Of a DNA stretch of 64,000 nt, positions 1-64,000 are shown piece by piece; position 1 is the first letter of the stretch, and every line of letters begins with the position of its first letter. The translations under genes and the position numbers were made by a program. The DNA lies in the NCBI RefSeq assembly GCF_017874375.1, contig NZ_JAGGLK010000001.1:62001-126000 (forward strand), given 5' to 3'. Origin of the DNA: Methanohalophilus levihalophilus. GTDB lineage: Archaea > Halobacteriota > Methanosarcinia > Methanosarcinales > Methanosarcinaceae. The notes under the pieces are model-generated. The model was not told where the DNA came from. It searched no databases and was given only the letters and a program-made list of their open reading frames with translations.

Positions 1-2075
1 GTAGTGGTAGCCCCGCATTTGGGGCATACTTCCTTGTTAATCGAAAGTCCGCATCTGGGGCAGAATAGTTTTGGGACGGTGTGGGTTCCACATTCACATC
101 TGAATTCATGGGTTTCCATTCCACATGAAGGGCATATGCGGTTTCCGATTTCTACTTTTATGTCGCCGGGTTTGCCGTTTGCCATTTCTTTGTAATCAAC
201 AGCATTTGTCAGTTTTCGGGTATTTCCTCCTGCTTCTCCGATAGGGAAAAGAACATGTGGTGCAGGAGACATTTTGCGGCGGTTTGCTTTTTCAGGTCTT
301 CCCATCCTTGCCCCAATTCTTATCGGAGCTCTGGCACGAACCGTCCATCCTGATAATTTGTTAACAGCATCAAGGGCCCCTGTTTCTTCAATAGTTTCCC
401 ATCTTTTTTTCAGGTTTTCAGTAAGGCCAAGGCAGTGAATAAGAGGTAGTGGGTCATTGATGCAGATTCTGTCGTCCTCGATTGTGTGCTGCACCAGAAG
501 TTTTTCCAGTATTGTTTTTGACACACCGTCGCAACACTTGGTGTAGGGGATGTAGAGTGATTCCTTGTTGTCACTTATTTCGGAATTTTCAACAATGCAA
601 TTTGCAAGCTGGATAAATTCCTCCATTTCAATATCATGCCACAGGTATGTGAAAGAAGGATGTAGCGGTACGCCATGATTCTGGCATAGTTCAAGTGCTT
701 TTTCCTGGGAAATGTTTGAAAGATCATTTTCGGTTTTTTCACCAAGGATTTTTTCATATTCCTGCACCCACCACTCGTAGCAGTAGGATGAAGGAATAAG
801 AGGATGATTATTCTCAAGGAAATCGCCATAATTGATCAGGATTTCACCGATGTCTATTATAGACTCTACCTGTGAATGTAATTCAATGGCTGTTTCCTCG
901 TCATCAATTCGAAGCACGTCACCTGAAAACAGTCTTACCGTGGGACCCTCAATTGAATCAACTGGTGCCATTCCTGCGGCTTTTCCCGGTCTTTCAACTT
1001 TCAGCTGGGTTCCCGCGACAATGAAACTGTCCATAATTACCATGCCAGCGGGACTGATGCCTGCTGCTGCAAAGGAAGTATTTCTTGAACGACCGTAACG
1101 CAACCTGAAACCGCCCGGTCTGGAGGGATGGGAAAAAACGGGTCTTCCTGCAATCAGATCCCGCATGTACTTGTCTTTTGGCTTGATGCCTTTCGTTTCC
1201 TCTTTTCCCTCGTCGTCCGAAGGAGTGGTACTAGCCATGAATTTCTCAAGCCAGTTCCAGCCATCAATCCCGAGCTTGTTTACGTGTTTCATTATTTTCG
1301 GGGCTTTTAGGGCCAGCCCTTCCGCGAGAACAAGTGCCATTCCACCCCTGAGGCGGTTTGTACCTACCCTGTCAAGGTTCCTATAACCTTCGACTTCCTC
1401 CTGCTCGGTGGGTTCCCCGTCAATGCATATGGGACAATTTTCAACAATAAGCCTGATTTCGGCCTCAGATGGCATGTACTGCAAGGTCGCAACACGGCGA
1501 TACATTAGGATTTCTTCCACATATCTCTCCACTTCTTCCTTGCGGGGTTTGTATCTGTCAATTCCCACGCCTCTTCGGACATAATCGCCGACTAGAACTG
1601 AAAGGGCCTGTGCGGTACCTCCGGCACTTCGGATAGGTCCTGCATAATAAATTCTTATAAATTGGGTTCCGTCATCGTTGTCGGATATTTCTACCCTGTC
1701 AATACCTTCAATGGGTGCAGCAACGACACCTTCTGTAAGCATTGCAACAGATGTGCGGATAGCGCTTTCAATAGCTTGCTCCTTGGTGTCAAAATTTCCA
1801 ACTTCTCCTTCGGCAATTGCCCTGCCAAGTGCAAGCGCAGCTTCTTCCCTTGACAGGTCAACTTCAAGCTCACGAATCTTGTCGGCAACACCCTCAACAC
1901 CCATGAGGTTTTCCACCCTGTCCGCCAGATCCTTTGCAATGGGAATTTCTACATGTGGTTTAGGATCTTTCCCGGATTCACGGGCTTTATTCGCAATTTC
2001 AATTTCTTTTTGCAGGGTCGATTCCAGTGTCTCAAAATAGTCTGTCATCGTTTTGCTGGCTACAGTTTCTCCCAT
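1..2075 (-). CDS. polC: DNA polymerase D large subunit DP2, partial (C-terminal part off left edge)
   Basis: This is the catalytic large subunit of the archaeal replicative polymerase PolD, which pairs with the DP1 exonuclease subunit. The frame is open from the start to base 1, about 691 residues, so the C-terminal part of this roughly 1100-1250 residue protein is missing. Visible family blocks are the N-terminal DP2 domain ([20 protein letters not shown]), a block with [20 protein letters not shown] near residue 140, and near the window edge two CxxC zinc-ribbon pairs (CPRCG, CPKCG). The start at 2075 ([10 protein letters not shown]) was chosen because it is the first in-frame ATG; an ATG nine codons later (2048) is the alternative. 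No strong Shine-Dalgarno sequence precedes either. Whether the missing part holds an intein cannot be seen. Confidence 0.95.
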
Positions 2076-2210
2076 CTTGGATTATTCTTGTATCTCTAGG
2101 TATAATATGATTTTCCTGATAAGTCTTGAACTAATAATACTCCACAATTCAGGTCACTGGTCTCAGCAAAGACACAATCCTTATCACCAATCATCTTCCA
2201 CTATTGGAAC

Positions 2211-2714
2211 ATGAGGAAAAGTTTATTGGTTTTGTTACTTGCAGCCACTATTTTTGTAAGCGGTTGCACAGGTACGGAAGAATCAGTTGAAGTAGCTGAA
2301 GTGGGGGACTATGTTCTTGTGGATTACACGGGTGAACTCGAAGATGGAACGGTTTTTGATACTTCCATCGGTCGCCAGCCACTCGGTTTTACTGTAGGGG
2401 CAGGCCAGATGATAGCCGGTTTCGATAATGGTGTCGTAGGCATGGCAGTGGGTGAAAGCAAGATACTGACCATTCCACCTGAAGAAGCATATGGTACTTA
2501 TCTGGAAGTGCAGACTATTCCAATTCAAAATCTGCCAGATCCAAATGGGACATACGTAGAAGGGGGTCAATTGATGACTGCCTACGGGAATCTCACAATT
2601 GTCAATGTAACGGAGTCAGAAATAACGGTTGATGTTCAACGCCTCAATCATCCTCTGGCAGGTGAGACATTGATCTTCAATGTAACTCTTGTTTCAATTG
2701 GTGAAGAAGAATAA
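2211..2714 (+). CDS. FKBP-type peptidyl-prolyl isomerase lipoprotein
   Basis: A secreted, membrane-anchored proline isomerase of 167 residues that would assist folding of exported proteins. Residues 1-18 form a lipoprotein signal ending in the lipobox VSGC with Cys19. The FKBP fold starts near residue 31 (VGDYVLVDYTG) and contains the diagnostic stretches DGTVFDTS and GFDNGVVGMAVGE, followed by the insert and tail typical of long archaeal FKBPs (NHPLAGETLIF). It stands alone: the neighbour on the left is divergent and the one on the right convergent. It ends in TAA. Assignment to the family is firm; client proteins are unknown. Confidence 0.92.
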   Translation: MRKSLLVLLLAATIFVSGCTGTEESVEVAEVGDYVLVDYTGELEDGTVFDTSIGRQPLGFTVGAGQMIAGFDNGVVGMAVGESKILTIPPEEAYGTYLEVQTIPIQNLPDPNGTYVEGGQLMTAYGNLTIVNVTESEITVDVQRLNHPLAGETLIFNVTLVSIGEEE

Positions 2715-2772
2715 ATAATCGGGTATTATGCCCGATTTCTCTTTCTGGTAGTCCTTTGACAAACTCCTGACT

Positions 2773-4248
2773 TCAGGCATACATGCCGTTTTCGCCTGGA
2801 GGGAATACAAGAGACTTTAATTCCTTCTTGTATTGTTCAATGCTTCTGAGCATGTCTTCTGTAGTTATTTGTTCAATAGTTATTTCATTCACTGAATCCC
2901 GGGTTATTATTTCAGGCATCTTGTTTCTGATTTTCACTATTTTACTGAATACACAGGCATTTACAACACCCTTTACATCCGCTCCGCTCAAATCCTTACT
3001 CACTTTTGCCAGCCTCTTGTAGTCGATATCTTCTACAGTATTGCGTCCTTTCAGATGTATCCTGTATATATCTTCCAGAGCTTTATCGTCAGGCAGTGGG
3101 ATTTCCAGTTTAAGATCGAATCTTCCTGGCCTCAGGAATGCAGGATCTATATGGTTAAGCCTGTTGGTAGCTCCCATAATTATCATGCCTTTTGAACTGC
3201 GTATGCCGTCCATTTCCTGAAGCAGAAGGGATACTATTCTGACCGTGACCTCATGGGATGTGTCCCTTTGTGGCATTAAAGCATCAATCTCATCAATAAA
3301 GATCACCGATGGGGTACTGCTTTTAGCTTTCTCAAAAAGCTCCCTGAGATTCTTTTCCGACTCTCCGTACCATTTTGAAAGAATATCAGCGCCGTTTATG
3401 GAATAAAAATTGGCGTCAAGCTCCTTGGCAGAAGCTTTTGCAAGCATGGTCTTACCAGTTCCCGGGGGTCCGTAAAGCAATATTCCGTGTGGCAATTCTG
3501 CCCCGTACACTTCGTATATTTCAGGATGCCTGATTCCGAGATCAATGAGTGAAAGTTGTTTTTTTGCTTCCTCACAACCTCCGATATCACTGAAATCCAC
3601 GTCAAGGAACTCTCTTTCTATTACTTCAAAACGCTTGCTTTCTTCCCCGGAAGAAGTTCTTCTTTCGGAAGCAAGTGATTGTGGCTTTAGATCCGGTTCT
3701 CTCATTGGCACAGGAAGAATGGCCAGATCCTGTTCTCCACCTCCTGCCTCGTAGCCGCAATTGATCAGTAATTCAAGGATTTCAAGAAATCTGGGGATAT
3801 GAGTTTTCATTTCATCAGGATCGAGAAATGCCGTTGAAGATAACTTGAATTCATTTCCCTGAATGCTTATAATATACAAATCGTTGTCTTCAGTATGGCT
3901 CAGGCGCAAACTCCTGTGCGTGCTCTTGAAGTCGTATCCATACTGTTTAATTTCACGCTTGAAAAGGTCAAGGATTTCTTTGGTATTTGTCTCTTCGTCA
4001 TATATTATAGTGGCAGAAGTGTCGTAAAGATATTCATTAAATGAATGTGGCGACATGAGGACGGAGGAGATTTCATATATCTCATCCCGCGTGTACAACG
4101 GTGACAGCAGGGAAACAACATTGTTATCGGAAACCGCCAGGTGCATAGTGCTGTAGTCCCTCTGGTTTAAAGCTCCCCAATCTATTCTGAATGGCATACA
4201 TTCTAGATTCTCTATTCGTTTCAAATAGATTGCGACAAAAGATCTCAT
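2773..4248 (-). CDS. AAA+ ATPase with uncharacterised N-terminal domain
   Basis: A 491-residue single-ring AAA ATPase of the proteasome/Cdc48-like class. Residues 1-200 match nothing I recognise. The AAA module follows: Walker A GPPGTGKT at 260-267, Walker B VIFIDEIDA at about 315-323, a sensor region GATNRLNHID, and an arginine-finger segment FLRPGRFD. It has one AAA domain, unlike Cdc48, and lacks the N-terminal coiled coil of the proteasome activator PAN, so its partner is open. The N-terminal domain presumably binds substrate or adaptor. Start uncertain: ATG 4248 or ATG 4197 (MPFRIDWG). It is convergent with the FKBP gene. Confidence 0.85.
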   Translation of the reverse strand: MRSFVAIYLKRIENLECMPFRIDWGALNQRDYSTMHLAVSDNNVVSLLSPLYTRDEIYEISSVLMSPHSFNEYLYDTSATIIYDEETNTKEILDLFKREIKQYGYDFKSTHRSLRLSHTEDNDLYIISIQGNEFKLSSTAFLDPDEMKTHIPRFLEILELLINCGYEAGGGEQDLAILPVPMREPDLKPQSLASERRTSSGEESKRFEVIEREFLDVDFSDIGGCEEAKKQLSLIDLGIRHPEIYEVYGAELPHGILLYGPPGTGKTMLAKASAKELDANFYSINGADILSKWYGESEKNLRELFEKAKSSTPSVIFIDEIDALMPQRDTSHEVTVRIVSLLLQEMDGIRSSKGMIIMGATNRLNHIDPAFLRPGRFDLKLEIPLPDDKALEDIYRIHLKGRNTVEDIDYKRLAKVSKDLSGADVKGVVNACVFSKIVKIRNKMPEIITRDSVNEITIEQITTEDMLRSIEQYKKELKSLVFPPGENGMYA

Positions 4249-4316
4249 TATAGCAATGATGGAAAAGGATCACATTAATATAGATTAAATTTAATATATT
4301 TACGAAGGTGATATTA

Positions 4317-4781
4317 TTGAAAAAACTTATCATTGCGTTAACATTTTTAATCCTTTTCACTTCAGCAACCACTGGTGCTTCTCCTCTTGGGGATGGCTTG
4401 CAGATGATGGTTGATGAATACAATAAGAATGCAGGAGTTGCTCCTTCTCCGATAAAAACTATTTTCGGAAATGAAGTCATTCAGTTGACAGTTGAAATGA
4501 ATGATGGATCTATGTTTTACTTCAAATTAGTAACAGATGATGCAAAAATAGTTGAATTTGAGGAAATTAGTGTTGATGATGACATCGACGCAACTCTGCT
4601 TGTAGGTATTGATGAAGATACATTGTCAGCTCTTGCGAATTCGACCTCCCCGCTACATATCTTCTTAGATGCTTATGAGGATGGCAGGATTACAGTAGAA
4701 GCTGTGGGAGCCGTCAATAAAATTACCATAGCGTTGGGCAATCTGGCGATAAAACTGTCTCAATTACTTGGATTCATCTGA
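4317..4781 (+). CDS. secreted SCP2-like domain protein, copy 1
   Basis: A protein of about 154 residues with an N-terminal signal peptide (basic MKKL, hydrophobic core to about residue 20, cleavage near TGA-SP) and a body resembling the SCP2/sterol-carrier fold: a strand with a DGS turn (MNDGSMFYFKLV), an acidic middle, then YEDGRITVEAVG, which resembles the GKIxxxG signature of that fold. The start is set at TTG 4317 because a nine-base Shine-Dalgarno match (GAAGGTGAT, 4304-4312) sits four bases before it; GTG 4308 lies inside this site. It is paralogous to the next gene. The ligand is unknown, and the SCP2 assignment is from pattern only. Confidence 0.7.
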   Translation: MKKLIIALTFLILFTSATTGASPLGDGLQMMVDEYNKNAGVAPSPIKTIFGNEVIQLTVEMNDGSMFYFKLVTDDAKIVEFEEISVDDDIDATLLVGIDEDTLSALANSTSPLHIFLDAYEDGRITVEAVGAVNKITIALGNLAIKLSQLLGFI

Positions 4782-4794
4782 TTTTATCCGGATG

Positions 4795-4813
4795 TTTCTT
4801 TTTTCTTTTTTTT
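4795..4813 (+). terminator. poly-T transcription termination signal
   Basis: A T-rich run directly after the first SCP2-like gene, typical of archaeal termination, without an obvious hairpin. It suggests the two paralogues are transcribed separately, in agreement with the second promoter upstream of copy 2. Confidence 0.45.
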
Positions 4814-4983
4814 CACTTTATTTGTGTTATGTCTTTTTTGTTTCTCCATAGAGATCCTTCTGCCAGTTTATGTAGCTAGTTAGGGTAGATTGAAGGTATT
4901 GTGCCAAAGATGTCATAATTATTATGAGAAATAGGATCAAATTGATATAGTTGTAGATTAATATATTTTCAAAGGTGAGTTAA

Positions 4984-5442
4984 GTGAAGAAAATTCTCGT
5001 GGCTTTATCTATCTTTATTCTTTTTGCCTCCGCAACTGCCAGTGCCGAGCTTGTTGATGATATTGAAGTTTCTATTGCCGAATACAATGCGTATTCAGGT
5101 GAAGTGCCTTCAGTTATCAAAAGCCTTTTTGGAAATGAAATTGGGCATGTAACTATTGGAACAGTTGATGGGTCTCCACTGTACTTCAAAATCGTGACAA
5201 AAAATGCAAAGGTAGTGGAATTCAGGGAAATAACCGCTGATGAGGATGTAGATGCCACTCTCCTGCTGGAAATTCATGAAAATACACTTGAGGATATCCT
5301 GACTTCTGAATCACCCATGTCTACTTACTTTGACGCATATGAAAGTGGCAAAATAACCATTGAAGCAATTGGAATTAAAAATCAGGTTTCGTTGACTCTG
5401 GGAAATGCAGCAATAAAGTTATCAAAATTCATTGGATTTTAA
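4984..5442 (+). CDS. secreted SCP2-like domain protein, copy 2
   Basis: A 152-residue paralogue of the preceding gene with the same layout: a signal peptide (MKKILVALSIFILFASATAS), then IKSLFGNEIGHVTIGTVDGS, an acidic DEDVDATLL segment and YESGKITIEAIG. Similarity runs the whole length, so this is a tandem duplication. Start is GTG 4984, preceded four bases away by the Shine-Dalgarno sequence AAAGGTGAG (4971-4979), the same arrangement as in copy 1. The upstream 60 bases are also similar (AGGATCA, GATATAG, TAGATTAAT), so the promoter was duplicated with the gene. Function unknown. Confidence 0.72.
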   Translation: MKKILVALSIFILFASATASAELVDDIEVSIAEYNAYSGEVPSVIKSLFGNEIGHVTIGTVDGSPLYFKIVTKNAKVVEFREITADEDVDATLLLEIHENTLEDILTSESPMSTYFDAYESGKITIEAIGIKNQVSLTLGNAAIKLSKFIGF

Positions 5443-5608
5443 GAAGACATTTTAACTGTTTCTATTTCTCTCTTTCCTTCTTTTTCATTTATATACCCTC
5501 ACCAGAAAGTACATAAAAGTTAATGGACAATTAGGTACAATTTCATCAGCCGAATTCTAAGCATTAACTAGATTCTTGCTTATATGTGCTAAAAATGAGA
5601 GGTATTCT

Positions 5609-7336
5609 ATGAAGGTCAAAATAACTGAAACAATTCTGAGGGACGCACACCAATCGCTTCTTGCAACGAGAATGCGAACAAGGACTATGCTTCCCATCAT
5701 TGAAAAGTTGGATGAGGTTGGTTACTATTCCCTCGAAATGTGGGGAGGTGCAACATTTGACACTTGTATCAGATATCTCAACGAGGATCCATGGGAGCGT
5801 CTCAGGGAACTGAAAAAACACATGAACAACACCCATGCCCAGATGTTGTTACGGGGCCAGAACCTTGTAGGCTACAGGCATTATTCCGATGATGTCGTAG
5901 AAAAATTTGTTACCAAAGCCTATGAAAACGGTATTGATATTTTCCGCATATTTGATGCGGTAAACGATGTCAGAAACATGGAAACTTCCATTAGGGTAGC
6001 TAAAAAACAGGGTGCGCATGTTCAGGGTACTATCAGCTATACCATCAGTCCTGTCCACACTGTTGAGAAATACGTTGCATTTGCAAACGAACTTGCGGAA
6101 TTGGGCTGTGATTCCATTTGTATTAAGGACATGGCCGGACTTCTTGCTCCTCATGAAGCCTATGAACTCATAAGCTCACTCAAGAAAGAGGTCGGCTTGC
6201 CGGTGGACTTGCACTGTCACTGTACTTCCGGCATGGCTCCGATGAGCTACATGGCAGCCTGTGAGGCTGGTGTTGATATTCTTGATACTGCTCTTTCACC
6301 CCTTGCAGGGGGAACTTCCCAGCCACCAACAGAGTCCACGGTTGCAGCTCTTCAAAGGACTAAATTCGACACAGGCCTTGATCTTAAACTGCTGGGTGAA
6401 GCATCTGCATATTTCAAGGAAATCAAGGACGAATACAAAGGAATACTTGATCCTATATCCGAGCAGGTTGACACTAACGTTCTGGTTTACCAGATTCCTG
6501 GAGGTATGCTCTCCAACCTTGTGTCCCAGCTGAAGGAGCAAAACGCTCTTGACAAGTATGATGATGTTCTTGAAGAGATGCCAAGGGTGCGTGAGGAACT
6601 TGGTTATCCTCCACTTGTAACTCCTACAAGCCAGATAGTAGGCACCCAGGCCGTACTCAATGTCCTAATGGGCGAGCGCTACAAGGTAGTTCCAAAGGAA
6701 GTAAAGGACTATGTACGTGGTCTTTATGGCCGGTCCCCGGCTCCAATCAGCGAAAAAATGATCGCGACTATTATCGGTGACGAACAGCCAATCACAGTAA
6801 GGCCAGCGGATCTTCTCGAGCCTGAATACGAAAAGATAAAGCAGGAAGCTGAAGAGATGGGAATCGTCAGCAAAGAAGAAGATGTTCTTACTTATGCTCT
6901 TTATCCAGCCATTGCTCCAAAATTCCTGCGTGGCGAATCTGAAGAAGAGATACTTGCACCGGTGCCAGCTGCATCCACTCCCGCAGCATCAGCTCCAGTG
7001 GCAATACCTACTCACTTTAAAGTTGAAGTTGACAACGAATCATTCGACGTTCATGTTGAACCCGTTGGAGGTGCCATTACAGTAACCGAAAGTGCTTCCC
7101 AGAAACCGACTGCGGTTGCTTCAGAAGGTGCTGTAACTAGCCACATGCAGGGAATGGTTCTTTCTATTGATGTGGTTGTGGGTGACGCCATTAATGAAGG
7201 AGACAAGATTTGTGTTATTGAAGCCATGAAAATGGAGAATGCAATTCACTCTCCACATGGTGGTACTGTCAAGGAAATCCTTGTTTCCGAGGGCGATGCA
7301 GTTACTTCCGGCGAAGTCTTGATGGTAATTGACTGA
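5609..7336 (+). CDS. pycB: pyruvate carboxylase subunit B (carboxyltransferase + biotin carrier)
   Basis: Subunit B of the two-subunit archaeal pyruvate carboxylase, which moves the carboxyl group from carboxybiotin to pyruvate to make oxaloacetate, the entry to the incomplete citric acid cycle and the aspartate family. The 575-residue chain has an HMGL-like carboxyltransferase barrel (ILRDAHQSLLATRMR near the N terminus, LHCHCTSGMAP near 200), the conserved carboxylase domain, an Ala/Pro linker near 455-475 and a C-terminal biotinyl domain with EAMKMENAI, the biotinylated lysine being about residue 541. Start ATG 5609 was chosen over ATG 5576 because GAGAGGT (5597-5603) precedes it and the N terminus fits the family. 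It is followed by pycA after 21 bases and by birA. Confidence 0.95.
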   Translation: MKVKITETILRDAHQSLLATRMRTRTMLPIIEKLDEVGYYSLEMWGGATFDTCIRYLNEDPWERLRELKKHMNNTHAQMLLRGQNLVGYRHYSDDVVEKFVTKAYENGIDIFRIFDAVNDVRNMETSIRVAKKQGAHVQGTISYTISPVHTVEKYVAFANELAELGCDSICIKDMAGLLAPHEAYELISSLKKEVGLPVDLHCHCTSGMAPMSYMAACEAGVDILDTALSPLAGGTSQPPTESTVAALQRTKFDTGLDLKLLGEASAYFKEIKDEYKGILDPISEQVDTNVLVYQIPGGMLSNLVSQLKEQNALDKYDDVLEEMPRVREELGYPPLVTPTSQIVGTQAVLNVLMGERYKVVPKEVKDYVRGLYGRSPAPISEKMIATIIGDEQPITVRPADLLEPEYEKIKQEAEEMGIVSKEEDVLTYALYPAIAPKFLRGESEEEILAPVPAASTPAASAPVAIPTHFKVEVDNESFDVHVEPVGGAITVTESASQKPTAVASEGAVTSHMQGMVLSIDVVVGDAINEGDKICVIEAMKMENAIHSPHGGTVKEILVSEGDAVTSGEVLMVID

Positions 7337-7357
7337 GCACCAATTTGAGGTTATTAT

Positions 7358-8854
7358 ATGTTCAGCAAGGTACTTGTTGCAAACAGAGGCGAAATAGCTA
7401 TCAGGATTATGCGTGCCTGCAAGGAACTGGATGTTGGTACGGTTGCAGTTTATTCCGAGGCAGATAGCAATGCACTGTTTACAAAATATGCGGATGAGGC
7501 TTATTTGATTGGTCCTGCTCCAACTTCCAAGAGTTACCTCAATATGGAGGCAATTCTTGAAGTAGCGAAGAAAACCGGCGCAGAAGGAATTCATCCGGGA
7601 TTTGGTTTCCTTTCGGAAAACACTACTTTTGCAAAAAGGTGTGAAGAGGAAGGAGTAACTTTCATAGGTCCTTCCAGTGAAGTCATAGAGCAAATGGGAA
7701 GCAAAATAGCTGCCCGTGAAGCCATGATTAAGGCCGGTGTTCCGGTCGTTCCGGGTGATGGCAAACCAATAGAAGATTATGAAGCTGCACAGAAAGTCGC
7801 AGATAATCTTGGTTATCCACTTATGATCAAAGCCTCCGCAGGTGGCGGTGGCATTGGTATGAAAGTAGTTTATTCCGATGAGGAATTGAAAAATTCGATT
7901 TCATCTATCAGATCAGTTGCAGAGTCTGCGTTTGGTGATTCAACTGTTTTCATTGAAAAATATATGGAAGAACCACGTCACATTGAAATCCAGATTCTTG
8001 CTGACAGCCATGGCAACTGCCTTTATCTTTCAGACAGGGAATGCTCCATTCAGCGAAGGCATCAGAAGCTCATTGAAGAAGCTCCATCTCCTATAATGAC
8101 TCCGGAACTTCGGGCAGCAATGGGTGGCACTGCAGTCAAAGCCGCAAAATCCATTGGTTATGAAAACGCAGGAACCGTGGAATTCCTTTATTCAAAGGGT
8201 GATTACTATTTCCTTGAAGTTAACACACGTCTGCAGGTAGAACACGGTATCACCGAGCTTGTAACAGGCATTGATATCGTCAAGGAGCAGCTCAAAGTCG
8301 CATGCGGTGAGGAACTATCTTTCAAGCAGGAAGACATCAAGATAACCGGTTCAGCAATTGAATGCAGGATTAATGCCGAAGATCCGCTCAACGATTTTAC
8401 TCCATCCCCCGGGAAAATACGCCGCTACAGATCTGCCGGCGGTCCGGGTGTCAGGGTTGACAGTGGGGTGCATATGGGCTATACCATTACGCCTTTCTAT
8501 GATTCCATGATTTCCAAACTCCAGACCTGGGGAAGGGACAGGGATGAAGCCATTGCAAGGATGAGACGTGCTCTCTTTGAGTATGTTGTAATTGGTGTCA
8601 AAACCAACATTCCATTCCATCGGGCAGTAATGTCACATGAAGAATTCCTGAAGGGAAATCTCACAACACACTTCATTGATGACTATAATATCCTTGATAT
8701 TGTAGCTGAAAACGCTGCATGCCACGAGAGGGAATGTGAAACCCTTGCTGAAGCACTTGACAACAATAACAAAAAGATTGCTGCTATCAGCGCTGCAGTT
8801 GGGTCCTACATTAATGCAGCCAAATCCCGGGATATGGAAAACAAGGATGAATGA
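7358..8854 (+). CDS. pycA: pyruvate carboxylase subunit A (biotin carboxylase)
   Basis: The ATP-grasp biotin carboxylase subunit, 498 residues, which carboxylates the biotin on PycB with bicarbonate and ATP. Motifs in order: N-terminal [15 protein letters not shown], the glycine-rich ATP loop [12 protein letters not shown] near 165, the active-site region with [13 protein letters not shown] near 285, and the C-terminal biotin-carboxylase domain. The length is slightly above that of bacterial AccC because of a tail after about 450. It lies between pycB and birA on the same strand with short gaps, a biotin-enzyme operon together with its own ligase. Confidence 0.95.
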
Positions 8855-8894
8855 TTTTTTATTCTTGTACTTCCAATTGTAACAGGGGATTTTA

Positions 8895-9863
8895 TTGCAA
8901 AACAATATTCTTGAAGTAATAAGGATACTGAAAGGTGCAAACGGACAACCTGTGTCGGGGGCGGAGATAGGGACTTCTATCGGTGTTTCCAGAACGATGA
9001 TCTGGAAATATGTCCAGGCTCTCCAGAAGCGTGGATATTCCATAGAATCCATCCCCGGAAGCGGTTATATCTTGCGATCAGAGCCTGATTTTCTCTATCC
9101 TGAACTAATTACTGAGGGCCTTGATACTGATATAATCGGGACTGAATTAGTTTACTACGACAAAGTTCAATCAACCAATGATATTGCCAAACAAATCGGA
9201 AGCGAAGCTTCTGATGGAACGGTTGTAATAGCTGAAATCCAGGACAGTGGCCGGGGGCGCAGGGGTTGTGATTGGTGTTCTCCGGAAGGTGGAATTTGGC
9301 TTTCTGTAATCCTGAAACTTTCTATGTCGCCTTCACATGCCTCCCGATTAACACTCATGGCTGGTGTTGCTGTGGCAGAAACACTTCGCAAAATCGGGGT
9401 AAATGCTTCCCTGAAGTGGCCAAATGATGTATTGGTGGGTGGCAAGAAAATCTGTGGTATTTTGACTGAGATGGAAGCAGAAGCTGAGATTATTAATTAT
9501 GTAGTTATCGGTATTGGGATCAATGCCAACATGGATCCTGAATCATTCCCGGATGATCTGAAAAAGACTTCCACGACCATCAAGTACGAGTTGGGAAAAG
9601 AGATAGACAGGGTGATTTTTGTTCAGTCCCTTCTTTCTACGCTTGAGCAACACTACATAAAATTCAACACTGGTTCATTTGATGAGATTCTGCAGAAATG
9701 GATAGACCTTTCTGATACTCTTGGAAAGCAGGTTTGTATGGTAACTCCTGTCAAAATGTATGAAGGAAAAGCAATCGGGATATCTGAAGATGGCGGTCTT
9801 ATTGTTGAGATGGCGGATGGCTCTAAGGAAACTCTAATATCAGGTCGCTGCATGTATGTTTGA
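8895..9863 (+). CDS. birA: biotin-protein ligase with N-terminal HTH (BirA)
   Basis: Bifunctional biotin ligase of 322 residues. Residues 1-60 are a winged helix-turn-helix (GAEIGTSIGVSRTMIWKYVQ) as in bacterial BirA, suggesting that it may also repress transcription; the catalytic domain has the biotinyl-AMP loop GRGRRG near 115 and the KWPND strand, and an SH3-like C-terminal domain follows. It attaches biotin to PycB, probably the main biotin protein here. Start is TTG 8895, five bases after AGGGGA (8884-8889). The operon position after pycBA supports the role. A DNA target site was not identified. Confidence 0.93.
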   Translation: MQNNILEVIRILKGANGQPVSGAEIGTSIGVSRTMIWKYVQALQKRGYSIESIPGSGYILRSEPDFLYPELITEGLDTDIIGTELVYYDKVQSTNDIAKQIGSEASDGTVVIAEIQDSGRGRRGCDWCSPEGGIWLSVILKLSMSPSHASRLTLMAGVAVAETLRKIGVNASLKWPNDVLVGGKKICGILTEMEAEAEIINYVVIGIGINANMDPESFPDDLKKTSTTIKYELGKEIDRVIFVQSLLSTLEQHYIKFNTGSFDEILQKWIDLSDTLGKQVCMVTPVKMYEGKAIGISEDGGLIVEMADGSKETLISGRCMYV

Positions 9864-9872
9864 GGATTACTA

Positions 9873-10415
9873 ATGTATGCAAAGGTCTTAGCTTTCTTTT
9901 TTATTTTTATAATTAGCCTTTGCTCACTATCTACGAATGTTGCTTTTGCGCAAGAGCTTGTCCTGGAAGATGGAAGTGCGCTAAACATCCGCACAGGCCA
10001 TACGAAGCAGCTCCATCAGAATTATTCTATAACGGTAAAATTTGTCAATCTGGATGATAATAGGGTTTGGTTGGCACTCCAAAGAAATGACGAACCCTTA
10101 ATAGATGATATTCTTGGGGAGAATGAAACGCTGGTTTATTCAAGGGAAAACACTACAATTCTGAATATAACTCTCAAAGAAATATATTTCGGCTCGGAAG
10201 GTGAGCTTGTTACTTTTGAACCGGTTTTCCAGTATGTGGATCCAGAGTTCCCCCTGGATCAAAGTCCAGATAATGGTACAGTTATTCCGGATAATCCACA
10301 AAACAATAGTACAAATACCGAAAATCCCGGGAGTATGCCGGGATTTGGAATTACAGGTACAACCCTCAGTCTTCTGGCAGGAATATACCTGTTAAGGAGT
10401 CGAATTAAAGCTTAA
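9873..10415 (+). CDS. S-layer-like secreted protein with PGF-CTERM-type sorting tail
   Basis: A 180-residue exported protein: signal peptide (residues 1-25, ending near VAFA), a body with WLALQRNDEPL and a second aromatic-rich strand reminiscent of the S-layer domain of Methanosarcina surface proteins, an Asn/Pro/Ser-rich linker with several N-glycosylation sequons, and a C-terminal tripartite tail: PGFG, about 14 hydrophobic residues, then RSRIK. This tail resembles the PGF-CTERM signal processed by archaeosortase. It starts nine bases after birA, so it may be co-transcribed. The S-layer resemblance is by pattern; one copy of the domain would be unusually small for a structural S-layer protein. 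Confidence 0.7.
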   Translation: MYAKVLAFFFIFIISLCSLSTNVAFAQELVLEDGSALNIRTGHTKQLHQNYSITVKFVNLDDNRVWLALQRNDEPLIDDILGENETLVYSRENTTILNITLKEIYFGSEGELVTFEPVFQYVDPEFPLDQSPDNGTVIPDNPQNNSTNTENPGSMPGFGITGTTLSLLAGIYLLRSRIKA

Positions 10416-11322
10416 GATCTCCTTTGTCCATCAAGATCTTAAGGTCTTCCAAACTCATTTTGCCGGTTTTCTCAAGACGCTCTTTTGCAGCACTATGCTG
10501 TTCATCCTTCTTTTTCTCGTCTTTTTCCAGTTGAATTTCGTTGAGCTTGTCCAGGTAACCACCAAGCTCTTCCCTGAGGGATTCTACCTTCTTCTTCAAG
10601 GGATCGATTTTGTCCCTTATTGGGGAAAGAACCGCATAGGTCTCTTTCATCTGGGAGTGATACAAATCGGCTTCCTTTCGGAATTCATCTATCTGGTTGT
10701 ACAACTCAATCATTTTTACGTGATGCTTCTGGGAATCCTCCGCTAGCTCCTTGATATGTGAACCAAGTTCGTAGCCTTCCTTTTCAACTTCTTTTGCGCT
10801 ATCATATACGCTCATGACTTCTTTGTGAAGGCCATCAGCAGCAAGGGCGGCTTCGAGTCTCTTTTCAAGCTGCATGATTCTTTCAAAAACATCCTTTTCG
10901 TGTTTAAGGGGGATGTCAGCATTCAGGAAAGTCTCAACTTCCTTAGTATAAGCCTTGGCAAGAGATTCAACGCTTCCCTTTGATTCCTGATTGAACTGGT
11001 TGCGCTTTTCCTTAAAACTTGAAATGTCGCCGGTAAGTTTATCCTTGAGATTCAATACGACCTGTCTCTTTCCTTTTATTTCAGAGATTTTCGCATTTAC
11101 CTCATCTCTTGCTGCTTTTTCATTCCGGGCAAGAGTGGCAAGTTCCTTTACCTTTGCGTTCAAGTCATCTCTCTTTTCCTTAAGTTCACCAATGTTGGTA
11201 CGGTGCAACTTAAGCTCCCTGAACACATTTTTGAGTGTCTTTTCATTATGGGAAATCTCATTACGGAATTTGTTCACCGTTTCCTTGAGTTCCCTTTCTG
11301 TCATTGAGGCCGGATCTTTCAT
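10405..11322 (-). CDS. long coiled-coil protein, operon partner 2
   Basis: A 305-residue, highly charged protein that is almost entirely heptad coiled coil (runs rich in Lys, Glu, Leu and Asp; almost no aromatic residues). No catalytic motif is visible. Its start overlaps the stop of the upstream coiled-coil gene by four bases (ATGA type), so translation is coupled. Homologues in methanogens are often labelled phosphoserine phosphatase or Smc-like, but I see no HAD motif (DxDx[T/V]) or Walker motif to support that. It overlaps the convergent S-layer-like gene by 11 bases at the 3' end. Position behind mcm hints at a chromosome-related role, which is inference. Confidence 0.75.
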   Translation of the reverse strand: MKDPASMTERELKETVNKFRNEISHNEKTLKNVFRELKLHRTNIGELKEKRDDLNAKVKELATLARNEKAARDEVNAKISEIKGKRQVVLNLKDKLTGDISSFKEKRNQFNQESKGSVESLAKAYTKEVETFLNADIPLKHEKDVFERIMQLEKRLEAALAADGLHKEVMSVYDSAKEVEKEGYELGSHIKELAEDSQKHHVKMIELYNQIDEFRKEADLYHSQMKETYAVLSPIRDKIDPLKKKVESLREELGGYLDKLNEIQLEKDEKKKDEQHSAAKERLEKTGKMSLEDLKILMDKGDLKL

Positions 11323-11960
11323 GCTGTCTCCTCCGACTTCTGTGTACCTTCAAGTTGTTTTTCCCAGTATTCACGGGCTTCAGTGTGACTTGCAATACGC
11401 CTGTGTAGCCAGTTATGGCGTGGCTCATCTTTCTTGAGCTCTTCGGCCATGTTTTCGTTGTCCTTGGAGGAATCTTTTCGGTTTGTTTCAAGGGACAGAA
11501 GCTCGATTGTAGCTTCCTCGGCTCCTTTGATTTTCTCGGTTAACTGGCTTACCTGCTCTTTTATTTCTTCAACTCTGATTGAGTTTATCTTGTCCAGCAG
11601 GGTTTTACGCAATGCTGCTTCAGTTTCGGGCTCTTTCAAACGCTTAAGCTCTTCAATATCATCGTGAATTGAATGGACTAGCCGATCTTCAATAGTACCG
11701 GGTTCCAGATCTTCAAGCAATTTCTTTGCCTGATAATACAATTGCTGCCTTTTCTCCCTGAGAACATCCATCCTTTGCACGGTGTCCTCATGCTCTTTCT
11801 TTGCAGCAGCAACTTTTTCTTTTAATTCCTTTACTTTTCCTTCAAGGGAATTATACTCAGTATTGTATTCACTTATTAGGCGCTCATGTTTCTCAATGAC
11901 CGCTTTGATTAACCCTTCCCTGTCGAGGGTTTTGACTGCACTTTCGCTATTTTCACTCAT
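11319..11960 (-). CDS. coiled-coil protein, operon partner 1
   Basis: A 213-residue charged coiled-coil protein with central heptads (VKELKEKVAAAKKEHEDTV) and a C-terminal segment NWLHRRIASHTEAREYWEKQL. It has no signal peptide, membrane segment or enzyme motif. It follows the DUF424 gene after 15 bases and overlaps the next coiled-coil gene by four, so mcm, DUF424 and the two coiled-coil genes appear to form one minus-strand operon. The two proteins may form a hetero-oligomeric rod. Function not known to me. Confidence 0.75.
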   Translation of the reverse strand: MSENSESAVKTLDREGLIKAVIEKHERLISEYNTEYNSLEGKVKELKEKVAAAKKEHEDTVQRMDVLREKRQQLYYQAKKLLEDLEPGTIEDRLVHSIHDDIEELKRLKEPETEAALRKTLLDKINSIRVEEIKEQVSQLTEKIKGAEEATIELLSLETNRKDSSKDNENMAEELKKDEPRHNWLHRRIASHTEAREYWEKQLEGTQKSEETA

Positions 11961-11975
11961 CTTTTTCCCTTTGCC

Positions 11976-12266
11976 TTATACTCTGTATATCTGGACGTGG
12001 GGAACGCCATCGATAATCATAACTGTGTCAGGATCTACCATGCCACATTTTATTGCACAATTAATAACTTTTTCTCCGAAAAGATTTGCATTAACGCAAC
12101 ATTTGAGTTCTTCCATCAGTTTTTCTTCTGACACAATGTCGCCTTTATAGAAGCTTTCTGTAACTTCAACGCAAATTTTTCCTTTTTTGAGCTTGGAACC
12201 GATAAGTTTTTGGTCACAGGCTGCAAGTACCATCCCATCCCCTTGTTTGTGAATTTTCAAATACAT
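11976..12266 (-). CDS. DUF424 family protein
   Basis: A 96-residue conserved archaeal protein of the DUF424 type: N-terminal MYLKIHKQGDGMVLAACDQ, a central segment with a Cys pair (LKCCVNAN), then FGEKVINCAIKCGMVDP. No function is established for the family as far as I know. It begins nine bases after mcm and precedes the coiled-coil genes, so it belongs to the same transcription unit. Confidence 0.8.
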   Translation of the reverse strand: MYLKIHKQGDGMVLAACDQKLIGSKLKKGKICVEVTESFYKGDIVSEEKLMEELKCCVNANLFGEKVINCAIKCGMVDPDTVMIIDGVPHVQIYRV

Positions 12267-12275
12267 ATCTTTCCC

Positions 12276-14405
12276 TCACACAATCTTAATATGTTTTTTA
12301 TCAGGTGACATCAGGTCTCCTTTTTGCCTCATCTTCCTGATGAGTTCTTCTGCCTGATCCCGGCTTATATTTTCTGCTTCGGCAGCTGCATATACTTCTT
12401 CAAGGGGTGCTTTGCCACCAGGATTGCGATCTCCGACATCCCGAATAACATCCATCAGGACATGAATTTTGTCACGCTGGCTCTTGCTTGTCCCCGTAGC
12501 AATAACATCAACGTCAAAGGCACCTGTGTCCGGGTCAACACCAACCTGCTTCATGCAGGCCATACTGATTCTGGTAGTACGTTTTGCATCTTCCAGAGTT
12601 GCTTTGTTACTTAATCTGATTCTTGCGCTGGCTTCTGCAAGTCTCACAAGCGCTTCAAGCTGTCGTGCAGTAACAGGGACAGGTGAATCCTTATTTTCTC
12701 CCATTTTCCTTAAGTCAAGATAATAGTTAACCAGATGTTCCCTCGCTTCGTCTTCCATTACGGGGAATATCTTGCGGCGTGCATAAGCCACGTATTTGCG
12801 GAGTGTTTCGTTTTCAATTGCCGGGAGAATAATTTTCATCTGGTCTCCGACTTGTTTTTCGGTAATCTCGGATGCAGGGTCCCTGCTCATTTGTTCATTC
12901 AGTTCCCCCGCAAAGTGAGAGCGAAGGATATGTTTCGCAATGTCCCCGTCCTTCCTTGATTCGGGGATATCAAGCAATATAAAGATTAGATCAAACCTTG
13001 AAATCAGAGCAGGTGGCATGTTGATTTGTTCAGCAAGGCCTTCGTATCTATCAAATCTTCCGTATTTCGGATTTGCAGCTCCAAGCAAAGCACATCGGGA
13101 TTTGAGTGTGGCAAGAATTCCGGCCTTTGCAACGGATATGGTTTGTTGTTCCATTGCTTCGTGAAGTGCGCTTTTGTCTTCCCTGCTCATCTTATCCATT
13201 TCATCCACTGCGGCGATACCCATATCTGCCATTACGAGTGCACCGGCCTCTAAAGTCCAGCGTCCATCTCCAAGATCGTCACGCACAGCAGCTGCAGTCA
13301 AACCACTTGAAGATGCACTCTTACCGGATGCGAATACACCTCTGGGTGATATTTTGACCATGTAGCGAAGCAACTGACTTTTTGCGATACCGGGGTCACC
13401 AACAAGAAGCATGTGGATGTCCCCACGAACCCTTGATCCGTCAGGCATAACTTTCGGGACGCCGGAGAAGAGTTGCAATGCCAATGCTTCCTTAATATCC
13501 TCGTATCCGAAAATTGACGGGGCAATGGATTTTATCATCTTCTCATAGAGATGAGGGTCCTTGCTTAGTTCCCTTATTTCTTCTTCATCTTCCGGGGTGA
13601 TGTCGAGTTCATCGAATTCCTGATCAACATATTCGATGGAATTGCTGTGTAGCACAAGATCATAATATGGGGATTTGCCTTCCCGGAGAGTTCTCTGGTG
13701 GGAGCGGAGCACGCCATTTATTACTACCCTGTCTCCAGGTTTTACAATTCCTGCAATATCGTCTTCGGCGTCAACATCAATGCTCTGGGGCTGGCTTCCA
13801 CCTCTCAGGTTTTCAGGTGATTCCTGTATCTGGAGTTTTTGAGAGTCGACAAAAGTGGATTTATCAATAATAAGTTTGAAAGGGCCTCTGCGCTCGCAGT
13901 TTACGTTTTCACAATCCTTTGGTTCCACAAACTTTGTGCCTTCCTGTGGAACATTAAATGTGTGTTCACAATTTGCGCATAAAAAATGAGCATCTATAAT
14001 TTTTGGCCTGACTTCAGTGGCTTTCCTGATCATGCCTTCCAATGCGATGAATTTGAGCAGGTGTTTGCTGCGTAAATCACGGATTGGTATCTTGTTTGGA
14101 ATATTTATGAATCGTATTTTGACATCTTTCAGGTTTTTGTCTTCATCGGTGCCTGACTCTTTAGTCGGGGTATCAACAAAGTGGATTTTTAATTCCTGCT
14201 TCAGTGCTTCCTCAGCTGCAGGGATTATCTCGTCGGGTGCCTGAATCAATTCCTCTGCTATTTCAGGCGTAAACTGGTACAGGTTCTCATAGTTAACATA
14301 AACACTTTTTTTCTCTGGATAATTGTCAACCAGTAAAAGTATGTCAGTCCTGTTGTAAAGATTCAGGAATTCCCTGAACTTGTTTACCCATTTTTCTTCT
14401 ACCAT
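12276..14405 (-). CDS. mcm: minichromosome maintenance helicase MCM
   Basis: The replicative DNA helicase, 709 residues, working as a hexamer at the fork. The N-terminal part carries a zinc site with C143, C146, C165 and C170 (CANC...CENVNC). The AAA core shows the MCM-type Walker A GDPGIAKS at 336-343, the Walker B region AAVDEMDKM, the SRFDLIF arginine-finger segment, and a C-terminal winged-helix domain. No intein is present. The gene follows trmJ after 65 bases and heads the mcm-DUF424-coiled-coil cluster. The promoter probably lies between 14406 and 14470. Confidence 0.96.
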   Translation of the reverse strand: MVEEKWVNKFREFLNLYNRTDILLLVDNYPEKKSVYVNYENLYQFTPEIAEELIQAPDEIIPAAEEALKQELKIHFVDTPTKESGTDEDKNLKDVKIRFINIPNKIPIRDLRSKHLLKFIALEGMIRKATEVRPKIIDAHFLCANCEHTFNVPQEGTKFVEPKDCENVNCERRGPFKLIIDKSTFVDSQKLQIQESPENLRGGSQPQSIDVDAEDDIAGIVKPGDRVVINGVLRSHQRTLREGKSPYYDLVLHSNSIEYVDQEFDELDITPEDEEEIRELSKDPHLYEKMIKSIAPSIFGYEDIKEALALQLFSGVPKVMPDGSRVRGDIHMLLVGDPGIAKSQLLRYMVKISPRGVFASGKSASSSGLTAAAVRDDLGDGRWTLEAGALVMADMGIAAVDEMDKMSREDKSALHEAMEQQTISVAKAGILATLKSRCALLGAANPKYGRFDRYEGLAEQINMPPALISRFDLIFILLDIPESRKDGDIAKHILRSHFAGELNEQMSRDPASEITEKQVGDQMKIILPAIENETLRKYVAYARRKIFPVMEDEAREHLVNYYLDLRKMGENKDSPVPVTARQLEALVRLAEASARIRLSNKATLEDAKRTTRISMACMKQVGVDPDTGAFDVDVIATGTSKSQRDKIHVLMDVIRDVGDRNPGGKAPLEEVYAAAEAENISRDQAEELIRKMRQKGDLMSPDKKHIKIV

Positions 14406-14470
14406 GTTAAACCCCGGGTACCAGCATTATCGTTTATCAGAATATATTTAAATCTATCTTAAAAGAGTCG

Positions 14471-15175
14471 TTATTCATCATTTTCATTTGATTTCTGGAT
14501 TCCCCTGAAGATGCCTCTCAGTGTTTGGACTTCGCGGGGTGTAAGAACAGCTCTTCCGAATATTCTCCTGAGCATCAAATATGTTTTTTCTTTCTTATGT
14601 TCAGGGTGCCCTATGTCATCAAGCATCTCTCCAAGATGCTCATACAAAAGTTCCAGATCAAATCTGTCTGCAATCGGTCTTGACGGATCTTCTATCTCAC
14701 TCATTTCGTAGAGCACAACTGTTGTTGCATGAGCAATATTCATCACAGGGTAAATTTCGGATGTAGGAATTGTGAGGATCATATCGCATTGCTTCAGTTC
14801 TTCTTTTGACAATCCATTATCTTCCCTGCCGAACAAGACCGCTACTGTCCCGTCGGCATCCTTGAGATGTTCCTTCATCTGCTTGGGGGTATATACCGGT
14901 ACACGAAGATGCTCATCATCTTTAATTCCTGAAATTCCACTTGTTCCGATTACCAGATTTGCATCCCCAATCGCTTCCTTCAGGCTGGACTCAATTGTTG
15001 CACTTTTGAGCAAATCCTGTGCATGGGACGCCATAGCTCTCGCTTCTCCTTCAAGCGGACATGGATTGACAAGAACAAGATCATTGTAACCGAAATTTTT
15101 CATTGAGCGGGCAACTGATCCGACATTTCCCTGATAAAGCGGTTCAACAAGTACAATACGTAAGTTAGGCGACAT
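14471..15175 (-). CDS. trmJ: tRNA 2'-O-methyltransferase, TrmJ/SpoU family
   Basis: A 234-residue SPOUT methyltransferase. The N-terminal RIVLVEPLYQGNVGSVARSMKNFG is the SpoU motif 1 with its invariant Asn and Arg; FGREDNGLS is motif 2 and IPTSEIYPVMNIAHATTV matches motif 3 with its trefoil knot. Archaeal TrmJ methylates cytidine 32 of tRNA using S-adenosylmethionine. The length and C-terminal helical extension fit TrmJ better than TrmH. It sits immediately upstream of mcm on the same strand. Confidence 0.85.
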   Translation of the reverse strand: MSPNLRIVLVEPLYQGNVGSVARSMKNFGYNDLVLVNPCPLEGEARAMASHAQDLLKSATIESSLKEAIGDANLVIGTSGISGIKDDEHLRVPVYTPKQMKEHLKDADGTVAVLFGREDNGLSKEELKQCDMILTIPTSEIYPVMNIAHATTVVLYEMSEIEDPSRPIADRFDLELLYEHLGEMLDDIGHPEHKKEKTYLMLRRIFGRAVLTPREVQTLRGIFRGIQKSNENDE

Positions 15176-15332
15176 CTCCCTTTAACATCGTCTTTTAGGT
15201 ATAATTGCTTTCTGGAACCTCGTCCCATTTACAAAAATCATGTTTTGGATAATAACAACTTTATGTATGGCGATTGCTGTAGTTAATAGTTAATTTGAAT
15301 AGAAACCTGACAACCATTGCAGGGGTAATCGC

Positions 15333-16394
15333 ATGGATCTCACAGTCACCAAAGCTAAGCAACTAAAACCTAAGCCCGATGAGAATGATCTGGGTTTTGG
15401 AAGAATATTTACTGATCATATGTTTGTTATGGATTACGATCCTGAAAATGGATGGCATGATCCGCGCATTGAGCCATATGGTCCTTTTCAGATGGATCCC
15501 TCTACAATGGCATTGCATTATGGGCAGGCTACTTTTGAGGGACTTAAAGCGTTTAGGAAAGATGATGGGACAATTCAACTCTTCCGCCCTCAGGAGAATT
15601 TCAAAAGGTTGAATGCTTCCAATCGCACACTTTGTATTCCTGAAATTGATGAGGCATTTGCGCTGGATGCATTGAAACAATTACTATCGATTGAAAAAGA
15701 GTGGGTTCCCCGGGTCCGGGGCACTTCCTTGTATATTCGTCCTGCCATCATTGCCACAGATCCCTTTTTGGGGGTCAGGGCATCCCGAACGTATCGCTTC
15801 TTCATGATCCTTTGTCCGGTTGGTGCATACTATGCCGAAGGGTTTAACCCGGTAAAAATATGGATCACAAAGGCCCACGTGCGGGCAGTGCGTGGAGGAC
15901 TTGGAGAAGCAAAGACCGCTGCAAACTATGCAGCAAGCCTCTATGCCGGAGAAGAAGCGCATGGATGTGGTTACTCCCAGGTTTTGTGGTTGGATGGACT
16001 GGAACAAAAATATGTTGAAGAAGTGGGTTCTATGAACATCTTTTTTGTTATTGCTGGGGAACTTGTAACTCCGATGTTAAACGGCAGTATCTTATCTGGT
16101 ATTACACGTGATTCTGTCATAGCTCTTGCTAAGAAATGGGGAATGGGAGTTTCAGAGAGGAAAATTAGTATCGATGAAGTTTTTGAAGCACAGGAAAGTG
16201 GAACACTTCAGGAGATATTTGGTTCCGGGACTGCTGCAGTTATTTCTCCGGTGGGAGAACTAAAGTATGATGGCAAGGCGATAACTGTCTCTGGTGGGGA
16301 TGTGGGTCAGATTGCCAGCAAATTATTCAATGCCATTACAGACATTCAATATGGCAGAAAAGAAGATGATATGGGTTGGATTGAATCTTTATAA
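15333..16394 (+). CDS. ilvE: branched-chain amino acid aminotransferase
   Basis: PLP-dependent fold-type IV transaminase of 353 residues interconverting Val/Leu/Ile and their 2-oxo acids. The long N terminus (LGFGRIFTDHMFVMDY) and length match the type II group. The PLP lysine lies near residue 195 in GEAKTAANYAASL, and the C-terminal GTAAVISPVG forms the phosphate-binding turn. Transcription appears monocistronic. The start ATG 15333 has GGGG (15323-15326) six bases upstream. Confidence 0.93.
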   Translation: MDLTVTKAKQLKPKPDENDLGFGRIFTDHMFVMDYDPENGWHDPRIEPYGPFQMDPSTMALHYGQATFEGLKAFRKDDGTIQLFRPQENFKRLNASNRTLCIPEIDEAFALDALKQLLSIEKEWVPRVRGTSLYIRPAIIATDPFLGVRASRTYRFFMILCPVGAYYAEGFNPVKIWITKAHVRAVRGGLGEAKTAANYAASLYAGEEAHGCGYSQVLWLDGLEQKYVEEVGSMNIFFVIAGELVTPMLNGSILSGITRDSVIALAKKWGMGVSERKISIDEVFEAQESGTLQEIFGSGTAAVISPVGELKYDGKAITVSGGDVGQIASKLFNAITDIQYGRKEDDMGWIESL

Positions 16395-16511
16395 TGCAGT
16401 TATTTGGCTATCATGCACTCTCCTGAAAAAAACTAACCATAAACGACCTGGTAAATCCAACACATCCTTGCAGTAAATATTTGATTGGATGCAGGTAAGG
16501 GCAGATGTTCG

Positions 16512-17150
16512 ATGTTTGAATCAGCGGAATTTTTACTAATGGGCTTAGTTCTGGGGTTTGCTGCCGGTATTTCTCCGGGTCCGCTAATGGCGATGACAAT
16601 TTCTGAAACCTTGCAGCATGGATCAAAGGAAGGGATTAAGGTTGCGATTTCGCCACTGATTACCGATATACTGATAGTTTCATCCATTGTGTTACTTTTA
16701 ATTCATTTTGAAAATCAGGAGTCTGCAATTGCCCTTATTAGCCTGACAGGGGCATTGTACTTGGTACATCTGGGGATTTCTTCTCTTCGAACTCAAAATA
16801 TAGATATTGAAATCAGTAATGGAAAGAAGGATTCCCTTAAGAAAGGTATTCTGGCCAATTTCCTGAGTCCCCATCCGTACCTATTTTGGATCGCTATTGG
16901 CGGTCCTATTTTTTTCAGGGCTCTTGAAGTTAATATATTAGCTGTGGTTTTATTCATTTTTGGTTTTTATCTTCTTCTGGTAGGTTCTAAAATCGTGCTT
17001 GCACTTGCTATCGGGAAATTCAGTTTCTTCCTGAAAAACAAATATTATCTTTACACTATTCGTTCCCTGGGGGTTGTTTATCTCATTTTTGCCATGTTTT
17101 TCATTACGCAGGGATTGGGATTGCTTGGTTTGAACATTGCAGCGCTGTAA
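16512..17150 (+). CDS. LysE/RhtB-family amino acid exporter
   Basis: A membrane protein of about 212 residues with six predicted transmembrane segments. The N-terminal LGFAAGISPGPLMAM contains the family signature GxxPGP, and a second typical motif, NFLSPHPYLFWIAIGGP, sits mid-chain. Such proteins export lysine, threonine or related amino acids; the substrate cannot be told here. Start ATG 16512 (MFESAEF) fits the family better than ATG 16485; AGGTAAGG (16493-16500) precedes it. Confidence 0.85.
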   Translation: MFESAEFLLMGLVLGFAAGISPGPLMAMTISETLQHGSKEGIKVAISPLITDILIVSSIVLLLIHFENQESAIALISLTGALYLVHLGISSLRTQNIDIEISNGKKDSLKKGILANFLSPHPYLFWIAIGGPIFFRALEVNILAVVLFIFGFYLLLVGSKIVLALAIGKFSFFLKNKYYLYTIRSLGVVYLIFAMFFITQGLGLLGLNIAAL

Positions 17151-17425
17151 ATGTGATGAATTTAATACAGTCCGATAAATCTGTTCGTATATAACAAAAC
17201 AATCAACTTTAAATGTTTGGAGAACCTATTAATTATCAAATTGGTGTTGTTAGTTACAATTTCTCAAAAAGAGCTATTTATGCACTTTTGGATATTTGTA
17301 AGAAAAGCACTCAGATTTCACAATGATTGTTCCAGAATCGTATAGAAATTGTGCTATAGCATAAATATGGTGCGGACAATTATTGTAATTACTTCGTTGA
17401 CAAAGTCTAAGAGGAGTGAAATAAT

Positions 17426-17803
17426 ATGAGCCTGGAAAACATTTTACAGCAGACCTTTAAAGGTGAAACGACAGAAGTTGGTTGGTATTTGGCAATGTCC
17501 AAGCTTGCAGAAAGGGAAGGACTTCCTGAGGTTGCAGTCTACCTCCGTCAGCTTGCTATGGATGAAGCATGGCACGCAGCCGAAGTTGCCGAAATCCTCG
17601 GACTTATCAAAGATACAACTGTTGATAACCTTAAGATGATGCTTGAGGGAGAAACCATGGCCGAAGGCGAGAAAGCCGACGCTGCTAAGATTGCACAGGA
17701 AGAAGGAAATGAGCAGGCAGCTCTCTTCTTTGCAAAGGCATCTGCAGATGAGGCCCGTCACAAGGAAGGCCTTACCGGCATCCTCAAGAGACTTGAGCAG
17801 TGA
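17426..17803 (+). CDS. rubrerythrin-like ferritin-domain protein
   Basis: A 125-residue four-helix diiron protein. Two ligand-type motifs repeat: ETTEVGWY plus DEAWHAAE in the first half and EEGNEQAALFF plus DEARHKEG in the second, the ExxH pattern of ferritin-like peroxidases. There is no C-terminal rubredoxin domain, so it is shorter than classic rubrerythrin. It probably protects against peroxide or oxygen. It is 18 bases upstream of the siroheme sulfite reductase gene, and the pair looks like an operon; a TATA-like ATAAATATGG lies near 17361-17370. Confidence 0.85.
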   Translation: MSLENILQQTFKGETTEVGWYLAMSKLAEREGLPEVAVYLRQLAMDEAWHAAEVAEILGLIKDTTVDNLKMMLEGETMAEGEKADAAKIAQEEGNEQAALFFAKASADEARHKEGLTGILKRLEQ

Positions 17804-17821
17804 ACTTGGTGGAGTATTTAA

Positions 17822-18484
17822 ATGACTAAGAAAGACCTTCTTGAGAAAGGCGCAATCCTGCAGCGAGATGGGGAAACTTATGCGATAGCACCCCAGTCTC
17901 CCGGTGGTATTGTCAGTCCGGAAATGCTTCGCAAAGTTGCAGATGTGGCAGACAAATATGAGGCAGCAGCCGTCAAATTAACCTCCGCTCAGCGTCTTTG
18001 TATCGTCGGGCTTAAGGAAGATGATATTGACGGTGCCTGGGAAGACCTTGGCATGAAACCTGCAGCTGCAATTGGGCTGTGTGTCAGGAGTGTTAAAATC
18101 TGTCCGGGTACCACATTCTGTAAACGTGGACAGCAGGATTCCGTCGGACTCGGGCTTGCCCTTGATGAAAAATACCACGGAATGCAACTTCCTTCAAAGT
18201 TCAAGATTGCCGTTTCAGGATGCATGAATTCATGTGCCGAATCCGCAGTAAGGGATATTGGAATACTTGGTACTCCCAAGGGATATAGGGTTCTGGTAGG
18301 AGGAAATGCAGGTATTCGTCCACGCCTTGGTGATTTAATTGCTGAGGAGCTCAGTGATGAAGAAGTCATGGAACTTGTGGACAAGATTATAAGCTACTAT
18401 AAGACCCACACAAAGAAATGGCGCCTTGGCCGTGTCATTGATGAAATGGGACTTGAAGAATTCAAGAAAGAGATCGGGCTTTAA
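17822..18484 (+). CDS. small siroheme [4Fe-4S] sulfite reductase-like protein
   Basis: A 220-residue single-subunit protein of the nitrite/sulfite reductase superfamily. It has the N-terminal ferredoxin-like half and the siroheme/4Fe-4S half with C-x5-C (CPGTTFC) and C-x3-C (CMNSC) spaced as in sulfite reductases. It is far shorter than dissimilatory DsrA or assimilatory CysI and matches the low-molecular-weight sulfite reductase described from Methanosarcina barkeri (P590 type). Its physiological substrate is unsettled: sulfite detoxification or assimilation is inferred. A clear Shine-Dalgarno GGTGGAG (17808-17814) precedes ATG 17822. Confidence 0.85.
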   Translation: MTKKDLLEKGAILQRDGETYAIAPQSPGGIVSPEMLRKVADVADKYEAAAVKLTSAQRLCIVGLKEDDIDGAWEDLGMKPAAAIGLCVRSVKICPGTTFCKRGQQDSVGLGLALDEKYHGMQLPSKFKIAVSGCMNSCAESAVRDIGILGTPKGYRVLVGGNAGIRPRLGDLIAEELSDEEVMELVDKIISYYKTHTKKWRLGRVIDEMGLEEFKKEIGL

Positions 18485-18500
18485 GGTAAAATCCTTAAAC

Positions 18501-18526
18501 CTTTTCTTCTTTTTTTCTTTCTTTTC
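18501..18526 (+). terminator. poly-T termination signal after sulfite reductase gene
   Basis: A pyrimidine tract almost all T, 17 bases after the stop codon, of the kind that ends archaeal transcripts. It separates the rubrerythrin/sulfite reductase unit from hdrED. Confidence 0.5.
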
Positions 18527-18580
18527 ATCTGTCTCCTGATTATCTTTTTGTTGCTGTTTTCCGATGGCGGTGGATGAAAA

Positions 18581-18590
18581 TATTTAAATA
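18581..18590 (+). promoter_or_regulatory. TATA box of hdrED
   Basis: TATTTAAATA lies 81 bases before the hdrE start, the only good TATA element in the gap. It predicts a transcript start near 18612 and a leader of about 60 bases. Confidence 0.5.
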
Positions 18591-18670
18591 GAATCGGTAC
18601 CACCAATAGACCAGACTTAACTATACATATCACATTTCTTTAAAAAGAACACATCAGGAGATAGACATTA

Positions 18671-19444
18671 ATGGCTATGGAATATTTTTCAGGAATATCC
18701 GATGCTTTGAGGATCACTTTCGTGCAGGTCATGATACTGGCTAATGCTGCGATTTTGATTTTCCTCTACGGAATGTATATAAATTTGAAAAAATGGGGTG
18801 CTGGTGCCGAAGAATATGGTGGAAGCGGTACTGGTGGCAAACTTTTAGCTTTCCCAAGAATGCTTATTCGTCAGATGAGTGCTGAAAGCCACGGTCACGG
18901 ACAGAATATTGTTGTAACTCTTGTTCTTGATATTCTGCTTCAGAGGCGTATCATGCGCCGCAGTCCAGTTCGCTGGTTCATGCACATCACAATTTTCATT
19001 GGCTGGATGGCACTTTTTGTAATGTCTGTTCTTATGTTCCTCGTGGAAGTAACACATATGGCACTCCACATGGGTCCGGATCCTGAAGTTTTCAGGGAAA
19101 TGCTTTCTCTCCCCAATGATATATTCAGTTACATCCTGCTTACAGGAATTATAATTGCAATCGCAAGAAGGCTCTTCCTGCAGAAAATGCGTGAAAGTAC
19201 AATTGCATATGATTCTATTCTTCTTGGCGGCCTGACTCTTATCACAATAACAGGCTTCTTTGCAGACGGTATCAGGAACGGTACTTTCTGGGGTATGGGA
19301 CTCCACTATGAGTGGGCTCCACCCGCAGCTCTGTTCCACGTAATCATCTCATTGCTGTTCTGTATTGCATACATCCCATACAGCAAATACATCCACATGA
19401 TTGCAATACCACTTACCCTCCTGGCAAACAAGGGAGGTGAATAA
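18671..19444 (+). CDS. hdrE: CoB-CoM heterodisulfide reductase subunit E (cytochrome b)
   Basis: Membrane cytochrome b subunit, 257 residues and five or so transmembrane helices, of the methanophenazine-dependent heterodisulfide reductase. It takes electrons from reduced methanophenazine and passes them to HdrD while contributing to the proton gradient. Helices contain histidines suited to haem binding ([19 protein letters not shown]). Length and the hydrophobic pattern match HdrE. It is followed three bases later by hdrD, the conserved gene pair of cytochrome-containing methanogens. Confidence 0.95.
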
Positions 19445-19446
19445 TT

Positions 19447-20694
19447 ATGGTACGAGATTCACCATCTATTAATACAAACAACATGACCGCAGTGCAACTC
19501 ATGGAACTTGATGCATGCAGCCGCTGTGGTGAATGTGTAAACTGGTGTCCAACATACGATGCTTCCGGAGAAGATCCGGGACTTGCACCAAGGGACAAGA
19601 TTCTCCGCTGGAGAGAATACATGAACAAGTCCTACGGTCTCAGGGCAAAACTGTTCGGTCCGAAAAAGATTTCCGAGGACGAGATTGAACAGTTCAAGGA
19701 TGATGTCTATGGCTGTACAACCTGTGGTATGTGTGCCACAGTTTGTGAATCAGCTATCAACACAATCGAACTCTGGGAATCCATGCGTGCTAACCTCGTA
19801 AAACGTGGAAATGGTCCATACGGCAAGCAGGGAATGTTCGTCAAACTCATTGGTGAGTACGGCAACCCGTACATGGCCGACAAAAAAGACAGGCTTAGCT
19901 GGATTCCTGATGATGTCGTAATCGAAGACGAAGCCGAAATCCTTTACTTCGGTGGTTGTACAGCAGAACTCCGCCAGAAAAAGCTTGCATTTGCAACAGC
20001 CCGTGTTCTCAACAAACTCGGCATTAAGTTCACAATGCTTGGTGAGGATGAGGTATGCTGCAGTTCCGCACTTGTAAGGACAGGTCAGTACGAGATTGAC
20101 GATATTGCCCGCAAGGCTGCAAAAGCTAATGTTGAGGGTATCAAAAAGAAAGGCGCAAAGAAAGTATTGTACGCATGTGCAGGATGTTTCCGTGCCTCAA
20201 AGGTTGACTGGCCAAGGCTTCTTGGCGAAGACCTTCCTTTCGAAGTTGTTCACATCACAGAGTTCCTTTCAGATCTTATCAAACAGGGTAAAGTACAGTG
20301 GAAGGATTCAGTCGACAAGACAGTTACATACCACGACCCATGCCACCTTGGACGCCACGTTGGTGTTTTCGATGCACCAAGGCATGTCCTGCGGAGCATT
20401 CCAGGTATAAAGTTCGTTGAAATGGACAGGATCAAAGACAACCAGCGCTGCTGTGGAGCAGGCGGTGGTGTAAAAGCAGGTATTCCTGATCTTGCACTTG
20501 GAATTGCATCAAGCCGTGTTGAAGATGCACTTGCTAAGAAACCTGACATTCTTTCAAGCGCATGTCCATTCTGTAAGAGAAACCTCTCCGACGGCAGGGA
20601 TGCAGTAAAAGCAGAGGATCTTGAAGTGGAAGATGTTATTGTCCTGACTGCCCGTGCAATGGGCATAAACCTCGATGACTGTGTAGAAGAGTAA
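19447..20694 (+). CDS. hdrD: CoB-CoM heterodisulfide reductase subunit D
   Basis: Catalytic subunit, 415 residues, reducing CoM-S-S-CoB to the two thiols at the end of methanogenesis. The N-terminal third holds two classic [4Fe-4S] motifs ([12 protein letters not shown] and [12 protein letters not shown]). The rest has two CCG domains ([11 protein letters not shown] with CAGC, and [11 protein letters not shown] with CPFC) that bind the noncubane clusters at the active site. Co-transcribed with hdrE. The sequence is well adapted in codon use, consistent with high expression. Confidence 0.96.
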
Positions 20695-20711
20695 TTCTTC
20701 TACATTCCATC

Positions 20712-20720
20712 TTTTTTTTT
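20712..20720 (+). terminator. poly-T tract after hdrD
   Basis: Nine consecutive T 17 bases after the hdrD stop. Only 40 bases separate it from the next gene on the same strand, so some read-through into the DUF116 pair is possible. Confidence 0.4.
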
Positions 20721-20759
20721 ATTGTTAATTATAAATATACAGCACTGCATTTCATTTCC

Positions 20760-21395
20760 ATGGAAATTCCCTACGAACTTCTGGGAAGAATATTCGTTTA
20801 TGGCGCTATTGCAGCATTTGTTGGGTTGGTATTTGCTTTAATTCTTGGAGCGTACAGCTTTAAGAAACGTAAAATCCTCCTGCCAAATTTTGTTCTCTTT
20901 ATTCTCTATATGTTCTATTCTCCGGCAAAATGGATTTGCCGCTCTTTTCAGATACGGGAAACCCTTGTGGATGAAATCCTGATAGAAGTGCGCAATGCAG
21001 TCATGCGTAACGCTTTCATCCATAACAAGGGAAAAAAAGTTCTCTTTCTGCCGCAATGTCTCAGGCATGGTGATTGCAGTGCAAAATGTCATCCTATTTT
21101 TGGATATGAATGTAAGCAATGCGGGAAATGTTCTATCGGGAAAATCAGTAATGCTGCACATGAAAAAGGCTTTTCAGCATTTGTAATTCCGGGTGGCAGC
21201 TTTGTAAAGAAAATAGTTAAGCATTGTCAACCTTCTTCATGTATCGGGGTAGCGTGTTACACCGAACTTTCCGAAGCTATGGAAGAAATGTCGTTTATGC
21301 CTGTTCAGGGTGTTTGTCTTAAGAAAGACGGATGCTTTGAAACCAGGGTAGATGTTAATGAAGTAATCAAAACTATGGGGTTATGTGATGTATAA
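20760..21395 (+). CDS. DUF116 family membrane protein, copy 1
   Basis: A 211-residue protein with one or two N-terminal transmembrane segments (residues 10-50) followed by a cytoplasmic, cysteine-rich DUF116 domain: LPQCLRHGDCSAKC, then YECKQCGKCSIGK, VACYTELSEAM and KKDGCFETRVDVNE. The CxxCGxC cluster could bind Fe-S or zinc. The biochemical role of DUF116 is not established. It lies 65 bases after hdrD on the same strand and overlaps the second DUF116 gene, suggesting a membrane-associated redox or sensing pair. Confidence 0.82.
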   Translation: MEIPYELLGRIFVYGAIAAFVGLVFALILGAYSFKKRKILLPNFVLFILYMFYSPAKWICRSFQIRETLVDEILIEVRNAVMRNAFIHNKGKKVLFLPQCLRHGDCSAKCHPIFGYECKQCGKCSIGKISNAAHEKGFSAFVIPGGSFVKKIVKHCQPSSCIGVACYTELSEAMEEMSFMPVQGVCLKKDGCFETRVDVNEVIKTMGLCDV

Positions 21396-22026
21396 TTTAA
21401 TTGGGTACTTGATTATCTGGGCGTTCATAGTATCTGTTATTATCAGTGCTGTGGCTCTTTTCGTGGGCAGGGTGAGTTTGAAAAGGGAAGTCCATATGGC
21501 TGGTTTTTTCTCTTCAATACTTGATTTTTTCTACATGCCCCTCAAGTATCTTTTCTGCAAGTTTTCAGACCCGAGGATTCTGGATAAGTGGATGGTTTCC
21601 ATGAAAAATATTGCACATAAGGGGTCTTTCCTTGAATCATCCAAAAGAATAATGTTTGTTCCCCATTGCATGCGTGCACTGGATTGCCCCGCATCTTCCA
21701 CACGTTTGGGTATACAGTGTGTGAACTGTGGGAAATGCGATGTGGGGAAACTCAAACAAAAAGCCGAATCTGAAGGCTATGGTTTTTTCATTGTAACAGG
21801 TTCATCTTTTGTTGAGCGTATTCTCAGAGGACAGAAAACAGATGGTGTATTCGTAGTCGCATGTAATTATGAAATCAATAAGGGAATGCGTTCTCTGAAA
21901 GGCACTAATATACCTATTGTGGGTTTTTCCCTCCTGAATGATGGGTGCTTCAATACCTGCCTCAACTACGATGAAATGCTCATAAAAATACAGGATCTCA
22001 AAACCAGTCCTAATGTATGTGAGTGA
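21388..22026 (+). CDS. DUF116 family membrane protein, copy 2
   Basis: A 212-residue paralogue of the preceding gene: N-terminal membrane helix, FVPHCMRALDCPA, IQCVNCGKCDVGKL, VACNYEINKGM and LLNDGCFNTCLNYDEM. It overlaps copy 1 by eight bases, with ATG 21388 preferred over GTG 21385. Its last bases overlap the 3' end of the RNase P RNA gene on the other strand. Two diverged copies side by side suggest a heteromer. Confidence 0.82.
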   Translation: MYNLIGYLIIWAFIVSVIISAVALFVGRVSLKREVHMAGFFSSILDFFYMPLKYLFCKFSDPRILDKWMVSMKNIAHKGSFLESSKRIMFVPHCMRALDCPASSTRLGIQCVNCGKCDVGKLKQKAESEGYGFFIVTGSSFVERILRGQKTDGVFVVACNYEINKGMRSLKGTNIPIVGFSLLNDGCFNTCLNYDEMLIKIQDLKTSPNVCE

Positions 22027-22373
22027 GGAGAGTAAGCTCCCTTCTGTTGGTGTAAATACACTGGCGGCATTCGGCTTAGCGTCAATAATTCGGGGGGCTA
22101 TCCAGATGTAGCCTGATCCCCTACTTCCGACTTGCACCCGCGAGGATTCGCCGTTCCAGTCGGATTCCATACGACCTCAGTTTTCCAACATCATCGCATA
22201 AGTATGGAACGATATCGTTTCTGTGCCATCATGTAACCGGAGTTACAAGAGTTGGTTCCCCAACTGCCCGAGCTCTCGCCCGACACCCTTTACAGGTGTT
22301 CGCGTTTCTGGAGTGGTGGGGAGACTTTCCTCAGACCAATAAGGCCCGGCAGCCGTCCTTCCTCTCTCACATA
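22016..22373 (-). ncRNA. rnpB: RNase P RNA (archaeal type A)
   Basis: The catalytic RNA that removes 5' leaders from tRNA precursors, about 358 bases. Read on the minus strand the 5' end holds the signature TGAGGAAAGTC, the middle has ACAGAAA, and the 3' end carries an ACAGAAGGG...TTAC element, the conserved regions I to V of RNase P RNA. The ends are set by helix P1: TATGTGAG at the 5' end (22366-22373) pairs with CTCACATA at the 3' end (22016-22023). The 3' end overlaps the stop of the convergent DUF116 gene. Open frames in this stretch are spurious. It is 44 bases downstream of msrB on the same strand. Confidence 0.93.
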
Positions 22374-22416
22374 GGTTGTAGGTATTGTTGATGTTATGAT
22401 AAACCTATCGTTTGCG

Positions 22417-22845
22417 TTAACCATCATCAGGGACGAATTTGAGTGCAAGGGAATCAATACAGAAATGCTCTCCGGTGGGTGGAGGTCCGTCATCAAATAC
22501 ATGGCCCAGATGGCTTCCACAGCGGCTGCAGGTAACTTCTGTTCTCTTCATCATAAGACTGTAGTCAGGTACACGTTCGATGTTGTCTTCTGATATCGCT
22601 GACCAGAAGCTCGGCCACCCTGTACCGGCATCATATTTTGTCTTTGATGAAAACAGATCCTGCCCGCAGGCTGCACATTTGTAGATTCCAGCTTTATAGT
22701 GGTTATCATATTCTCCTGAAAATGGTGCTTCAGTTCCTTTTTGGCGCAAAATATGATATTCTTCCGGCTTCAGACGTTTCTTCCATTCAGCATCGGAAAC
22801 TCTCTTCCAGTTTTCAGACGTTTCTGATTTCTTAATCTCTTCCAC
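22417..22845 (-). CDS. msrB: peptide methionine-(R)-S-oxide reductase MsrB
   Basis: Repairs oxidised methionine. The chain, about 142 residues from GTG 22845, has the two zinc CxxC pairs (CAACG and CSRCG), the substrate-binding GTGWPSFW, HLGHVFDDGP, and the catalytic cysteine in HFCIDSLAL. GTG 22845 was chosen because GGGGGC precedes it and it removes an unlikely extension; an ATG at 22911 is the alternative. It ends 44 bases before the RNase P RNA start and may share a transcript with it. Confidence 0.92.
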   Translation of the reverse strand: MEEIKKSETSENWKRVSDAEWKKRLKPEEYHILRQKGTEAPFSGEYDNHYKAGIYKCAACGQDLFSSKTKYDAGTGWPSFWSAISEDNIERVPDYSLMMKRTEVTCSRCGSHLGHVFDDGPPPTGEHFCIDSLALKFVPDDG

Positions 22846-22956
22846 TATATTGCCCCCGGTGCGAACAACCGTGTTTGGTGTGCCGAATGTGTGGTACACG
22901 ATTGTTCGCAATCATACGAATGACCTATTCCTATATAAAATTGCTCGTTTTGTGAT

Positions 22957-23397
22957 TCAAGGTACTACAAGAACCTGTTTTGCGGAATGCCTGACTACAT
23001 TTTCAGCAACGCTGCCAAGAAGGAATCGTTTTATTCCTGTTTTTCCAAGTGTGCCCATTACAATGAGGTCGATTCCATTGTTATCAGCATACTCCAGAAT
23101 GACATCCGTTGGATTCCCTTCGAGAACTGCTGCTTCAACATCAACTCCTACCTTTTTGGCACTATCTTCAACGTACTCGACGGCCTTTGCACCTTCTTCC
23201 TGTAAGTGCTCCTTAAACGATTCTGCCCAACTGGCTCCTCGTGATGCTATTCCGATACTGACCCCTGGGACTACGTAAACCCCAAAAAGCTGTGCTCTGG
23301 TTGCACGGGCAAGTTCAACAGCCCAGTCAACGGCATTCTTTACATTCTCAGAGCCATCGGTAGCTATCAGTATTCGTTTGTAACTTTCTGCACCCAT
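22957..23397 (-). CDS. universal stress protein (UspA family)
   Basis: A 146-residue USP-fold protein: N-terminal YKRILIATDGSENVKNAV, then VDVEAAVLEGNPTDVILEYAD, and the C-terminal nucleotide-binding pattern VMGTLGKTG-IKRFLLGSVAENVVRHS, corresponding to G2xG9xGS, so it should bind ATP. Start ATG 23397 (MGAESYK) has GGGGA upstream; a longer form from 23460 is less likely. It is transcribed away from ccmA. Confidence 0.9.
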   Translation of the reverse strand: MGAESYKRILIATDGSENVKNAVDWAVELARATRAQLFGVYVVPGVSIGIASRGASWAESFKEHLQEEGAKAVEYVEDSAKKVGVDVEAAVLEGNPTDVILEYADNNGIDLIVMGTLGKTGIKRFLLGSVAENVVRHSAKQVLVVP

Positions 23398-23493
23398 GAG
23401 TATTCCCCAATTATAATGGTTTTTTTGAGAACTTATTGTTTTTGCTAAATCAGCATCCAAATCTTAATTTATCGCGAACTCTATTCTTAGGTG

Positions 23494-24204
23494 ATGGATG
23501 ATTTGATTGTTGCAAAGGCTCTCGCAAAAAACTATGGGCGGATAACTGCAGTTGATAACATAGACCTGCGCATCAGGGCCGGAGAATTTGTTGCAATCAC
23601 AGGTCCCAACGGGGCGGGGAAGTCCACGTTACTCAAGTTGCTTTCTGCAAGACTTCATCCATCGAGTGGTGAAATTCTGATTAATGGAATATCTCTTTCA
23701 GATGATGAAATGGGTATAAGGAAAGAATTCGGGGTTTTATCCCATGAATCATACCTATACGATGAACTCAATGCCATTGAAAACCTGCATTTTTTCGGGA
23801 ACCTCTACGATCTGGAAGGCATGCAACTTGAAGACCAGATTGAAATGCTTCTTGATGAAACCGGTTTATGGAAGCGTGCCACAGACCGTGTAAGCACTTA
23901 TTCCCGTGGCATGAAGCAGCGCCTGTCCTTTGCCCGGGCTCTTATTCATGATCCAGGTGTTCTTTTTCTGGACGAGCCATTCAGTGGCCTTGATCCGGGT
24001 GCTTCGAAAATAATGGAACAACTCCTTGTCAGGAAATCCACAACCACAAGATTGCTGGTTACCCACAATATTGATTTCGCAATATCCATTTGCGATCGTA
24101 TACTTGTGATGGATTCCGGAAAACTGGTAGCTGATTTTGAATCAAAAGACGAATCAGTCAGAGAAACAATTGCGCAGATATGCGGCATCAATGGCTGTGT
24201 CTGA
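23494..24204 (+). CDS. ccmA: haem exporter ABC ATPase CcmA
   Basis: ATP-binding subunit of the CcmABC(D) haem-handling transporter used in cytochrome c maturation. Motifs: Walker A GPNGAGKST, signature YSRGMKQRLSFARAL, Walker B VLFLDEPFSGLDPG and the switch histidine in VTHNID. It is about 236 residues. Start could be ATG 23494 or TTG 23503; the latter lies seven bases after AGGTGAT (23489-23495) and gives MIVAKALAK, like other CcmA N termini. It overlaps nothing and is six bases from ccmB. Assignment to CcmA rests mainly on the neighbours. Confidence 0.87.
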   Translation: MDDLIVAKALAKNYGRITAVDNIDLRIRAGEFVAITGPNGAGKSTLLKLLSARLHPSSGEILINGISLSDDEMGIRKEFGVLSHESYLYDELNAIENLHFFGNLYDLEGMQLEDQIEMLLDETGLWKRATDRVSTYSRGMKQRLSFARALIHDPGVLFLDEPFSGLDPGASKIMEQLLVRKSTTTRLLVTHNIDFAISICDRILVMDSGKLVADFESKDESVRETIAQICGINGCV

Positions 24205-24210
24205 GGTGAA

Positions 24211-24885
24211 ATGGTGATCAAAGCTTTACACATAGCTGCAAAGGATTTCCGTATAGAAGCCCGGGCAAAGGAACTGTTAAATTCCATGCTCCTGTTTTCG
24301 TTCCTTGTGCTGGTGGTATTCAGCATAGCTTTTTCCGAACTGACTGCATCTTCAGGCGATGTTGCAATGCTTGCAGCCGGTGTTTTGTGGATTTGTTTTG
24401 TCTTTGCCGGAACACTTGGTTTTTCCCGTGCTTTTGCATCTGAAACACAAAACGGAGCAATCCAGGCACTGAAAATATGTCCAGTTTCCCCGATTTCAAT
24501 CTATCTTGGAAAGGTAATTTTTACCGTTTCAATAATGCTGATTGTAGAGATAATCACGGTTATCCTCTTTTCAATCCTTTTTACCTTCCCGGTCTTTTCA
24601 CCTCTTTTTGTCCTCATCGTAATAGGAGGTACCATTGGTTTTGCTTCAGTAGGTGTTTTACTCTCAGCTCTTGTCCAGAATATTCGGGCAAAGGAAATCA
24701 TGCTTCCTGTTCTTCTCCTACCTTTACTGGTGCCTGTGCTGATTCCCGCCGTGTCTGCAACATCTGCGGTATTGCAGGGTGATGGCCTGGGTGCAATTAC
24801 CACTTATTTGAGGATACTGTTTGTTTACGACATAGTTTTCCTGGCGGTTGCTTCACTTGTATTCGAATACGTGATTGAGGATTAA
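24211..24885 (+). CDS. ccmB: haem exporter membrane subunit CcmB
   Basis: Integral membrane partner of CcmA, 224 residues with six transmembrane segments. The N-terminal KDFRIEARAKELLNSMLLFS and the middle SETQNGAIQALKICPVSP match the CcmB family, as does VLLLPLLVPVLIPA. It sits between ccmA and ccmC in the canonical order, supporting the assignment. Confidence 0.9.
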   Translation: MVIKALHIAAKDFRIEARAKELLNSMLLFSFLVLVVFSIAFSELTASSGDVAMLAAGVLWICFVFAGTLGFSRAFASETQNGAIQALKICPVSPISIYLGKVIFTVSIMLIVEIITVILFSILFTFPVFSPLFVLIVIGGTIGFASVGVLLSALVQNIRAKEIMLPVLLLPLLVPVLIPAVSATSAVLQGDGLGAITTYLRILFVYDIVFLAVASLVFEYVIED

Positions 24886-24926
24886 CAATTAATATAGTTG
24901 CAATATATTCTAGGATAAATCCTGTC

Positions 24927-25643
24927 ATGGCTGGTAAAATCATGAATTATGGAAAATATGAACGCATTATGGCTTTGCTTTCGGGAATCCTGATAGCAGT
25001 TGCCATATACTCGGTGTTTTTCATGCTTCCTGTAATGAAAGACGAGTCAGGAAATGTCCTTGACCAGTCCTTCAATATTTTCTATTTCCACATGCCAATT
25101 GCGATTCTTTCTTATCTCGCTTTTGCAGTTGTATTCATAGCAAGTATCCAATACCTGAGAACACGTGACGTTTCATGGGATATACTGGCAAAGTCGTCCG
25201 CCGAAATTGGGTTAGTATTTGCTTTTCTTGTATTGGCAACTGGTTCTATATGGGCCAAGCAGGTTTGGGGCTGGTATTGGGTATGGGAACCACGACTGAC
25301 GACATCCCTTGTGCTTTTCCTTGTTTATGCGGTTTACCTGCTTCTGCGAAACTCCATTGATGATATGGCAAGTCGTGCACGTTTGTCTTCGGTTTTCGGG
25401 ATTGCCGGGTTTGCGTCAGTGCCTCTTAGTTTCTTTTCCATAAGGTTGTGGAGGAGTGCACATCCACTGATGTTTGGTGATGCACTTTACGGGCAAAGTG
25501 GAGGTGGACTCGAAGGTAGTACTTTGCAATTTGTTCTTCTTATAAATTTTGCAGCATTTATCTCGCTTTATGTTACGTTACTCATTTACAAACTGGGCAA
25601 TGAGCATCTCCGGGAATCCCTTGAGGAATTGAAGAATTCCTGA
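24927..25643 (+). CDS. ccmC: haem handling protein CcmC
   Basis: A 238-residue membrane protein of the haem-handling family with six transmembrane segments. The tryptophan-rich haem-binding loop WGWYWVWEPRLT stands in place of the usual WGTWWVWDARLT, and flanking histidines (FYFHMPIA, SAHPLMF) could ligate haem. CcmC passes haem to the chaperone CcmE. No ccmE, ccmF or ccmH is seen in this window, so the rest of the pathway must be elsewhere or absent. Confidence 0.9.
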   Translation: MAGKIMNYGKYERIMALLSGILIAVAIYSVFFMLPVMKDESGNVLDQSFNIFYFHMPIAILSYLAFAVVFIASIQYLRTRDVSWDILAKSSAEIGLVFAFLVLATGSIWAKQVWGWYWVWEPRLTTSLVLFLVYAVYLLLRNSIDDMASRARLSSVFGIAGFASVPLSFFSIRLWRSAHPLMFGDALYGQSGGGLEGSTLQFVLLINFAAFISLYVTLLIYKLGNEHLRESLEELKNS

Positions 25644-25693
25644 ACGTTGCATCCTGCAAAAACATTTTTATTATGCATGTTATCATTAAGAGC

Positions 25694-26782
25694 ATGCTTT
25701 TTGAACCCATCAAACTAGGTAGCCTTGAAGTGCCGAATAGGTTTGTCAGATCCGCAACCAACGAATGGCTTGCAGAAGATGACGGCACCCCAACAACTGC
25801 CATTGTTGAGATGTATGAGGAACTTGCCCGCAATGACGTAGGCCTGATTATCACAGGATACTCCTATGTGAATCCTCGGGGCAAAAGCAATGAAAAGCAG
25901 CAGGGTATCTACGCTGACAGGTTCATCACTCCTTATCACGAAATAACTTCCGTTGTTCACAAATACGGCAGCAAGATAATTGCCCAGATTGTTCATGGAG
26001 GACGACAGTCCCTTGTAAGGAATGACACTGTTCTCCTTGGTCCTTCAGTTGTAAAAGATGAAACTTCAGGGAAAACGCCTGTTGAAATGACGGAAGCAGA
26101 TATCTTACAAACAATTGAGGATTTTGTAGAAGCTGCAAGACGTACAAAAGAAGCCGGGTTTGATGGTGTACAGCTTCATTGTGCACATGGTTTCCTTCTG
26201 AGCAGTTTTATTTCCCCTTATACTAACCAACGTACTGATCAGTGGGGTGGATCTGTGGAGAACCGCACGCGTATAATTGTAGAAATTGTTGAAGGAATAC
26301 AGGAGCGTGTAGGCTCAGATTATCCTATAATGGTTAAGATGAACGCAACCGATGGTTTTGATATGTACTCCGGGAAAATAGGGCTTGATGCCCCGGAATG
26401 CGTGGAAATTGCCGCAATTCTCGAGGAAGCAGGAATATGTGCAATCGAAGTCAGCGGTGGAATCTTTGAGGCAGGGGATGTGATGTCACAGCCGGATATC
26501 GATTCCGAGGATAAGGAAGCGTATTTCAGGCGTTATGCAAAAATGATCAAAGATACGGTGAATATTCCTATCATTCTGGTAGGCGGAATCCGCTCCAGGA
26601 ATGTCATGGACCATGTTCTGAAAGTTTATGCTGACATGGTGTCAATGAGCCGTCCATTTATTTGCGAGCCGGATCTGGTGCGAAAAATAAGAGATGGAGC
26701 ACCTTCTGTGAAGTGTGTTTCCTGCAATCTTTGTTTTGATCCGGAAGGAATAAAGTGCCATTATTTTTCCACTGAAAAATAA
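25694..26782 (+). CDS. NADH:flavin oxidoreductase / Old Yellow Enzyme family
   Basis: An FMN TIM-barrel enzyme of about 362 residues. Motifs: KLGSLEVPNRFVRSAT at the N terminus, QIVHGGRQS, the active-site HCAHGFLLSSFISP with NQRTDQWGGSVENR, and a C-terminal cysteine cluster CVSCNLCFDPEGIKC that may hold [4Fe-4S] as in 2,4-dienoyl-CoA reductase relatives, but without their extra NAD domains. Substrate unknown. Start ATG 25694 fits the family better than ATG 25673. It follows ccmC after 50 bases. Confidence 0.85.
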   Translation: MLFEPIKLGSLEVPNRFVRSATNEWLAEDDGTPTTAIVEMYEELARNDVGLIITGYSYVNPRGKSNEKQQGIYADRFITPYHEITSVVHKYGSKIIAQIVHGGRQSLVRNDTVLLGPSVVKDETSGKTPVEMTEADILQTIEDFVEAARRTKEAGFDGVQLHCAHGFLLSSFISPYTNQRTDQWGGSVENRTRIIVEIVEGIQERVGSDYPIMVKMNATDGFDMYSGKIGLDAPECVEIAAILEEAGICAIEVSGGIFEAGDVMSQPDIDSEDKEAYFRRYAKMIKDTVNIPIILVGGIRSRNVMDHVLKVYADMVSMSRPFICEPDLVRKIRDGAPSVKCVSCNLCFDPEGIKCHYFSTEK

Positions 26783-26850
26783 TACTTCCATTTGGAAAAT
26801 GGTCCCTGTTTGCTGTAGCTATTTATAGGAGGGGCCATATTCAGCTAACG

Positions 26851-27507
26851 ATGAGACTCGATTCCTATCTTGTAGAGACCGGTATTTTCAGTTCACGTGG
26901 AAGGGCCAAGAAAGCTATTTCCAACGGTGAAGTAAAAGTAGATGGTGCGGTGGTCACCAAGACCTCAAAGGATGTTTCTACAGGTAATTCTATAGAGGTT
27001 ACCGAAGGACTGGACAAACCTGAAGGTTACTTCAAACTGCAGTCCATTCAGGAAAAAACAGGAATTCTTGAAGCCGAAGATCTGGTTCTTGATCTTGGTT
27101 CAAGTGCAGGTGGTTTCATAATGTATGCTTCCGGAATTGCTGGTCACATAACAGGGGTTGAGTTCAGCAAACACTTCCGCTCAGAATTGGGTAAGCTTGC
27201 TTATGAGAACGAGAATGTGGATGTCATTTTCGGGGATGTCTTTTCTATTCCCCTTGAGGAGCTTTCTGAGACCCCAGTAGACGTGATTCTCTCTGACATG
27301 ACTCTGGAACCAGCTGATTCCCTTGAGGCGCTTGAGCGTGTACTTCCACTCCTGAAGGAAGGGGGAAAACTGCTTCAGGTCCTGAAGATAGATCGGGCAA
27401 GAACCCATAAAGGGTGGCTTAAAAAAATGGAAGCTATGGGATTGTCCATAGTTGATGTTATTGAACCCCAAAAACGTGAAATCTACATTTTTGCAAGGAA
27501 AGAATGA
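26851..27507 (+). CDS. S4-domain RrmJ/TlyA-like RNA methyltransferase
   Basis: A 218-residue protein with an N-terminal S4 RNA-binding domain (MRLDSYLVETGIFSSRGRAK to about residue 60) joined to a Rossmann methyltransferase with LVLDLGSSAGGF (SAM loop), DVIFGDVF and the catalytic-type VILSDMTLEP. It resembles TlyA/FtsJ rRNA 2'-O-methyltransferases; the target is unknown. A TATA-like ATTTATAG at 26820-26827 suggests a nearly leaderless transcript. It is 14 bases upstream of the DUF2119 gene. Confidence 0.85.
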   Translation: MRLDSYLVETGIFSSRGRAKKAISNGEVKVDGAVVTKTSKDVSTGNSIEVTEGLDKPEGYFKLQSIQEKTGILEAEDLVLDLGSSAGGFIMYASGIAGHITGVEFSKHFRSELGKLAYENENVDVIFGDVFSIPLEELSETPVDVILSDMTLEPADSLEALERVLPLLKEGGKLLQVLKIDRARTHKGWLKKMEAMGLSIVDVIEPQKREIYIFARKE

Positions 27508-27521
27508 CGGAGGTATAATCC

Positions 27522-28100
27522 GTGTTTTCCCGGATTTATGGCAAAGGAAGACCATTCAGGCTGTTTGTGGCAGGGTTGCACGGCAATGAATGGAAAGATA
27601 CTTCCCGTCTACTTATGTCCCTGCAACCTCCTTCTAAAGGCACTTTAATGCTCGTTCCCCTGATCAACAAGGAGCGTTATGTATCCACACTTGATTCACG
27701 CTACTACGGCGGGCCCGGCAGGCATATTGCCGAATTAATTGACACCTACAATCCAGAGGTTTACGTGGAATTCCATTCCTACAGGAAGGAGAATTTCGAT
27801 CACCTCACCGGAATGGACAGGATAAATCATACCGGCGTACCTGCTTACAGTGTACTCGAACAAGGTGTTTTGGTAGGTTCGGTTTCCCCGAATATACGCC
27901 TGAGTTTTCCACCTGAAGCCCTTTGCCTGTCTTTTGAAATGGAAAAAGGCAATCCTGAATCCGGGTAGCTTGCTCTTGGAATGCTGGATTCAGTCAAAGA
28001 ATGCAGTGATAGGGACGGGTTCATTAATTTCATGCTGGGGAAGTATCCAAAGCAGGCACATAAGGCTATGGAAGATTACAGGAATTTTTATGGTTTGTGA
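27522..28100 (+). CDS. DUF2119 family protein with in-frame UAG at codon 149
   Basis: A 192-residue protein if the TAG at 27966-27968 is read as an amino acid, probably pyrrolysine. The segment before it (FVAGLHGNEWKDTSRLL, VEFHSYRKENFDHLTG, LCLSFEMEKGNPESG) and after it (LALGMLDSVKECSDRDG, then YPKQAHKAMEDYRNFYG) form one continuous frame ending in TGA. The HGNE and EFHSY elements recall zinc carboxypeptidase/aspartoacylase-like folds, but catalysis is not shown. Start GTG 27522 has a perfect GGAGGT seven bases upstream. If the TAG acts as a stop, a 148-residue truncated product would result. Confidence 0.8.
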
Positions 28101-28160
28101 AGTTTGGCTTTGAATCATTTTTGAACAAACCTTAGGGTACGAAACAATCTACCTCACTAT

Positions 28161-28170
28161 CATAAATAAT
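28161..28170 (+). promoter_or_regulatory. TATA-like element before the structured RNA
   Basis: CATAAATAAT lies about 28-37 bases upstream of the closing stem of the predicted small RNA, the right distance for its transcript to begin near 28195. Candidate only. Confidence 0.4.
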
Positions 28171-28197
28171 GATGGTTTCATACTTAGTAGTAAGTAT

Positions 28198-28295
28198 GCG
28201 GAGTGAATCCTGGCTCCCTTCCGCTCGATGCGTTCCTTTTGGGATCAATGTCACTTTGTGTTCACCCCACAAAACACGTGGCATGATCACTCCGC
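28198..28295 (+). ncRNA. predicted structured small RNA, unidentified
   Basis: A 98-base element closed by a perfect nine-base-pair stem: GCGGAGTGA (28198-28206) with TCACTCCGC (28287-28295). Inside, ATCC can pair with GGAT (28242-28245) around the hairpin CGC-TCGAT-GCG, and ATGTCAC plus TTTGTG pairs with CACAAA and GTGGCAT around the loop TTCACCC, giving a three-way junction. A TATA-like element lies upstream, and a run of six T follows at 28315-28320. No tRNA T-loop, no known riboswitch box and no long reading frame fit. I could not assign a family; strand is inferred from the TATA and T-run. Confidence 0.55.
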
Positions 28296-28441
28296 TGCTG
28301 TCTTTAGTTTAGATATTTTTTCTGTTTTTCATCGGACTTTAGGTCAGGTCAAAGAGTCAGACTTTCATATTCCAAAAGCATATAAAATTTAAATGCATTT
28401 TATTATTGGGGTAATTGTCTAATCATCTGGTGTGTGGGCGT

Positions 28442-28648
28442 ATGGAACGAATTCACGATTTTTCATGGAAGAAATGTGGTGAATTATGCGAAAAACATCA
28501 TGAAGGCATCATTGCAATCCCTCTTTCGCTGCAGAAAAAGGATCCTCATTCATATGCGCTTGAGCAAATAAAGGCCGACATGATAGTTGACAGCTTTAAA
28601 TACAGAATCGCAAAAATGGTTTCTGAGGATAGGGCTGGAAAGGATTGA
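28442..28648 (+). CDS. small conserved-looking hypothetical protein
   Basis: A 68-residue soluble protein (MERIHDFSWKKCGELCEK at the start, basic C terminus) with no motif I know. Two cysteines CGELC sit near residue 12. An upstream start at TTG 28415 would add nine residues; it has GGGGT only two bases away, so ATG 28442 is preferred. Codon use looks coding. Its neighbours are the structured RNA upstream and a histidine kinase downstream. Confidence 0.55.
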   Translation: MERIHDFSWKKCGELCEKHHEGIIAIPLSLQKKDPHSYALEQIKADMIVDSFKYRIAKMVSEDRAGKD

Positions 28649-28990
28649 ACATATTTGTGTAATTCCACTTGAAACTTAGTATTATGAAGATATTTCCATA
28701 GGCAGCTGAGCTTTGAATTAGTTTCGTTGTAGTTAGTATAACTGAACCCTGTGGAAGATTTTATAATATGATCTATGTTTTTGAAATATATATTTCTATT
28801 TTATTTAATTGATTATCATGTGTACTAACTTGATATGAGTCATTTTCCAGCTTTGTTAAAAGGACTGTGGTTTTATAGCAGTCAATTATATGAATCTTTA
28901 TATAATTTAAATTCAATTATTTAGTTGCATTTGAGAACCTCAAAATGCCGATAATAATATCTAATTATATTTTGTTTTGGGAGCTATTCG
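28649..28990. other. 342-base AT-rich intergenic region
   Basis: No reading frame, repeat or RNA signature was found. TTTATATAATTTAAATT near 28895-28912 is the best TATA candidate for the downstream histidine kinase and would give a leader of roughly 60 bases. Confidence 0.5.
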
Positions 28991-30580
28991 ATGTCTTTGA
29001 ATTCTGAAGTAGCGGATGATCAAAAGGTCAAAAATTTCCGTTCTGTTGAATCTAGTAGTTCAGAGCAAAGCAACGACGACCTTTTTAGTTTGAGCCCTCA
29101 ATATGAAATGTTTTCTACACTTGCAGAAAGCATAAGTGATGCCGCTATTCTTATTGACAATTTGGGAATGATTAATTACTGGAACTCAGCTGCTGAAGCA
29201 ATTTTTGGTTTTTTTCGGGAAGAAGTTTCAGGAAGGAAATTCCATGAGCTTTTCTATTTAGATGAACAGCGAACCCAATTCCAGTACTCACTTGATGTTT
29301 TTTCGGAATCTGGATCTTTAGAGGATCTTGAAAAAACCATAGGCTTGGAATTAAAAACGAAATCTGGAAATATTGTTCCATTCAACTTGTCGCTTTCTTC
29401 AATACCGGTATCAGATGAATCTACAAACATTCTTGTCGTTTTTCATGATCTTTCAGATAGAAAAAGATTTGAAATTGTTGAAAAAGAAGAGCAAAAGAAG
29501 TTTCGGGCAATTATGGAATCTTCCCTATCGGGTTTTATTCTGATTGATGCAGAATCCAAAAAAATCCTGGATGTAAACACTACCGCTCAAAAAATGATAG
29601 GTCTTCAGAAAGATGAAATACTGGGACACGTCTGTCATAAATTTATATGTCCTGCTGATAAAGGCAGTTGTCCTGTTGTTGATCTCCATAAGAAAGTTGA
29701 CCGTTCTGAACGCATCATGCTAACAGAACGTGGTGAGTTGCCAATATATAAATCAGTTAAGCCTTTTTACTACAACGGAAGACAAGTGCTTCTGGAGAGC
29801 TTTTTTGATATTTCTGGCTTTAAGAAAGCAGAAGAAACTTTGGTTGAAGCAAAAATTGCAGCTGAAAACGCAAGCCGGGCAAAATCTGAATTCCTTGCAA
29901 ACATGAGCCATGAGTTGCGAACACCTCTCAATTCAGTTATTGGTTTCTCAGAAGTCCTGGCGGATGGAACCTTTGGGAATTTGAATCAGAAACAAAATCG
30001 ATACGTTAGCAATATATCCGGAAGTGGAAAACATTTGTTGGGCCTTATTAACAATATCCTTGACATTTCCAAAATTGAAGCTAACAAAATGGAATTTGAG
30101 CCTGAAGTATTTAGTGTACCTGAATGCTGTAATGATGTCATGGCCCTAATTTATCCCTTGGCAAAGAAGAAATCCATTAATCTCAAAATGAATTTGGGGT
30201 GTCAAGGTGCTGATATATATGCCGACAGGACGAAAATGAAACAGATCATGTATAATATTCTTGGAAACGCTATCAAGTTTACACCTGAAAAAGGGGATGT
30301 ATCTGTTGAAACAAAAATAATTGATGGAACATTTCAGGTTTCAATTTCTGATAGTGGAATCGGAATCTCTGAAGACGACCAATCAATCCTGTTTGAACCT
30401 TTTATGCAAATCAGTCCATCCAGCAGCCGTGAGTTTGGTGGGACTGGCTTAGGGCTTGCCCTGGTAAAAGAATATATTGAAATGCATGGCGGGAGAATCT
30501 GGGTTGAAAGTGAAATCGGGAAAGGAAGTACTTTCATTTTCAAAATACCTCATCATGCTCTACCCCTTCAGGAAAGTTGA
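28991..30580 (+). CDS. PAS-domain sensor histidine kinase
   Basis: A 529-residue cytoplasmic kinase without membrane segments. A PAS domain spans about 35-155 (LAESISDAAILIDNLGMINY), a second PAS about 165-280 includes a cysteine-containing loop CHKFICPADKGSCPV reminiscent of metal or haem-binding PAS domains, then the dimerisation domain with the phospho-acceptor His near 310 (SEFLANMSHELRTPLN) and the ATPase with N-box NILGNAIKFTPE, DSGIGIS and GGTGLGLAL. No response regulator is adjacent. The signal is unknown; the Cys-rich second PAS suggests a redox or metal input. Confidence 0.9.
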   Translation: MSLNSEVADDQKVKNFRSVESSSSEQSNDDLFSLSPQYEMFSTLAESISDAAILIDNLGMINYWNSAAEAIFGFFREEVSGRKFHELFYLDEQRTQFQYSLDVFSESGSLEDLEKTIGLELKTKSGNIVPFNLSLSSIPVSDESTNILVVFHDLSDRKRFEIVEKEEQKKFRAIMESSLSGFILIDAESKKILDVNTTAQKMIGLQKDEILGHVCHKFICPADKGSCPVVDLHKKVDRSERIMLTERGELPIYKSVKPFYYNGRQVLLESFFDISGFKKAEETLVEAKIAAENASRAKSEFLANMSHELRTPLNSVIGFSEVLADGTFGNLNQKQNRYVSNISGSGKHLLGLINNILDISKIEANKMEFEPEVFSVPECCNDVMALIYPLAKKKSINLKMNLGCQGADIYADRTKMKQIMYNILGNAIKFTPEKGDVSVETKIIDGTFQVSISDSGIGISEDDQSILFEPFMQISPSSSREFGGTGLGLALVKEYIEMHGGRIWVESEIGKGSTFIFKIPHHALPLQES

Positions 30581-30756
30581 GATTTTGATCCTGCCACAAG
30601 CCTGTTTTAAATTATCGAACTATTTTTTCAGAGTATGGAATACATTGATGGAAAAAAATTCAATTATTCAAGTTGAAAATTAGACAGCGGAATAAAAAAA
30701 GTAGTATGGAAAACCAATGACTTGATTTTCCAGTTGCGTGTTAAACAATAAAAGTA

Positions 30757-30960
30757 TTAAACTACTTCAGCAAATGCGAATTTCTGGGTAACTTTTGTGA
30801 CGTTGATTGTCACTTCGTCGCCCACAGATGTGTCAGGTACAAAGATTACAAACCCTTCGATACGGGCAATGCCGTCGCCTTTCTTTGCAATGTCTTCAAT
30901 TGTTACTTCGTAGGTTTCCCCAGCTTCTACTGGAGCACTTGTATCCATGTTGTTAAACAA
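30757..30960 (-). CDS. TRAM domain protein
   Basis: A small single-domain RNA-binding protein of about 67 residues. The TRAM beta-barrel is clear: VEAGETYEVTIEDIAKKGDG, ARIEGFVIFVPDTSVGD, then FAFAEVV. Such proteins are abundant in Methanosarcinales and act as RNA chaperones, some being cold-induced. The start is ambiguous: TTG 30960 gives MFNNMDTSAP and has GGACGTGA upstream; ATG 30948 gives MDTSAP. The most likely TATA (31118-31125 on the opposite strand) would give a leader of about 130 bases. Confidence 0.85.
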   Translation of the reverse strand: MFNNMDTSAPVEAGETYEVTIEDIAKKGDGIARIEGFVIFVPDTSVGDEVTINVTKVTQKFAFAEVV

Positions 30961-31117
30961 ATATTTCACGTCCTTTAGGTATGAGCTTAAAAAGAAAAAT
31001 ACTGCTTGTTTAAACATACGAAAAAATAGTAAATACTGTTACGGTAATACCATCTAGACCTATTATTAATCAAAGTAATTTTAACCTCTAAAAGCACTCC
31101 TACAAAGGAGAGATGCT

Positions 31118-31125
31118 TTATATAT
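31118..31125 (-). promoter_or_regulatory. TATA-like element for the TRAM gene
   Basis: On the minus strand ATATATAAA is the best TATA element between the thermosome stop and the TRAM gene. It predicts transcription from about 31092, leaving an unusually long leader before the start at 30960. Confidence 0.35.
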
Positions 31126-31233
31126 CTTTTTGTCTGGGCAAGGTCGATCTAGATCTAAGAAAATGCTGAGATTGAACCCTAAAAAGGAAAAAAGAGATCT
31201 CCACGCAGTCGCATGAAGATTTTGAAAATATTT

Positions 31234-31259
31234 TAACATGCCATCAGTATGGCATGTTA
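31234..31259 (-). terminator. hairpin spanning the thermosome stop codon
   Basis: TAACATGCCAT and ATGGCATGTTA form a perfect 11-base-pair stem with a four-base loop (31245-31248). The TGA stop codon of the thermosome gene (31244-31246) is in the loop and its edge. It is probably an mRNA 3'-end stabiliser or terminator; only a weak T-run follows on the minus strand. Confidence 0.5.
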
Positions 31260-32863
31260 TAGTTGTGAATGTTGTGTTCCGGCCTGACATCCATCATGGA
31301 TTTTCTCTGGGCACGCATCATGTCATCGACCCTGAGGACCATTGTTGCCACTTCGGATGCTGAAAGAATTGCCTGTGTTTTAACCCTGAGGGGGTCTACA
31401 ATTCCAGCTTCAGCCATATCTTTTACGTCACCACTGTAAACATCGAAACCTGAGTTTGCGTTCTCAAGGTGTGCAGCGTGAAGTTTCAGGATGATATCCA
31501 TTCCTTCAAAACCTGCGTTATCTGCGATTGCTCTTGGAACAGTTTCAACAGCGTCTGCAAATGCAGCAATAGCGAGTTGTTCTCTTCCACCAATGGAAGA
31601 GGCGTATTCCCTGAGTTTCTGGGCAACTTCCATCTCGGAAGCTCCACCGCCGGCGACGATTTTTTCATCTTCGTAAACTGCCTTTACAACCCTGAGAGCG
31701 TCATCAATTGTTCTTTCCAGATCGTCTGTAACATGGGCTGTGCTTCCCCTGATCCTCATGGTTATTACCTTTGCATTCGGACATTCACTTACAAAGATAG
31801 TTGCAGGGTCTGTGTCACCTTCCTGTTCTACTCTTCCGGCTTCACCAAGATCTGATGCCTCGATTTCCTGCGGCCTCTTCATAATCCTTGCACCGGTGGC
31901 GTATGACAGGTTTTTCATATCGTCATCGTTAACCCTTCTGATTGCAAAAATTCCTGCTTTCTGAAGGTAGTGTACAGCATGATCGTCAATATTCTTTGTA
32001 TTGAAGACTGCAGTTGCACCTGCCACAATGATCTTGTCAACAATAGCTTTGACATCTGCATCTTCCTGTGCCAGATAAGCTTCCAGTTCCTCAGGGGTTT
32101 CAATCTGAATCTTGGATTTATTTGCAGTCTTTCTGACTTCAAGAGGTATGTCGAGCAAAGCAACTTTTGCATCCTTGACCAGTTTTGGCATTGATGGGTG
32201 CAGGCGGGACTTGAACATCATGAGCCCTTCTACGATTTCAGTATCAGAGACTGTTTCACTTGGATCCTGCCTGAGGATGATATTATCGCTAATGTTCATC
32301 TTGCCATCCTGGGCTATTTCAAGGGCTGCATCAACACAAATCTTTGCAATTAAATCCCTGTGAGCTTCATTACCTTTGCCGGAAATAGATGTTTTTGCAA
32401 CGGTTTCAAGCATATCACGGTTTTCGCCAACATCAACTGCGAAGTCATCAAGAATATCAACTGATTTTTCTGCAGCGAGGCTAAATCCTTTTACAAGAAT
32501 AGTTGGGTGAACGCCTTCCTCAATAAGATCCTCGGCTTTCTCCAATAATGCACCTGCAATGACAACAGCGCTTGTAGTTCCATCTCCTGCAATATCTTCC
32601 TGTGTTTTTGCAACTTCCACAATCATCTTAGCAGTAGGGTGCTCGATGTCCATTCCTTTCAAGATCATGGCACCATCGTTTGTAACCACAATATCGCCGA
32701 TTTCGTTTACAAGCATCTTGTCCATTCCTTTTGGACCAAGCGTTGTTTTTACAATATTAGCAACTGCCTTTGAAGCAGCGATATTCATGGAAAGGGCATC
32801 CTTTCCCTGCTTATGTTCTGTGTTTGGATTTATGATATAAACTGGAGAACCTTGTCCTGCCAT
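31244..32863 (-). CDS. thermosome subunit (group II chaperonin)
   Basis: A 539-residue ATP-driven folding chaperonin subunit that assembles into a double ring with built-in lid. Motifs: [13 protein letters not shown] near 42-55, [16 protein letters not shown] near 93, the conserved KTSISGKG and the C-terminal [16 protein letters not shown]. The tail is not Gly-Met rich. A strong Shine-Dalgarno GGAGG precedes the start (seen at 32873-32877 on the plus strand as its complement), and a TATA-like element lies about 60 bases further up. Methanosarcinales usually have several subunits; only one is here. Confidence 0.96.
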
Positions 32864-33032
32864 AGATATGAACCTCCTGATGAATAATCGTTATATGGAG
32901 AAAACTAACTGTATATGGTTCTATAAATAGCTTTTGTACGGTCTCTTTCTATTTCCTGAAACCCTATTTTTCAATAAAAATCCGGTCGCTGAAATGCCAG
33001 GATATTTGCCTTATTTTACAGGAAAAGTGACT

Positions 33033-34088
33033 TTACATCTTCTTCCGGCCAATATCAATATAATTAATCTGCTCTCCTTTTTCAACGGCAAATATCATCC
33101 TCTTGCGAACGCTGTTTGAGAGCCTTATTGCCCTTGACATCACAGGCAATGAGAATTCATAATTATTCGGAATTGCATGGATAAGGAACTCTGAATGTGG
33201 AAGCTTTTCAAGTGATTTCACTTCCTTATAAACCCTGAAATGCGTTCCAAATTTAAAGCCGGTTTTAGGTACAAAACCCAAATTTCTAAGATCAGAATAG
33301 GCGGCGAATTTCAGGCTGAAATCTTTTTCAATACTGGAGGCTTTTTCAACGAAAGCGTCGATTCCCAGAATCTCATCGGATTCCATGGAATGTATCTTTA
33401 AGACTTCTTCGCTTAACAGGTAACCGCCCTCAACCAGTGACAACTGCAGTCTCTCCTGATCAAGTGGTTTGCCATAAAAACCATTGTTTAAGAGAATTTC
33501 AGAAGCAGATTTTTTCCAGATAATAACGCGATCTTCAAGGAAAGTTGCATCAGTGGTAAGTGATGGGTGAGGTTCTTCCATTCCTCCATGAAGCTTACTG
33601 CTTTTAACTTCATAGTATGTGATGTCGCTTTCCTCATCGACTACGGCCAGAACAAGCTGCTTGCGCATGTTCTCTGCGGTTTTCAGGGATTGAAGTAGCT
33701 CTTTTATTTTCAGGGGAACCCTTTCGGATTGGACGTAAACAAGAATTTTTGCAGGTCCACTTCCCGGGTTGCTGCCTCTGGGATAAACTCTGAAATCAAC
33801 TGCAGAAGGCTGAACATAATAACCGCGCTCTTTGAGATCTTTGTATACGATATACTTCAGTTCAAAAGCTGGTTCAATTGTTGCTGCTTTCTTGAAAAAA
33901 TCCCGAAATGCGAGTTTTTTCCCGGATTCACCAATTTCCAGTTTTTCTCGGTAAAGTAAGTATGCAGCTTCAATTAGTGTTAATTCAAGCTTGTTGTCTT
34001 TAGGTCTTCCATGGAATCCCTTTTTGTACAACTCTTCAATTGCACTTTTGCCTGCAACAACACGATCTTTTTCTATTTTACCAATCAA
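33033..34088 (-). CDS. endA: tRNA-splicing endonuclease, homodimeric type
   Basis: Cuts introns from precursor tRNAs at bulge-helix-bulge structures. The 351-residue length is that of the alpha2 type, a fused duplication: both halves share the pattern ELYKKGFHGRP / ILLNNGFYGKP. The catalytic triad sits in the second half: a Tyr near LGFVPKTGFKFGTHFRVYKE, the His in GTHFRVY, and the Lys in NSVRKRMIFAV. The corresponding residues of the first half are degenerate (FRVYPRGSNPGSGP). It is transcribed in the same direction as the cfb operon upstream but separated by 75 bases. Confidence 0.92.
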   Translation of the reverse strand: MIGKIEKDRVVAGKSAIEELYKKGFHGRPKDNKLELTLIEAAYLLYREKLEIGESGKKLAFRDFFKKAATIEPAFELKYIVYKDLKERGYYVQPSAVDFRVYPRGSNPGSGPAKILVYVQSERVPLKIKELLQSLKTAENMRKQLVLAVVDEESDITYYEVKSSKLHGGMEEPHPSLTTDATFLEDRVIIWKKSASEILLNNGFYGKPLDQERLQLSLVEGGYLLSEEVLKIHSMESDEILGIDAFVEKASSIEKDFSLKFAAYSDLRNLGFVPKTGFKFGTHFRVYKEVKSLEKLPHSEFLIHAIPNNYEFSLPVMSRAIRLSNSVRKRMIFAVEKGEQINYIDIGRKKM

Positions 34089-34163
34089 AAGCCTGCACCT
34101 TCAATTCAGGATTAATTTCTACTGACGTTGTAAGGCTTTAACATTGTTTCCCTTACTTATCAT

Positions 34164-35630
34164 TTACCTGCGCTGTCGATATTCACGCGCAGCTTCGACA
34201 AAAGAGGTCGCAAAATACTGGTATGATGCAGCTTCAAGATGCGCATAACAACCAAGGGTATTGTTTACTGTCAAACCATCCCATCCTTCACGGATTCCGG
34301 TGCCACGTGTAATACGAATGGCAAATTTCGCATCATCAGGAATGTCTCTAATTTCCGAATGATGGAATTCATGACCAATAAATGACTTCCCTTTCTTCCC
34401 GATTGCTGTATCACAATCAAGTGTTCCGTTATTGTAACTGACAACCCTTGCAAGTCCCATGATGGTGTGGCCGGGTAAAGCTCCAACCATTTCGCAGGTA
34501 TTTTCTGGCATATCTGCCATGTTGTAAGTGCCTTTTCCCTTGACTCCCGTAGTCAGTTTTTCAGTAAGGTATATGAGACCACCACATTCGCCATAAATCG
34601 GCATTCCTGCTTTTGATGCTTCAAGAATTTCCTTTCTTATGGATTTGTTTGCTTCCAGTTCTTCTGCAAACAGTTCGGGATACCCTCCACCGATGTAAAG
34701 GGCATCAACTTTGGGTAAGCTTTCATCATGAAGCGGGCTGAAATAGGTAAGCTTTGCACCTGCAAGTTCCAGTAATTCAAGATTATTCTGATAATAGAAA
34801 TTGAATGCCTCATCAAGGGCAACACCAATAGTCACTTTTTCCGTTTTTCCCGAGGCAGCTGTAAATATGGTCTGCTCAGGTTTTGGCAGTTCTGGTGCTT
34901 GCTTTGCAATTTCAACAATTTTTTCGAGATTTATTCCGGCACTGACATGATTTTTGATGGCTTCAATTCGGCTGTCGAAATCATCCACTCTCCTGCGTCC
35001 TTCGAGTGCTGGTACAAGTCCGAGATGACGCATGGAAATCTGCATTGAATTGTCACGTTTGATGATTCCAAGAACTGGAAGATTTGTGTAGTGTTCAATG
35101 GCTTCACTGGATTTCTGCTCATGCCTCTTGTTTCCAACATTATTCAGTATGACTCCTACAATATTGATGTCGGGGTCAAATGATTGGTAGCCGTTTACGA
35201 TGGCAGCAGCAGATCGAGTAATGCTTCTTGCATTGATAACAAGGATAACAGGACATTTCAGGATTTTTGCAATTTGTGCAGTGCTTCCAATATCGCTCTT
35301 GCTTTCCAATCCTTCGTAGAGTCCACGAACGCCTTCAATAACCGCAAGGTCGGCTTTCCCATCCACTTCACAAGCATGGGTAAAAACATCTAGGATGGTA
35401 TTTTCATCCATAAGGTAACCATCGACGTTACGAGCACGCCTCCCGGTAATCTCTGAGTGGTAGCTGGGATCAATGTAATCCAGTGCCACCTTGAATGGCT
35501 GGACATTGTATCCCTTTGATACCAGTGCTGCCAGCAGCCCGGAAACGATAGTGGTTTTCCCGGAAGATGACCTGTCTGCTGATATCAGGATACGTGGGAT
35601 ATCCACCATGGAACTATTCTCCGGGTGCAT
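34164..35630 (-). CDS. cfbB: Ni-sirohydrochlorin a,c-diamide synthase CfbB
   Basis: Amidates the a and c side chains of Ni-sirohydrochlorin with glutamine and ATP in coenzyme F430 synthesis. The 488 residues match the CbiA/CfbB family: N-terminal P-loop ISADRSSSGKTTIVSGLLAAL and a C-terminal class I glutaminase-like domain with the nucleophile Cys in IYGECGGLIYL and His in FIGHEFHHSEI. Since it ends the cfbAEDCB series it is CfbB and not the cobyrinate enzyme, although dual use is possible. It starts nine bases after cfbC. Confidence 0.93.
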   Translation of the reverse strand: MHPENSSMVDIPRILISADRSSSGKTTIVSGLLAALVSKGYNVQPFKVALDYIDPSYHSEITGRRARNVDGYLMDENTILDVFTHACEVDGKADLAVIEGVRGLYEGLESKSDIGSTAQIAKILKCPVILVINARSITRSAAAIVNGYQSFDPDINIVGVILNNVGNKRHEQKSSEAIEHYTNLPVLGIIKRDNSMQISMRHLGLVPALEGRRRVDDFDSRIEAIKNHVSAGINLEKIVEIAKQAPELPKPEQTIFTAASGKTEKVTIGVALDEAFNFYYQNNLELLELAGAKLTYFSPLHDESLPKVDALYIGGGYPELFAEELEANKSIRKEILEASKAGMPIYGECGGLIYLTEKLTTGVKGKGTYNMADMPENTCEMVGALPGHTIMGLARVVSYNNGTLDCDTAIGKKGKSFIGHEFHHSEIRDIPDDAKFAIRITRGTGIREGWDGLTVNNTLGCYAHLEAASYQYFATSFVEAAREYRQRR

Positions 35631-35639
35631 TTGTGAACC

Positions 35640-36434
35640 TTACCTTGTGAGTTCCCTTAACCTGTCGTCATCCAGTGATCCTGGGATTAAAGATTCGCTG
35701 CGTGTCATAATTGTTCTTGCAAGCTTACGATAGATTTCCGCAATATCAGTTTCTGGTGCTTTCTCAAGAACCGAGTATCCGTCACGCTCACAGTCCTGCA
35801 CAATCTGCTTCTTGGGAATGAATGCGATCATCTCACTGCCAATTTCCTCGGCAAACTTGCTCACAATCTCTTCTTCACGACTTACACTTCTGGAATTGCA
35901 GATTACGCCGTTTAGGTTTGTGTTAATGCGAGCCAGTCCCTTGCAGATGTTGTTAGCAGCATATAGGGGCATGTATTCCCCGGAAGTAAGAACATAAGCT
36001 TCATTCACCAGTCCTTTTCTGATAGGTGCAACAAATCCTCCGCACACAATATCGCCGGGGACGTCATAGATGATGAGATCCATGTCATTCATGGATTTGC
36101 ATAACTGCTTGAGTTTCTGGATGGCAACAATTATTCCCCTTCCTGCACATCCTATGCCGGGCTCTGGTCCACCGACTTCAACACACAGGACGCCGTTGTA
36201 TCCTTCAAAAACAATATCTTCTTCCTTGATATCCACACCATCCCTGAGAAGATCAAGGATTGTAGGAATTCGTTTCCCTCCAAGGAGAGTAATGGATGAA
36301 TCGCTTTTCGGATCGCATCCTATAATCATTACTTTATAGCCTTCATCCGCACAGGCTGCAGCCACGTTGGAGGCGGTGCTTGATTTGCCGATACCACCTT
36401 TTCCATATATGGCAATTCTTTTCTGAATCGTCAT
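35640..36434 (-). CDS. cfbC: Ni-sirohydrochlorin a,c-diamide reductive cyclase, NifH-like subunit CfbC
   Basis: The ATP-dependent electron donor of the F430 reductive cyclase, homologous to nitrogenase iron protein NifH. 264 residues with Walker [12 protein letters not shown] at about 10-20, the CDPKSDSS switch, and two cysteines for the bridging [4Fe-4S] cluster (GIGCAGRG and DIVCGGF). It is shorter than NifH. It is 9 bases after cfbD and feeds electrons to it. Confidence 0.95.
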
Positions 36435-36443
36435 TTTTCCACC

Positions 36444-37553
36444 TTAATCCAAATCTTCTGCTACCTGTCTTAATGTAGCACCGAATTCAGACTCAACAAT
36501 TTTGTTAACACCCAATGTCTTCGGGTGAAGATCAATCTCGACCATCACATGCTGATGTCCCATTTCCTTTAGTGGTAGAACCTGTCTGGGTCCGTTTGTG
36601 ACAGAAATAAGTTCCATTCCTTCAAGGGCATCCATTGGGATTGCATGGGGTACGCCGGTAATAACTGCGAAATCAAAATCTGTATATTTTTCCTTGAGAA
36701 GCTGGCTGATATGTTCACCGGTAATTGCATATTCGTCCAGTCCACCGGTCACTTCGTGAATTGTGATTCCACGCTTCTCGAAATCCTCTTTCATGTTAAT
36801 AGCATGCTCGCGAACCCTTGGTAAACCCAGTTCAGGATCAATGTTTGCCATATTCACAAGATTTTTCTATTTCCCCATTTCTGCCGCAACTTCATTGACA
36901 GCAACAGTGACGTCTGCAAACATGTACCCGGTTTCTTTCTTTGCATTCATAATACAAAGGCCCTTTTTACCTTCTTTCAATAATTCGATAACTCGTTTTG
37001 CGACATTGTATTTCATATCGCCACGGGAAGGTTCAAGGTATTCCCGACTTGCAGCTCCATGACGTTTTTCAACATTTGTTGCTTCTTCAAGCAAATGTTT
37101 CTGCCTGTCGAATTCATGCCTGTCAATGATTCCTATGTCAAGGGCAGATTCAAGTGCAAGAAGAACACCCTTTGTGTTCTCATTGTATCCTGCATGGACT
37201 TCCACTTCAATAACAGGTGTATCGAGGTTTGCTTCCATTACCGGTTCATGCATTTCTTCCCCGATAATCATACTTGCACAGGTGCCAACGACGCCGATGA
37301 GATTTGGGTTAAACATTTCCTCAACCTTGTTGAGCATGTTTACCAGCTTGTCATGGCCTCCAAAAACAAATCCGCTCTCGTCAAGAGCTGTGGTTACGAC
37401 ACGAATTCCATCTTCTTCCAGAAGGCGGGCGTGCTTGAATGAGCATCCTGCAGGTCCGTGAAGGATGGCTACATCTACGTTTAGATCCCTTAATGTGTAA
37501 AGCGCAGCCACAATTGAACTTGGGCGCGGGTGCATGATAGTAATATCTTCCAT
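36444..37553 (-). CDS. cfbD: Ni-sirohydrochlorin a,c-diamide reductive cyclase NifD-like subunit CfbD, with in-frame UAG
   Basis: Catalytic NifD-like subunit of the F430 reductive cyclase, performing the six-electron reduction and lactam ring closure. The frame from 37553 to 36444 has 369 codons before TAA, the usual CfbD length, but codon 229 is TAG (36867-36869). The residues just before ([11 protein letters not shown]) and after ([20 protein letters not shown]) continue the family sequence without a gap. Cluster-binding Cys are in [17 protein letters not shown] and [15 protein letters not shown]430 is required for methanogenesis, so the TAG must be read through, most simply as pyrrolysine. 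Annotators would split it into a 228- and a 137-residue gene. Confidence 0.93.
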
Positions 37554-37566
37554 GTAATTTCTCCTG

Positions 37567-38922
37567 TTATCTGAAGCATTTCACGCATGAAATGATTATG
37601 TCGTTTTCTGATGTTAACTCAAGTGCAGTTGTTATGCCTTCTTCAAGGCTGCTGCAATATATGGCTTTATCTGTTCCAGTATCTTCCATTCGTTCTCCGA
37701 CTAGAATCGGAACGTCAATTTTGTCGGCATATTTTTCCAACAGGCATTCAACTTCTTCCGGTGGTAGGCCCTCACAAACCTGTGCAGCATGTTCACCGAT
37801 TATCAAAACTACTTTTTTGTCAGAATCGGCCCCTTGTATCAGGGCAGTTTCAGCATCTTCGATTTTTAATCCGGAACTGGAGTTGTCTACAAGTTTTCTC
37901 CCTTGAATACTTGTAATTCTCATCCTGCCTTCAACTCCCGAAAAATCGGCAAATGCATTTGCAATTGTGCTTGTGCTAATTCCAGCTTCTAAGGCAGCAC
38001 AGGCAGCAGCTGCAAAAGCCATTGAATAGGATTTAGGATCGTAACCAGATTGCAGGACGATTTTGATGTTTTCATTTCCGCTCTTCAAAACTAATGAATC
38101 CGAGGATACTTTGATTTCCACATCTGCATTGCATTCGCCGTCGCTACTAAATGTGGATATTTTGCTTTTTGAAGTACTATTTTCAGCTCTTTCAAGATCA
38201 ATGCAATTGAGGACAATCTTTGAATCTGGCTTTGCATTGCGAACCATCTGCAATTTAGCATCACTGGAATTGCGCTTGTTATTTGCAATTCCATATTCAG
38301 GTTCCAGAGTTGTTATGATGCCAATATCTGCAATCCCTGTTCCTCCAAGCGAATCTTCAAAAATGAATGCATCAACAGAAATCTCTTCTTCTTCAACAGT
38401 GCTAACTGCTTCAAGGATGCTTGCAGGTGCTATGCTTAGGCCTTTTCGAAGAAGTTCTTTTTTCGTGGGACTCAGGTAATAAAGACCACCGGAAGTATGC
38501 AAAACAACAGTTTTTTCTTTTGAAAGGATGGCTGCCAGCAAAAAAGCGGTGCTTGTTTTACCCCTTGAACCTGTTATCTCAAAGACTTGTTTTTCTTTGA
38601 GTTTTCCGGTTTTGCTAAGAATCATCTCAACTGCTTCATGATGGGTTATGATTTTTGCACCGGATTCCAGTGCTGACTTATGTACAGGATTATCGGGATC
38701 AAGATGTACGGGAACTACAACAATATCGTTTTCAGAAAAAGCGGGATTTTTTTCGGTAACTTCAATCCCGGAGGTTTGGAGGCCAGCAATACCTTCGTCT
38801 TTAAGAGATCCATAAACGTCTACAGCTCTGACATTTGAACCCAGTTTTGCAAGGGCTTTTGCAATAAAAACCCCGCCATGGGTCATGTCAAGAACTGTGT
38901 ACTTTTGCTGGCCGGTATTCAT
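37567..38922 (-). CDS. cfbE: coenzyme F430 synthetase CfbE
   Basis: MurF-like ATP-dependent ligase that closes the carbocyclic F-ring in the last step of F430 synthesis. 451 residues with the Mur-ligase ATP loop [16 protein letters not shown] near residue 118, the central domain ([17 protein letters not shown]) and C-terminal SGVEGRMRI. It lies between cfbA and cfbD, 13 bases from cfbD, matching the order in Methanosarcina. Confidence 0.93.
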
Positions 38923-38946
38923 ATTTACCAGTTCAGTGTGGGGATT

Positions 38947-39342
38947 TTAAAGGACTTCCTTTGCCCTTTCAAAGACAAGATCTGCAAGAAGTGGGTGGTT
39001 CCCAAGAGGCTTGCCATAGACGATTGGTACTTCATTACCATCGATTGTTATCTTGCCTTCGTTAGTTTTGGAGTCCAGACCCAGAATTTCTGGAATGTCT
39101 TCTGTTATATGGACGCCTGATGCGAGGAAGACAGGGACTGCTGCAATGCGGGTCACACCTGTTCCCTGGAAGCTCTGCAATGCTTCTTCCACTGAAGGGC
39201 CACAGTTTTCCATGAATCCGGGAATTATAACATATTCAGGGTGCTTTTCTGCAATTGTATCTGCAATTGCTGTAACTACTTCCTTGTTGTATGGAAGTCT
39301 GCTGCCGTGTCCGATTGCCAGAATGCCTATTTTTTCACTCAT
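38947..39342 (-). CDS. cfbA: sirohydrochlorin nickelochelatase CfbA
   Basis: Inserts Ni into sirohydrochlorin, the first committed step to F430; a small CbiX-type homodimeric chelatase of 131 residues. Metal-binding His is in [12 protein letters not shown] and the second site in [14 protein letters not shown]. It heads the operon cfbA-E-D-C-B, 24 bases before cfbE. The promoter region upstream (39343-39521) has two inverted repeats listed separately. Confidence 0.95.
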
Positions 39343-39387
39343 GTTAGAATCACCATTGTTTTGTTAATTTTGAAATCTTGTTATTGA

Positions 39388-39406
39388 AAAGTAAGAATCT
39401 TACTTT
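39388..39406. promoter_or_regulatory. inverted repeat in cfb promoter, inner copy
   Basis: AAAGTAAG and CTTACTTT form a perfect 8-base inverted repeat with a three-base spacer, 46-64 bases upstream of cfbA. Its half site resembles that of the outer copy (TTACT), so both may bind the same regulator. Candidate only. Confidence 0.45.
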
Positions 39407-39420
39407 CAGTAGGTGTTTGT

Positions 39421-39439
39421 GTTACTCCCTATGAGTAAC
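39421..39439. promoter_or_regulatory. inverted repeat in cfb promoter, outer copy
   Basis: GTTACTC and GAGTAAC, 7-base perfect arms with a five-base spacer. On the minus strand a TATA-like TTTTTATGG sits just upstream (39448-39456), so the repeat overlaps the expected transcript start of the F430 operon, a typical place for a repressor in archaea. Confidence 0.5.
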
Positions 39440-39521
39440 GTAATACCATAAAAAGAATTCGGATTGGTCAAAATGTCAGAATAAAAAATTAAGATGAATT
39501 TGAAAAAAGAGGTTTGGGCGA

Positions 39522-40166
39522 TTAAATTTCGTAATCGCCGTCATCTTCTTTGTAGCTATCGGCGCCAACCATGGCAGCTTCAATAGAGTCAATACCGTCC
39601 ATTAGTTCAGCTACAAAACCATAAGGCATTTCTTCCAGTTTCTCAGCTGGAAGTTCTTTTTCGCTAAGTACAAGTGCTCCTATTTGGGCTATCAGATCGA
39701 GTGCTCCGTCGATGTCCTCAGCTTCTTCGGCCTTGACAGCTTCATCGATTAAGTCTTCAATGTTTGCATCAGCGTCAAAGTCTTCGTAGAGATATTTCTC
39801 AAAAGATGCAAAAGCTGCAACAAATGAGTTTTGAAGAGACTCGATCATGATTTCTGCATCTTCGGATATGTTTTCTGGTTTTTCAAGTACAATGTCCTGA
39901 ATGCTCGCAAGAATATCATCGGTTTCTTCAGCGTCATATTCTCCATTCTGATGCTTTGCAATGACTTTCAGGCAGGCAAGTATTACATCATCCTGCATAT
40001 TGACAAAAATAGCTCCGTCCTTGCTCTCCTCTTCGTCCTCGCTGAGCTTGAAGTCACTTTCTTCTACCTGCTTCAACCAGTTTGTCCAGCGCTCCTGCGT
40101 ATAAAATTCATGAGTAATCTGTTTATTCTGGGTTGTCGGCATCTTCTTAAACCCCTTTAAATCCAT
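39522..40166 (-). CDS. DUF2150 family acidic protein
   Basis: A 214-residue strongly acidic protein that I place in DUF2150 by its pattern: FYTQERWTNWLKQVEESDF near the N terminus, DDVILACLKVIAKHQNGEY, and a helical acidic C-terminal half. No catalytic motif, signal or membrane segment is visible. It shares one base with the stop of the UPF0179 gene (TAATG), so translation is coupled. Function unknown. Confidence 0.75.
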   Translation of the reverse strand: MDLKGFKKMPTTQNKQITHEFYTQERWTNWLKQVEESDFKLSEDEEESKDGAIFVNMQDDVILACLKVIAKHQNGEYDAEETDDILASIQDIVLEKPENISEDAEIMIESLQNSFVAAFASFEKYLYEDFDADANIEDLIDEAVKAEEAEDIDGALDLIAQIGALVLSEKELPAEKLEEMPYGFVAELMDGIDSIEAAMVGADSYKEDDGDYEI

Positions 40167-40609
40167 TATGCTAATTTCAGTTCAACCTTTTTCAGGTTTT
40201 CCTCTTCGCCGATTTCTACAGGTCCAAATGTTTCAGTGATTATACATTTGTCTCCGTCTTTCAATCCGGCGGGATGACACAATTCAAAAGTTTCCGGGTC
40301 TTCGGTTTCACAATTTGGTGCCTTATACCTGATTGTTGCACCTTCTACTGCATTCTTGGAATCAATTGCTGCAACGATGGGAGCTTTTTCAACTACAACT
40401 ACATATGCTCCTTCTTCGTGAACAAAACACTCCTGAAGCTTATCTGACCGAACTTCGGTAATCCTGTACTTTCTACCCCTTTCAAGATCAAGGCAAGTAT
40501 TTTTCAACTTACATTTATCACATTCGGGAGCTTCCCTTTCAAAAACGAACTCCAGACCCTCCCGGGCAAGCTGGGTTCCGATAAGTGTGATCTTGGTGTC
40601 ATCATCCAT
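40166..40609 (-). CDS. UPF0179 family protein
   Basis: A 147-residue conserved archaeal protein. Cysteines in CDKCKLKNTC (C-x2-C-x5-C) and two others (QECFVHEEG, ELCHPAG) suggest a metal or Fe-S site. No function is established. Start ATG 40609 is supported by AGGTGAT (40613-40619 on the complement), better than the GTG at 40618. It lies 34 bases after egsA and overlaps the next gene by one base. Confidence 0.85.
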   Translation of the reverse strand: MDDDTKITLIGTQLAREGLEFVFEREAPECDKCKLKNTCLDLERGRKYRITEVRSDKLQECFVHEEGAYVVVVEKAPIVAAIDSKNAVEGATIRYKAPNCETEDPETFELCHPAGLKDGDKCIITETFGPVEIGEEENLKKVELKLA

Positions 40610-40643
40610 TGTTATCACCTGATTTGGTTCATGTATATATCTA

Positions 40644-41708
40644 TTATGAAATTACTCCGGTTGTCTTTGCGACAATTTCCGCAGCATCCCTGGTAATCCC
40701 GGTTCCAAGGACAGTGTATCGTTCCGGTCTGATTTTATGACATTCAACAAGCGCTTCTAATATATATTTATCTTCAATCCCGAGAGCATTTGCGGTTGTT
40801 GGAGCATTGATAGTTTCGAGTCCCTGTTTGATTCTTCTCCAGTCTCCTCCATGCAGGTACATCATCAGGATTGTTCCCACTCCGCATTGCTCCCCGTGAA
40901 GTGCAGGGTTTGGTGCAAGCTTGTTAAGGGCATGGCTGAACATATGCTCAGATCCGGATGCTGGCCTTGAGGAACCTGCAATACTCATTGCAACTCCGCT
41001 GGAAACAAGTGCTTTAACCACCATTCTCACAGAGCTTTCAAGTTCAGGTTTAATGGATCCTGCAGAATCAATAAGGATGTTTGCCGTCATCTTGGAAAGG
41101 GCTGCTGCATATTCGCTGAATGCTACGTTCTGGAGGCGGTGTGCTAATTCCCAATCAAGCACTGCTGTACAATTGGAAATTATGTCTCCGCATCCTGCTG
41201 CAAGCAGACGATATGGTGCTTTTGCAATAATTTCTGTATCTGCAATTACTGCCATGGGGGCGTTTGCCTGTATGGATGCGCTGTCCCCATCTTTGATTAT
41301 CGAGGCTCTTGATGATACAATACCATCGTGTGAAGCAGCTGTGGGTATACTCAGGAAAGGGACTCCGAGCTGGGTGGCTGCGAGTTTGGCAACATCAATG
41401 GAGCTTCCGCTCCCAACACCCATCAGGAATCCGATGTTTTCCTCATTAACGAGTTCCATTGCTCTTTCGACTTCTTCCATGGATGCCCTTTTTGCAACAA
41501 AAGTGTCAATGCTTTTTCCGCAATCTTCCAGCATGTCTTGCACAGGTTTTCCTGCAATTCCACTGGTTTTCTTCCCTGTTATGATGAGTCCGTGTTCTCC
41601 AAGCAATAAGTCCTGGCAGACCTCGTCTACCTTGTTGATAACTCCACTGCCTACAAGGACGTCTCTTGGAAGTTGCATCCACTTGCTGTTCTTAACGCTT
41701 TCCATCAC
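40644..41708 (-). CDS. egsA: NAD(P)-dependent glycerol-1-phosphate dehydrogenase
   Basis: Makes sn-glycerol-1-phosphate, the backbone of archaeal ether lipids, from dihydroxyacetone phosphate. 354 residues of the iron/zinc alcohol dehydrogenase family with the NAD loop [15 protein letters not shown] near 97, [13 protein letters not shown], the zinc-site Asp/His in [20 protein letters not shown] and [10 protein letters not shown]. It heads the egsA-UPF0179-DUF2150 group. Confidence 0.95.
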
Positions 41709-41855
41709 TTAAACAAACCCTGTTTTTTCTTAAAGAGAGTTGTGAAAACACTTATATTATAGTTGCCTATGGTATAAACTGTATCGTCTTCAATATGAAG
41801 ATTTCCGACTTTTGCCATCAAAAAGTAGGATATTGCTTTTCCTGTGAGGAGTAGA

Positions 41856-42704
41856 ATGGGTGAATTAACAGATCAGTTAGTCCAGTTCATAAACCGCTAT
41901 TACATTGATCCTGTGATCTATGATAGTGGCTATAATCCTGTCAACACCATTACTTGGGGTTTAATTCTCGGCATTTGTGTTTTCGGGGTTGTCAAATTGT
42001 TGCAAAAAATGGATGTTAAGATAGATGATCGTTTCATCTATTCTGTAATTCCGTTTGTCTTTGCCGGCTCTTCTTTACGGGTTCTTGAGGATGCGGGTAT
42101 TTTCTCTGCTCCTCTGAGTTATCTTTTCATTACCCCTAACATTTATTTTGTAGTTTTTATTGTGACGACGATCTGCCTGATATTTTCAAAAAAGCTATTT
42201 GATTTTGGGAAAATAAGAAATTGGCATCGTTTGTTTTCAGGAATTGGTTTATTATGGTTCCTGTGTAATCTGGTTACATTGTTGTATTTTGAGGATATTC
42301 AAAGGCCGGATGCTTTTCTTGCAATTGTTCTTTTTGGAAGCGGGCTCGCTTTCTTAATTTACTACATTTCTACAAAAGCAAAGTTTTCAATCATAACCGA
42401 CAGGGTCAATTTCACCATACTGTGGGTGCATCTGCTTGATGCATCATCTACTTTTGTTGGAGTTGATTTCCTGGGCTACTATGAAAAACATGTTGTACCT
42501 GCATACCTTATTGATCTCACAGGAACGGCTCTGGTTATGTTCCCGCTGAAACTTGCGATTTTTCTGCCGGTCATTTACATATTAGATAGTCAGTTCAAGG
42601 ACGAGGAATCAATATCTTTAACAACATTTGTGAAAATGGTTATTATTGTACTGGGTTTGTCTCCTGCGTGCAGGAACACTTTGAGAATGACGCTGGGTAT
42701 TTGA
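41856..42704 (+). CDS. DUF63 family membrane protein
   Basis: A 282-residue integral membrane protein with seven or eight hydrophobic segments. The N-terminal FINRYYIDPVIYDSGYNPVN and LLDASSTFVGVDFLGYYEKH are DUF63 signatures. Role unknown. Start ATG 41856 sits four bases after GAGGAG (41846-41851), preferred to GTG 41844. It ends one base before the SpoIIM-like gene, so the two are surely co-transcribed. Confidence 0.87.
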   Translation: MGELTDQLVQFINRYYIDPVIYDSGYNPVNTITWGLILGICVFGVVKLLQKMDVKIDDRFIYSVIPFVFAGSSLRVLEDAGIFSAPLSYLFITPNIYFVVFIVTTICLIFSKKLFDFGKIRNWHRLFSGIGLLWFLCNLVTLLYFEDIQRPDAFLAIVLFGSGLAFLIYYISTKAKFSIITDRVNFTILWVHLLDASSTFVGVDFLGYYEKHVVPAYLIDLTGTALVMFPLKLAIFLPVIYILDSQFKDEESISLTTFVKMVIIVLGLSPACRNTLRMTLGI

Positions 42705-42705
42705 T

Positions 42706-43311
42706 ATGTTTGGATTTCTTTCCGATTCGGATGTTGTGGAAATAAAATCTTATGTGGGTGAGATAAAACCGCTTATTATCCTAGCCACACTTGTGTTTTT
42801 CATCAGCGCAGTACTGGGTTATTTGTTCACATCCATGAATCCGGATTCTGCTGGATTCTCCCTTCAGGAGCTCGAATCCCTTGTGGAACTTATTGAGGGG
42901 CTATCGCCACTACAGATAATGCTGTTCATTTTCCTGAACAATTCGATAAAAAGCTTGTTTGCAATATTGCTTGGTGTTTTCTTAGGAATAATACCATTCA
43001 TTTTCCTTGCATACAATGGTTTCATATTGGGTGTTGTGGCCTATATTTTCGGTTCGGAAAAAAGCCTGCTTTTCGTTTTGGCTGCAATCCTGCCTCATGG
43101 GTTAATCGAGCTTCCTATGATATTCATATCAGTTGCCATTGGAATGCGTGTAGGTATTGCGTCATTTGATATTGTGCGTGGGCGTCCGTCAAATGTAAAG
43201 GCCGAACTTTCACGGGGGCTTTCAATTTTCTTCAGGTTTGTGGTTCCAATGCTTCTTATTGCTGCAGTAGTGGAGACATTCATAACCCCATTTTTCATAA
43301 TTTCATTTTGA
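42706..43311 (+). CDS. SpoIIM-family (stage II sporulation protein M-like) membrane protein
   Basis: A 201-residue membrane protein with about five hydrophobic segments and the family core FLNNSIKSLFAILLGVFLG and LPHGLIELPMIFISVAIG. In bacteria SpoIIM works in peptidoglycan remodelling; archaeal homologues have no known role. It is coupled to the DUF63 gene. Confidence 0.85.
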   Translation: MFGFLSDSDVVEIKSYVGEIKPLIILATLVFFISAVLGYLFTSMNPDSAGFSLQELESLVELIEGLSPLQIMLFIFLNNSIKSLFAILLGVFLGIIPFIFLAYNGFILGVVAYIFGSEKSLLFVLAAILPHGLIELPMIFISVAIGMRVGIASFDIVRGRPSNVKAELSRGLSIFFRFVVPMLLIAAVVETFITPFFIISF

Positions 43312-43380
43312 TTTCGCCGCAAAAACCTTTTATCTATCTCTCGTATTAATAACCCAGAAACCAATGATGAGGACTTCCAG

Positions 43381-44538
43381 ATGATAGACAGAAAAGAGAT
43401 TATCGAAATCGCTGAAAATTATACCTATGATGACGTTCGCATCGGTGCAATCGCATCCCATTCCGGCCTTGATGTATTTGATGGTGCCGTGGAAGAAGGC
43501 TTCAATACGTACGCAGTCTGCAGGAATGGTCGTGAAAAAACCTATGCAAATTATTTCCGTTCCAAACGGGATGCTCAGGGCAATGTTATACGCGGAATAG
43601 TTGATGACTATGTCTGCTATGATGGTTTCGATGAAGTACTGTTGAAAGAGAATCAACAACAATTGGTTGATACTAATACTCTCTTTATTCCAAACCGTTC
43701 ATTTACTTCATACTGCAGCATTGATGAAATCGAAAACAATTTCGCAGTGCCTCTTGTCGGTAGCCGGAATATGCTTCGCAGCGAAGAACGAGGTCTCGAT
43801 CAGGACTATTACTGGCTACTTGAAAAAGCAGGCCTTCCATTCCCTGAAAAAATCAATGACCCTCAGGATATTGATGCTCTTTGTATAGTTAAGCTCCCTC
43901 ACGCAGTGAAGAAACTTGAACGCGGATTCTTTACCGCAGGCACATATAATGAATATGTGGAAAAATCCGAGTCTCTCATCAAACAGGGCGTAATTACCCG
44001 CGAGGCACTCGCAGAAGCCCGTATTGAGAGGTATGTTATCGGCCCTGTCTTTAACTTCGATTTATTCTATTCTCCAATTGAAGAGGAAATGGAAAAAGTT
44101 GAGTTGCTTGGAATTGACTGGAGATTCGAAACAAGTCTTGATGGTCATGTCAGGCTTCCAGCCCCTCAGCAGATGACTCTTGCAGAACATCAGCTTACTC
44201 CTGAGTACACGGTGTGCGGGCACAACTCTGCTACTTTGAGGGAATCCCTTCTGGAGAAGGTCTTTGAACTTGCCGAGGTTTACGTGAAGGCTTCACAGGA
44301 ATATTATGATCCTGGTGTCATCGGCCCATTCTGCTTGCAGACTTGCATCGACAAGGATCTGAATTTCTACATTTACGATGTCGCTCCCCGTGTAGGTGGT
44401 GGAACCAATGTGCACATGTCTGTGGGTCACCCCTATGGAAACACTCTCTGGAGGAAACCAATGAGTACAGGGCGCAGGGTTGCCATGGAAATTAAGCGTG
44501 CAATTGATACGGATCAGCTTGGGATGATTGTAACTTAA
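43381..44538 (+). CDS. purP: formate-dependent FAICAR synthetase PurP
   Basis: Archaeal ATP-grasp enzyme of purine synthesis that formylates AICAR with formate. 385 residues; N-terminal IGAIASHSGLDVFDGA and the ATP-grasp parts VKLPHAVKKLERGFFTAG and DVAPRVGGGTNVHMSVGHPYG match the family. Paralogues exist in some methanogens, so the second enzyme of the pathway may also be PurP-like. GAGGA precedes the ATG. A pyrimidine-rich terminator follows. Confidence 0.92.
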   Translation: MIDRKEIIEIAENYTYDDVRIGAIASHSGLDVFDGAVEEGFNTYAVCRNGREKTYANYFRSKRDAQGNVIRGIVDDYVCYDGFDEVLLKENQQQLVDTNTLFIPNRSFTSYCSIDEIENNFAVPLVGSRNMLRSEERGLDQDYYWLLEKAGLPFPEKINDPQDIDALCIVKLPHAVKKLERGFFTAGTYNEYVEKSESLIKQGVITREALAEARIERYVIGPVFNFDLFYSPIEEEMEKVELLGIDWRFETSLDGHVRLPAPQQMTLAEHQLTPEYTVCGHNSATLRESLLEKVFELAEVYVKASQEYYDPGVIGPFCLQTCIDKDLNFYIYDVAPRVGGGTNVHMSVGHPYGNTLWRKPMSTGRRVAMEIKRAIDTDQLGMIVT

Positions 44539-44547
44539 ATCATTCCA

Positions 44548-44570
44548 TTTCTTTCTTTTCTTTTTTTATT
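44548..44570 (+). terminator. poly-T termination signal after purP
   Basis: A T-rich tract ten bases after the purP stop codon; no hairpin needed in archaea. Confidence 0.5.
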
Positions 44571-44625
44571 AATCGATTCTGGAATAGTATTCGTATTCCC
44601 ATATTTCTGAAATCGACGAAAATGC

Positions 44626-44660
44626 TATATAAAAAAGACACAATACCTCATTATGATGAG
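44626..44660 (+). promoter_or_regulatory. promoter with TATA box and inverted repeat, copy 1
   Basis: TATATAAAAAA (44626-44636) followed by CTCATTATGATGAG (44647-44660), an inverted repeat CTCAT-n4-ATGAG. The repeat begins 21 bases after the TATA start and so overlaps the expected transcript start. An equal arrangement recurs at 44756-44790. Confidence 0.55.
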
Positions 44661-44755
44661 ATATCTTTGATCACTATCAATTTCTTTTGTTTTTTTCTCC
44701 TAATGTGCTGTGGACTCCAACCTTTTTTTGTTTTTGAATGATTCGCCGAAAGGGT

Positions 44756-44790
44756 TATATAATAATCACCATTATACTCATAATGATGAG
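44756..44790 (+). promoter_or_regulatory. promoter with TATA box and inverted repeat, copy 2
   Basis: TATATAATAAT (44756-44766) followed by CTCATAATGATGAG (44777-44790), the same inverted repeat at the same 21-base spacing as copy 1. It lies 46 bases before the DUF5371 gene. Two identical arrangements 130 bases apart argue for a functional operator. Confidence 0.6.
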
Positions 44791-44835
44791 ACAGGTCATG
44801 TGTACTCACATGATTTATCTAATGGAGCCTTCAGA

Positions 44836-45036
44836 ATGAAAATTGTACATGCACAGACTGTATTAACAGAGGAGCAATTAGAGGCTCTGAAGAAGAAAGC
44901 TAATGAGTCTTCTACTAAAGAGGCGCTCAGTGTTGCTGTACAACATTTTCTCGAGTGTGAGTACACGGATATGAACGATGAAATGTGGACCCGCAAACTC
45001 GAGAAAGTAGTACAGAAAAAGAGTAAAAAAGACTAA
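44836..45036 (+). CDS. DUF5371 family small protein, possible RHH-type regulator
   Basis: A 66-residue soluble protein: MKIVHAQTVLTEEQLEALKK, then SSTKEALSVAVQHFLECEY and a basic tail. The strand-helix-helix order and the TKEALxxAVxxFL pattern recall ribbon-helix-helix DNA-binding proteins, though I assign the DUF family with moderate certainty. It is 12 bases upstream of a pilin gene and directly follows the twin promoters, so an autoregulator of the pilin unit is plausible (inference). ATG 44836 is preferred; upstream in-frame codons would read across the operator. Confidence 0.65.
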   Translation: MKIVHAQTVLTEEQLEALKKKANESSTKEALSVAVQHFLECEYTDMNDEMWTRKLEKVVQKKSKKD

Positions 45037-45048
45037 GGAGTATTTAAT

Positions 45049-45531
45049 ATGAAATTACCAGAAATATTTAAGAGAGACGATGCAGTGTCCCCGGTCATCG
45101 GTGTTATCCTGATGGTCGCCATCACTGTCATCCTCGCAGCTGTAATCGCTGCATTTGTATTCGGACTCGGATCACCAGAAACTGCCCCACAGGCAAGTGT
45201 TAAGGGAAGTACTGATACCGTAAACTCTAACAGTGCCGTTAAAGTTGAACATCAGGGTGGAGACGCAATTACCATGATTACTTCTAACACCAAAGTAACC
45301 GTTGATGGTACGGAAATTGATACTTATAACACTAGTGCAGCTGATAAATTTGAAGCTGGAGAAACTCTCTATCTTGTCAAGGCCTCAGGTGGGGAATATA
45401 CCCTTGGCAACTTAAGTTCAACCACTGTTAATGCTACCGCTGCATTTGCAGCTGCTGGTGAGACTGTTAATATCAAGGTCATTGATGTTCCAACTCAGCA
45501 GTTGATTGCAGACTTTGATGTAAGATTCTAA
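45049..45531 (+). CDS. archaeal type IV pilin-like protein, copy 1
   Basis: A 160-residue exported subunit of an archaeal pilus-like structure. The N terminus RDDAVSPVIGVILMVAITVI has the DUF1628-type class III signal: charged leader, cleavage before the hydrophobic stretch that becomes the filament core. The rest is beta-rich, polar and Thr/Asn-rich with several N-glycosylation sites. AAGGAG precedes the start 12 bases after the DUF5371 gene. A hairpin terminator follows. Confidence 0.87.
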   Translation: MKLPEIFKRDDAVSPVIGVILMVAITVILAAVIAAFVFGLGSPETAPQASVKGSTDTVNSNSAVKVEHQGGDAITMITSNTKVTVDGTEIDTYNTSAADKFEAGETLYLVKASGGEYTLGNLSSTTVNATAAFAAAGETVNIKVIDVPTQQLIADFDVRF

Positions 45532-45544
45532 TCTTAAATAGTGA

Positions 45545-45592
45545 GGGCGGCATTGCTGCCCACCAATTTTCTTTTTAGTTTTTCTTTTTTTC
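45545..45592 (+). terminator. hairpin plus T-run after pilin 1
   Basis: GGGCGGC and GCTGCCC (45545-45551 and 45555-45561) form a GC-rich stem with one G-T pair, followed by a long T-rich tract to 45592. It looks like an intrinsic terminator and would end the DUF5371-pilin 1 transcript. Confidence 0.6.
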
Positions 45593-45726
45593 AAAAGTAT
45601 ATTTTGATATTGGAACACTCAATTTAATGAGTAACTCGCTAATAATAATTCTGGAAACCTCAATGAGATGTTAGTTACAATTTAAAAAATGGTGCAAAAA
45701 AGATAGGACTACTAATGGGGTATGAT

Positions 45727-46218
45727 ATGAAAACGTCAAATTTATTTGAAGAAGAACTGGCACTAACTCCTGTAATTGGTACCATTCTGATGATTCTTAT
45801 TGTTGTTATTCTCGCATCTGTATCTGCTATTTTCCTTTTTGATTTAGGTGTATCTGACGAACCTCCTCAGGCAAGCATCAAAGGAACACTTGGAAGCGCA
45901 AATACGGGAAATTTCAATGTTATAATGATAGAGCATCAGGGTGGTAGTGAAGTTATGCTGAATGTTGCCACTACAAGAGTCGAAATTAATGGTGAAGCTG
46001 TGAATCTTGATGCTTTAGCTGGTGCAAATGTAGAATTCGAGGCTGGTGATGTTCTCTATCTTGTAAAAAATGGCTCTTCCACTCCTTACTGGCTACTTCA
46101 GACAAGTAATTCAGGAGGTGCGCAGGAGAATGTTCTCGGTTCAGGTGATACAGTTGGTGTCAAGTTTATTGACATAAACAGCCAGGCGGTTATCTCGGAT
46201 TTTGAAGTTAGTTTCTAA
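45727..46218 (+). CDS. archaeal type IV pilin-like protein, copy 2
   Basis: A 163-residue paralogue of the preceding pilin (EELALTPVIGTILMILIVVI, then similar spacing of IEHQGGSEVML and FEAGDVLYLVKNG). Start ATG 45727, with GGGGT (45717-45721) upstream, aligns its leader with that of copy 1; ATG 45715 is the alternative. Separate transcription is likely because of the terminator before it. Divergence from copy 1 suggests a major/minor pilin pair. Confidence 0.85.
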   Translation: MKTSNLFEEELALTPVIGTILMILIVVILASVSAIFLFDLGVSDEPPQASIKGTLGSANTGNFNVIMIEHQGGSEVMLNVATTRVEINGEAVNLDALAGANVEFEAGDVLYLVKNGSSTPYWLLQTSNSGGAQENVLGSGDTVGVKFIDINSQAVISDFEVSF

Positions 46219-46274
46219 ATCTAATAACTAATAGTACTTGATGTGCCTTCCTCATTTCATTTTTTCAAAAAAAG

Positions 46275-47519
46275 TCATTTAAGGCTGCAGCACGCAATCT
46301 CTTTGGCGACCGGATTCTGCATAAACTCTCTTATTTTATCCATATCATCAGTCTGTCCCAACACCCACATAAGTTTGACAAGCGCAACTTCAGGCAGCAT
46401 ATCTTCAGCTTCGATTGCCCCTGCTTTTATCATATCCCTGCCTGTGTCGTATACTCTATCACAGATACGTCCGTTAAGACACTGTGACGTCACTATTATC
46501 GGGATTCCTGCTTTCGTTGCTCTTTCTATTTCAGGAACCCAATCCGTGGAAACATGCCCAAGTCCAGTTCCTTCAATTACGATTCCTTTGTATCTCTTAT
46601 CAATGTAGTAGGAAAGAACTGCCGGATCTGCTGCCGGAGTGAATTTTACTAAAGCACACTTTGGTTGTATTGTTTCAAAAAGTTTCAGCTTTTTCTCACC
46701 GCGTTTTGCATAATTCAGGTTTGTTGTAATTTCCCGGTTTGAGTAATCAACATGTCCTATTGGTTCTGAATTGAGTGATTTGAAAGCATCCCTGCGGGAA
46801 GTGTGCATCTTTCTCACACGTGTGCCGTAATGAATTGCGCACCCGTCGTCAGAACTGCTCTCATGCATTACAACACAAACCTCTGCAATATCGCTGATTG
46901 CGACAGTTGCCGCGCAGATCGCATTCATCACATTGTCACTGCTTGGTCTGTCTGCACTTCTCTGGGAACCAACGAAAACTACAGGAACCGGGGTTTGCAG
47001 CATGAAAGAGAGGGCTGCTGCCGAATACATCATAGTGTCTGTGCCGTGGGCAATGACAATCCCATCAGCTCCATTCTCTATTTCCTCAGCAACAGCACGA
47101 GCAAGATCAATCCAGGTTTCCGGTTTCATATTTTCGGAAAGTATGTTTGTAATAATCCTTCCCCGGATGTTTGCGATTTCCTCAAGTTCTGGAATTGCTT
47201 TAACAATGTCATCTGCAGAAAAGTGGGCGGTTACTGCACCTGTGCGGTAATCCACCTTACTCGCAATTGTTCCGCCTGTGGAAAGGATCGTAATGTTGGG
47301 AAGGTTCTTGTTTGCTTGCGCTTTTTCCTTATGGGGGATTGTTTTTCCTTCAGCTTTTTTCTCAATCAAAGTAATTTCTGCACCTTCAGGTTCAATTCCC
47401 ACGTTATAACCGTTTTTCATCTTCACCACAATATGGCCGGTTACCGAAGGCATGGCTACACCTTCATATTCATTACCGTTTCTTGTGACTCTGATTATAT
47501 CTCCCAACTCGTAATCCAT
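46275..47519 (-). CDS. gatD: glutamyl-tRNA(Gln) amidotransferase subunit D
   Basis: Asparaginase-like subunit of the archaeal GatDE amidotransferase, which releases ammonia from glutamine so that GatE can turn Glu-tRNA(Gln) into Gln-tRNA(Gln). 414 residues: N-terminal GatD-specific beta domain ([20 protein letters not shown]), then the amidase core with the catalytic Thr in [10 protein letters not shown] and the second Thr/Asp/Lys set in [11 protein letters not shown]. gatE is not in the window. It follows argH after 27 bases. Confidence 0.95.
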
Positions 47520-47546
47520 ATTTTTCCCTTTGCGTAATTATGAAAC

Positions 47547-49025
47547 TTAATTGTCTTTTGTGAATTCATTGACGGATTTCATGAGATTAGCCAGTGCATC
47601 ATCAATGTTTTCACTGATTTTGGCAACTTTTCTTTCTTCCACTAAAAGCTGCTCTCGCACCCTTGCAATTGAATTGCCTATTTCTTCTGGATTCGGTCCG
47701 CCGATGTTGTTCCTTCTCTTTATATTAAGCATTGGATCAAGGGCTTCTTTTACCATCTGTTCAGTGAGTCCGCGTTTAATCAGGCTTTCCCCGAGGATGT
47801 CTTTTCCGGCTGTCTCGATGTCTGAAATATCCGGTTCATTTTCCATTCGTGCAAGCTGGCCGACTATCTGGTGAGCTGTCCGGAAGGGGATATCACATTC
47901 TCTAACGAGGGTGTCTGCAAGTTCTGTAGCAGTTGTAAATCCAGTTGTTGATTGTTCTGCAAGTATATCTTCATTGATTTTCATGGATGCCAGCATTCCT
48001 GCTGCAACTCTCAAAGATGCACGGCAAGTCAGGACACTATTCCAGATGTGGGGCGTTGCTTCCTGAAGATCTCGGTTGTAACTTAATGGCAATCCTTTGC
48101 AAATTGTAAGTAATGCTATAAGGCTCCCGGTTGCAACTCCGCTTTTTCCTCTCAGGAGTTCTGCAGTGTCCGGGTTCTTCTTCTGGGGCATTATTGATGA
48201 AGTGGAAGCATATTGGTCTGAAAGTTCAATGAATGAAAACTCGGTTGAAGACCAGACAACCAGCTCTTCTGCAATGCGCGTCAGATTAATCATAATGCAT
48301 GAAATCACTGAAGCGGTTTCTATCAGGAAGTCACGACTGCTAACAGCATCCATGGAGTTTTCAATAATCTCATTAAAGGCCAGCAGTTCCCGGGTTCTTT
48401 CCCGGTTTATGGAAAAGCCGGTTGAAGCAAATGCAGCTGCACCCAGTGGTGAGCGATTCACACGGGCGAAGCAATCGATTGCTCTTTCAAGATCTCTTCC
48501 CAAGGCCTGCTGATGTGCCATCATGTGATGTGCCATTGTTGTTGGTTGTGCATGTTGCAAATGAGTGTACCCGGGCATCAAGGTTTCCCGGTGCTTACCT
48601 GCCAATTCAAGTAATACGGCACGTATATGCACTAATTCTTCCATCATTCCCAGAAGCTCTTCTCGTAATCTCAGCCGTATGCAGGTTGCAACTTCATCAT
48701 TACGAGATCTTCCGGAATGCATCCTTCCGCCGACGTCTTCACCAACAAGATCTATTAGTCTCGCTTCCAGAGCAATATGAATATCTTCATATGAGTGATC
48801 AAGCCTGTCAATTCCTTCTTCCCTGACCTGCAGTAAACCTTTAAGGATTGATCCGGAATCGGATTGTTTGATAATTCCCTGTTCTGTAAGCATTACGGTA
48901 TGTGCAAAATCCACAAGAATATCTGCATCAAAAATCCATCTGTCGGCTTTGAGAGATGTTGTGTATTCCATAATCTCTTCATCAGGAACCGACTCCAGCC
49001 GTCCGCGTCGCAGGATGTCACTCAT
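47547..49025 (-). CDS. argH: argininosuccinate lyase
   Basis: Last step of arginine synthesis, splitting argininosuccinate to arginine and fumarate. 492 residues of the fumarase/aspartase superfamily with the HSGRSRNDEVAT N-terminal helix, TPGYTHLQHAQPTT-like motif (MPGYTHLQHAQPTTMAHH) and the mobile signature SSIMPQKKNPDTAELLRGK. Length is somewhat above the bacterial enzyme by a C-terminal extension after about 465. Same strand as gatD. Confidence 0.95.
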   Translation of the reverse strand: MSDILRRGRLESVPDEEIMEYTTSLKADRWIFDADILVDFAHTVMLTEQGIIKQSDSGSILKGLLQVREEGIDRLDHSYEDIHIALEARLIDLVGEDVGGRMHSGRSRNDEVATCIRLRLREELLGMMEELVHIRAVLLELAGKHRETLMPGYTHLQHAQPTTMAHHMMAHQQALGRDLERAIDCFARVNRSPLGAAAFASTGFSINRERTRELLAFNEIIENSMDAVSSRDFLIETASVISCIMINLTRIAEELVVWSSTEFSFIELSDQYASTSSIMPQKKNPDTAELLRGKSGVATGSLIALLTICKGLPLSYNRDLQEATPHIWNSVLTCRASLRVAAGMLASMKINEDILAEQSTTGFTTATELADTLVRECDIPFRTAHQIVGQLARMENEPDISDIETAGKDILGESLIKRGLTEQMVKEALDPMLNIKRRNNIGGPNPEEIGNSIARVREQLLVEERKVAKISENIDDALANLMKSVNEFTKDN

Positions 49026-49127
49026 AAAATACCTCGGGTGTCAGGATCAAAAGTTAAAGGGCTTATTTCCCTTTTATACATGGTCTTTGTAAATAAAAGT
49101 AGCTATTTGCTTGCCACTTCTCTGGAT

Positions 49128-51911
49128 TTATTCGGTATCAGAAACAGGTAAACTTATGTGGACTTCAGTACCCTTTCCTTCTCCTTCACTCTCAATCCAG
49201 ATTGTCCCATGATGGGCTTCAGCAATTGTTTTTGAAATGTAAAGGCCAAGACCTGTGCCACCATATTTACGCTTGCGGGATGAATCAATCTGATAAAACC
49301 TCTGGAACAGGCTTCCAATCATCTCTTTCGGAATTCCAATACCGCTGTCCTTTACAATTATGTGAATTCCTTCATCTTCTGCAAGGCCGCTGACAGTTAC
49401 ATTTCCTTCTTCCGGAGTAAACTTGATAGCATTATCCACGATATTTGTAATCATATCAGTCAGTTTATCCCTGTCACCGTTGATCAAAGGCATTTCTTTG
49501 TCAAGTTTTAGTTCAAGATTTACCTTTTTTTGACTTGCCTGTATTTTCAAATCTTCCTGAATATGCGCAAGAATTTCCTCGATTTGCAATGGCTCGAAGA
49601 AGTATTCCACCGTTCCGGCCTGTATTCTGCTTAAGTAGAGTAAGCTTTCAACAAGCCTTTTCAAACGTTCAGAATTGCGCGCTACGGTATTCTGGGCTTT
49701 GAGCTGTTCCTCGTTAAGTTCGCCAAGTGTTCCGTCAGAAAGCAGCTGGGTGTATCCTTTTATTGAAGTGAGGGGTGTTTTGAGCTCGTGGCTGACATTT
49801 GAAAGGAATTCGTCTTTCATCTTGTCCAGTGATTTAAGTTCTTCGTTAGCTTCAGCTAGCTCTTCAGCATATCGTTTTAGCTCTTCTTCTGCCCTTTTCC
49901 TTTCTGTGATATCACGGGCTACAACAAGGATGCTGGGCTTGTCATCGTATTCGATAATACGAGCGCTAATTTCCACAGGAATGGCTGTTCCATCCTTGTT
50001 TTCATATGTGGCTTCAAAAATTGCATTTCCTTTTTCTTTCAGGTAATTTATGCGCTCAGGAATTTCTTCCATGGACAAACGGGTGTTCAGATCCATGGTA
50101 TTCATGGAAAGCATTTCTTCACGTGAATAACCCAGTTTTTCATAAGCTGCACGATTTACTTCAAGCAGGTCTCCATCAAAATCGTGCAGGAAAATTGCAT
50201 CATTTGTGCTTGAAAAAATAGTCCTGAATTTATCTTCCGATTTTTTGATCTTTTCTTCAGATTTGCGGCGTTGTATTAGTCTCCACATTCCCTGCATAAG
50301 AAGTGTTAACTGTCTTGCATCAGAGTTGTCGTAGTTCTCCATTTTGTTTGCAACTCCTGCAAGTGCAACAACTTTGTCCTCTTCAAAAATAGGTACGTCC
50401 ATGTGTCTTACAATTTCAACATGACCTTTGGAATATCCGCTCTTGAGGGGATTTGGATCATTGTAATTGTTATTGATAAACAGTTTTCTCTTGCGAACCG
50501 CTTCGCCCCAGAGTCCGGTCTTACGGATCTTGTATTCTAGTTTTTTATCTTTCACTTTGCAGCGATTCATGGCATTGTCCGTCCACGAGACAATCCTCAT
50601 GATCATTTCTTCTTCATCTACAAATGCGATATATCCCATGTTGCTACTGGTAAGCCGAACACCTTCCTCGCGGGCAAAATCGATTATTTCCTGCAAGGAT
50701 GCTTCTGACATCTGGTTTAATTTAACCAGTGTTTCCAGACGTGATTCATCAAGTCGAAGAGCCTCCTCAGCTTTCATGCGCTCACTGATATCTTCAACAA
50801 TTCCGACTCCTCCCAGAAGGGTTCCGTCTTCAGCAATATTTGGACTAAAATCGGCTTTAATGGGTGTTACCTTCTCACTGAAAGTAGAGCAATATTTTCC
50901 TTCATAATGCCCCTGCTCCTTTCTGAAAACTGCCTTTACGGCATCAGCCATTTTCTCATCCTGCAAATCAGTTAGCATGTTGAATCCCAGGATTTTATCT
51001 TTTGGAGTCCCGAGAATTGTGACAATGTTATCGTTGGAATGAGTAACTACTCCATCGGAGTCAAAGTTGAAAATTCCCAGTGGCGAATTTTCAAAAATAA
51101 GATGGTAATTCTTTTCGGATTCAAGCATTGCATCTTCTGCCATCTTGCGAGGGGTTATGTCAATCAGTATGCCCTGGAAATAAGATGGGTTCCCCATTTC
51201 ATCCCTTCCGAGATATGATCTCTCAGTGACCCACCGTGTATTCCCGTCTTTGGTTAATACGCGGTATTCTTTTGAAAAATAAGCTCTGCCCCCGATTTCA
51301 AGTTCAGTGACATCCGATTTAACTCCTTCAAGATCCTCTGGATGGATCCAGGTTCCGAAATTCATTTTTCCGGAAATGAAATCATCGATTGAATACCCAA
51401 ACTGGGATACATTTTCAGAAATGAATTCCAGTGGCCAGTTCTCCTCAGCTGTACAAAGGAATGCAACTACGGGGCTATTCCTGTAAATCTGCTGAAGTGT
51501 TTCCTTTGACTGTAGCTTATCACGAAGTGTTTTCTGGCTGATTTTGCGTTCCACAACTTTTTCAACGGTACAAACCATTCCATCATATTTCCCATTCTTA
51601 TCCAGCAAGGGGATGAGGTGGCCGTTCTGGAAACTGAAGGCTCCGTCTTTCGTAATTATTGGTAGTGACTTGTAGGATGTGGGTTCCAGTGTTTCCTGAA
51701 GTTTCCGGAAAAGCTCCCGGAAATGGGCTTCATCTCCCACACTTTGTTGGGTGGGGGACAGGAAAGTTTTCAACTCTTTCCCGAGAACTTCGCCTTCCTT
51801 CAAACCGGTTATTTTTTCCATCCCGGGATTAAAATAAACAAATTTTTTATCCTTATCAACTGCCCAAACTCCCATGGATACGCTATCAAGGATCTTCTTG
51901 CTTAAATCCAT
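49128..51911 (-). CDS. multi-PAS/GAF sensor histidine kinase
   Basis: A 927-residue soluble sensor kinase with no membrane segments. In order: PAS (about 1-120, with the WAVDKDKKFVYFNPG core), PAS/PAC (about 135-255), PAS (about 262-380), a GAF domain (about 395-560, with SNMGYIAFVDEEE and MDVPIFEEDKVVALAGVANK), PAS/PAC (about 565-690), then the HisKA helix with the acceptor His near 706 (DEFLSNVSHELKTPLTS) and the ATPase with NIVDNAIKFTPEEG and GGTGLGLYIS. No regulator is next to it. Ligands unknown. Confidence 0.92.
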   Translation of the reverse strand: MDLSKKILDSVSMGVWAVDKDKKFVYFNPGMEKITGLKEGEVLGKELKTFLSPTQQSVGDEAHFRELFRKLQETLEPTSYKSLPIITKDGAFSFQNGHLIPLLDKNGKYDGMVCTVEKVVERKISQKTLRDKLQSKETLQQIYRNSPVVAFLCTAEENWPLEFISENVSQFGYSIDDFISGKMNFGTWIHPEDLEGVKSDVTELEIGGRAYFSKEYRVLTKDGNTRWVTERSYLGRDEMGNPSYFQGILIDITPRKMAEDAMLESEKNYHLIFENSPLGIFNFDSDGVVTHSNDNIVTILGTPKDKILGFNMLTDLQDEKMADAVKAVFRKEQGHYEGKYCSTFSEKVTPIKADFSPNIAEDGTLLGGVGIVEDISERMKAEEALRLDESRLETLVKLNQMSEASLQEIIDFAREEGVRLTSSNMGYIAFVDEEEMIMRIVSWTDNAMNRCKVKDKKLEYKIRKTGLWGEAVRKRKLFINNNYNDPNPLKSGYSKGHVEIVRHMDVPIFEEDKVVALAGVANKMENYDNSDARQLTLLMQGMWRLIQRRKSEEKIKKSEDKFRTIFSSTNDAIFLHDFDGDLLEVNRAAYEKLGYSREEMLSMNTMDLNTRLSMEEIPERINYLKEKGNAIFEATYENKDGTAIPVEISARIIEYDDKPSILVVARDITERKRAEEELKRYAEELAEANEELKSLDKMKDEFLSNVSHELKTPLTSIKGYTQLLSDGTLGELNEEQLKAQNTVARNSERLKRLVESLLYLSRIQAGTVEYFFEPLQIEEILAHIQEDLKIQASQKKVNLELKLDKEMPLINGDRDKLTDMITNIVDNAIKFTPEEGNVTVSGLAEDEGIHIIVKDSGIGIPKEMIGSLFQRFYQIDSSRKRKYGGTGLGLYISKTIAEAHHGTIWIESEGEGKGTEVHISLPVSDTE

Positions 51912-51969
51912 AAAATCCTGCCACTCCTGATTAACACAAAACTATGTAAAAAGTATCTGCCTGCTGGCA

Positions 51970-52797
51970 TTAAATAGTTTGTTGTTTTTTGGAAGCAGTT
52001 ATTATTTTCCTGAGTGGTATGTGGAGCAGGTACCCCGCAGCCATTACAAGAATAATAGTGGAACCAGAAGGCACGTCAAGAATATAAGACAGGAATAAAC
52101 CCAGTATTGTGAAAACTGCTCCAAAGCAAATGGATAGTTTCATCATTCCAATCAGGTTTCCTGAAAAACTGCGGCTTATTGATGCCGGAATTGTTAAGAG
52201 TGCGATGACAAGGATTAGTCCTACAATGCGAATCATTACAACAATTGTCAGTGCAATAAGGCAAAGTAGCAAAAGGTTTAGTTTTTCTACGGGAAGGTCT
52301 GATACTTCGGCAAATTCTTCGTCAAAACTGATTGCCAGGAATTCCTTATAAAAAAGGTACGCAAAAATTATTATTATCACGTCAAGGACTGCCATCAGGT
52401 AAAGATCCATCAAAGGCACTGTCAGGATATTCCCGAAAAGGTAGGTCATGAGATCTGGTGCATAGCCGGGTGTAAGTCCTACAAACATGACACCGATTGC
52501 CATCCCTACAGCCCAGAGTATCCCGATTGCCGTATCCTCTGCAATTTTTGTCCTTCGATTGACAAGTCCCATTACAACAGCAGTTAAGACACTGAAAGGC
52601 AGGACACTCAAGATAGGATTAATTCCAAGGAAGTATCCGAGCCCGATTCCTCCAAAGGACGCGTGGGCAATACCGCCGCTTATGAATACGATTCTCTTGA
52701 CTACGACATAAACCCCGATTATTCCGCATGCAATGCTGGCAAGTAGTCCTGCAATTATTGCAGTCTGCATGAATTGGTATTGCAAGATTTCCAGCAT
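51970..52797 (-). CDS. znuB: metal ABC transporter permease (ZnuB-like)
   Basis: A 275-residue membrane subunit of the ABC-3 family with eight or so helices and typical segments GGIAHASFGGIGLGYFLG and LLLCLIALTIVVMIRIVG. Start ATG 52797 with GAGGT upstream was chosen over 52866, whose extension would overlap the ATPase gene. It sits last in a znuA-C-B order, 12 bases from znuC. Whether the metal is zinc or manganese is not certain. Confidence 0.9.
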   Translation of the reverse strand: MLEILQYQFMQTAIIAGLLASIACGIIGVYVVVKRIVFISGGIAHASFGGIGLGYFLGINPILSVLPFSVLTAVVMGLVNRRTKIAEDTAIGILWAVGMAIGVMFVGLTPGYAPDLMTYLFGNILTVPLMDLYLMAVLDVIIIIFAYLFYKEFLAISFDEEFAEVSDLPVEKLNLLLLCLIALTIVVMIRIVGLILVIALLTIPASISRSFSGNLIGMMKLSICFGAVFTILGLFLSYILDVPSGSTIILVMAAGYLLHIPLRKIITASKKQQTI

Positions 52798-52808
52798 GCT
52801 ATTAAACC

Positions 52809-53558
52809 TCAATGTTCCTTCAGTACCCTGTGGGGCATTCCGTGTGCAATCAAATCTACGGGGCAATGGTATGCATGTTTCAGATCGGATTCTGAAATTT
52901 CCTTTGAGTCATGGAAGAAAAGTGTCTGGTTTAAGCATGCAATTTTATCAACATAAGTGGAGACTGCGCTTAAATCGTGGGAAACCATAATGATTGTAAT
53001 TTTGGATTTGAGCTCGGCAAGTATCTCATAGAACTCTTTTTGCATCAATGCGTCAATTCCTGCTACGGGCTCATCCAGCAAAAGGATTTCAGGTTCGCTC
53101 GCCAGGGCTCGTGCAATAAATACCCTTTGCCGCTGTCCCCCTGAAAGTTCAGAAATCTGCCGATCTTTGAATTCAAGCATTTTAACTTTCCGGAGCGCAT
53201 TATTTACAGCTTCAATATCTTCTCTGGTATACTTTTTGAGCATCCGGTTTTTCCCCAGTCTTCCCATAAGTACAACTTCCCTTACATCTACAGGGAAGTC
53301 AGGACGATATGCACTGTGTTGTGGAACATAGCCAAGATATTCTCTTGCTTTTGCAGGCACTTTTCCAAAAATCCGCACATCTCCGCTATCCGGTTTTATC
53401 AGGCCCAGCAGGACTTTGAGCAGTGTGCTTTTTCCTCCGCCGTTGGGGCCTATAATCCCGAGGAAATCTCCTTTGTCTACTTTCAGGTTCACCTCTTTTA
53501 AGGCAGGAATTCTCCCATAGTAAACAGATAAATTGCGGACTTCAACTGCTTCTTCCAC
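52809..53558 (-). CDS. znuC: metal ABC transporter ATPase (ZnuC-like)
   Basis: A 249-residue ABC ATPase with Walker A GPNGGGKST, the Q-loop PQHSAYRPDFP, signature ELSGGQRQRVFIARAL, Walker B ILLLDEPVAGID and switch His in MVSHDLSAV. The YVPQHSA segment is typical of zinc/manganese importers. It lies between znuA and znuB. Confidence 0.92.
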   Translation of the reverse strand: MEEAVEVRNLSVYYGRIPALKEVNLKVDKGDFLGIIGPNGGGKSTLLKVLLGLIKPDSGDVRIFGKVPAKAREYLGYVPQHSAYRPDFPVDVREVVLMGRLGKNRMLKKYTREDIEAVNNALRKVKMLEFKDRQISELSGGQRQRVFIARALASEPEILLLDEPVAGIDALMQKEFYEILAELKSKITIIMVSHDLSAVSTYVDKIACLNQTLFFHDSKEISESDLKHAYHCPVDLIAHGMPHRVLKEH

Positions 53559-53570
53559 TTGCTTTTTCCC

Positions 53571-54530
53571 TCACTCAATAGCTGTAGCAAAGACTGTTGT
53601 TACATTATCCAGATTCTCTATATAGTCCTTTGCAAGAGGGTCTATCTGAATAACCTGGCCATCGATTTCCTCTGCAATTGCTTCCGCACTCTGTGTGCTG
53701 AATTGTGACTGGACAAAAATAACCTTAATCTCATGTTCCCTGGCAGAATCAACTATCTTGCTTAGCTCTTTTGCGCTTGGTTCTTTGCCTTCAGTCTCGA
53801 TGGTAAGCATATTAATTCCATATTCATCGGCAAAGTATCCCCAGGAAGGATGGAATGCCATTATGTAAGCTCCTTCTTTACCTTCAAGTGAGTCTCTTAT
53901 GCGACTGTCAAGTTCCTCAAGTTCTGCAAGGTAGCTTTCCTTGTTTTCAGTGTAATACGTTTCATTTTCAGGATCAATTTCAACAAGGGCTTCATGGATG
54001 TTTTTGACCATTATTTGAGCATTCAGGGGATTTGTCCAGATGTGTGGATCAGTCCCCTCGTGACTGTGCATTTCTTCTTCATCTGCATGCTGGATGCTTT
54101 CCCGTTGCTCTTCGTCATGCTCTTCCATTTCCCTGAGCTCAATCCCTTCGGAACAGTCTACAATAATCATATCTTTGTTGATATCTTGCAACTTTTCAAG
54201 CCACACTTCCTCGAAAGGTAAATTTGATCCAACAATCGCATACATTCTGGCATCGGATATTTCCTGAAGCTGTCCCGGGGTAGGTTCATGTGTTGCAGGG
54301 CTTGCTCCGGGCGGGATCATAAGAACGGTTTTAACCCGGTCGCCACCTATTTTTTCCACAAACTCCTGCTGTGGAAGAATGCTTACTGCTACAATGATTT
54401 TTCCGTCAGAATCTTCCATGCTTTGGGTGGATTCGTTCTTTCCATTGTCAGAAATACAACCACAAGTTGCAATTAGTATGATTAATAGTATTGTCAGGGT
54501 AATTTTCTTTGAGAAATTATGGCTTAGCAT
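53571..54530 (-). CDS. znuA: metal-binding lipoprotein of ABC transporter (ZnuA-like)
   Basis: A lipid-anchored solute-binding protein of 319 residues (cluster A-I). The signal ends in a lipobox-like IATCGC. It has metal-ligand histidines: PATHEPTPGQ, a charged His-rich loop EEHDEEQRESIQHADEEEMH, HIWTNP, and AFHPSWGYFAD. The His/Glu-rich loop is a hallmark of zinc importers. Start ATG 54530 is supported by GAGGATT five bases upstream. An inverted repeat lies 66 bases further up. Confidence 0.9.
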   Translation of the reverse strand: MLSHNFSKKITLTILLIILIATCGCISDNGKNESTQSMEDSDGKIIVAVSILPQQEFVEKIGGDRVKTVLMIPPGASPATHEPTPGQLQEISDARMYAIVGSNLPFEEVWLEKLQDINKDMIIVDCSEGIELREMEEHDEEQRESIQHADEEEMHSHEGTDPHIWTNPLNAQIMVKNIHEALVEIDPENETYYTENKESYLAELEELDSRIRDSLEGKEGAYIMAFHPSWGYFADEYGINMLTIETEGKEPSAKELSKIVDSAREHEIKVIFVQSQFSTQSAEAIAEEIDGQVIQIDPLAKDYIENLDNVTTVFATAIE

Positions 54531-54595
54531 TAGGAATCCTCGATTTTGGGTATGTGCCAAATATTCATGTTTGAATTGATCTTTTTGTTATCAGT

Positions 54596-54609
54596 AATAA
54601 TGAATTATT
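54596..54609. promoter_or_regulatory. AT-rich inverted repeat upstream of znuA
   Basis: AATAAT-GA-ATTATT, perfect 6-base arms with a two-base spacer, in the promoter zone of the metal importer. In this AT-rich region it may be chance; a DtxR or Fur-type regulator would bind a longer site. Confidence 0.25.
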
Positions 54610-54802
54610 GGCTTTGTTGTTAGTATTTTTATTTATGCTATGTTTAACCTGTATTGATATAAAAGTTGCTTATTTTTGGCATATATCAAAAATAACAATT
54701 TGCTTAATTGAATCAGATTGCAACTTTCAGGTCATCCATGATTTTTAAATAGCTGTGTTGCAATTAAGGAAGCAATCAAGAATCTTCTAACTAGGTGATT
54801 TA

Positions 54803-55960
54803 ATGTACGCAGATAGGATCAATGCACTACCCCCATATTTGTTCGCAACGATAGATGAAGCCAAGGCCAACATGATTGCAAAAGGTGTTGATGTTATCGA
54901 TCTGGGTGTAGGAGACCCGGATATGCCTACACCATCCCATATCGTGGATTCCATGTGTGAAGCTGTCAAAGATCCAGCTACGCACCGCTATCCTTCATAC
55001 ACAGGTATGATGGAATTCAGGGAAGCAGCAACCCAGTGGTGCAAGGACACTAAAGGTGTGGACCTTGATCCGGCAACTGAAGCTCTCACAATGATCGGCT
55101 CCAAGGAAGGAGTTGCACACATTCCTCTTGCTTTTGTAAATCCGGGAGATATTGCATTGATTCCTGATCCTGCATATCCGGTTTACAAAATCGGGACACA
55201 GTTTGCAGGCGGAGTTCCGCACATCATGCCTCTTCTCGCAGAGAATGACTTCCTTCCTGATCTGGATGCCATCCCAGCCGATGTCCTCGCAAAATCCAAA
55301 TTAATGTTCCTCAATTATCCAAATAATCCAACATCAGCAACGGCAACCAGTAAATTCTTCGAAGAGGTTGTTGACTTTGCACGCGAGAACAATATTGTTG
55401 TTGTCCATGACAATGCATACTCTGAAATGGTTTATGATGACTACAAGGCTCCAAGCTTTTTAGCAGTTGACGGTGCAATGGATGTTGGTATTGAGCTCTA
55501 TTCTCTTTCCAAGACCTACAATATGACCGGCTGGAGGATTGCCTTTGCAGTTGGTAACCGTGAAATGATAAGGGGTTTTGGGAAAGCTAAATCAAACATT
55601 GATTCAGGTGCATTCGACGCTGTCCAGAGGGCAGGAATTACCGCACTTAGCAGCTCCCAGCAGTGTGTTGATGACATGAACAAGATTTATCAGGAAAGGC
55701 GTGATGCATTGCTTAAAGGTCTGGATGCTCTTGGAATCGATATGAAACCTCCAAAGGCAACTTTCTACATGTGGGCACCTGTTCCTGAGAAATATAATTC
55801 GATGGACTTCTCAAAGCTGCTTCTGGAAGAGGCCGGCATTGTCGCAACACCGGGTGTCGGTTTTGGCGACTATGGTGAAGGATACATCAGGTTTGCGCTG
55901 ACCCAGTCTGTTGAGCGCATCGAAGAAGCTGTGGAAAGAATGGAAAAACTCGACGTATAA
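54803..55960 (+). CDS. dapL: LL-diaminopimelate aminotransferase DapL
   Basis: PLP enzyme of 385 residues that makes LL-diaminopimelate directly from tetrahydrodipicolinate for lysine synthesis. Features: [17 protein letters not shown] and [11 protein letters not shown] at the start, [11 protein letters not shown] in the middle, and the PLP lysine near residue 237 in [13 protein letters not shown]. The DapL-like N terminus and the [10 protein letters not shown] pattern separate it from aspartate aminotransferase. Confidence 0.92.
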
Positions 55961-55999
55961 TTAACACATATGGCAGGTTTTCCTGCCATCACTCTCTTT

Positions 56000-57097
56000 T
56001 TATTCTGTTATTTTGTCCGGGTGAATGTGCCCGCTTCTGATCATATGATCAACTATCACAAGAGCCATCATAGCTTCAGCAACCGGAACCATTCTTGGAG
56101 GAATAGTCGGGTCATGCCTGCCGGTTATGGTAAACTCTTCTTCCTTCATCTTTTCCATGTCAACGGTTTTTTGTGGCAGGGAAATTGATGGTGTTGGTTT
56201 TACAGCACAGCGACAGATAATCGGCATTCCACTGGAAATGCCTCCGAGTATTCCGCCTGCATGATTGGTACAGGCTACAATTTTGTCGTCTTCAATACAG
56301 AATGGATCGTTCATCTGGCTTCCCTTCATGTGGGCAGCTTCAAATCCGACACCAATCTCGACACCCTTGACAGCCCCGATTCCCATCATGGCTTTTGCGA
56401 TGTCAGCATCGAGTTTATCAAAAACAGGTTCACCGAGTCCTGCAGGAACTCCGAATACAACAGTTTCAACAATTCCTCCAACACTGTCGCCTTTGACTCT
56501 TTCTTCCTTGACCATCTCAAGCATTTCTTTTGCAGCTTTCGGATCTGCGCAGCGGACAGGATTCTTTTCGATGTTTTCTTTCATTGCCAGAATGTCCGGG
56601 ACATTAGCTTTGATGCTACCGAGTTCCGTAACGTGGGAGATTATTTCAATTCCTTTTTTCTGAAGCAGTTTCTTTGCAATTGCTCCGGCAGCGACTCTCC
56701 CAATTGTTTCACGTGCGGATGAACGTCCTCCGCCGCGGAAATCCCGGAAACCGTATTTTTCCTCATAGGTAAAATCAGCATGGCCGGGCCTGGGGAAATT
56801 ACGTATTTTCTCATAGGCGCTGGAATCCGCATCCCGATTAAAAACAACTAAAGAAATAGGAGTTCCGGTTGTTTTTCCCTCAAAGATACCGGAAAGGATT
56901 TCCACGCTGTCACTTTCTGATCGTGGGGTTGTGACTGCACTCTGGCCGGGTTTGCGGCGATCCAGATCTTTCTGGATTTCTCCTGCTGAGATTTCAAGAC
57001 CTGCAGGAGTGCCGTCCACAACGACACCTATAGCTTTGCCGTGTGATTCTCCCCATGTAGTTATTCGGAATGAGTGGCCAAAAGTGTTTGCTGCCAT
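56000..57097 (-). CDS. aroC: chorismate synthase
   Basis: Final step of the shikimate pathway, needing reduced FMN. 365 residues from ATG 57097: N-terminal [39 protein letters not shown] and the C-terminal [18 protein letters not shown]. The longer form from 57142 is unlikely. No near Shine-Dalgarno is visible; TATA-like ATAAATATC at 57115-57125 (complement) would give a short leader. It is followed downstream by nothing on its strand; the neighbour upstream is the CDF gene. Confidence 0.95.
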
Positions 57098-57145
57098 GAT
57101 ACTTATGTTACACACTCCGATATTTATGGATTTGCACAACACTTT

Positions 57146-58009
57146 TTACTTATGTTTGCCGGGCTCTATGTGTACCACCACATCATCCACACCTTCTATT
57201 TTTTCTTTAAGCCTGTCAGTTACCATGTGGGATATTCTGTGGGCTTCACTTACATGCAATTCCGGATTAACCCAGATATGGAGATCGATGTAGTAGTCAC
57301 CAACAGTTCCCCGGGTTCTTATTTTGTGACAATCCAATACTCCGGGAACTTCTTTTGCAATATCACAGATGAAATCATTGTCAAGTGGTGCTTCATCACA
57401 AAGAACTCCAGTGCTGCTTCGAATAATATCGATAGCTGCTTTGCCTATTAGTGCAGCAATAATTAAGGCTATTAATGGATCAACAATTGGATATCCAAAC
57501 TTTATTGCCAGAAGTCCTGCGATAACTGAAAGTGAAACATATATGTCGCTCCGGGTATGCATGGAATCGGCAATCAGCACTTCGCTTTTGAGTTCTTCAC
57601 CCTTCCGTTTTTCATAAGTGGTTACTGCAAGATTGATGCCAATGGTTACAATCATTACGACAAAACTCAATGTCGTTATTTCAGGGGTAGTCATTGTGGC
57701 AAATCTTTCGACAGACTGTGAGATGATTTCAAACGCTACGAATACCAGAAGTACAGCAATAAATACAGAAGCAAGAGTTTCGTATTTCTGATGGCCGTAA
57801 GGATGGCTTTCGTCAGGGGGTCTTGAAGCAATTTGTATCCCAATGATTCCAACTATGTTTGAAATGCCATCAAAAAGGGAATGATAACCATCGGATTGCA
57901 TACTGAGGGTATTGGTTATTGATCCATAGACGATTTTAGCGAAGGATACGGCTAAGTTCAGGACTAAAACGAGTATTAGTATTCTCCTGATTTTAGCATA
58001 TCTTTCCAT
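57146..58009 (-). CDS. cation diffusion facilitator transporter
   Basis: A 287-residue proton-coupled metal exporter with six transmembrane helices and a cytoplasmic C-terminal domain. Metal site residues: SDGYHSLFDGISN in helix 2 (HxxxD) and the matching ADSMHTRSDIYVS in helix 5. The C-terminal part has the HKIRTRG and HIWVNPELHVSEAH segments that bind metal in the dimer. Substrate may be zinc, iron or manganese. It is 48 bases before aroC on the same strand. Confidence 0.9.
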   Translation of the reverse strand: MERYAKIRRILILVLVLNLAVSFAKIVYGSITNTLSMQSDGYHSLFDGISNIVGIIGIQIASRPPDESHPYGHQKYETLASVFIAVLLVFVAFEIISQSVERFATMTTPEITTLSFVVMIVTIGINLAVTTYEKRKGEELKSEVLIADSMHTRSDIYVSLSVIAGLLAIKFGYPIVDPLIALIIAALIGKAAIDIIRSSTGVLCDEAPLDNDFICDIAKEVPGVLDCHKIRTRGTVGDYYIDLHIWVNPELHVSEAHRISHMVTDRLKEKIEGVDDVVVHIEPGKHK

Positions 58010-58351
58010 ATTTTTCTGCCACCTTCACGTCTGAAATATGTGATGATGTCAGGTATATACCTTAAGGTTTATGCTGTGAAGGTTGTTGCAAGCGCATTCT
58101 TATCATTGGAGGTATGTATATTGAATTACATTTGTGGTGACCTTTCTCGTAGATTATGATTACAGGATACCTCTGTAACCTTAATCTCTCATTGAATATT
58201 GAAATTGGCATTATTGCCACAGCAGGTAATATATCGATTTTTTTGGGCTTAATCGAATGTGAAAGTATCTTTATCAGATATCTTCAATGAAAAATTGAAC
58301 CGGATATTTCTACTAATCCGGCTTCAGAAAATAAACATTTTGTATTTATTG
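58010..58351. other. 342-base intergenic region without gene
   Basis: I see no coding frame of credible length. A GGAGGTATG motif at 58110-58118 is followed by a 12-codon frame only, likely chance. No tRNA-like or repeat structure was recognised. Confidence 0.4.
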
Positions 58352-61024
58352 TTATATAGATTTTTGAGACGGAAGTGAAAAATAAAAAGAACTGCCTTTG
58401 CCTTCTTCACTTTCAACCCATATTTTTCCACCATGTGTTTCAACATAATATTTAGTAAGTGCAAGTCCCATTCCAATTCCCGAAAATCGCTTTGTTAAGA
58501 ACTCCTCAAATTGATTGAAAGGTGAAAATAAATATGTCATTTTTTCTTTTGGAATTCCAATTCCGTTATCGGAAATTTTGACTGTTATTGCATCATCTTC
58601 ACTTTCCAGATTTAAGGTAACCATTCCACCCTTTGGAGAAAATTTGATTGCGTTATCTAAGAGATGATATATAATTTGAACGAAGATTCTTTTATCCGCA
58701 AATATTTCATCGGCATTATTTTCAAGATTATTTTCAAGAATAATTTGAGATTTTTCTAGTTTGTTCTTAATCATCATTCTCAGATCATTAAAGGCTTCAT
58801 TCACCCCAAAAAGTTCGGGTCTAATCTCCTATTCACCAAAGTTAATAGCAGAATACTCCAAAATGGTATTAATAATATTCAGGAGCGAGTAGCCACTATC
58901 AGATATCCTTTTGAGATAATTGATTTGGTTGTCAGTTAAATTTTCATTGGATGACATAGCATCGGAAAAGCCTATTATTGCATTGAGGGGAGTTTTGAGT
59001 TCGTGACTTATATTGTTTAGAAAATCGGATTTTACTTTAAGTGCACTTTCCTCTAGTAATTTTGCAGTCAATAAAGCATTTTCTGCCTGAATTCTTCCCA
59101 ATGCATTGCCAATATAATCCGAGACTAAAGATAAAAGGTATATGTCTTCTTTCTCCCACTTTACAGCCTTTGTAATGTCATCAAGACCCACAAATCCGAC
59201 AAGATCATTTTCTATATGCACAGGAAGTGCAATTAGTGATTTTATGTTTTGCATCTGTAAAATTTCTTTTTCAGCTGAAGCTTCTTTTGGTAGCGAATCA
59301 ACATCCGTAATATGAATTGTTTCCAGATTTGCAAGTTTTTGCATCCACCATGGAAACATATCGGGTGGTAAATCCTTTAGATCCTCTTTTTGGGATTCCA
59401 CTCCTTCGGCACACCATTCGTGGGTATTATCCATAATTTCGCCATTGTCCCTAAATAAGAAAAGATAAGACCGGCTTGCACCTGTTAAATCACCGAGTAC
59501 ATTCAAAACAGTTTCAAGATATTCATCTACATCGGCCCGTTTCAGAAAAACAGACTGGATACTGTTAATTGCTTTTTGTATCTGATACTTTGAATCAAGT
59601 TGACGCTTATAGTCTTCTTTATGGAGCGTCCTTCCAACTATGTGAGAAATTGTCTGAAAAGCATTAAAGTCCTTTTCATCCCACTTTTCTGTTTCAGTTG
59701 GATTTTTCAATCCAATAAAGCCGAAAAGTACTTTTTCTTTCTATATGGGAAGTACAACGAGTCTTCTCGTATTCTATATGCTCAGTATATCTTTTTCAAC
59801 TGCAGCTTCTTCTGGGAGAGAGTCAGTATTTTCAATATAGATTATTTCATCTTCGGTGAGTTTTTTCATCAACCATGGGAAGCGGTGGGATGGTAATCCC
59901 CGGAGGCTTTCCTTTTGTGATTTAATTCCTTCATCACACCATTCATGGGTGTTATCCATAATTTTATTATCATCTCTGAAAGAGAATAAGTAAGTTTGAC
60001 TTGCACCGGTCAGGTATCCAAGAGTCAAAAGGACATTGTCAATTGCTTCATCAATATCTTCAGGGTCGAAGCATATGGAGCTCACAATTCTAGTTGCTTC
60101 TTTTATTCTAATATTGTTCAAAAGGCGCTTTTCATATTGTTCTCTTTTCCTGATTTCAAGATTCAACTCATAATTGGATCTTTTCAGTTTATTCGTTCTT
60201 TCAAGAACCATATGTTCCAATCTATCTTGATGGTCGGCCTTTTTCATTTCCAATTCTTTTCTGGATGTTATGTCTTCATGTGTTCCGGTCATACGCAAAG
60301 GTACTCCAGGACTACTCCATTCAACAACTTTCCCTCGGTCATGAATCCATACCCAATTCCCGTTTTTATGTTTCATCCGAAGATCACAATCATAGAATTC
60401 TATATCTCCTTTAAAGTGGGATTCAAGCATTTCACGTGAATTATTAAGATCATCTGGATGTGTGAATTCCATCCATGTATGAATGCTAACTGGCTCTAGC
60501 TCTTCTAGTGAATAGCCAATTATTTCAGCCCATCGTTCGTTAAATTTTGTTTCTCCGGTTTTTATGTTCCAGTCCCACAATCCTACGTTTGTTCCATCGA
60601 TAACAAGTTGAAGTCTTTCTGCTGTATCTTCTAATTCAGCTGCCATTTCCATTCTAAGCCTAATATCCCTAGATATTCCAAAAATAACTTCTTTTCCATC
60701 CCACCTACCTTTTGAAACTCTAGTTTCAACAGGTATCAACATTTCGTCTCTGGTTTGTAGTGGCAAGGTGCAATAGGATAGCGTTCCCTCTAGCATTTTT
60801 TCAATAGTATCAATGACTCTATCTACTTTGCTTTCGGGATGAAGATCAGTTACGTTCATCGTTACCAATTCTTCACTGGAATAACCCAGTTTCCTCTCAG
60901 CTGCATTATTCGTTAGAAGCACGCTGCCATTTTCATCAAGGACAAAAACCAAGTCATCGATCGTGTCGATAAAGCTTATAATATTTTCTTGAGACCATTT
61001 TTCAAGAATATTTACACCCACCAT
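58352..61024 (-). CDS. PAS/GAF sensor histidine kinase with three in-frame UAG codons
   Basis: One 890-codon frame if three TAG codons are read as amino acids: codon 417 (59774-59776), 428 (59741-59743) and 732 (58829-58831); the true stop is TAA at 58352. No other stop or frameshift occurs. Order: PAS about 20-120 (FIDTIDDLVFVLDENG), PAS/PAC about 140-255, coiled coil, GAF 1 about 320-460, GAF 2 about 490-640, HisKA with acceptor His near 671 (SHELKTPLNAII), ATPase with DNGIGIP and GIGMGLALTKYY. GAF 1 and GAF 2 are copies; at the first two TAG sites GAF 2 has Gln and His. Without decoding, three fragments result. Start ATG 61024 or TTG 61087. Confidence 0.82.
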
Positions 61025-61336
61025 TACTCTGTTTAATATACTAAGTCTGCCACTTTCATTGGAATAGACAACACCTCTATTGCACAATGGGTTTTATCTC
61101 ACACAACTAGGATATATTTTATGTATTTTATATATAAGAGTTGTTATTACCGAATGTTTTTTCTCTGGCATTTTAGTACAGGATACTATCAACGGCATTA
61201 TGGGATGTTTTCTGATGCATGAATTCTTTCTTTAATTGCAGGTTATTCCGTGATTTCTTCATCTATAAAACCACATATTTCTTGAAAATGCCATATCTGG
61301 GTAACCTATATACAAACAAAAGGCTAAATTGAATTG
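61025..61336. other. divergent promoter region between histidine kinase and cooC
   Basis: TATATAC at 61307-61313 lies 24-30 bases before the cooC ATG, so that transcript is probably leaderless. TATATAAAATAC on the complement near 61120-61133 serves the histidine kinase. No reading frame is seen. Confidence 0.45.
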
Positions 61337-62113
61337 ATGATCAAAATCGCAATTACAGGAAAAGGCGGTGTGGGCAAAACTACTTTTTCCGGAGTTATGT
61401 CCCGGCTGCTCGCAAGGGATGGCTATGATGTACTTGCTATAGATGCGGATCCGGATATGAATCTTGCATCCTCTCTGGGGATCGCAGAACCTCCCAGACC
61501 ACTTACCGACTACAAGGAACTCATCGAAGAGCGGGCAGGGGAACCCGGCGGGATGTTCAAATACAACCCTAAAGTTGATGATGTTGTTGACAAATTCGGT
61601 GTTATAGGTCCGGATGGAGTAAAAATGCTTGTGATGGGAACCGTAGAGAGGGGAGGCAGTGGATGTATGTGTCCGGCATCATCTTTCCTGCGTGCCCTGC
61701 TTCGTCATGTGGTTCTCAAGGATAGCAGTGCCGTAATCATGGATATGGAAGCAGGAATTGAGCATCTCGGGCGTGGCACCACAAAAGGCATCGATTTAAT
61801 GATTGTAGTGGTAGAACCCGGAATGCGTTCCATTGAAACGGCTGAGCGCATCAAGAGGCTTGCAGGTGAGGTTGGGGTAAAACACCTTGCTGCCGTTATC
61901 AATAAGGGGACATCTTCCGACGTTAAGCCAAAACTGGTAGAGATGGGAATTCCTGTGCTTGGCGAAATTCCGTTTTCACCTGATCTCATGACTGCTGACT
62001 TTGAAGGAAAAGCACCACTGGATGCAGACGTGGAAAATATTGGTTCATTTATTGCAATAAAGGATTCAATGTTGGAAATGATCAAGGATTTCAGTGAAAA
62101 TGAAACTGAGTGA
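61337..62113 (+). CDS. cooC: CooC-like nickel-insertion ATPase
   Basis: MinD/ParA-type P-loop ATPase of 258 residues resembling CooC/AcsF, which matures the Ni-Fe-S cluster of CO dehydrogenase/acetyl-CoA synthase. Walker A GKGGVGKTTFS at 8-18, switch DADPDMNL at 35-42, and the CooC metal-binding Cys-x-Cys in GSGCMCPASSFL near 115. The start ATG 61337 matches the family N terminus; TTG 61334 is dismissed. No CODH genes are near. Confidence 0.88.
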   Translation: MIKIAITGKGGVGKTTFSGVMSRLLARDGYDVLAIDADPDMNLASSLGIAEPPRPLTDYKELIEERAGEPGGMFKYNPKVDDVVDKFGVIGPDGVKMLVMGTVERGGSGCMCPASSFLRALLRHVVLKDSSAVIMDMEAGIEHLGRGTTKGIDLMIVVVEPGMRSIETAERIKRLAGEVGVKHLAAVINKGTSSDVKPKLVEMGIPVLGEIPFSPDLMTADFEGKAPLDADVENIGSFIAIKDSMLEMIKDFSENETE

Positions 62114-62123
62114 ATCCAAATTT

Positions 62124-62693
62124 TTAGCTTCTTGAATAAGTCCCCATTAAGTCTCCTTGAGCGATAATATGTCCCTGCATTTCCTGCTCAAGGACGTTTC
62201 TTTCCGAGCCAGATGGTATTTCCAGAGTGGTGTCCAGAGCATAAATCCTGAAGAAATACCTGTGCATGCCTGAAGGAGGGCATGGCCCCGAGTAATCGGT
62301 TATTTTGAAATCGTTTAGTCCCTGTACTCCAGGAATGCTGTCTTCACTGATCACTGCCCCTGGTTCTATATTCCAGACAATCCAGTGAGTGAATGTCCCC
62401 ATTGGTGCATCCGGACCATCAACTATCAGAACGAGACTTTCAGTATTTCCGGGTAGATTTCCGATTATCAGTTCAGGGTTTATATTCTCTCCGTCACATG
62501 TGTGGCGTGGAGGTATTGCTTCTCCCTGTTCAAAAGCACTGCTAGAAACACTGATTGTGTTCACCTGTACTTGCGACTCTTCTGATTCGACGTTTGTATC
62601 CTGTATTTCTTCAGATTGTTCGCTTTCGGAGCATCCTGAAATTGCTACTAACAGGATAACAAGAGCTGCCATAAAAACTGTAAAATACTTCAT
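62124..62693 (-). CDS. PEBP-family (YbhB-like) lipoprotein
   Basis: A 189-residue phosphatidylethanolamine-binding-like protein with lipoprotein signal ending at LVAISGC (Cys21). A linker rich in Glu/Ser follows, then the PEBP fold: IPPRHTCDGENINPELI, IVDGPDAPMGTFTHWIVWNI, and YSGPCPPSGMHRYFFRIYAL. The anchored form is surface-exposed. Function in archaea not known; it may bind phospholipid or act as a protease inhibitor. Confidence 0.9.
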   Translation of the reverse strand: MKYFTVFMAALVILLVAISGCSESEQSEEIQDTNVESEESQVQVNTISVSSSAFEQGEAIPPRHTCDGENINPELIIGNLPGNTESLVLIVDGPDAPMGTFTHWIVWNIEPGAVISEDSIPGVQGLNDFKITDYSGPCPPSGMHRYFFRIYALDTTLEIPSGSERNVLEQEMQGHIIAQGDLMGTYSRS

Positions 62694-62766
62694 TTTGCTC
62701 TCCCCATGGTATATTATTTGGAACTTGATGGATTATATACCAGATTGTCTTTCCAGTTATTGCGTG

Positions 62767-63471
62767 ATGATTCCTAAAAAAGGATGGTTATCTTTCTTGG
62801 AACAAAGGAACAGTATCACTTCAAAACTGAAAATCTCAAAAAGACGTGAAACCTACAGGCTTATTTTCCAGCTAATCGGGCTTTCAATCTTCGTTTATTT
62901 CGGAAGGGAGTCAACGATATATGTCATTCTCCTGACCCTTCCCCTGGCAGTACTTATAGGTCCTGCTTATTGTGGATGGATGTGCCCGAGGGGGATGTTC
63001 CAGAACATTGCAGGCATTGTTGGAAGGAAGTTTCTTGGCAAGCGATATAACCGGTTGGTTTCCCGAAAGGTGCACGATAAGTTGAGATTCTTCAGGTATG
63101 TTCTCCTGCTTTTTGTATTGGCAACCGTGATTCTTTATGAGTTTGAAGTACTTGGTGTATCTGTAGAAGCGGCTATTGCTGACGGGCTTGTTGCAATAAT
63201 GGTACTTTCGATTCTGCTTTCCTTTTTTGTTGACAGGGCAGCGTGCAGATATTTTTGCAAGGATGGGGCATTTGCATCTCTGGTAAATCTGGTTAAAATC
63301 AGGAAAATCAGGCGTGATAAATCCCTTTGCAATTCCTGCGGGATATGTGACAAGGTCTGCCCAATGTGGATTGAAGTTTCAACTAAGGGTGCTGTGGAGG
63401 ATCATTCCTGCATAAGCTGCTTCAAGTGCATTTGTGCTTGTCCTCAGGATGCTCTTAGCATAGAAGAGTAA
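62767..63471 (+). CDS. NapH/MauN-like membrane ferredoxin-type protein
   Basis: A 234-residue membrane protein with four hydrophobic segments and cysteine clusters: GWMCPRGMFQ on the membrane side (NapH-type CxxxCP-like loop), ACRYFCKDGAF, and two C-terminal [4Fe-4S] motifs CNSCGICDKVCP and CISCFKCICACP. It likely passes electrons between a quinone-like carrier (methanophenazine) and a soluble partner. A TATA element TATATA at 62733-62738 implies a transcript start near 62762, so ATG 62767 is nearly leaderless; upstream in-frame codons lie antisense to the PEBP gene. Confidence 0.75.
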   Translation: MIPKKGWLSFLEQRNSITSKLKISKRRETYRLIFQLIGLSIFVYFGRESTIYVILLTLPLAVLIGPAYCGWMCPRGMFQNIAGIVGRKFLGKRYNRLVSRKVHDKLRFFRYVLLLFVLATVILYEFEVLGVSVEAAIADGLVAIMVLSILLSFFVDRAACRYFCKDGAFASLVNLVKIRKIRRDKSLCNSCGICDKVCPMWIEVSTKGAVEDHSCISCFKCICACPQDALSIEE

Positions 63472-63472
63472 G

Positions 63473-64000
63473 TTACAGGAAATATAGTATCACCGGCAAC
63501 AGGATTACTCCCATTGCATGTGCTCTTCTGACTTTCATAAATGGTGGTAACATGCCGATGGTAGTGGCAATCACAAAAAGAAGGAGGCCGTAAAAGCCTG
63601 TTAATACTGTTACTGTAACGCAAAGAAACGCAAGAACGCCTTTGCAAACCTTTGAATATTCAATTTTTTCCAGTACTCTGTGGATGTTATTTCCGATAGC
63701 TACCGTTGAGATGTAGGAAAAAAGTGACGCTGTCAGGAGTGCAATAATACACATAAGTATGAATGTGCTGTTAATTCCGGTGCCGGAGAGCAAACTATCT
63801 ATTGCAACCATTGCTCCGCTTCTTGTTTTTTCAATTATTGCAAGTGCGAATAAACCGAAAATGGCATTGCTTGTATTTACACCTGAAACAGAGACAATAA
63901 ACTCCTTCGCTTTTTCAAGCAGATCCTCGTCATTTTGCTCTTTTGAAAAGTTCTCCGGAATCATAAGTCTGGTCATAACAGTTGCAGTGGATGATGATAC
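63473..64000 (-). CDS. TctA/DUF112-like membrane transporter, partial (N-terminal part off right edge)
   Basis: The C-terminal 175 or so residues of a multi-helix transport protein. The segment RRAHAMGVILLPVILYFL at the C terminus and ALIEKTRSGAM-like loop resemble the tripartite tricarboxylate transporter TctA/DUF112 family in archaea. The frame stays open to base 64000, so the start is outside. It ends one base after the convergent ferredoxin-type gene. Substrate unknown. Confidence 0.7.
   Translation of the reverse strand, partial: VSSSTATVMTRLMIPENFSKEQNDEDLLEKAKEFIVSVSGVNTSNAIFGLFALAIIEKTRSGAMVAIDSLLSGTGINSTFILMCIIALLTASLFSYISTVAIGNNIHRVLEKIEYSKVCKGVLAFLCVTVTVLTGFYGLLLFVIATTIGMLPPFMKVRRAHAMGVILLPVILYFL

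Follow-up and report, generated by a model that had tools for sequence, protein, structure and literature searches.

We report that a sensor histidine kinase gene of Methanohalophilus levihalophilus, positioned at 58352..61024 on the minus strand of the analysed 64,000-nucleotide stretch (the window), is crossed by three in-frame TAG codons, and that in this genome UAG hardly serves as a terminator any longer. The explanation that we consider probable, judged from sequence, is that the kinase would be made at full length with pyrrolysine (Pyl) at all three UAGs, and that the TAGs have drifted into a lineage-specific and probably dispensable gene. The predicted decoding of these UAGs as pyrrolysine is well supported, and we infer the insertion of pyrrolysine in the protein, a signal and a partner of the kinase, and a near-neutral origin of the TAGs.

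The 890 codons run from an ATG at 61024 to a TAA at 58354-58352 (an alternative upstream start, TTG at 61087, is also possible) and the TAGs are found at 59774..59776 (TAG 1, residue 417), 59741..59743 (TAG 2, residue 428) and 58829..58831 (TAG 3, residue 732), all on the minus strand. TAA, TGA and frameshifts are absent throughout. An earlier, sequence-only reading had described a kinase with three TAGs and no other stop over about 890 codons, and this description holds, with the strand, which it had not given, being minus. For random nonsense mutations the probability that all three would be TAG is 0.014-0.022. The coding score is 0.128, 0.127 and 0.123 log-odds per codon for the three long segments between the stops (the 10-codon piece is too short), and these segments have negative log-odds in every frame except that of the kinase.

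The Pfam architecture is PAS-PAS-GAF-GAF-HisKA-HATPase_c, with all domains on the minus strand. The two PAS domains are positioned at 60662..60955 (residues 24-121, PAS_9/PAS) and 60278..60547 (residues 160-249, PAS_3, E 4e-25), the first GAF copy at 59624..60058 (approximately residues 323-467, holding TAG 1 and TAG 2) and the second at 59099..59533 (residues 498-642, E 2.9e-19). These are followed by HisKA at 58841..59032 (residues 665-728, E 3.5e-16), which has the phospho-acceptor His674, and by HATPase_c at 58364..58696 (residues 777-887, E 1.6e-27), which has the N and G boxes characteristic of sensor histidine kinases and lies 3' of all three TAGs. TAG 3 is thus found between HisKA and the ATPase domain, as had been proposed. 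The proposed tandem GAF copies are likewise present and line up with each other at an unchanging 175-residue offset, with approximately 48% identity over 150 columns, placing TAG417 opposite Gln592 (CAA) and TAG428 opposite His603 (CAT) without any indel.

The three sites differ in conservation. The Gln592 position is near-invariant in the family (95 of 109 matches) and, as judged from the alignment, having a TAG there at residue 417 is unlike a fully neutral site. The His603 position is not conserved (7 of 109 matches), and sites 428 (Tyr, Trp, Val or His) and 732 are variable among relatives. All three TAG sites are outside the catalytic motifs; the conserved HisKA/HATPase residues, mostly 3' of TAG 3, are kept without exception (23/23), with the catalytic residues intact, and of the 25 residues conserved in GAF domains 20 are retained in the first GAF copy. 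In an AlphaFold model (mean pLDDT 81.7, pTM 0.39) residue 417 comes directly after a helix, 428 is close to the end of a strand and 732 is in a linker, so the TAG residues are predicted to be at the ends of structure elements.

The machinery for pyrrolysine is present. The pylT (anticodon CUA), pylS (identified with profile TIGR03912), pylB, pylC and pylD genes are adjacent and intact, forming a complete pylTSBCD cluster, and there are two copies of mtmB, each with the canonical TAG. Both features expected for a pyrrolysine gene were therefore found, i.e. a genome with pylT(CUA), pylS and pylBCD and, in the kinase, in-frame TAG flanked by conserved coding sequence without TAA, TGA or frameshift. 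In the same cluster pylB (L036:11243-12298, minus) terminates in TAG directly before the start of pylC, which is likely one of the few remaining TAG terminators and possibly a feedback point; a pylB ending in TAG has been noted for other species (PMC2933860).

To describe stop codon usage, the ends of coding-like open reading frames (ORFs) of at least 150 codons were sampled over 864 kb, approximately 41% of the 2.1 Mb genome (n = 568). TAA ends 279 of these, TGA 278 and TAG 11, while TAG makes up 16.5% of the stop trinucleotides within the window. Five or six of the 11 TAG ends are interruptions (two in the kinase, and those in CfbD, PEP synthase, a TSP3-repeat protein and a surface protein), two reach a TGA two or three codons on, one is the pylB end, and for two the extension is non-coding or incomplete. 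Coding sequence on either side of a stop was searched for with lowered thresholds, since a high threshold misses the kinase itself; in the matching search, the TAA and TGA codons with coding-like sequence on both sides resemble gene junctions. One of the two ORFs that reach a TGA is another kinase frame (L022:7789-9504, minus), which breaks off soon after the HisKA motif, at a TAG and then a TGA, and is probably truncated. In a sister species (G033) the 256 sampled ORFs end in TAA (129), TGA (124) or TAG (3); all three TAG-stopped ORFs apparently continue as coding, leaving no clear TAG terminator in this sample. These TAGs within apparent coding sequence are at L222:18347 (minus), L231:17363 (plus) and L234:4181 (minus), and one of the ORFs resembles an acyl-CoA synthetase. 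In the present genome, TAG is hence both nearly absent as terminator and present within conserved genes, as expected where UAG is a sense codon genome-wide.

Among these conserved genes, cfbD (Ni-sirohydrochlorin a,c-diamide reductive cyclase subunit, F430 synthesis; 36444..37580, minus) has one in-frame TAG at 36867..36869 (minus), residue 238 of the open frame, where most relatives have Lys or Ala. The product matches the NCBIfam equivalog TIGR03282 across the TAG with 555.6 bits, cfbD was detected once in the genome, and a TAG within CfbD is seen in the present genome alone out of the 107 genomes of the family that gave a match. PEP synthase (ppsA; L030:5208-7634, minus) has a TAG at 6266 inside the mobile domain, is matched across it with 1178 bits, and has Asn, Asp or Thr at this site in the relatives examined. 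TAGs are likewise spanned by a methyltransferase domain, by a TSP3 repeat and, in another kinase, by a PAS_3 domain. For a DUF11 surface protein (L027:1548-2378, plus; TAG at 2229) the PEF-CTERM sorting signal is found only 3' of the TAG, such that the protein would be anchored at the surface only if the UAG is read through. Sensor kinases account for 4 of 9 sense TAGs in approximately 4% of the sampled coding codons, and the three in the kinase studied here exceed the sampled background density (0.001 such genes expected).

These genes bear on two alternatives to pyrrolysine. Were UAG a stop, the kinase locus would yield separate pieces, PAS-PAS-half GAF, GAF2-HisKA and HATPase, some of them via re-initiation, and alternative start codons are indeed present 3' of TAG 2 and TAG 3. 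We regard this as highly improbable, since the GAF1 core would be cut and HisKA split from its ATPase, and since termination at UAG would destroy PEP synthase and the sole CfbD copy found. Even less credible is that the UAGs are read by a near-cognate tRNA, e.g. as Gln, which would fit the location of TAG 1 at a conserved Gln and the separate origin of a TAG from CAG at this site in a kinase of another genus (see below); against this, the genome encodes PylS and a dedicated tRNA-Pyl, and the other TAG sites are opposite Lys, Ala, Asn, Asp or Thr with no Gln pattern.

The immediate neighbours of the kinase are aroC, a cation efflux gene and the gene for a CooC-like ATPase, with no pyl or methylamine genes among them. 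In six other Methanohalophilus species the kinase is absent at this locus, and the cation-efflux and CooC-like genes are approximately 110 bp apart (locus alignments were made for three of the six). The searches gave no true orthologue. Within the genus the best relative, from Methanohalophilus sp. RSK, shows 48% identity and has a different neighbourhood, and it is probably not an orthologue because this value falls below the roughly 69-76% for genes of the kinase neighbourhood. A relative in M. profundi (L005 / L042) is frameshifted, which may reflect decay or an assembly error, and in the closest sister genome (G037) the contig breaks off next to the cation-efflux gene and the kinase is matched only over short stretches. 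Plasmid records matched only distant kinases. None of the relatives found has all three TAGs; they have Gln at 417, Tyr or Trp at 428 and variable residues at 732, and conservation of the type known from methylamine methyltransferases is not seen, the one other TAG among relatives being at site 417 only. It belongs to a kinase of another genus (G019, L010:2394, minus), in which CAG was independently changed to TAG at this conserved GAF Gln; that kinase's close relatives retain CAG, and its genome has pylS. A single transition turns CAG into TAG, so the shared TAG at 417 in two genera would be partly mutational.

This distribution raises the question whether the kinase is an early pseudogene, i.e. 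UAG is decoded and TAGs accumulate first as the least harmful changes, with real stops and indels to come later. In favour are the TAG density far above background, the missing gene at the locus in other species, the frameshifted M. profundi relative, the truncated kinase elsewhere in the genome (L022) and TAG 1 at a near-invariant Gln. We nevertheless consider it rather unlikely, given that the 890 codons are free of TAA, TGA and indels, that the conserved catalytic-region residues downstream are intact, that the coding bias is undiminished in every long segment, and that random nonsense mutation would seldom give TAG only. The earlier argument for decoding and against decay is accordingly supported by pylTSBCD, the near-abandoned TAG terminator, TAG in conserved single-copy genes and the intact catalytic residues downstream.

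The sequence-only reading had also suggested that the kinase could report pyrrolysine supply. Three UAGs in series would then be a selected device, where full-length kinase follows approximately the third power of UAG decoding and gives a switch-like report of pyrrolysyl-tRNA or methylamine status, and where pyrrolysine at the conserved GAF Gln perhaps alters ligand binding. Partial decoding at three UAGs would give such a cubic dependence, a reporter UAG in M. acetivorans is read at 20-30% (PMC2933860), and read-through varies with growth condition in Acetohalobium (reviewed in PMC8211752). A supply sensor should, however, have UAGs that selection has kept in relatives, and it should be linked genetically to the pyl or methylamine genes; we saw neither conservation of the UAGs in any relative found nor such a link among the immediate neighbours. 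Moreover, that UAG occurs within CfbD and PEP synthase implies decoding that is routine and efficient. With TAG in cfbD and ppsA, loss of pyrrolysine supply would hit housekeeping genes too. Absent at the locus in six congeners, and with its three TAGs in no relative found, the kinase does not support the suggested role, which we judge to be very improbable, and relaxed constraint more simply accounts for the excess TAGs in one dispensable gene.

Under the preferred explanation, pyrrolysine decoding combined with drift, the UAGs of the kinase would be read by the ordinary tRNA-Pyl/PylS route, as elsewhere in the genome, with pyrrolysine insertion competing with the release factor at UAG; no cis element or PYLIS-like structure is required for UAG decoding (PMC9499178, PMC8211752). 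If the M. acetivorans value of 20-30% per UAG is applied, three in series would result in 1-3% full-length kinase. The rare TAG ends and the TAG in CfbD suggest that the efficiency is higher in the present genome. The TAGs would have arisen through single mutations and been tolerated, UAG having the status of a sense codon in this genome, whereas TAA, TGA and frameshifts would not be. Together, the TAG excess and the sensor-kinase share of sense TAGs would reflect weak constraint in a dispensable gene class.

If UAG is decoded, pyrrolysine in the genus is no longer confined to methylamine enzymes. The most useful consequence of the case is the TAG in CfbD: as the sole copy found carries it, UAG decoding is predicted to be essential for methanogenesis in this species. 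If CfbD does need pyrrolysine, the pyl system should be essential even for cells growing on methanol; in Methanosarcina acetivorans, by contrast, pyl deletion does no harm on this substrate (PMC2933860). The point where a codon reassignment becomes irreversible would then be directly testable, and standard annotation would be splitting UAG-spanning genes into false pseudogenes.

Archaea reading TAG genome-wide as pyrrolysine have reportedly been described by Kivenson et al. in Science in 2025, and the present genome is similar in having sense TAG genome-wide and a nearly lost TAG terminator. The kinase shares predicted decoding of UAG by tRNA-Pyl with MtmB, MtbB and MttB, of which mtmB is present in its two TAG copies; in these enzymes the UAG is conserved and catalytic, whereas the kinase sites are lineage-specific and non-catalytic. 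UAG in non-methyltransferase genes is known, e.g. Thg1 and transposases (PMC2933860, PMC8211752), as are kinase candidates, the histidine-kinase cluster 16 of M. acetivorans, M. mahii and M. barkeri having been proposed computationally in 2013 (PMC3639795), and the present kinase is a striking further case. Cluster 16 is alike in comprising UAG read-through candidates among sensor kinases from this archaeal family, and the main text of that study describes no gene with three UAGs. Thg1 of M. acetivorans, in which pyrrolysine was observed, where the UAG was gained in one species only and is dispensable for activity (PMC2933860), provides a precedent for a neutral origin in a non-methyltransferase gene, with the difference that Thg1 has one UAG, shown by protein chemistry, while the kinase has three at which pyrrolysine is predicted.
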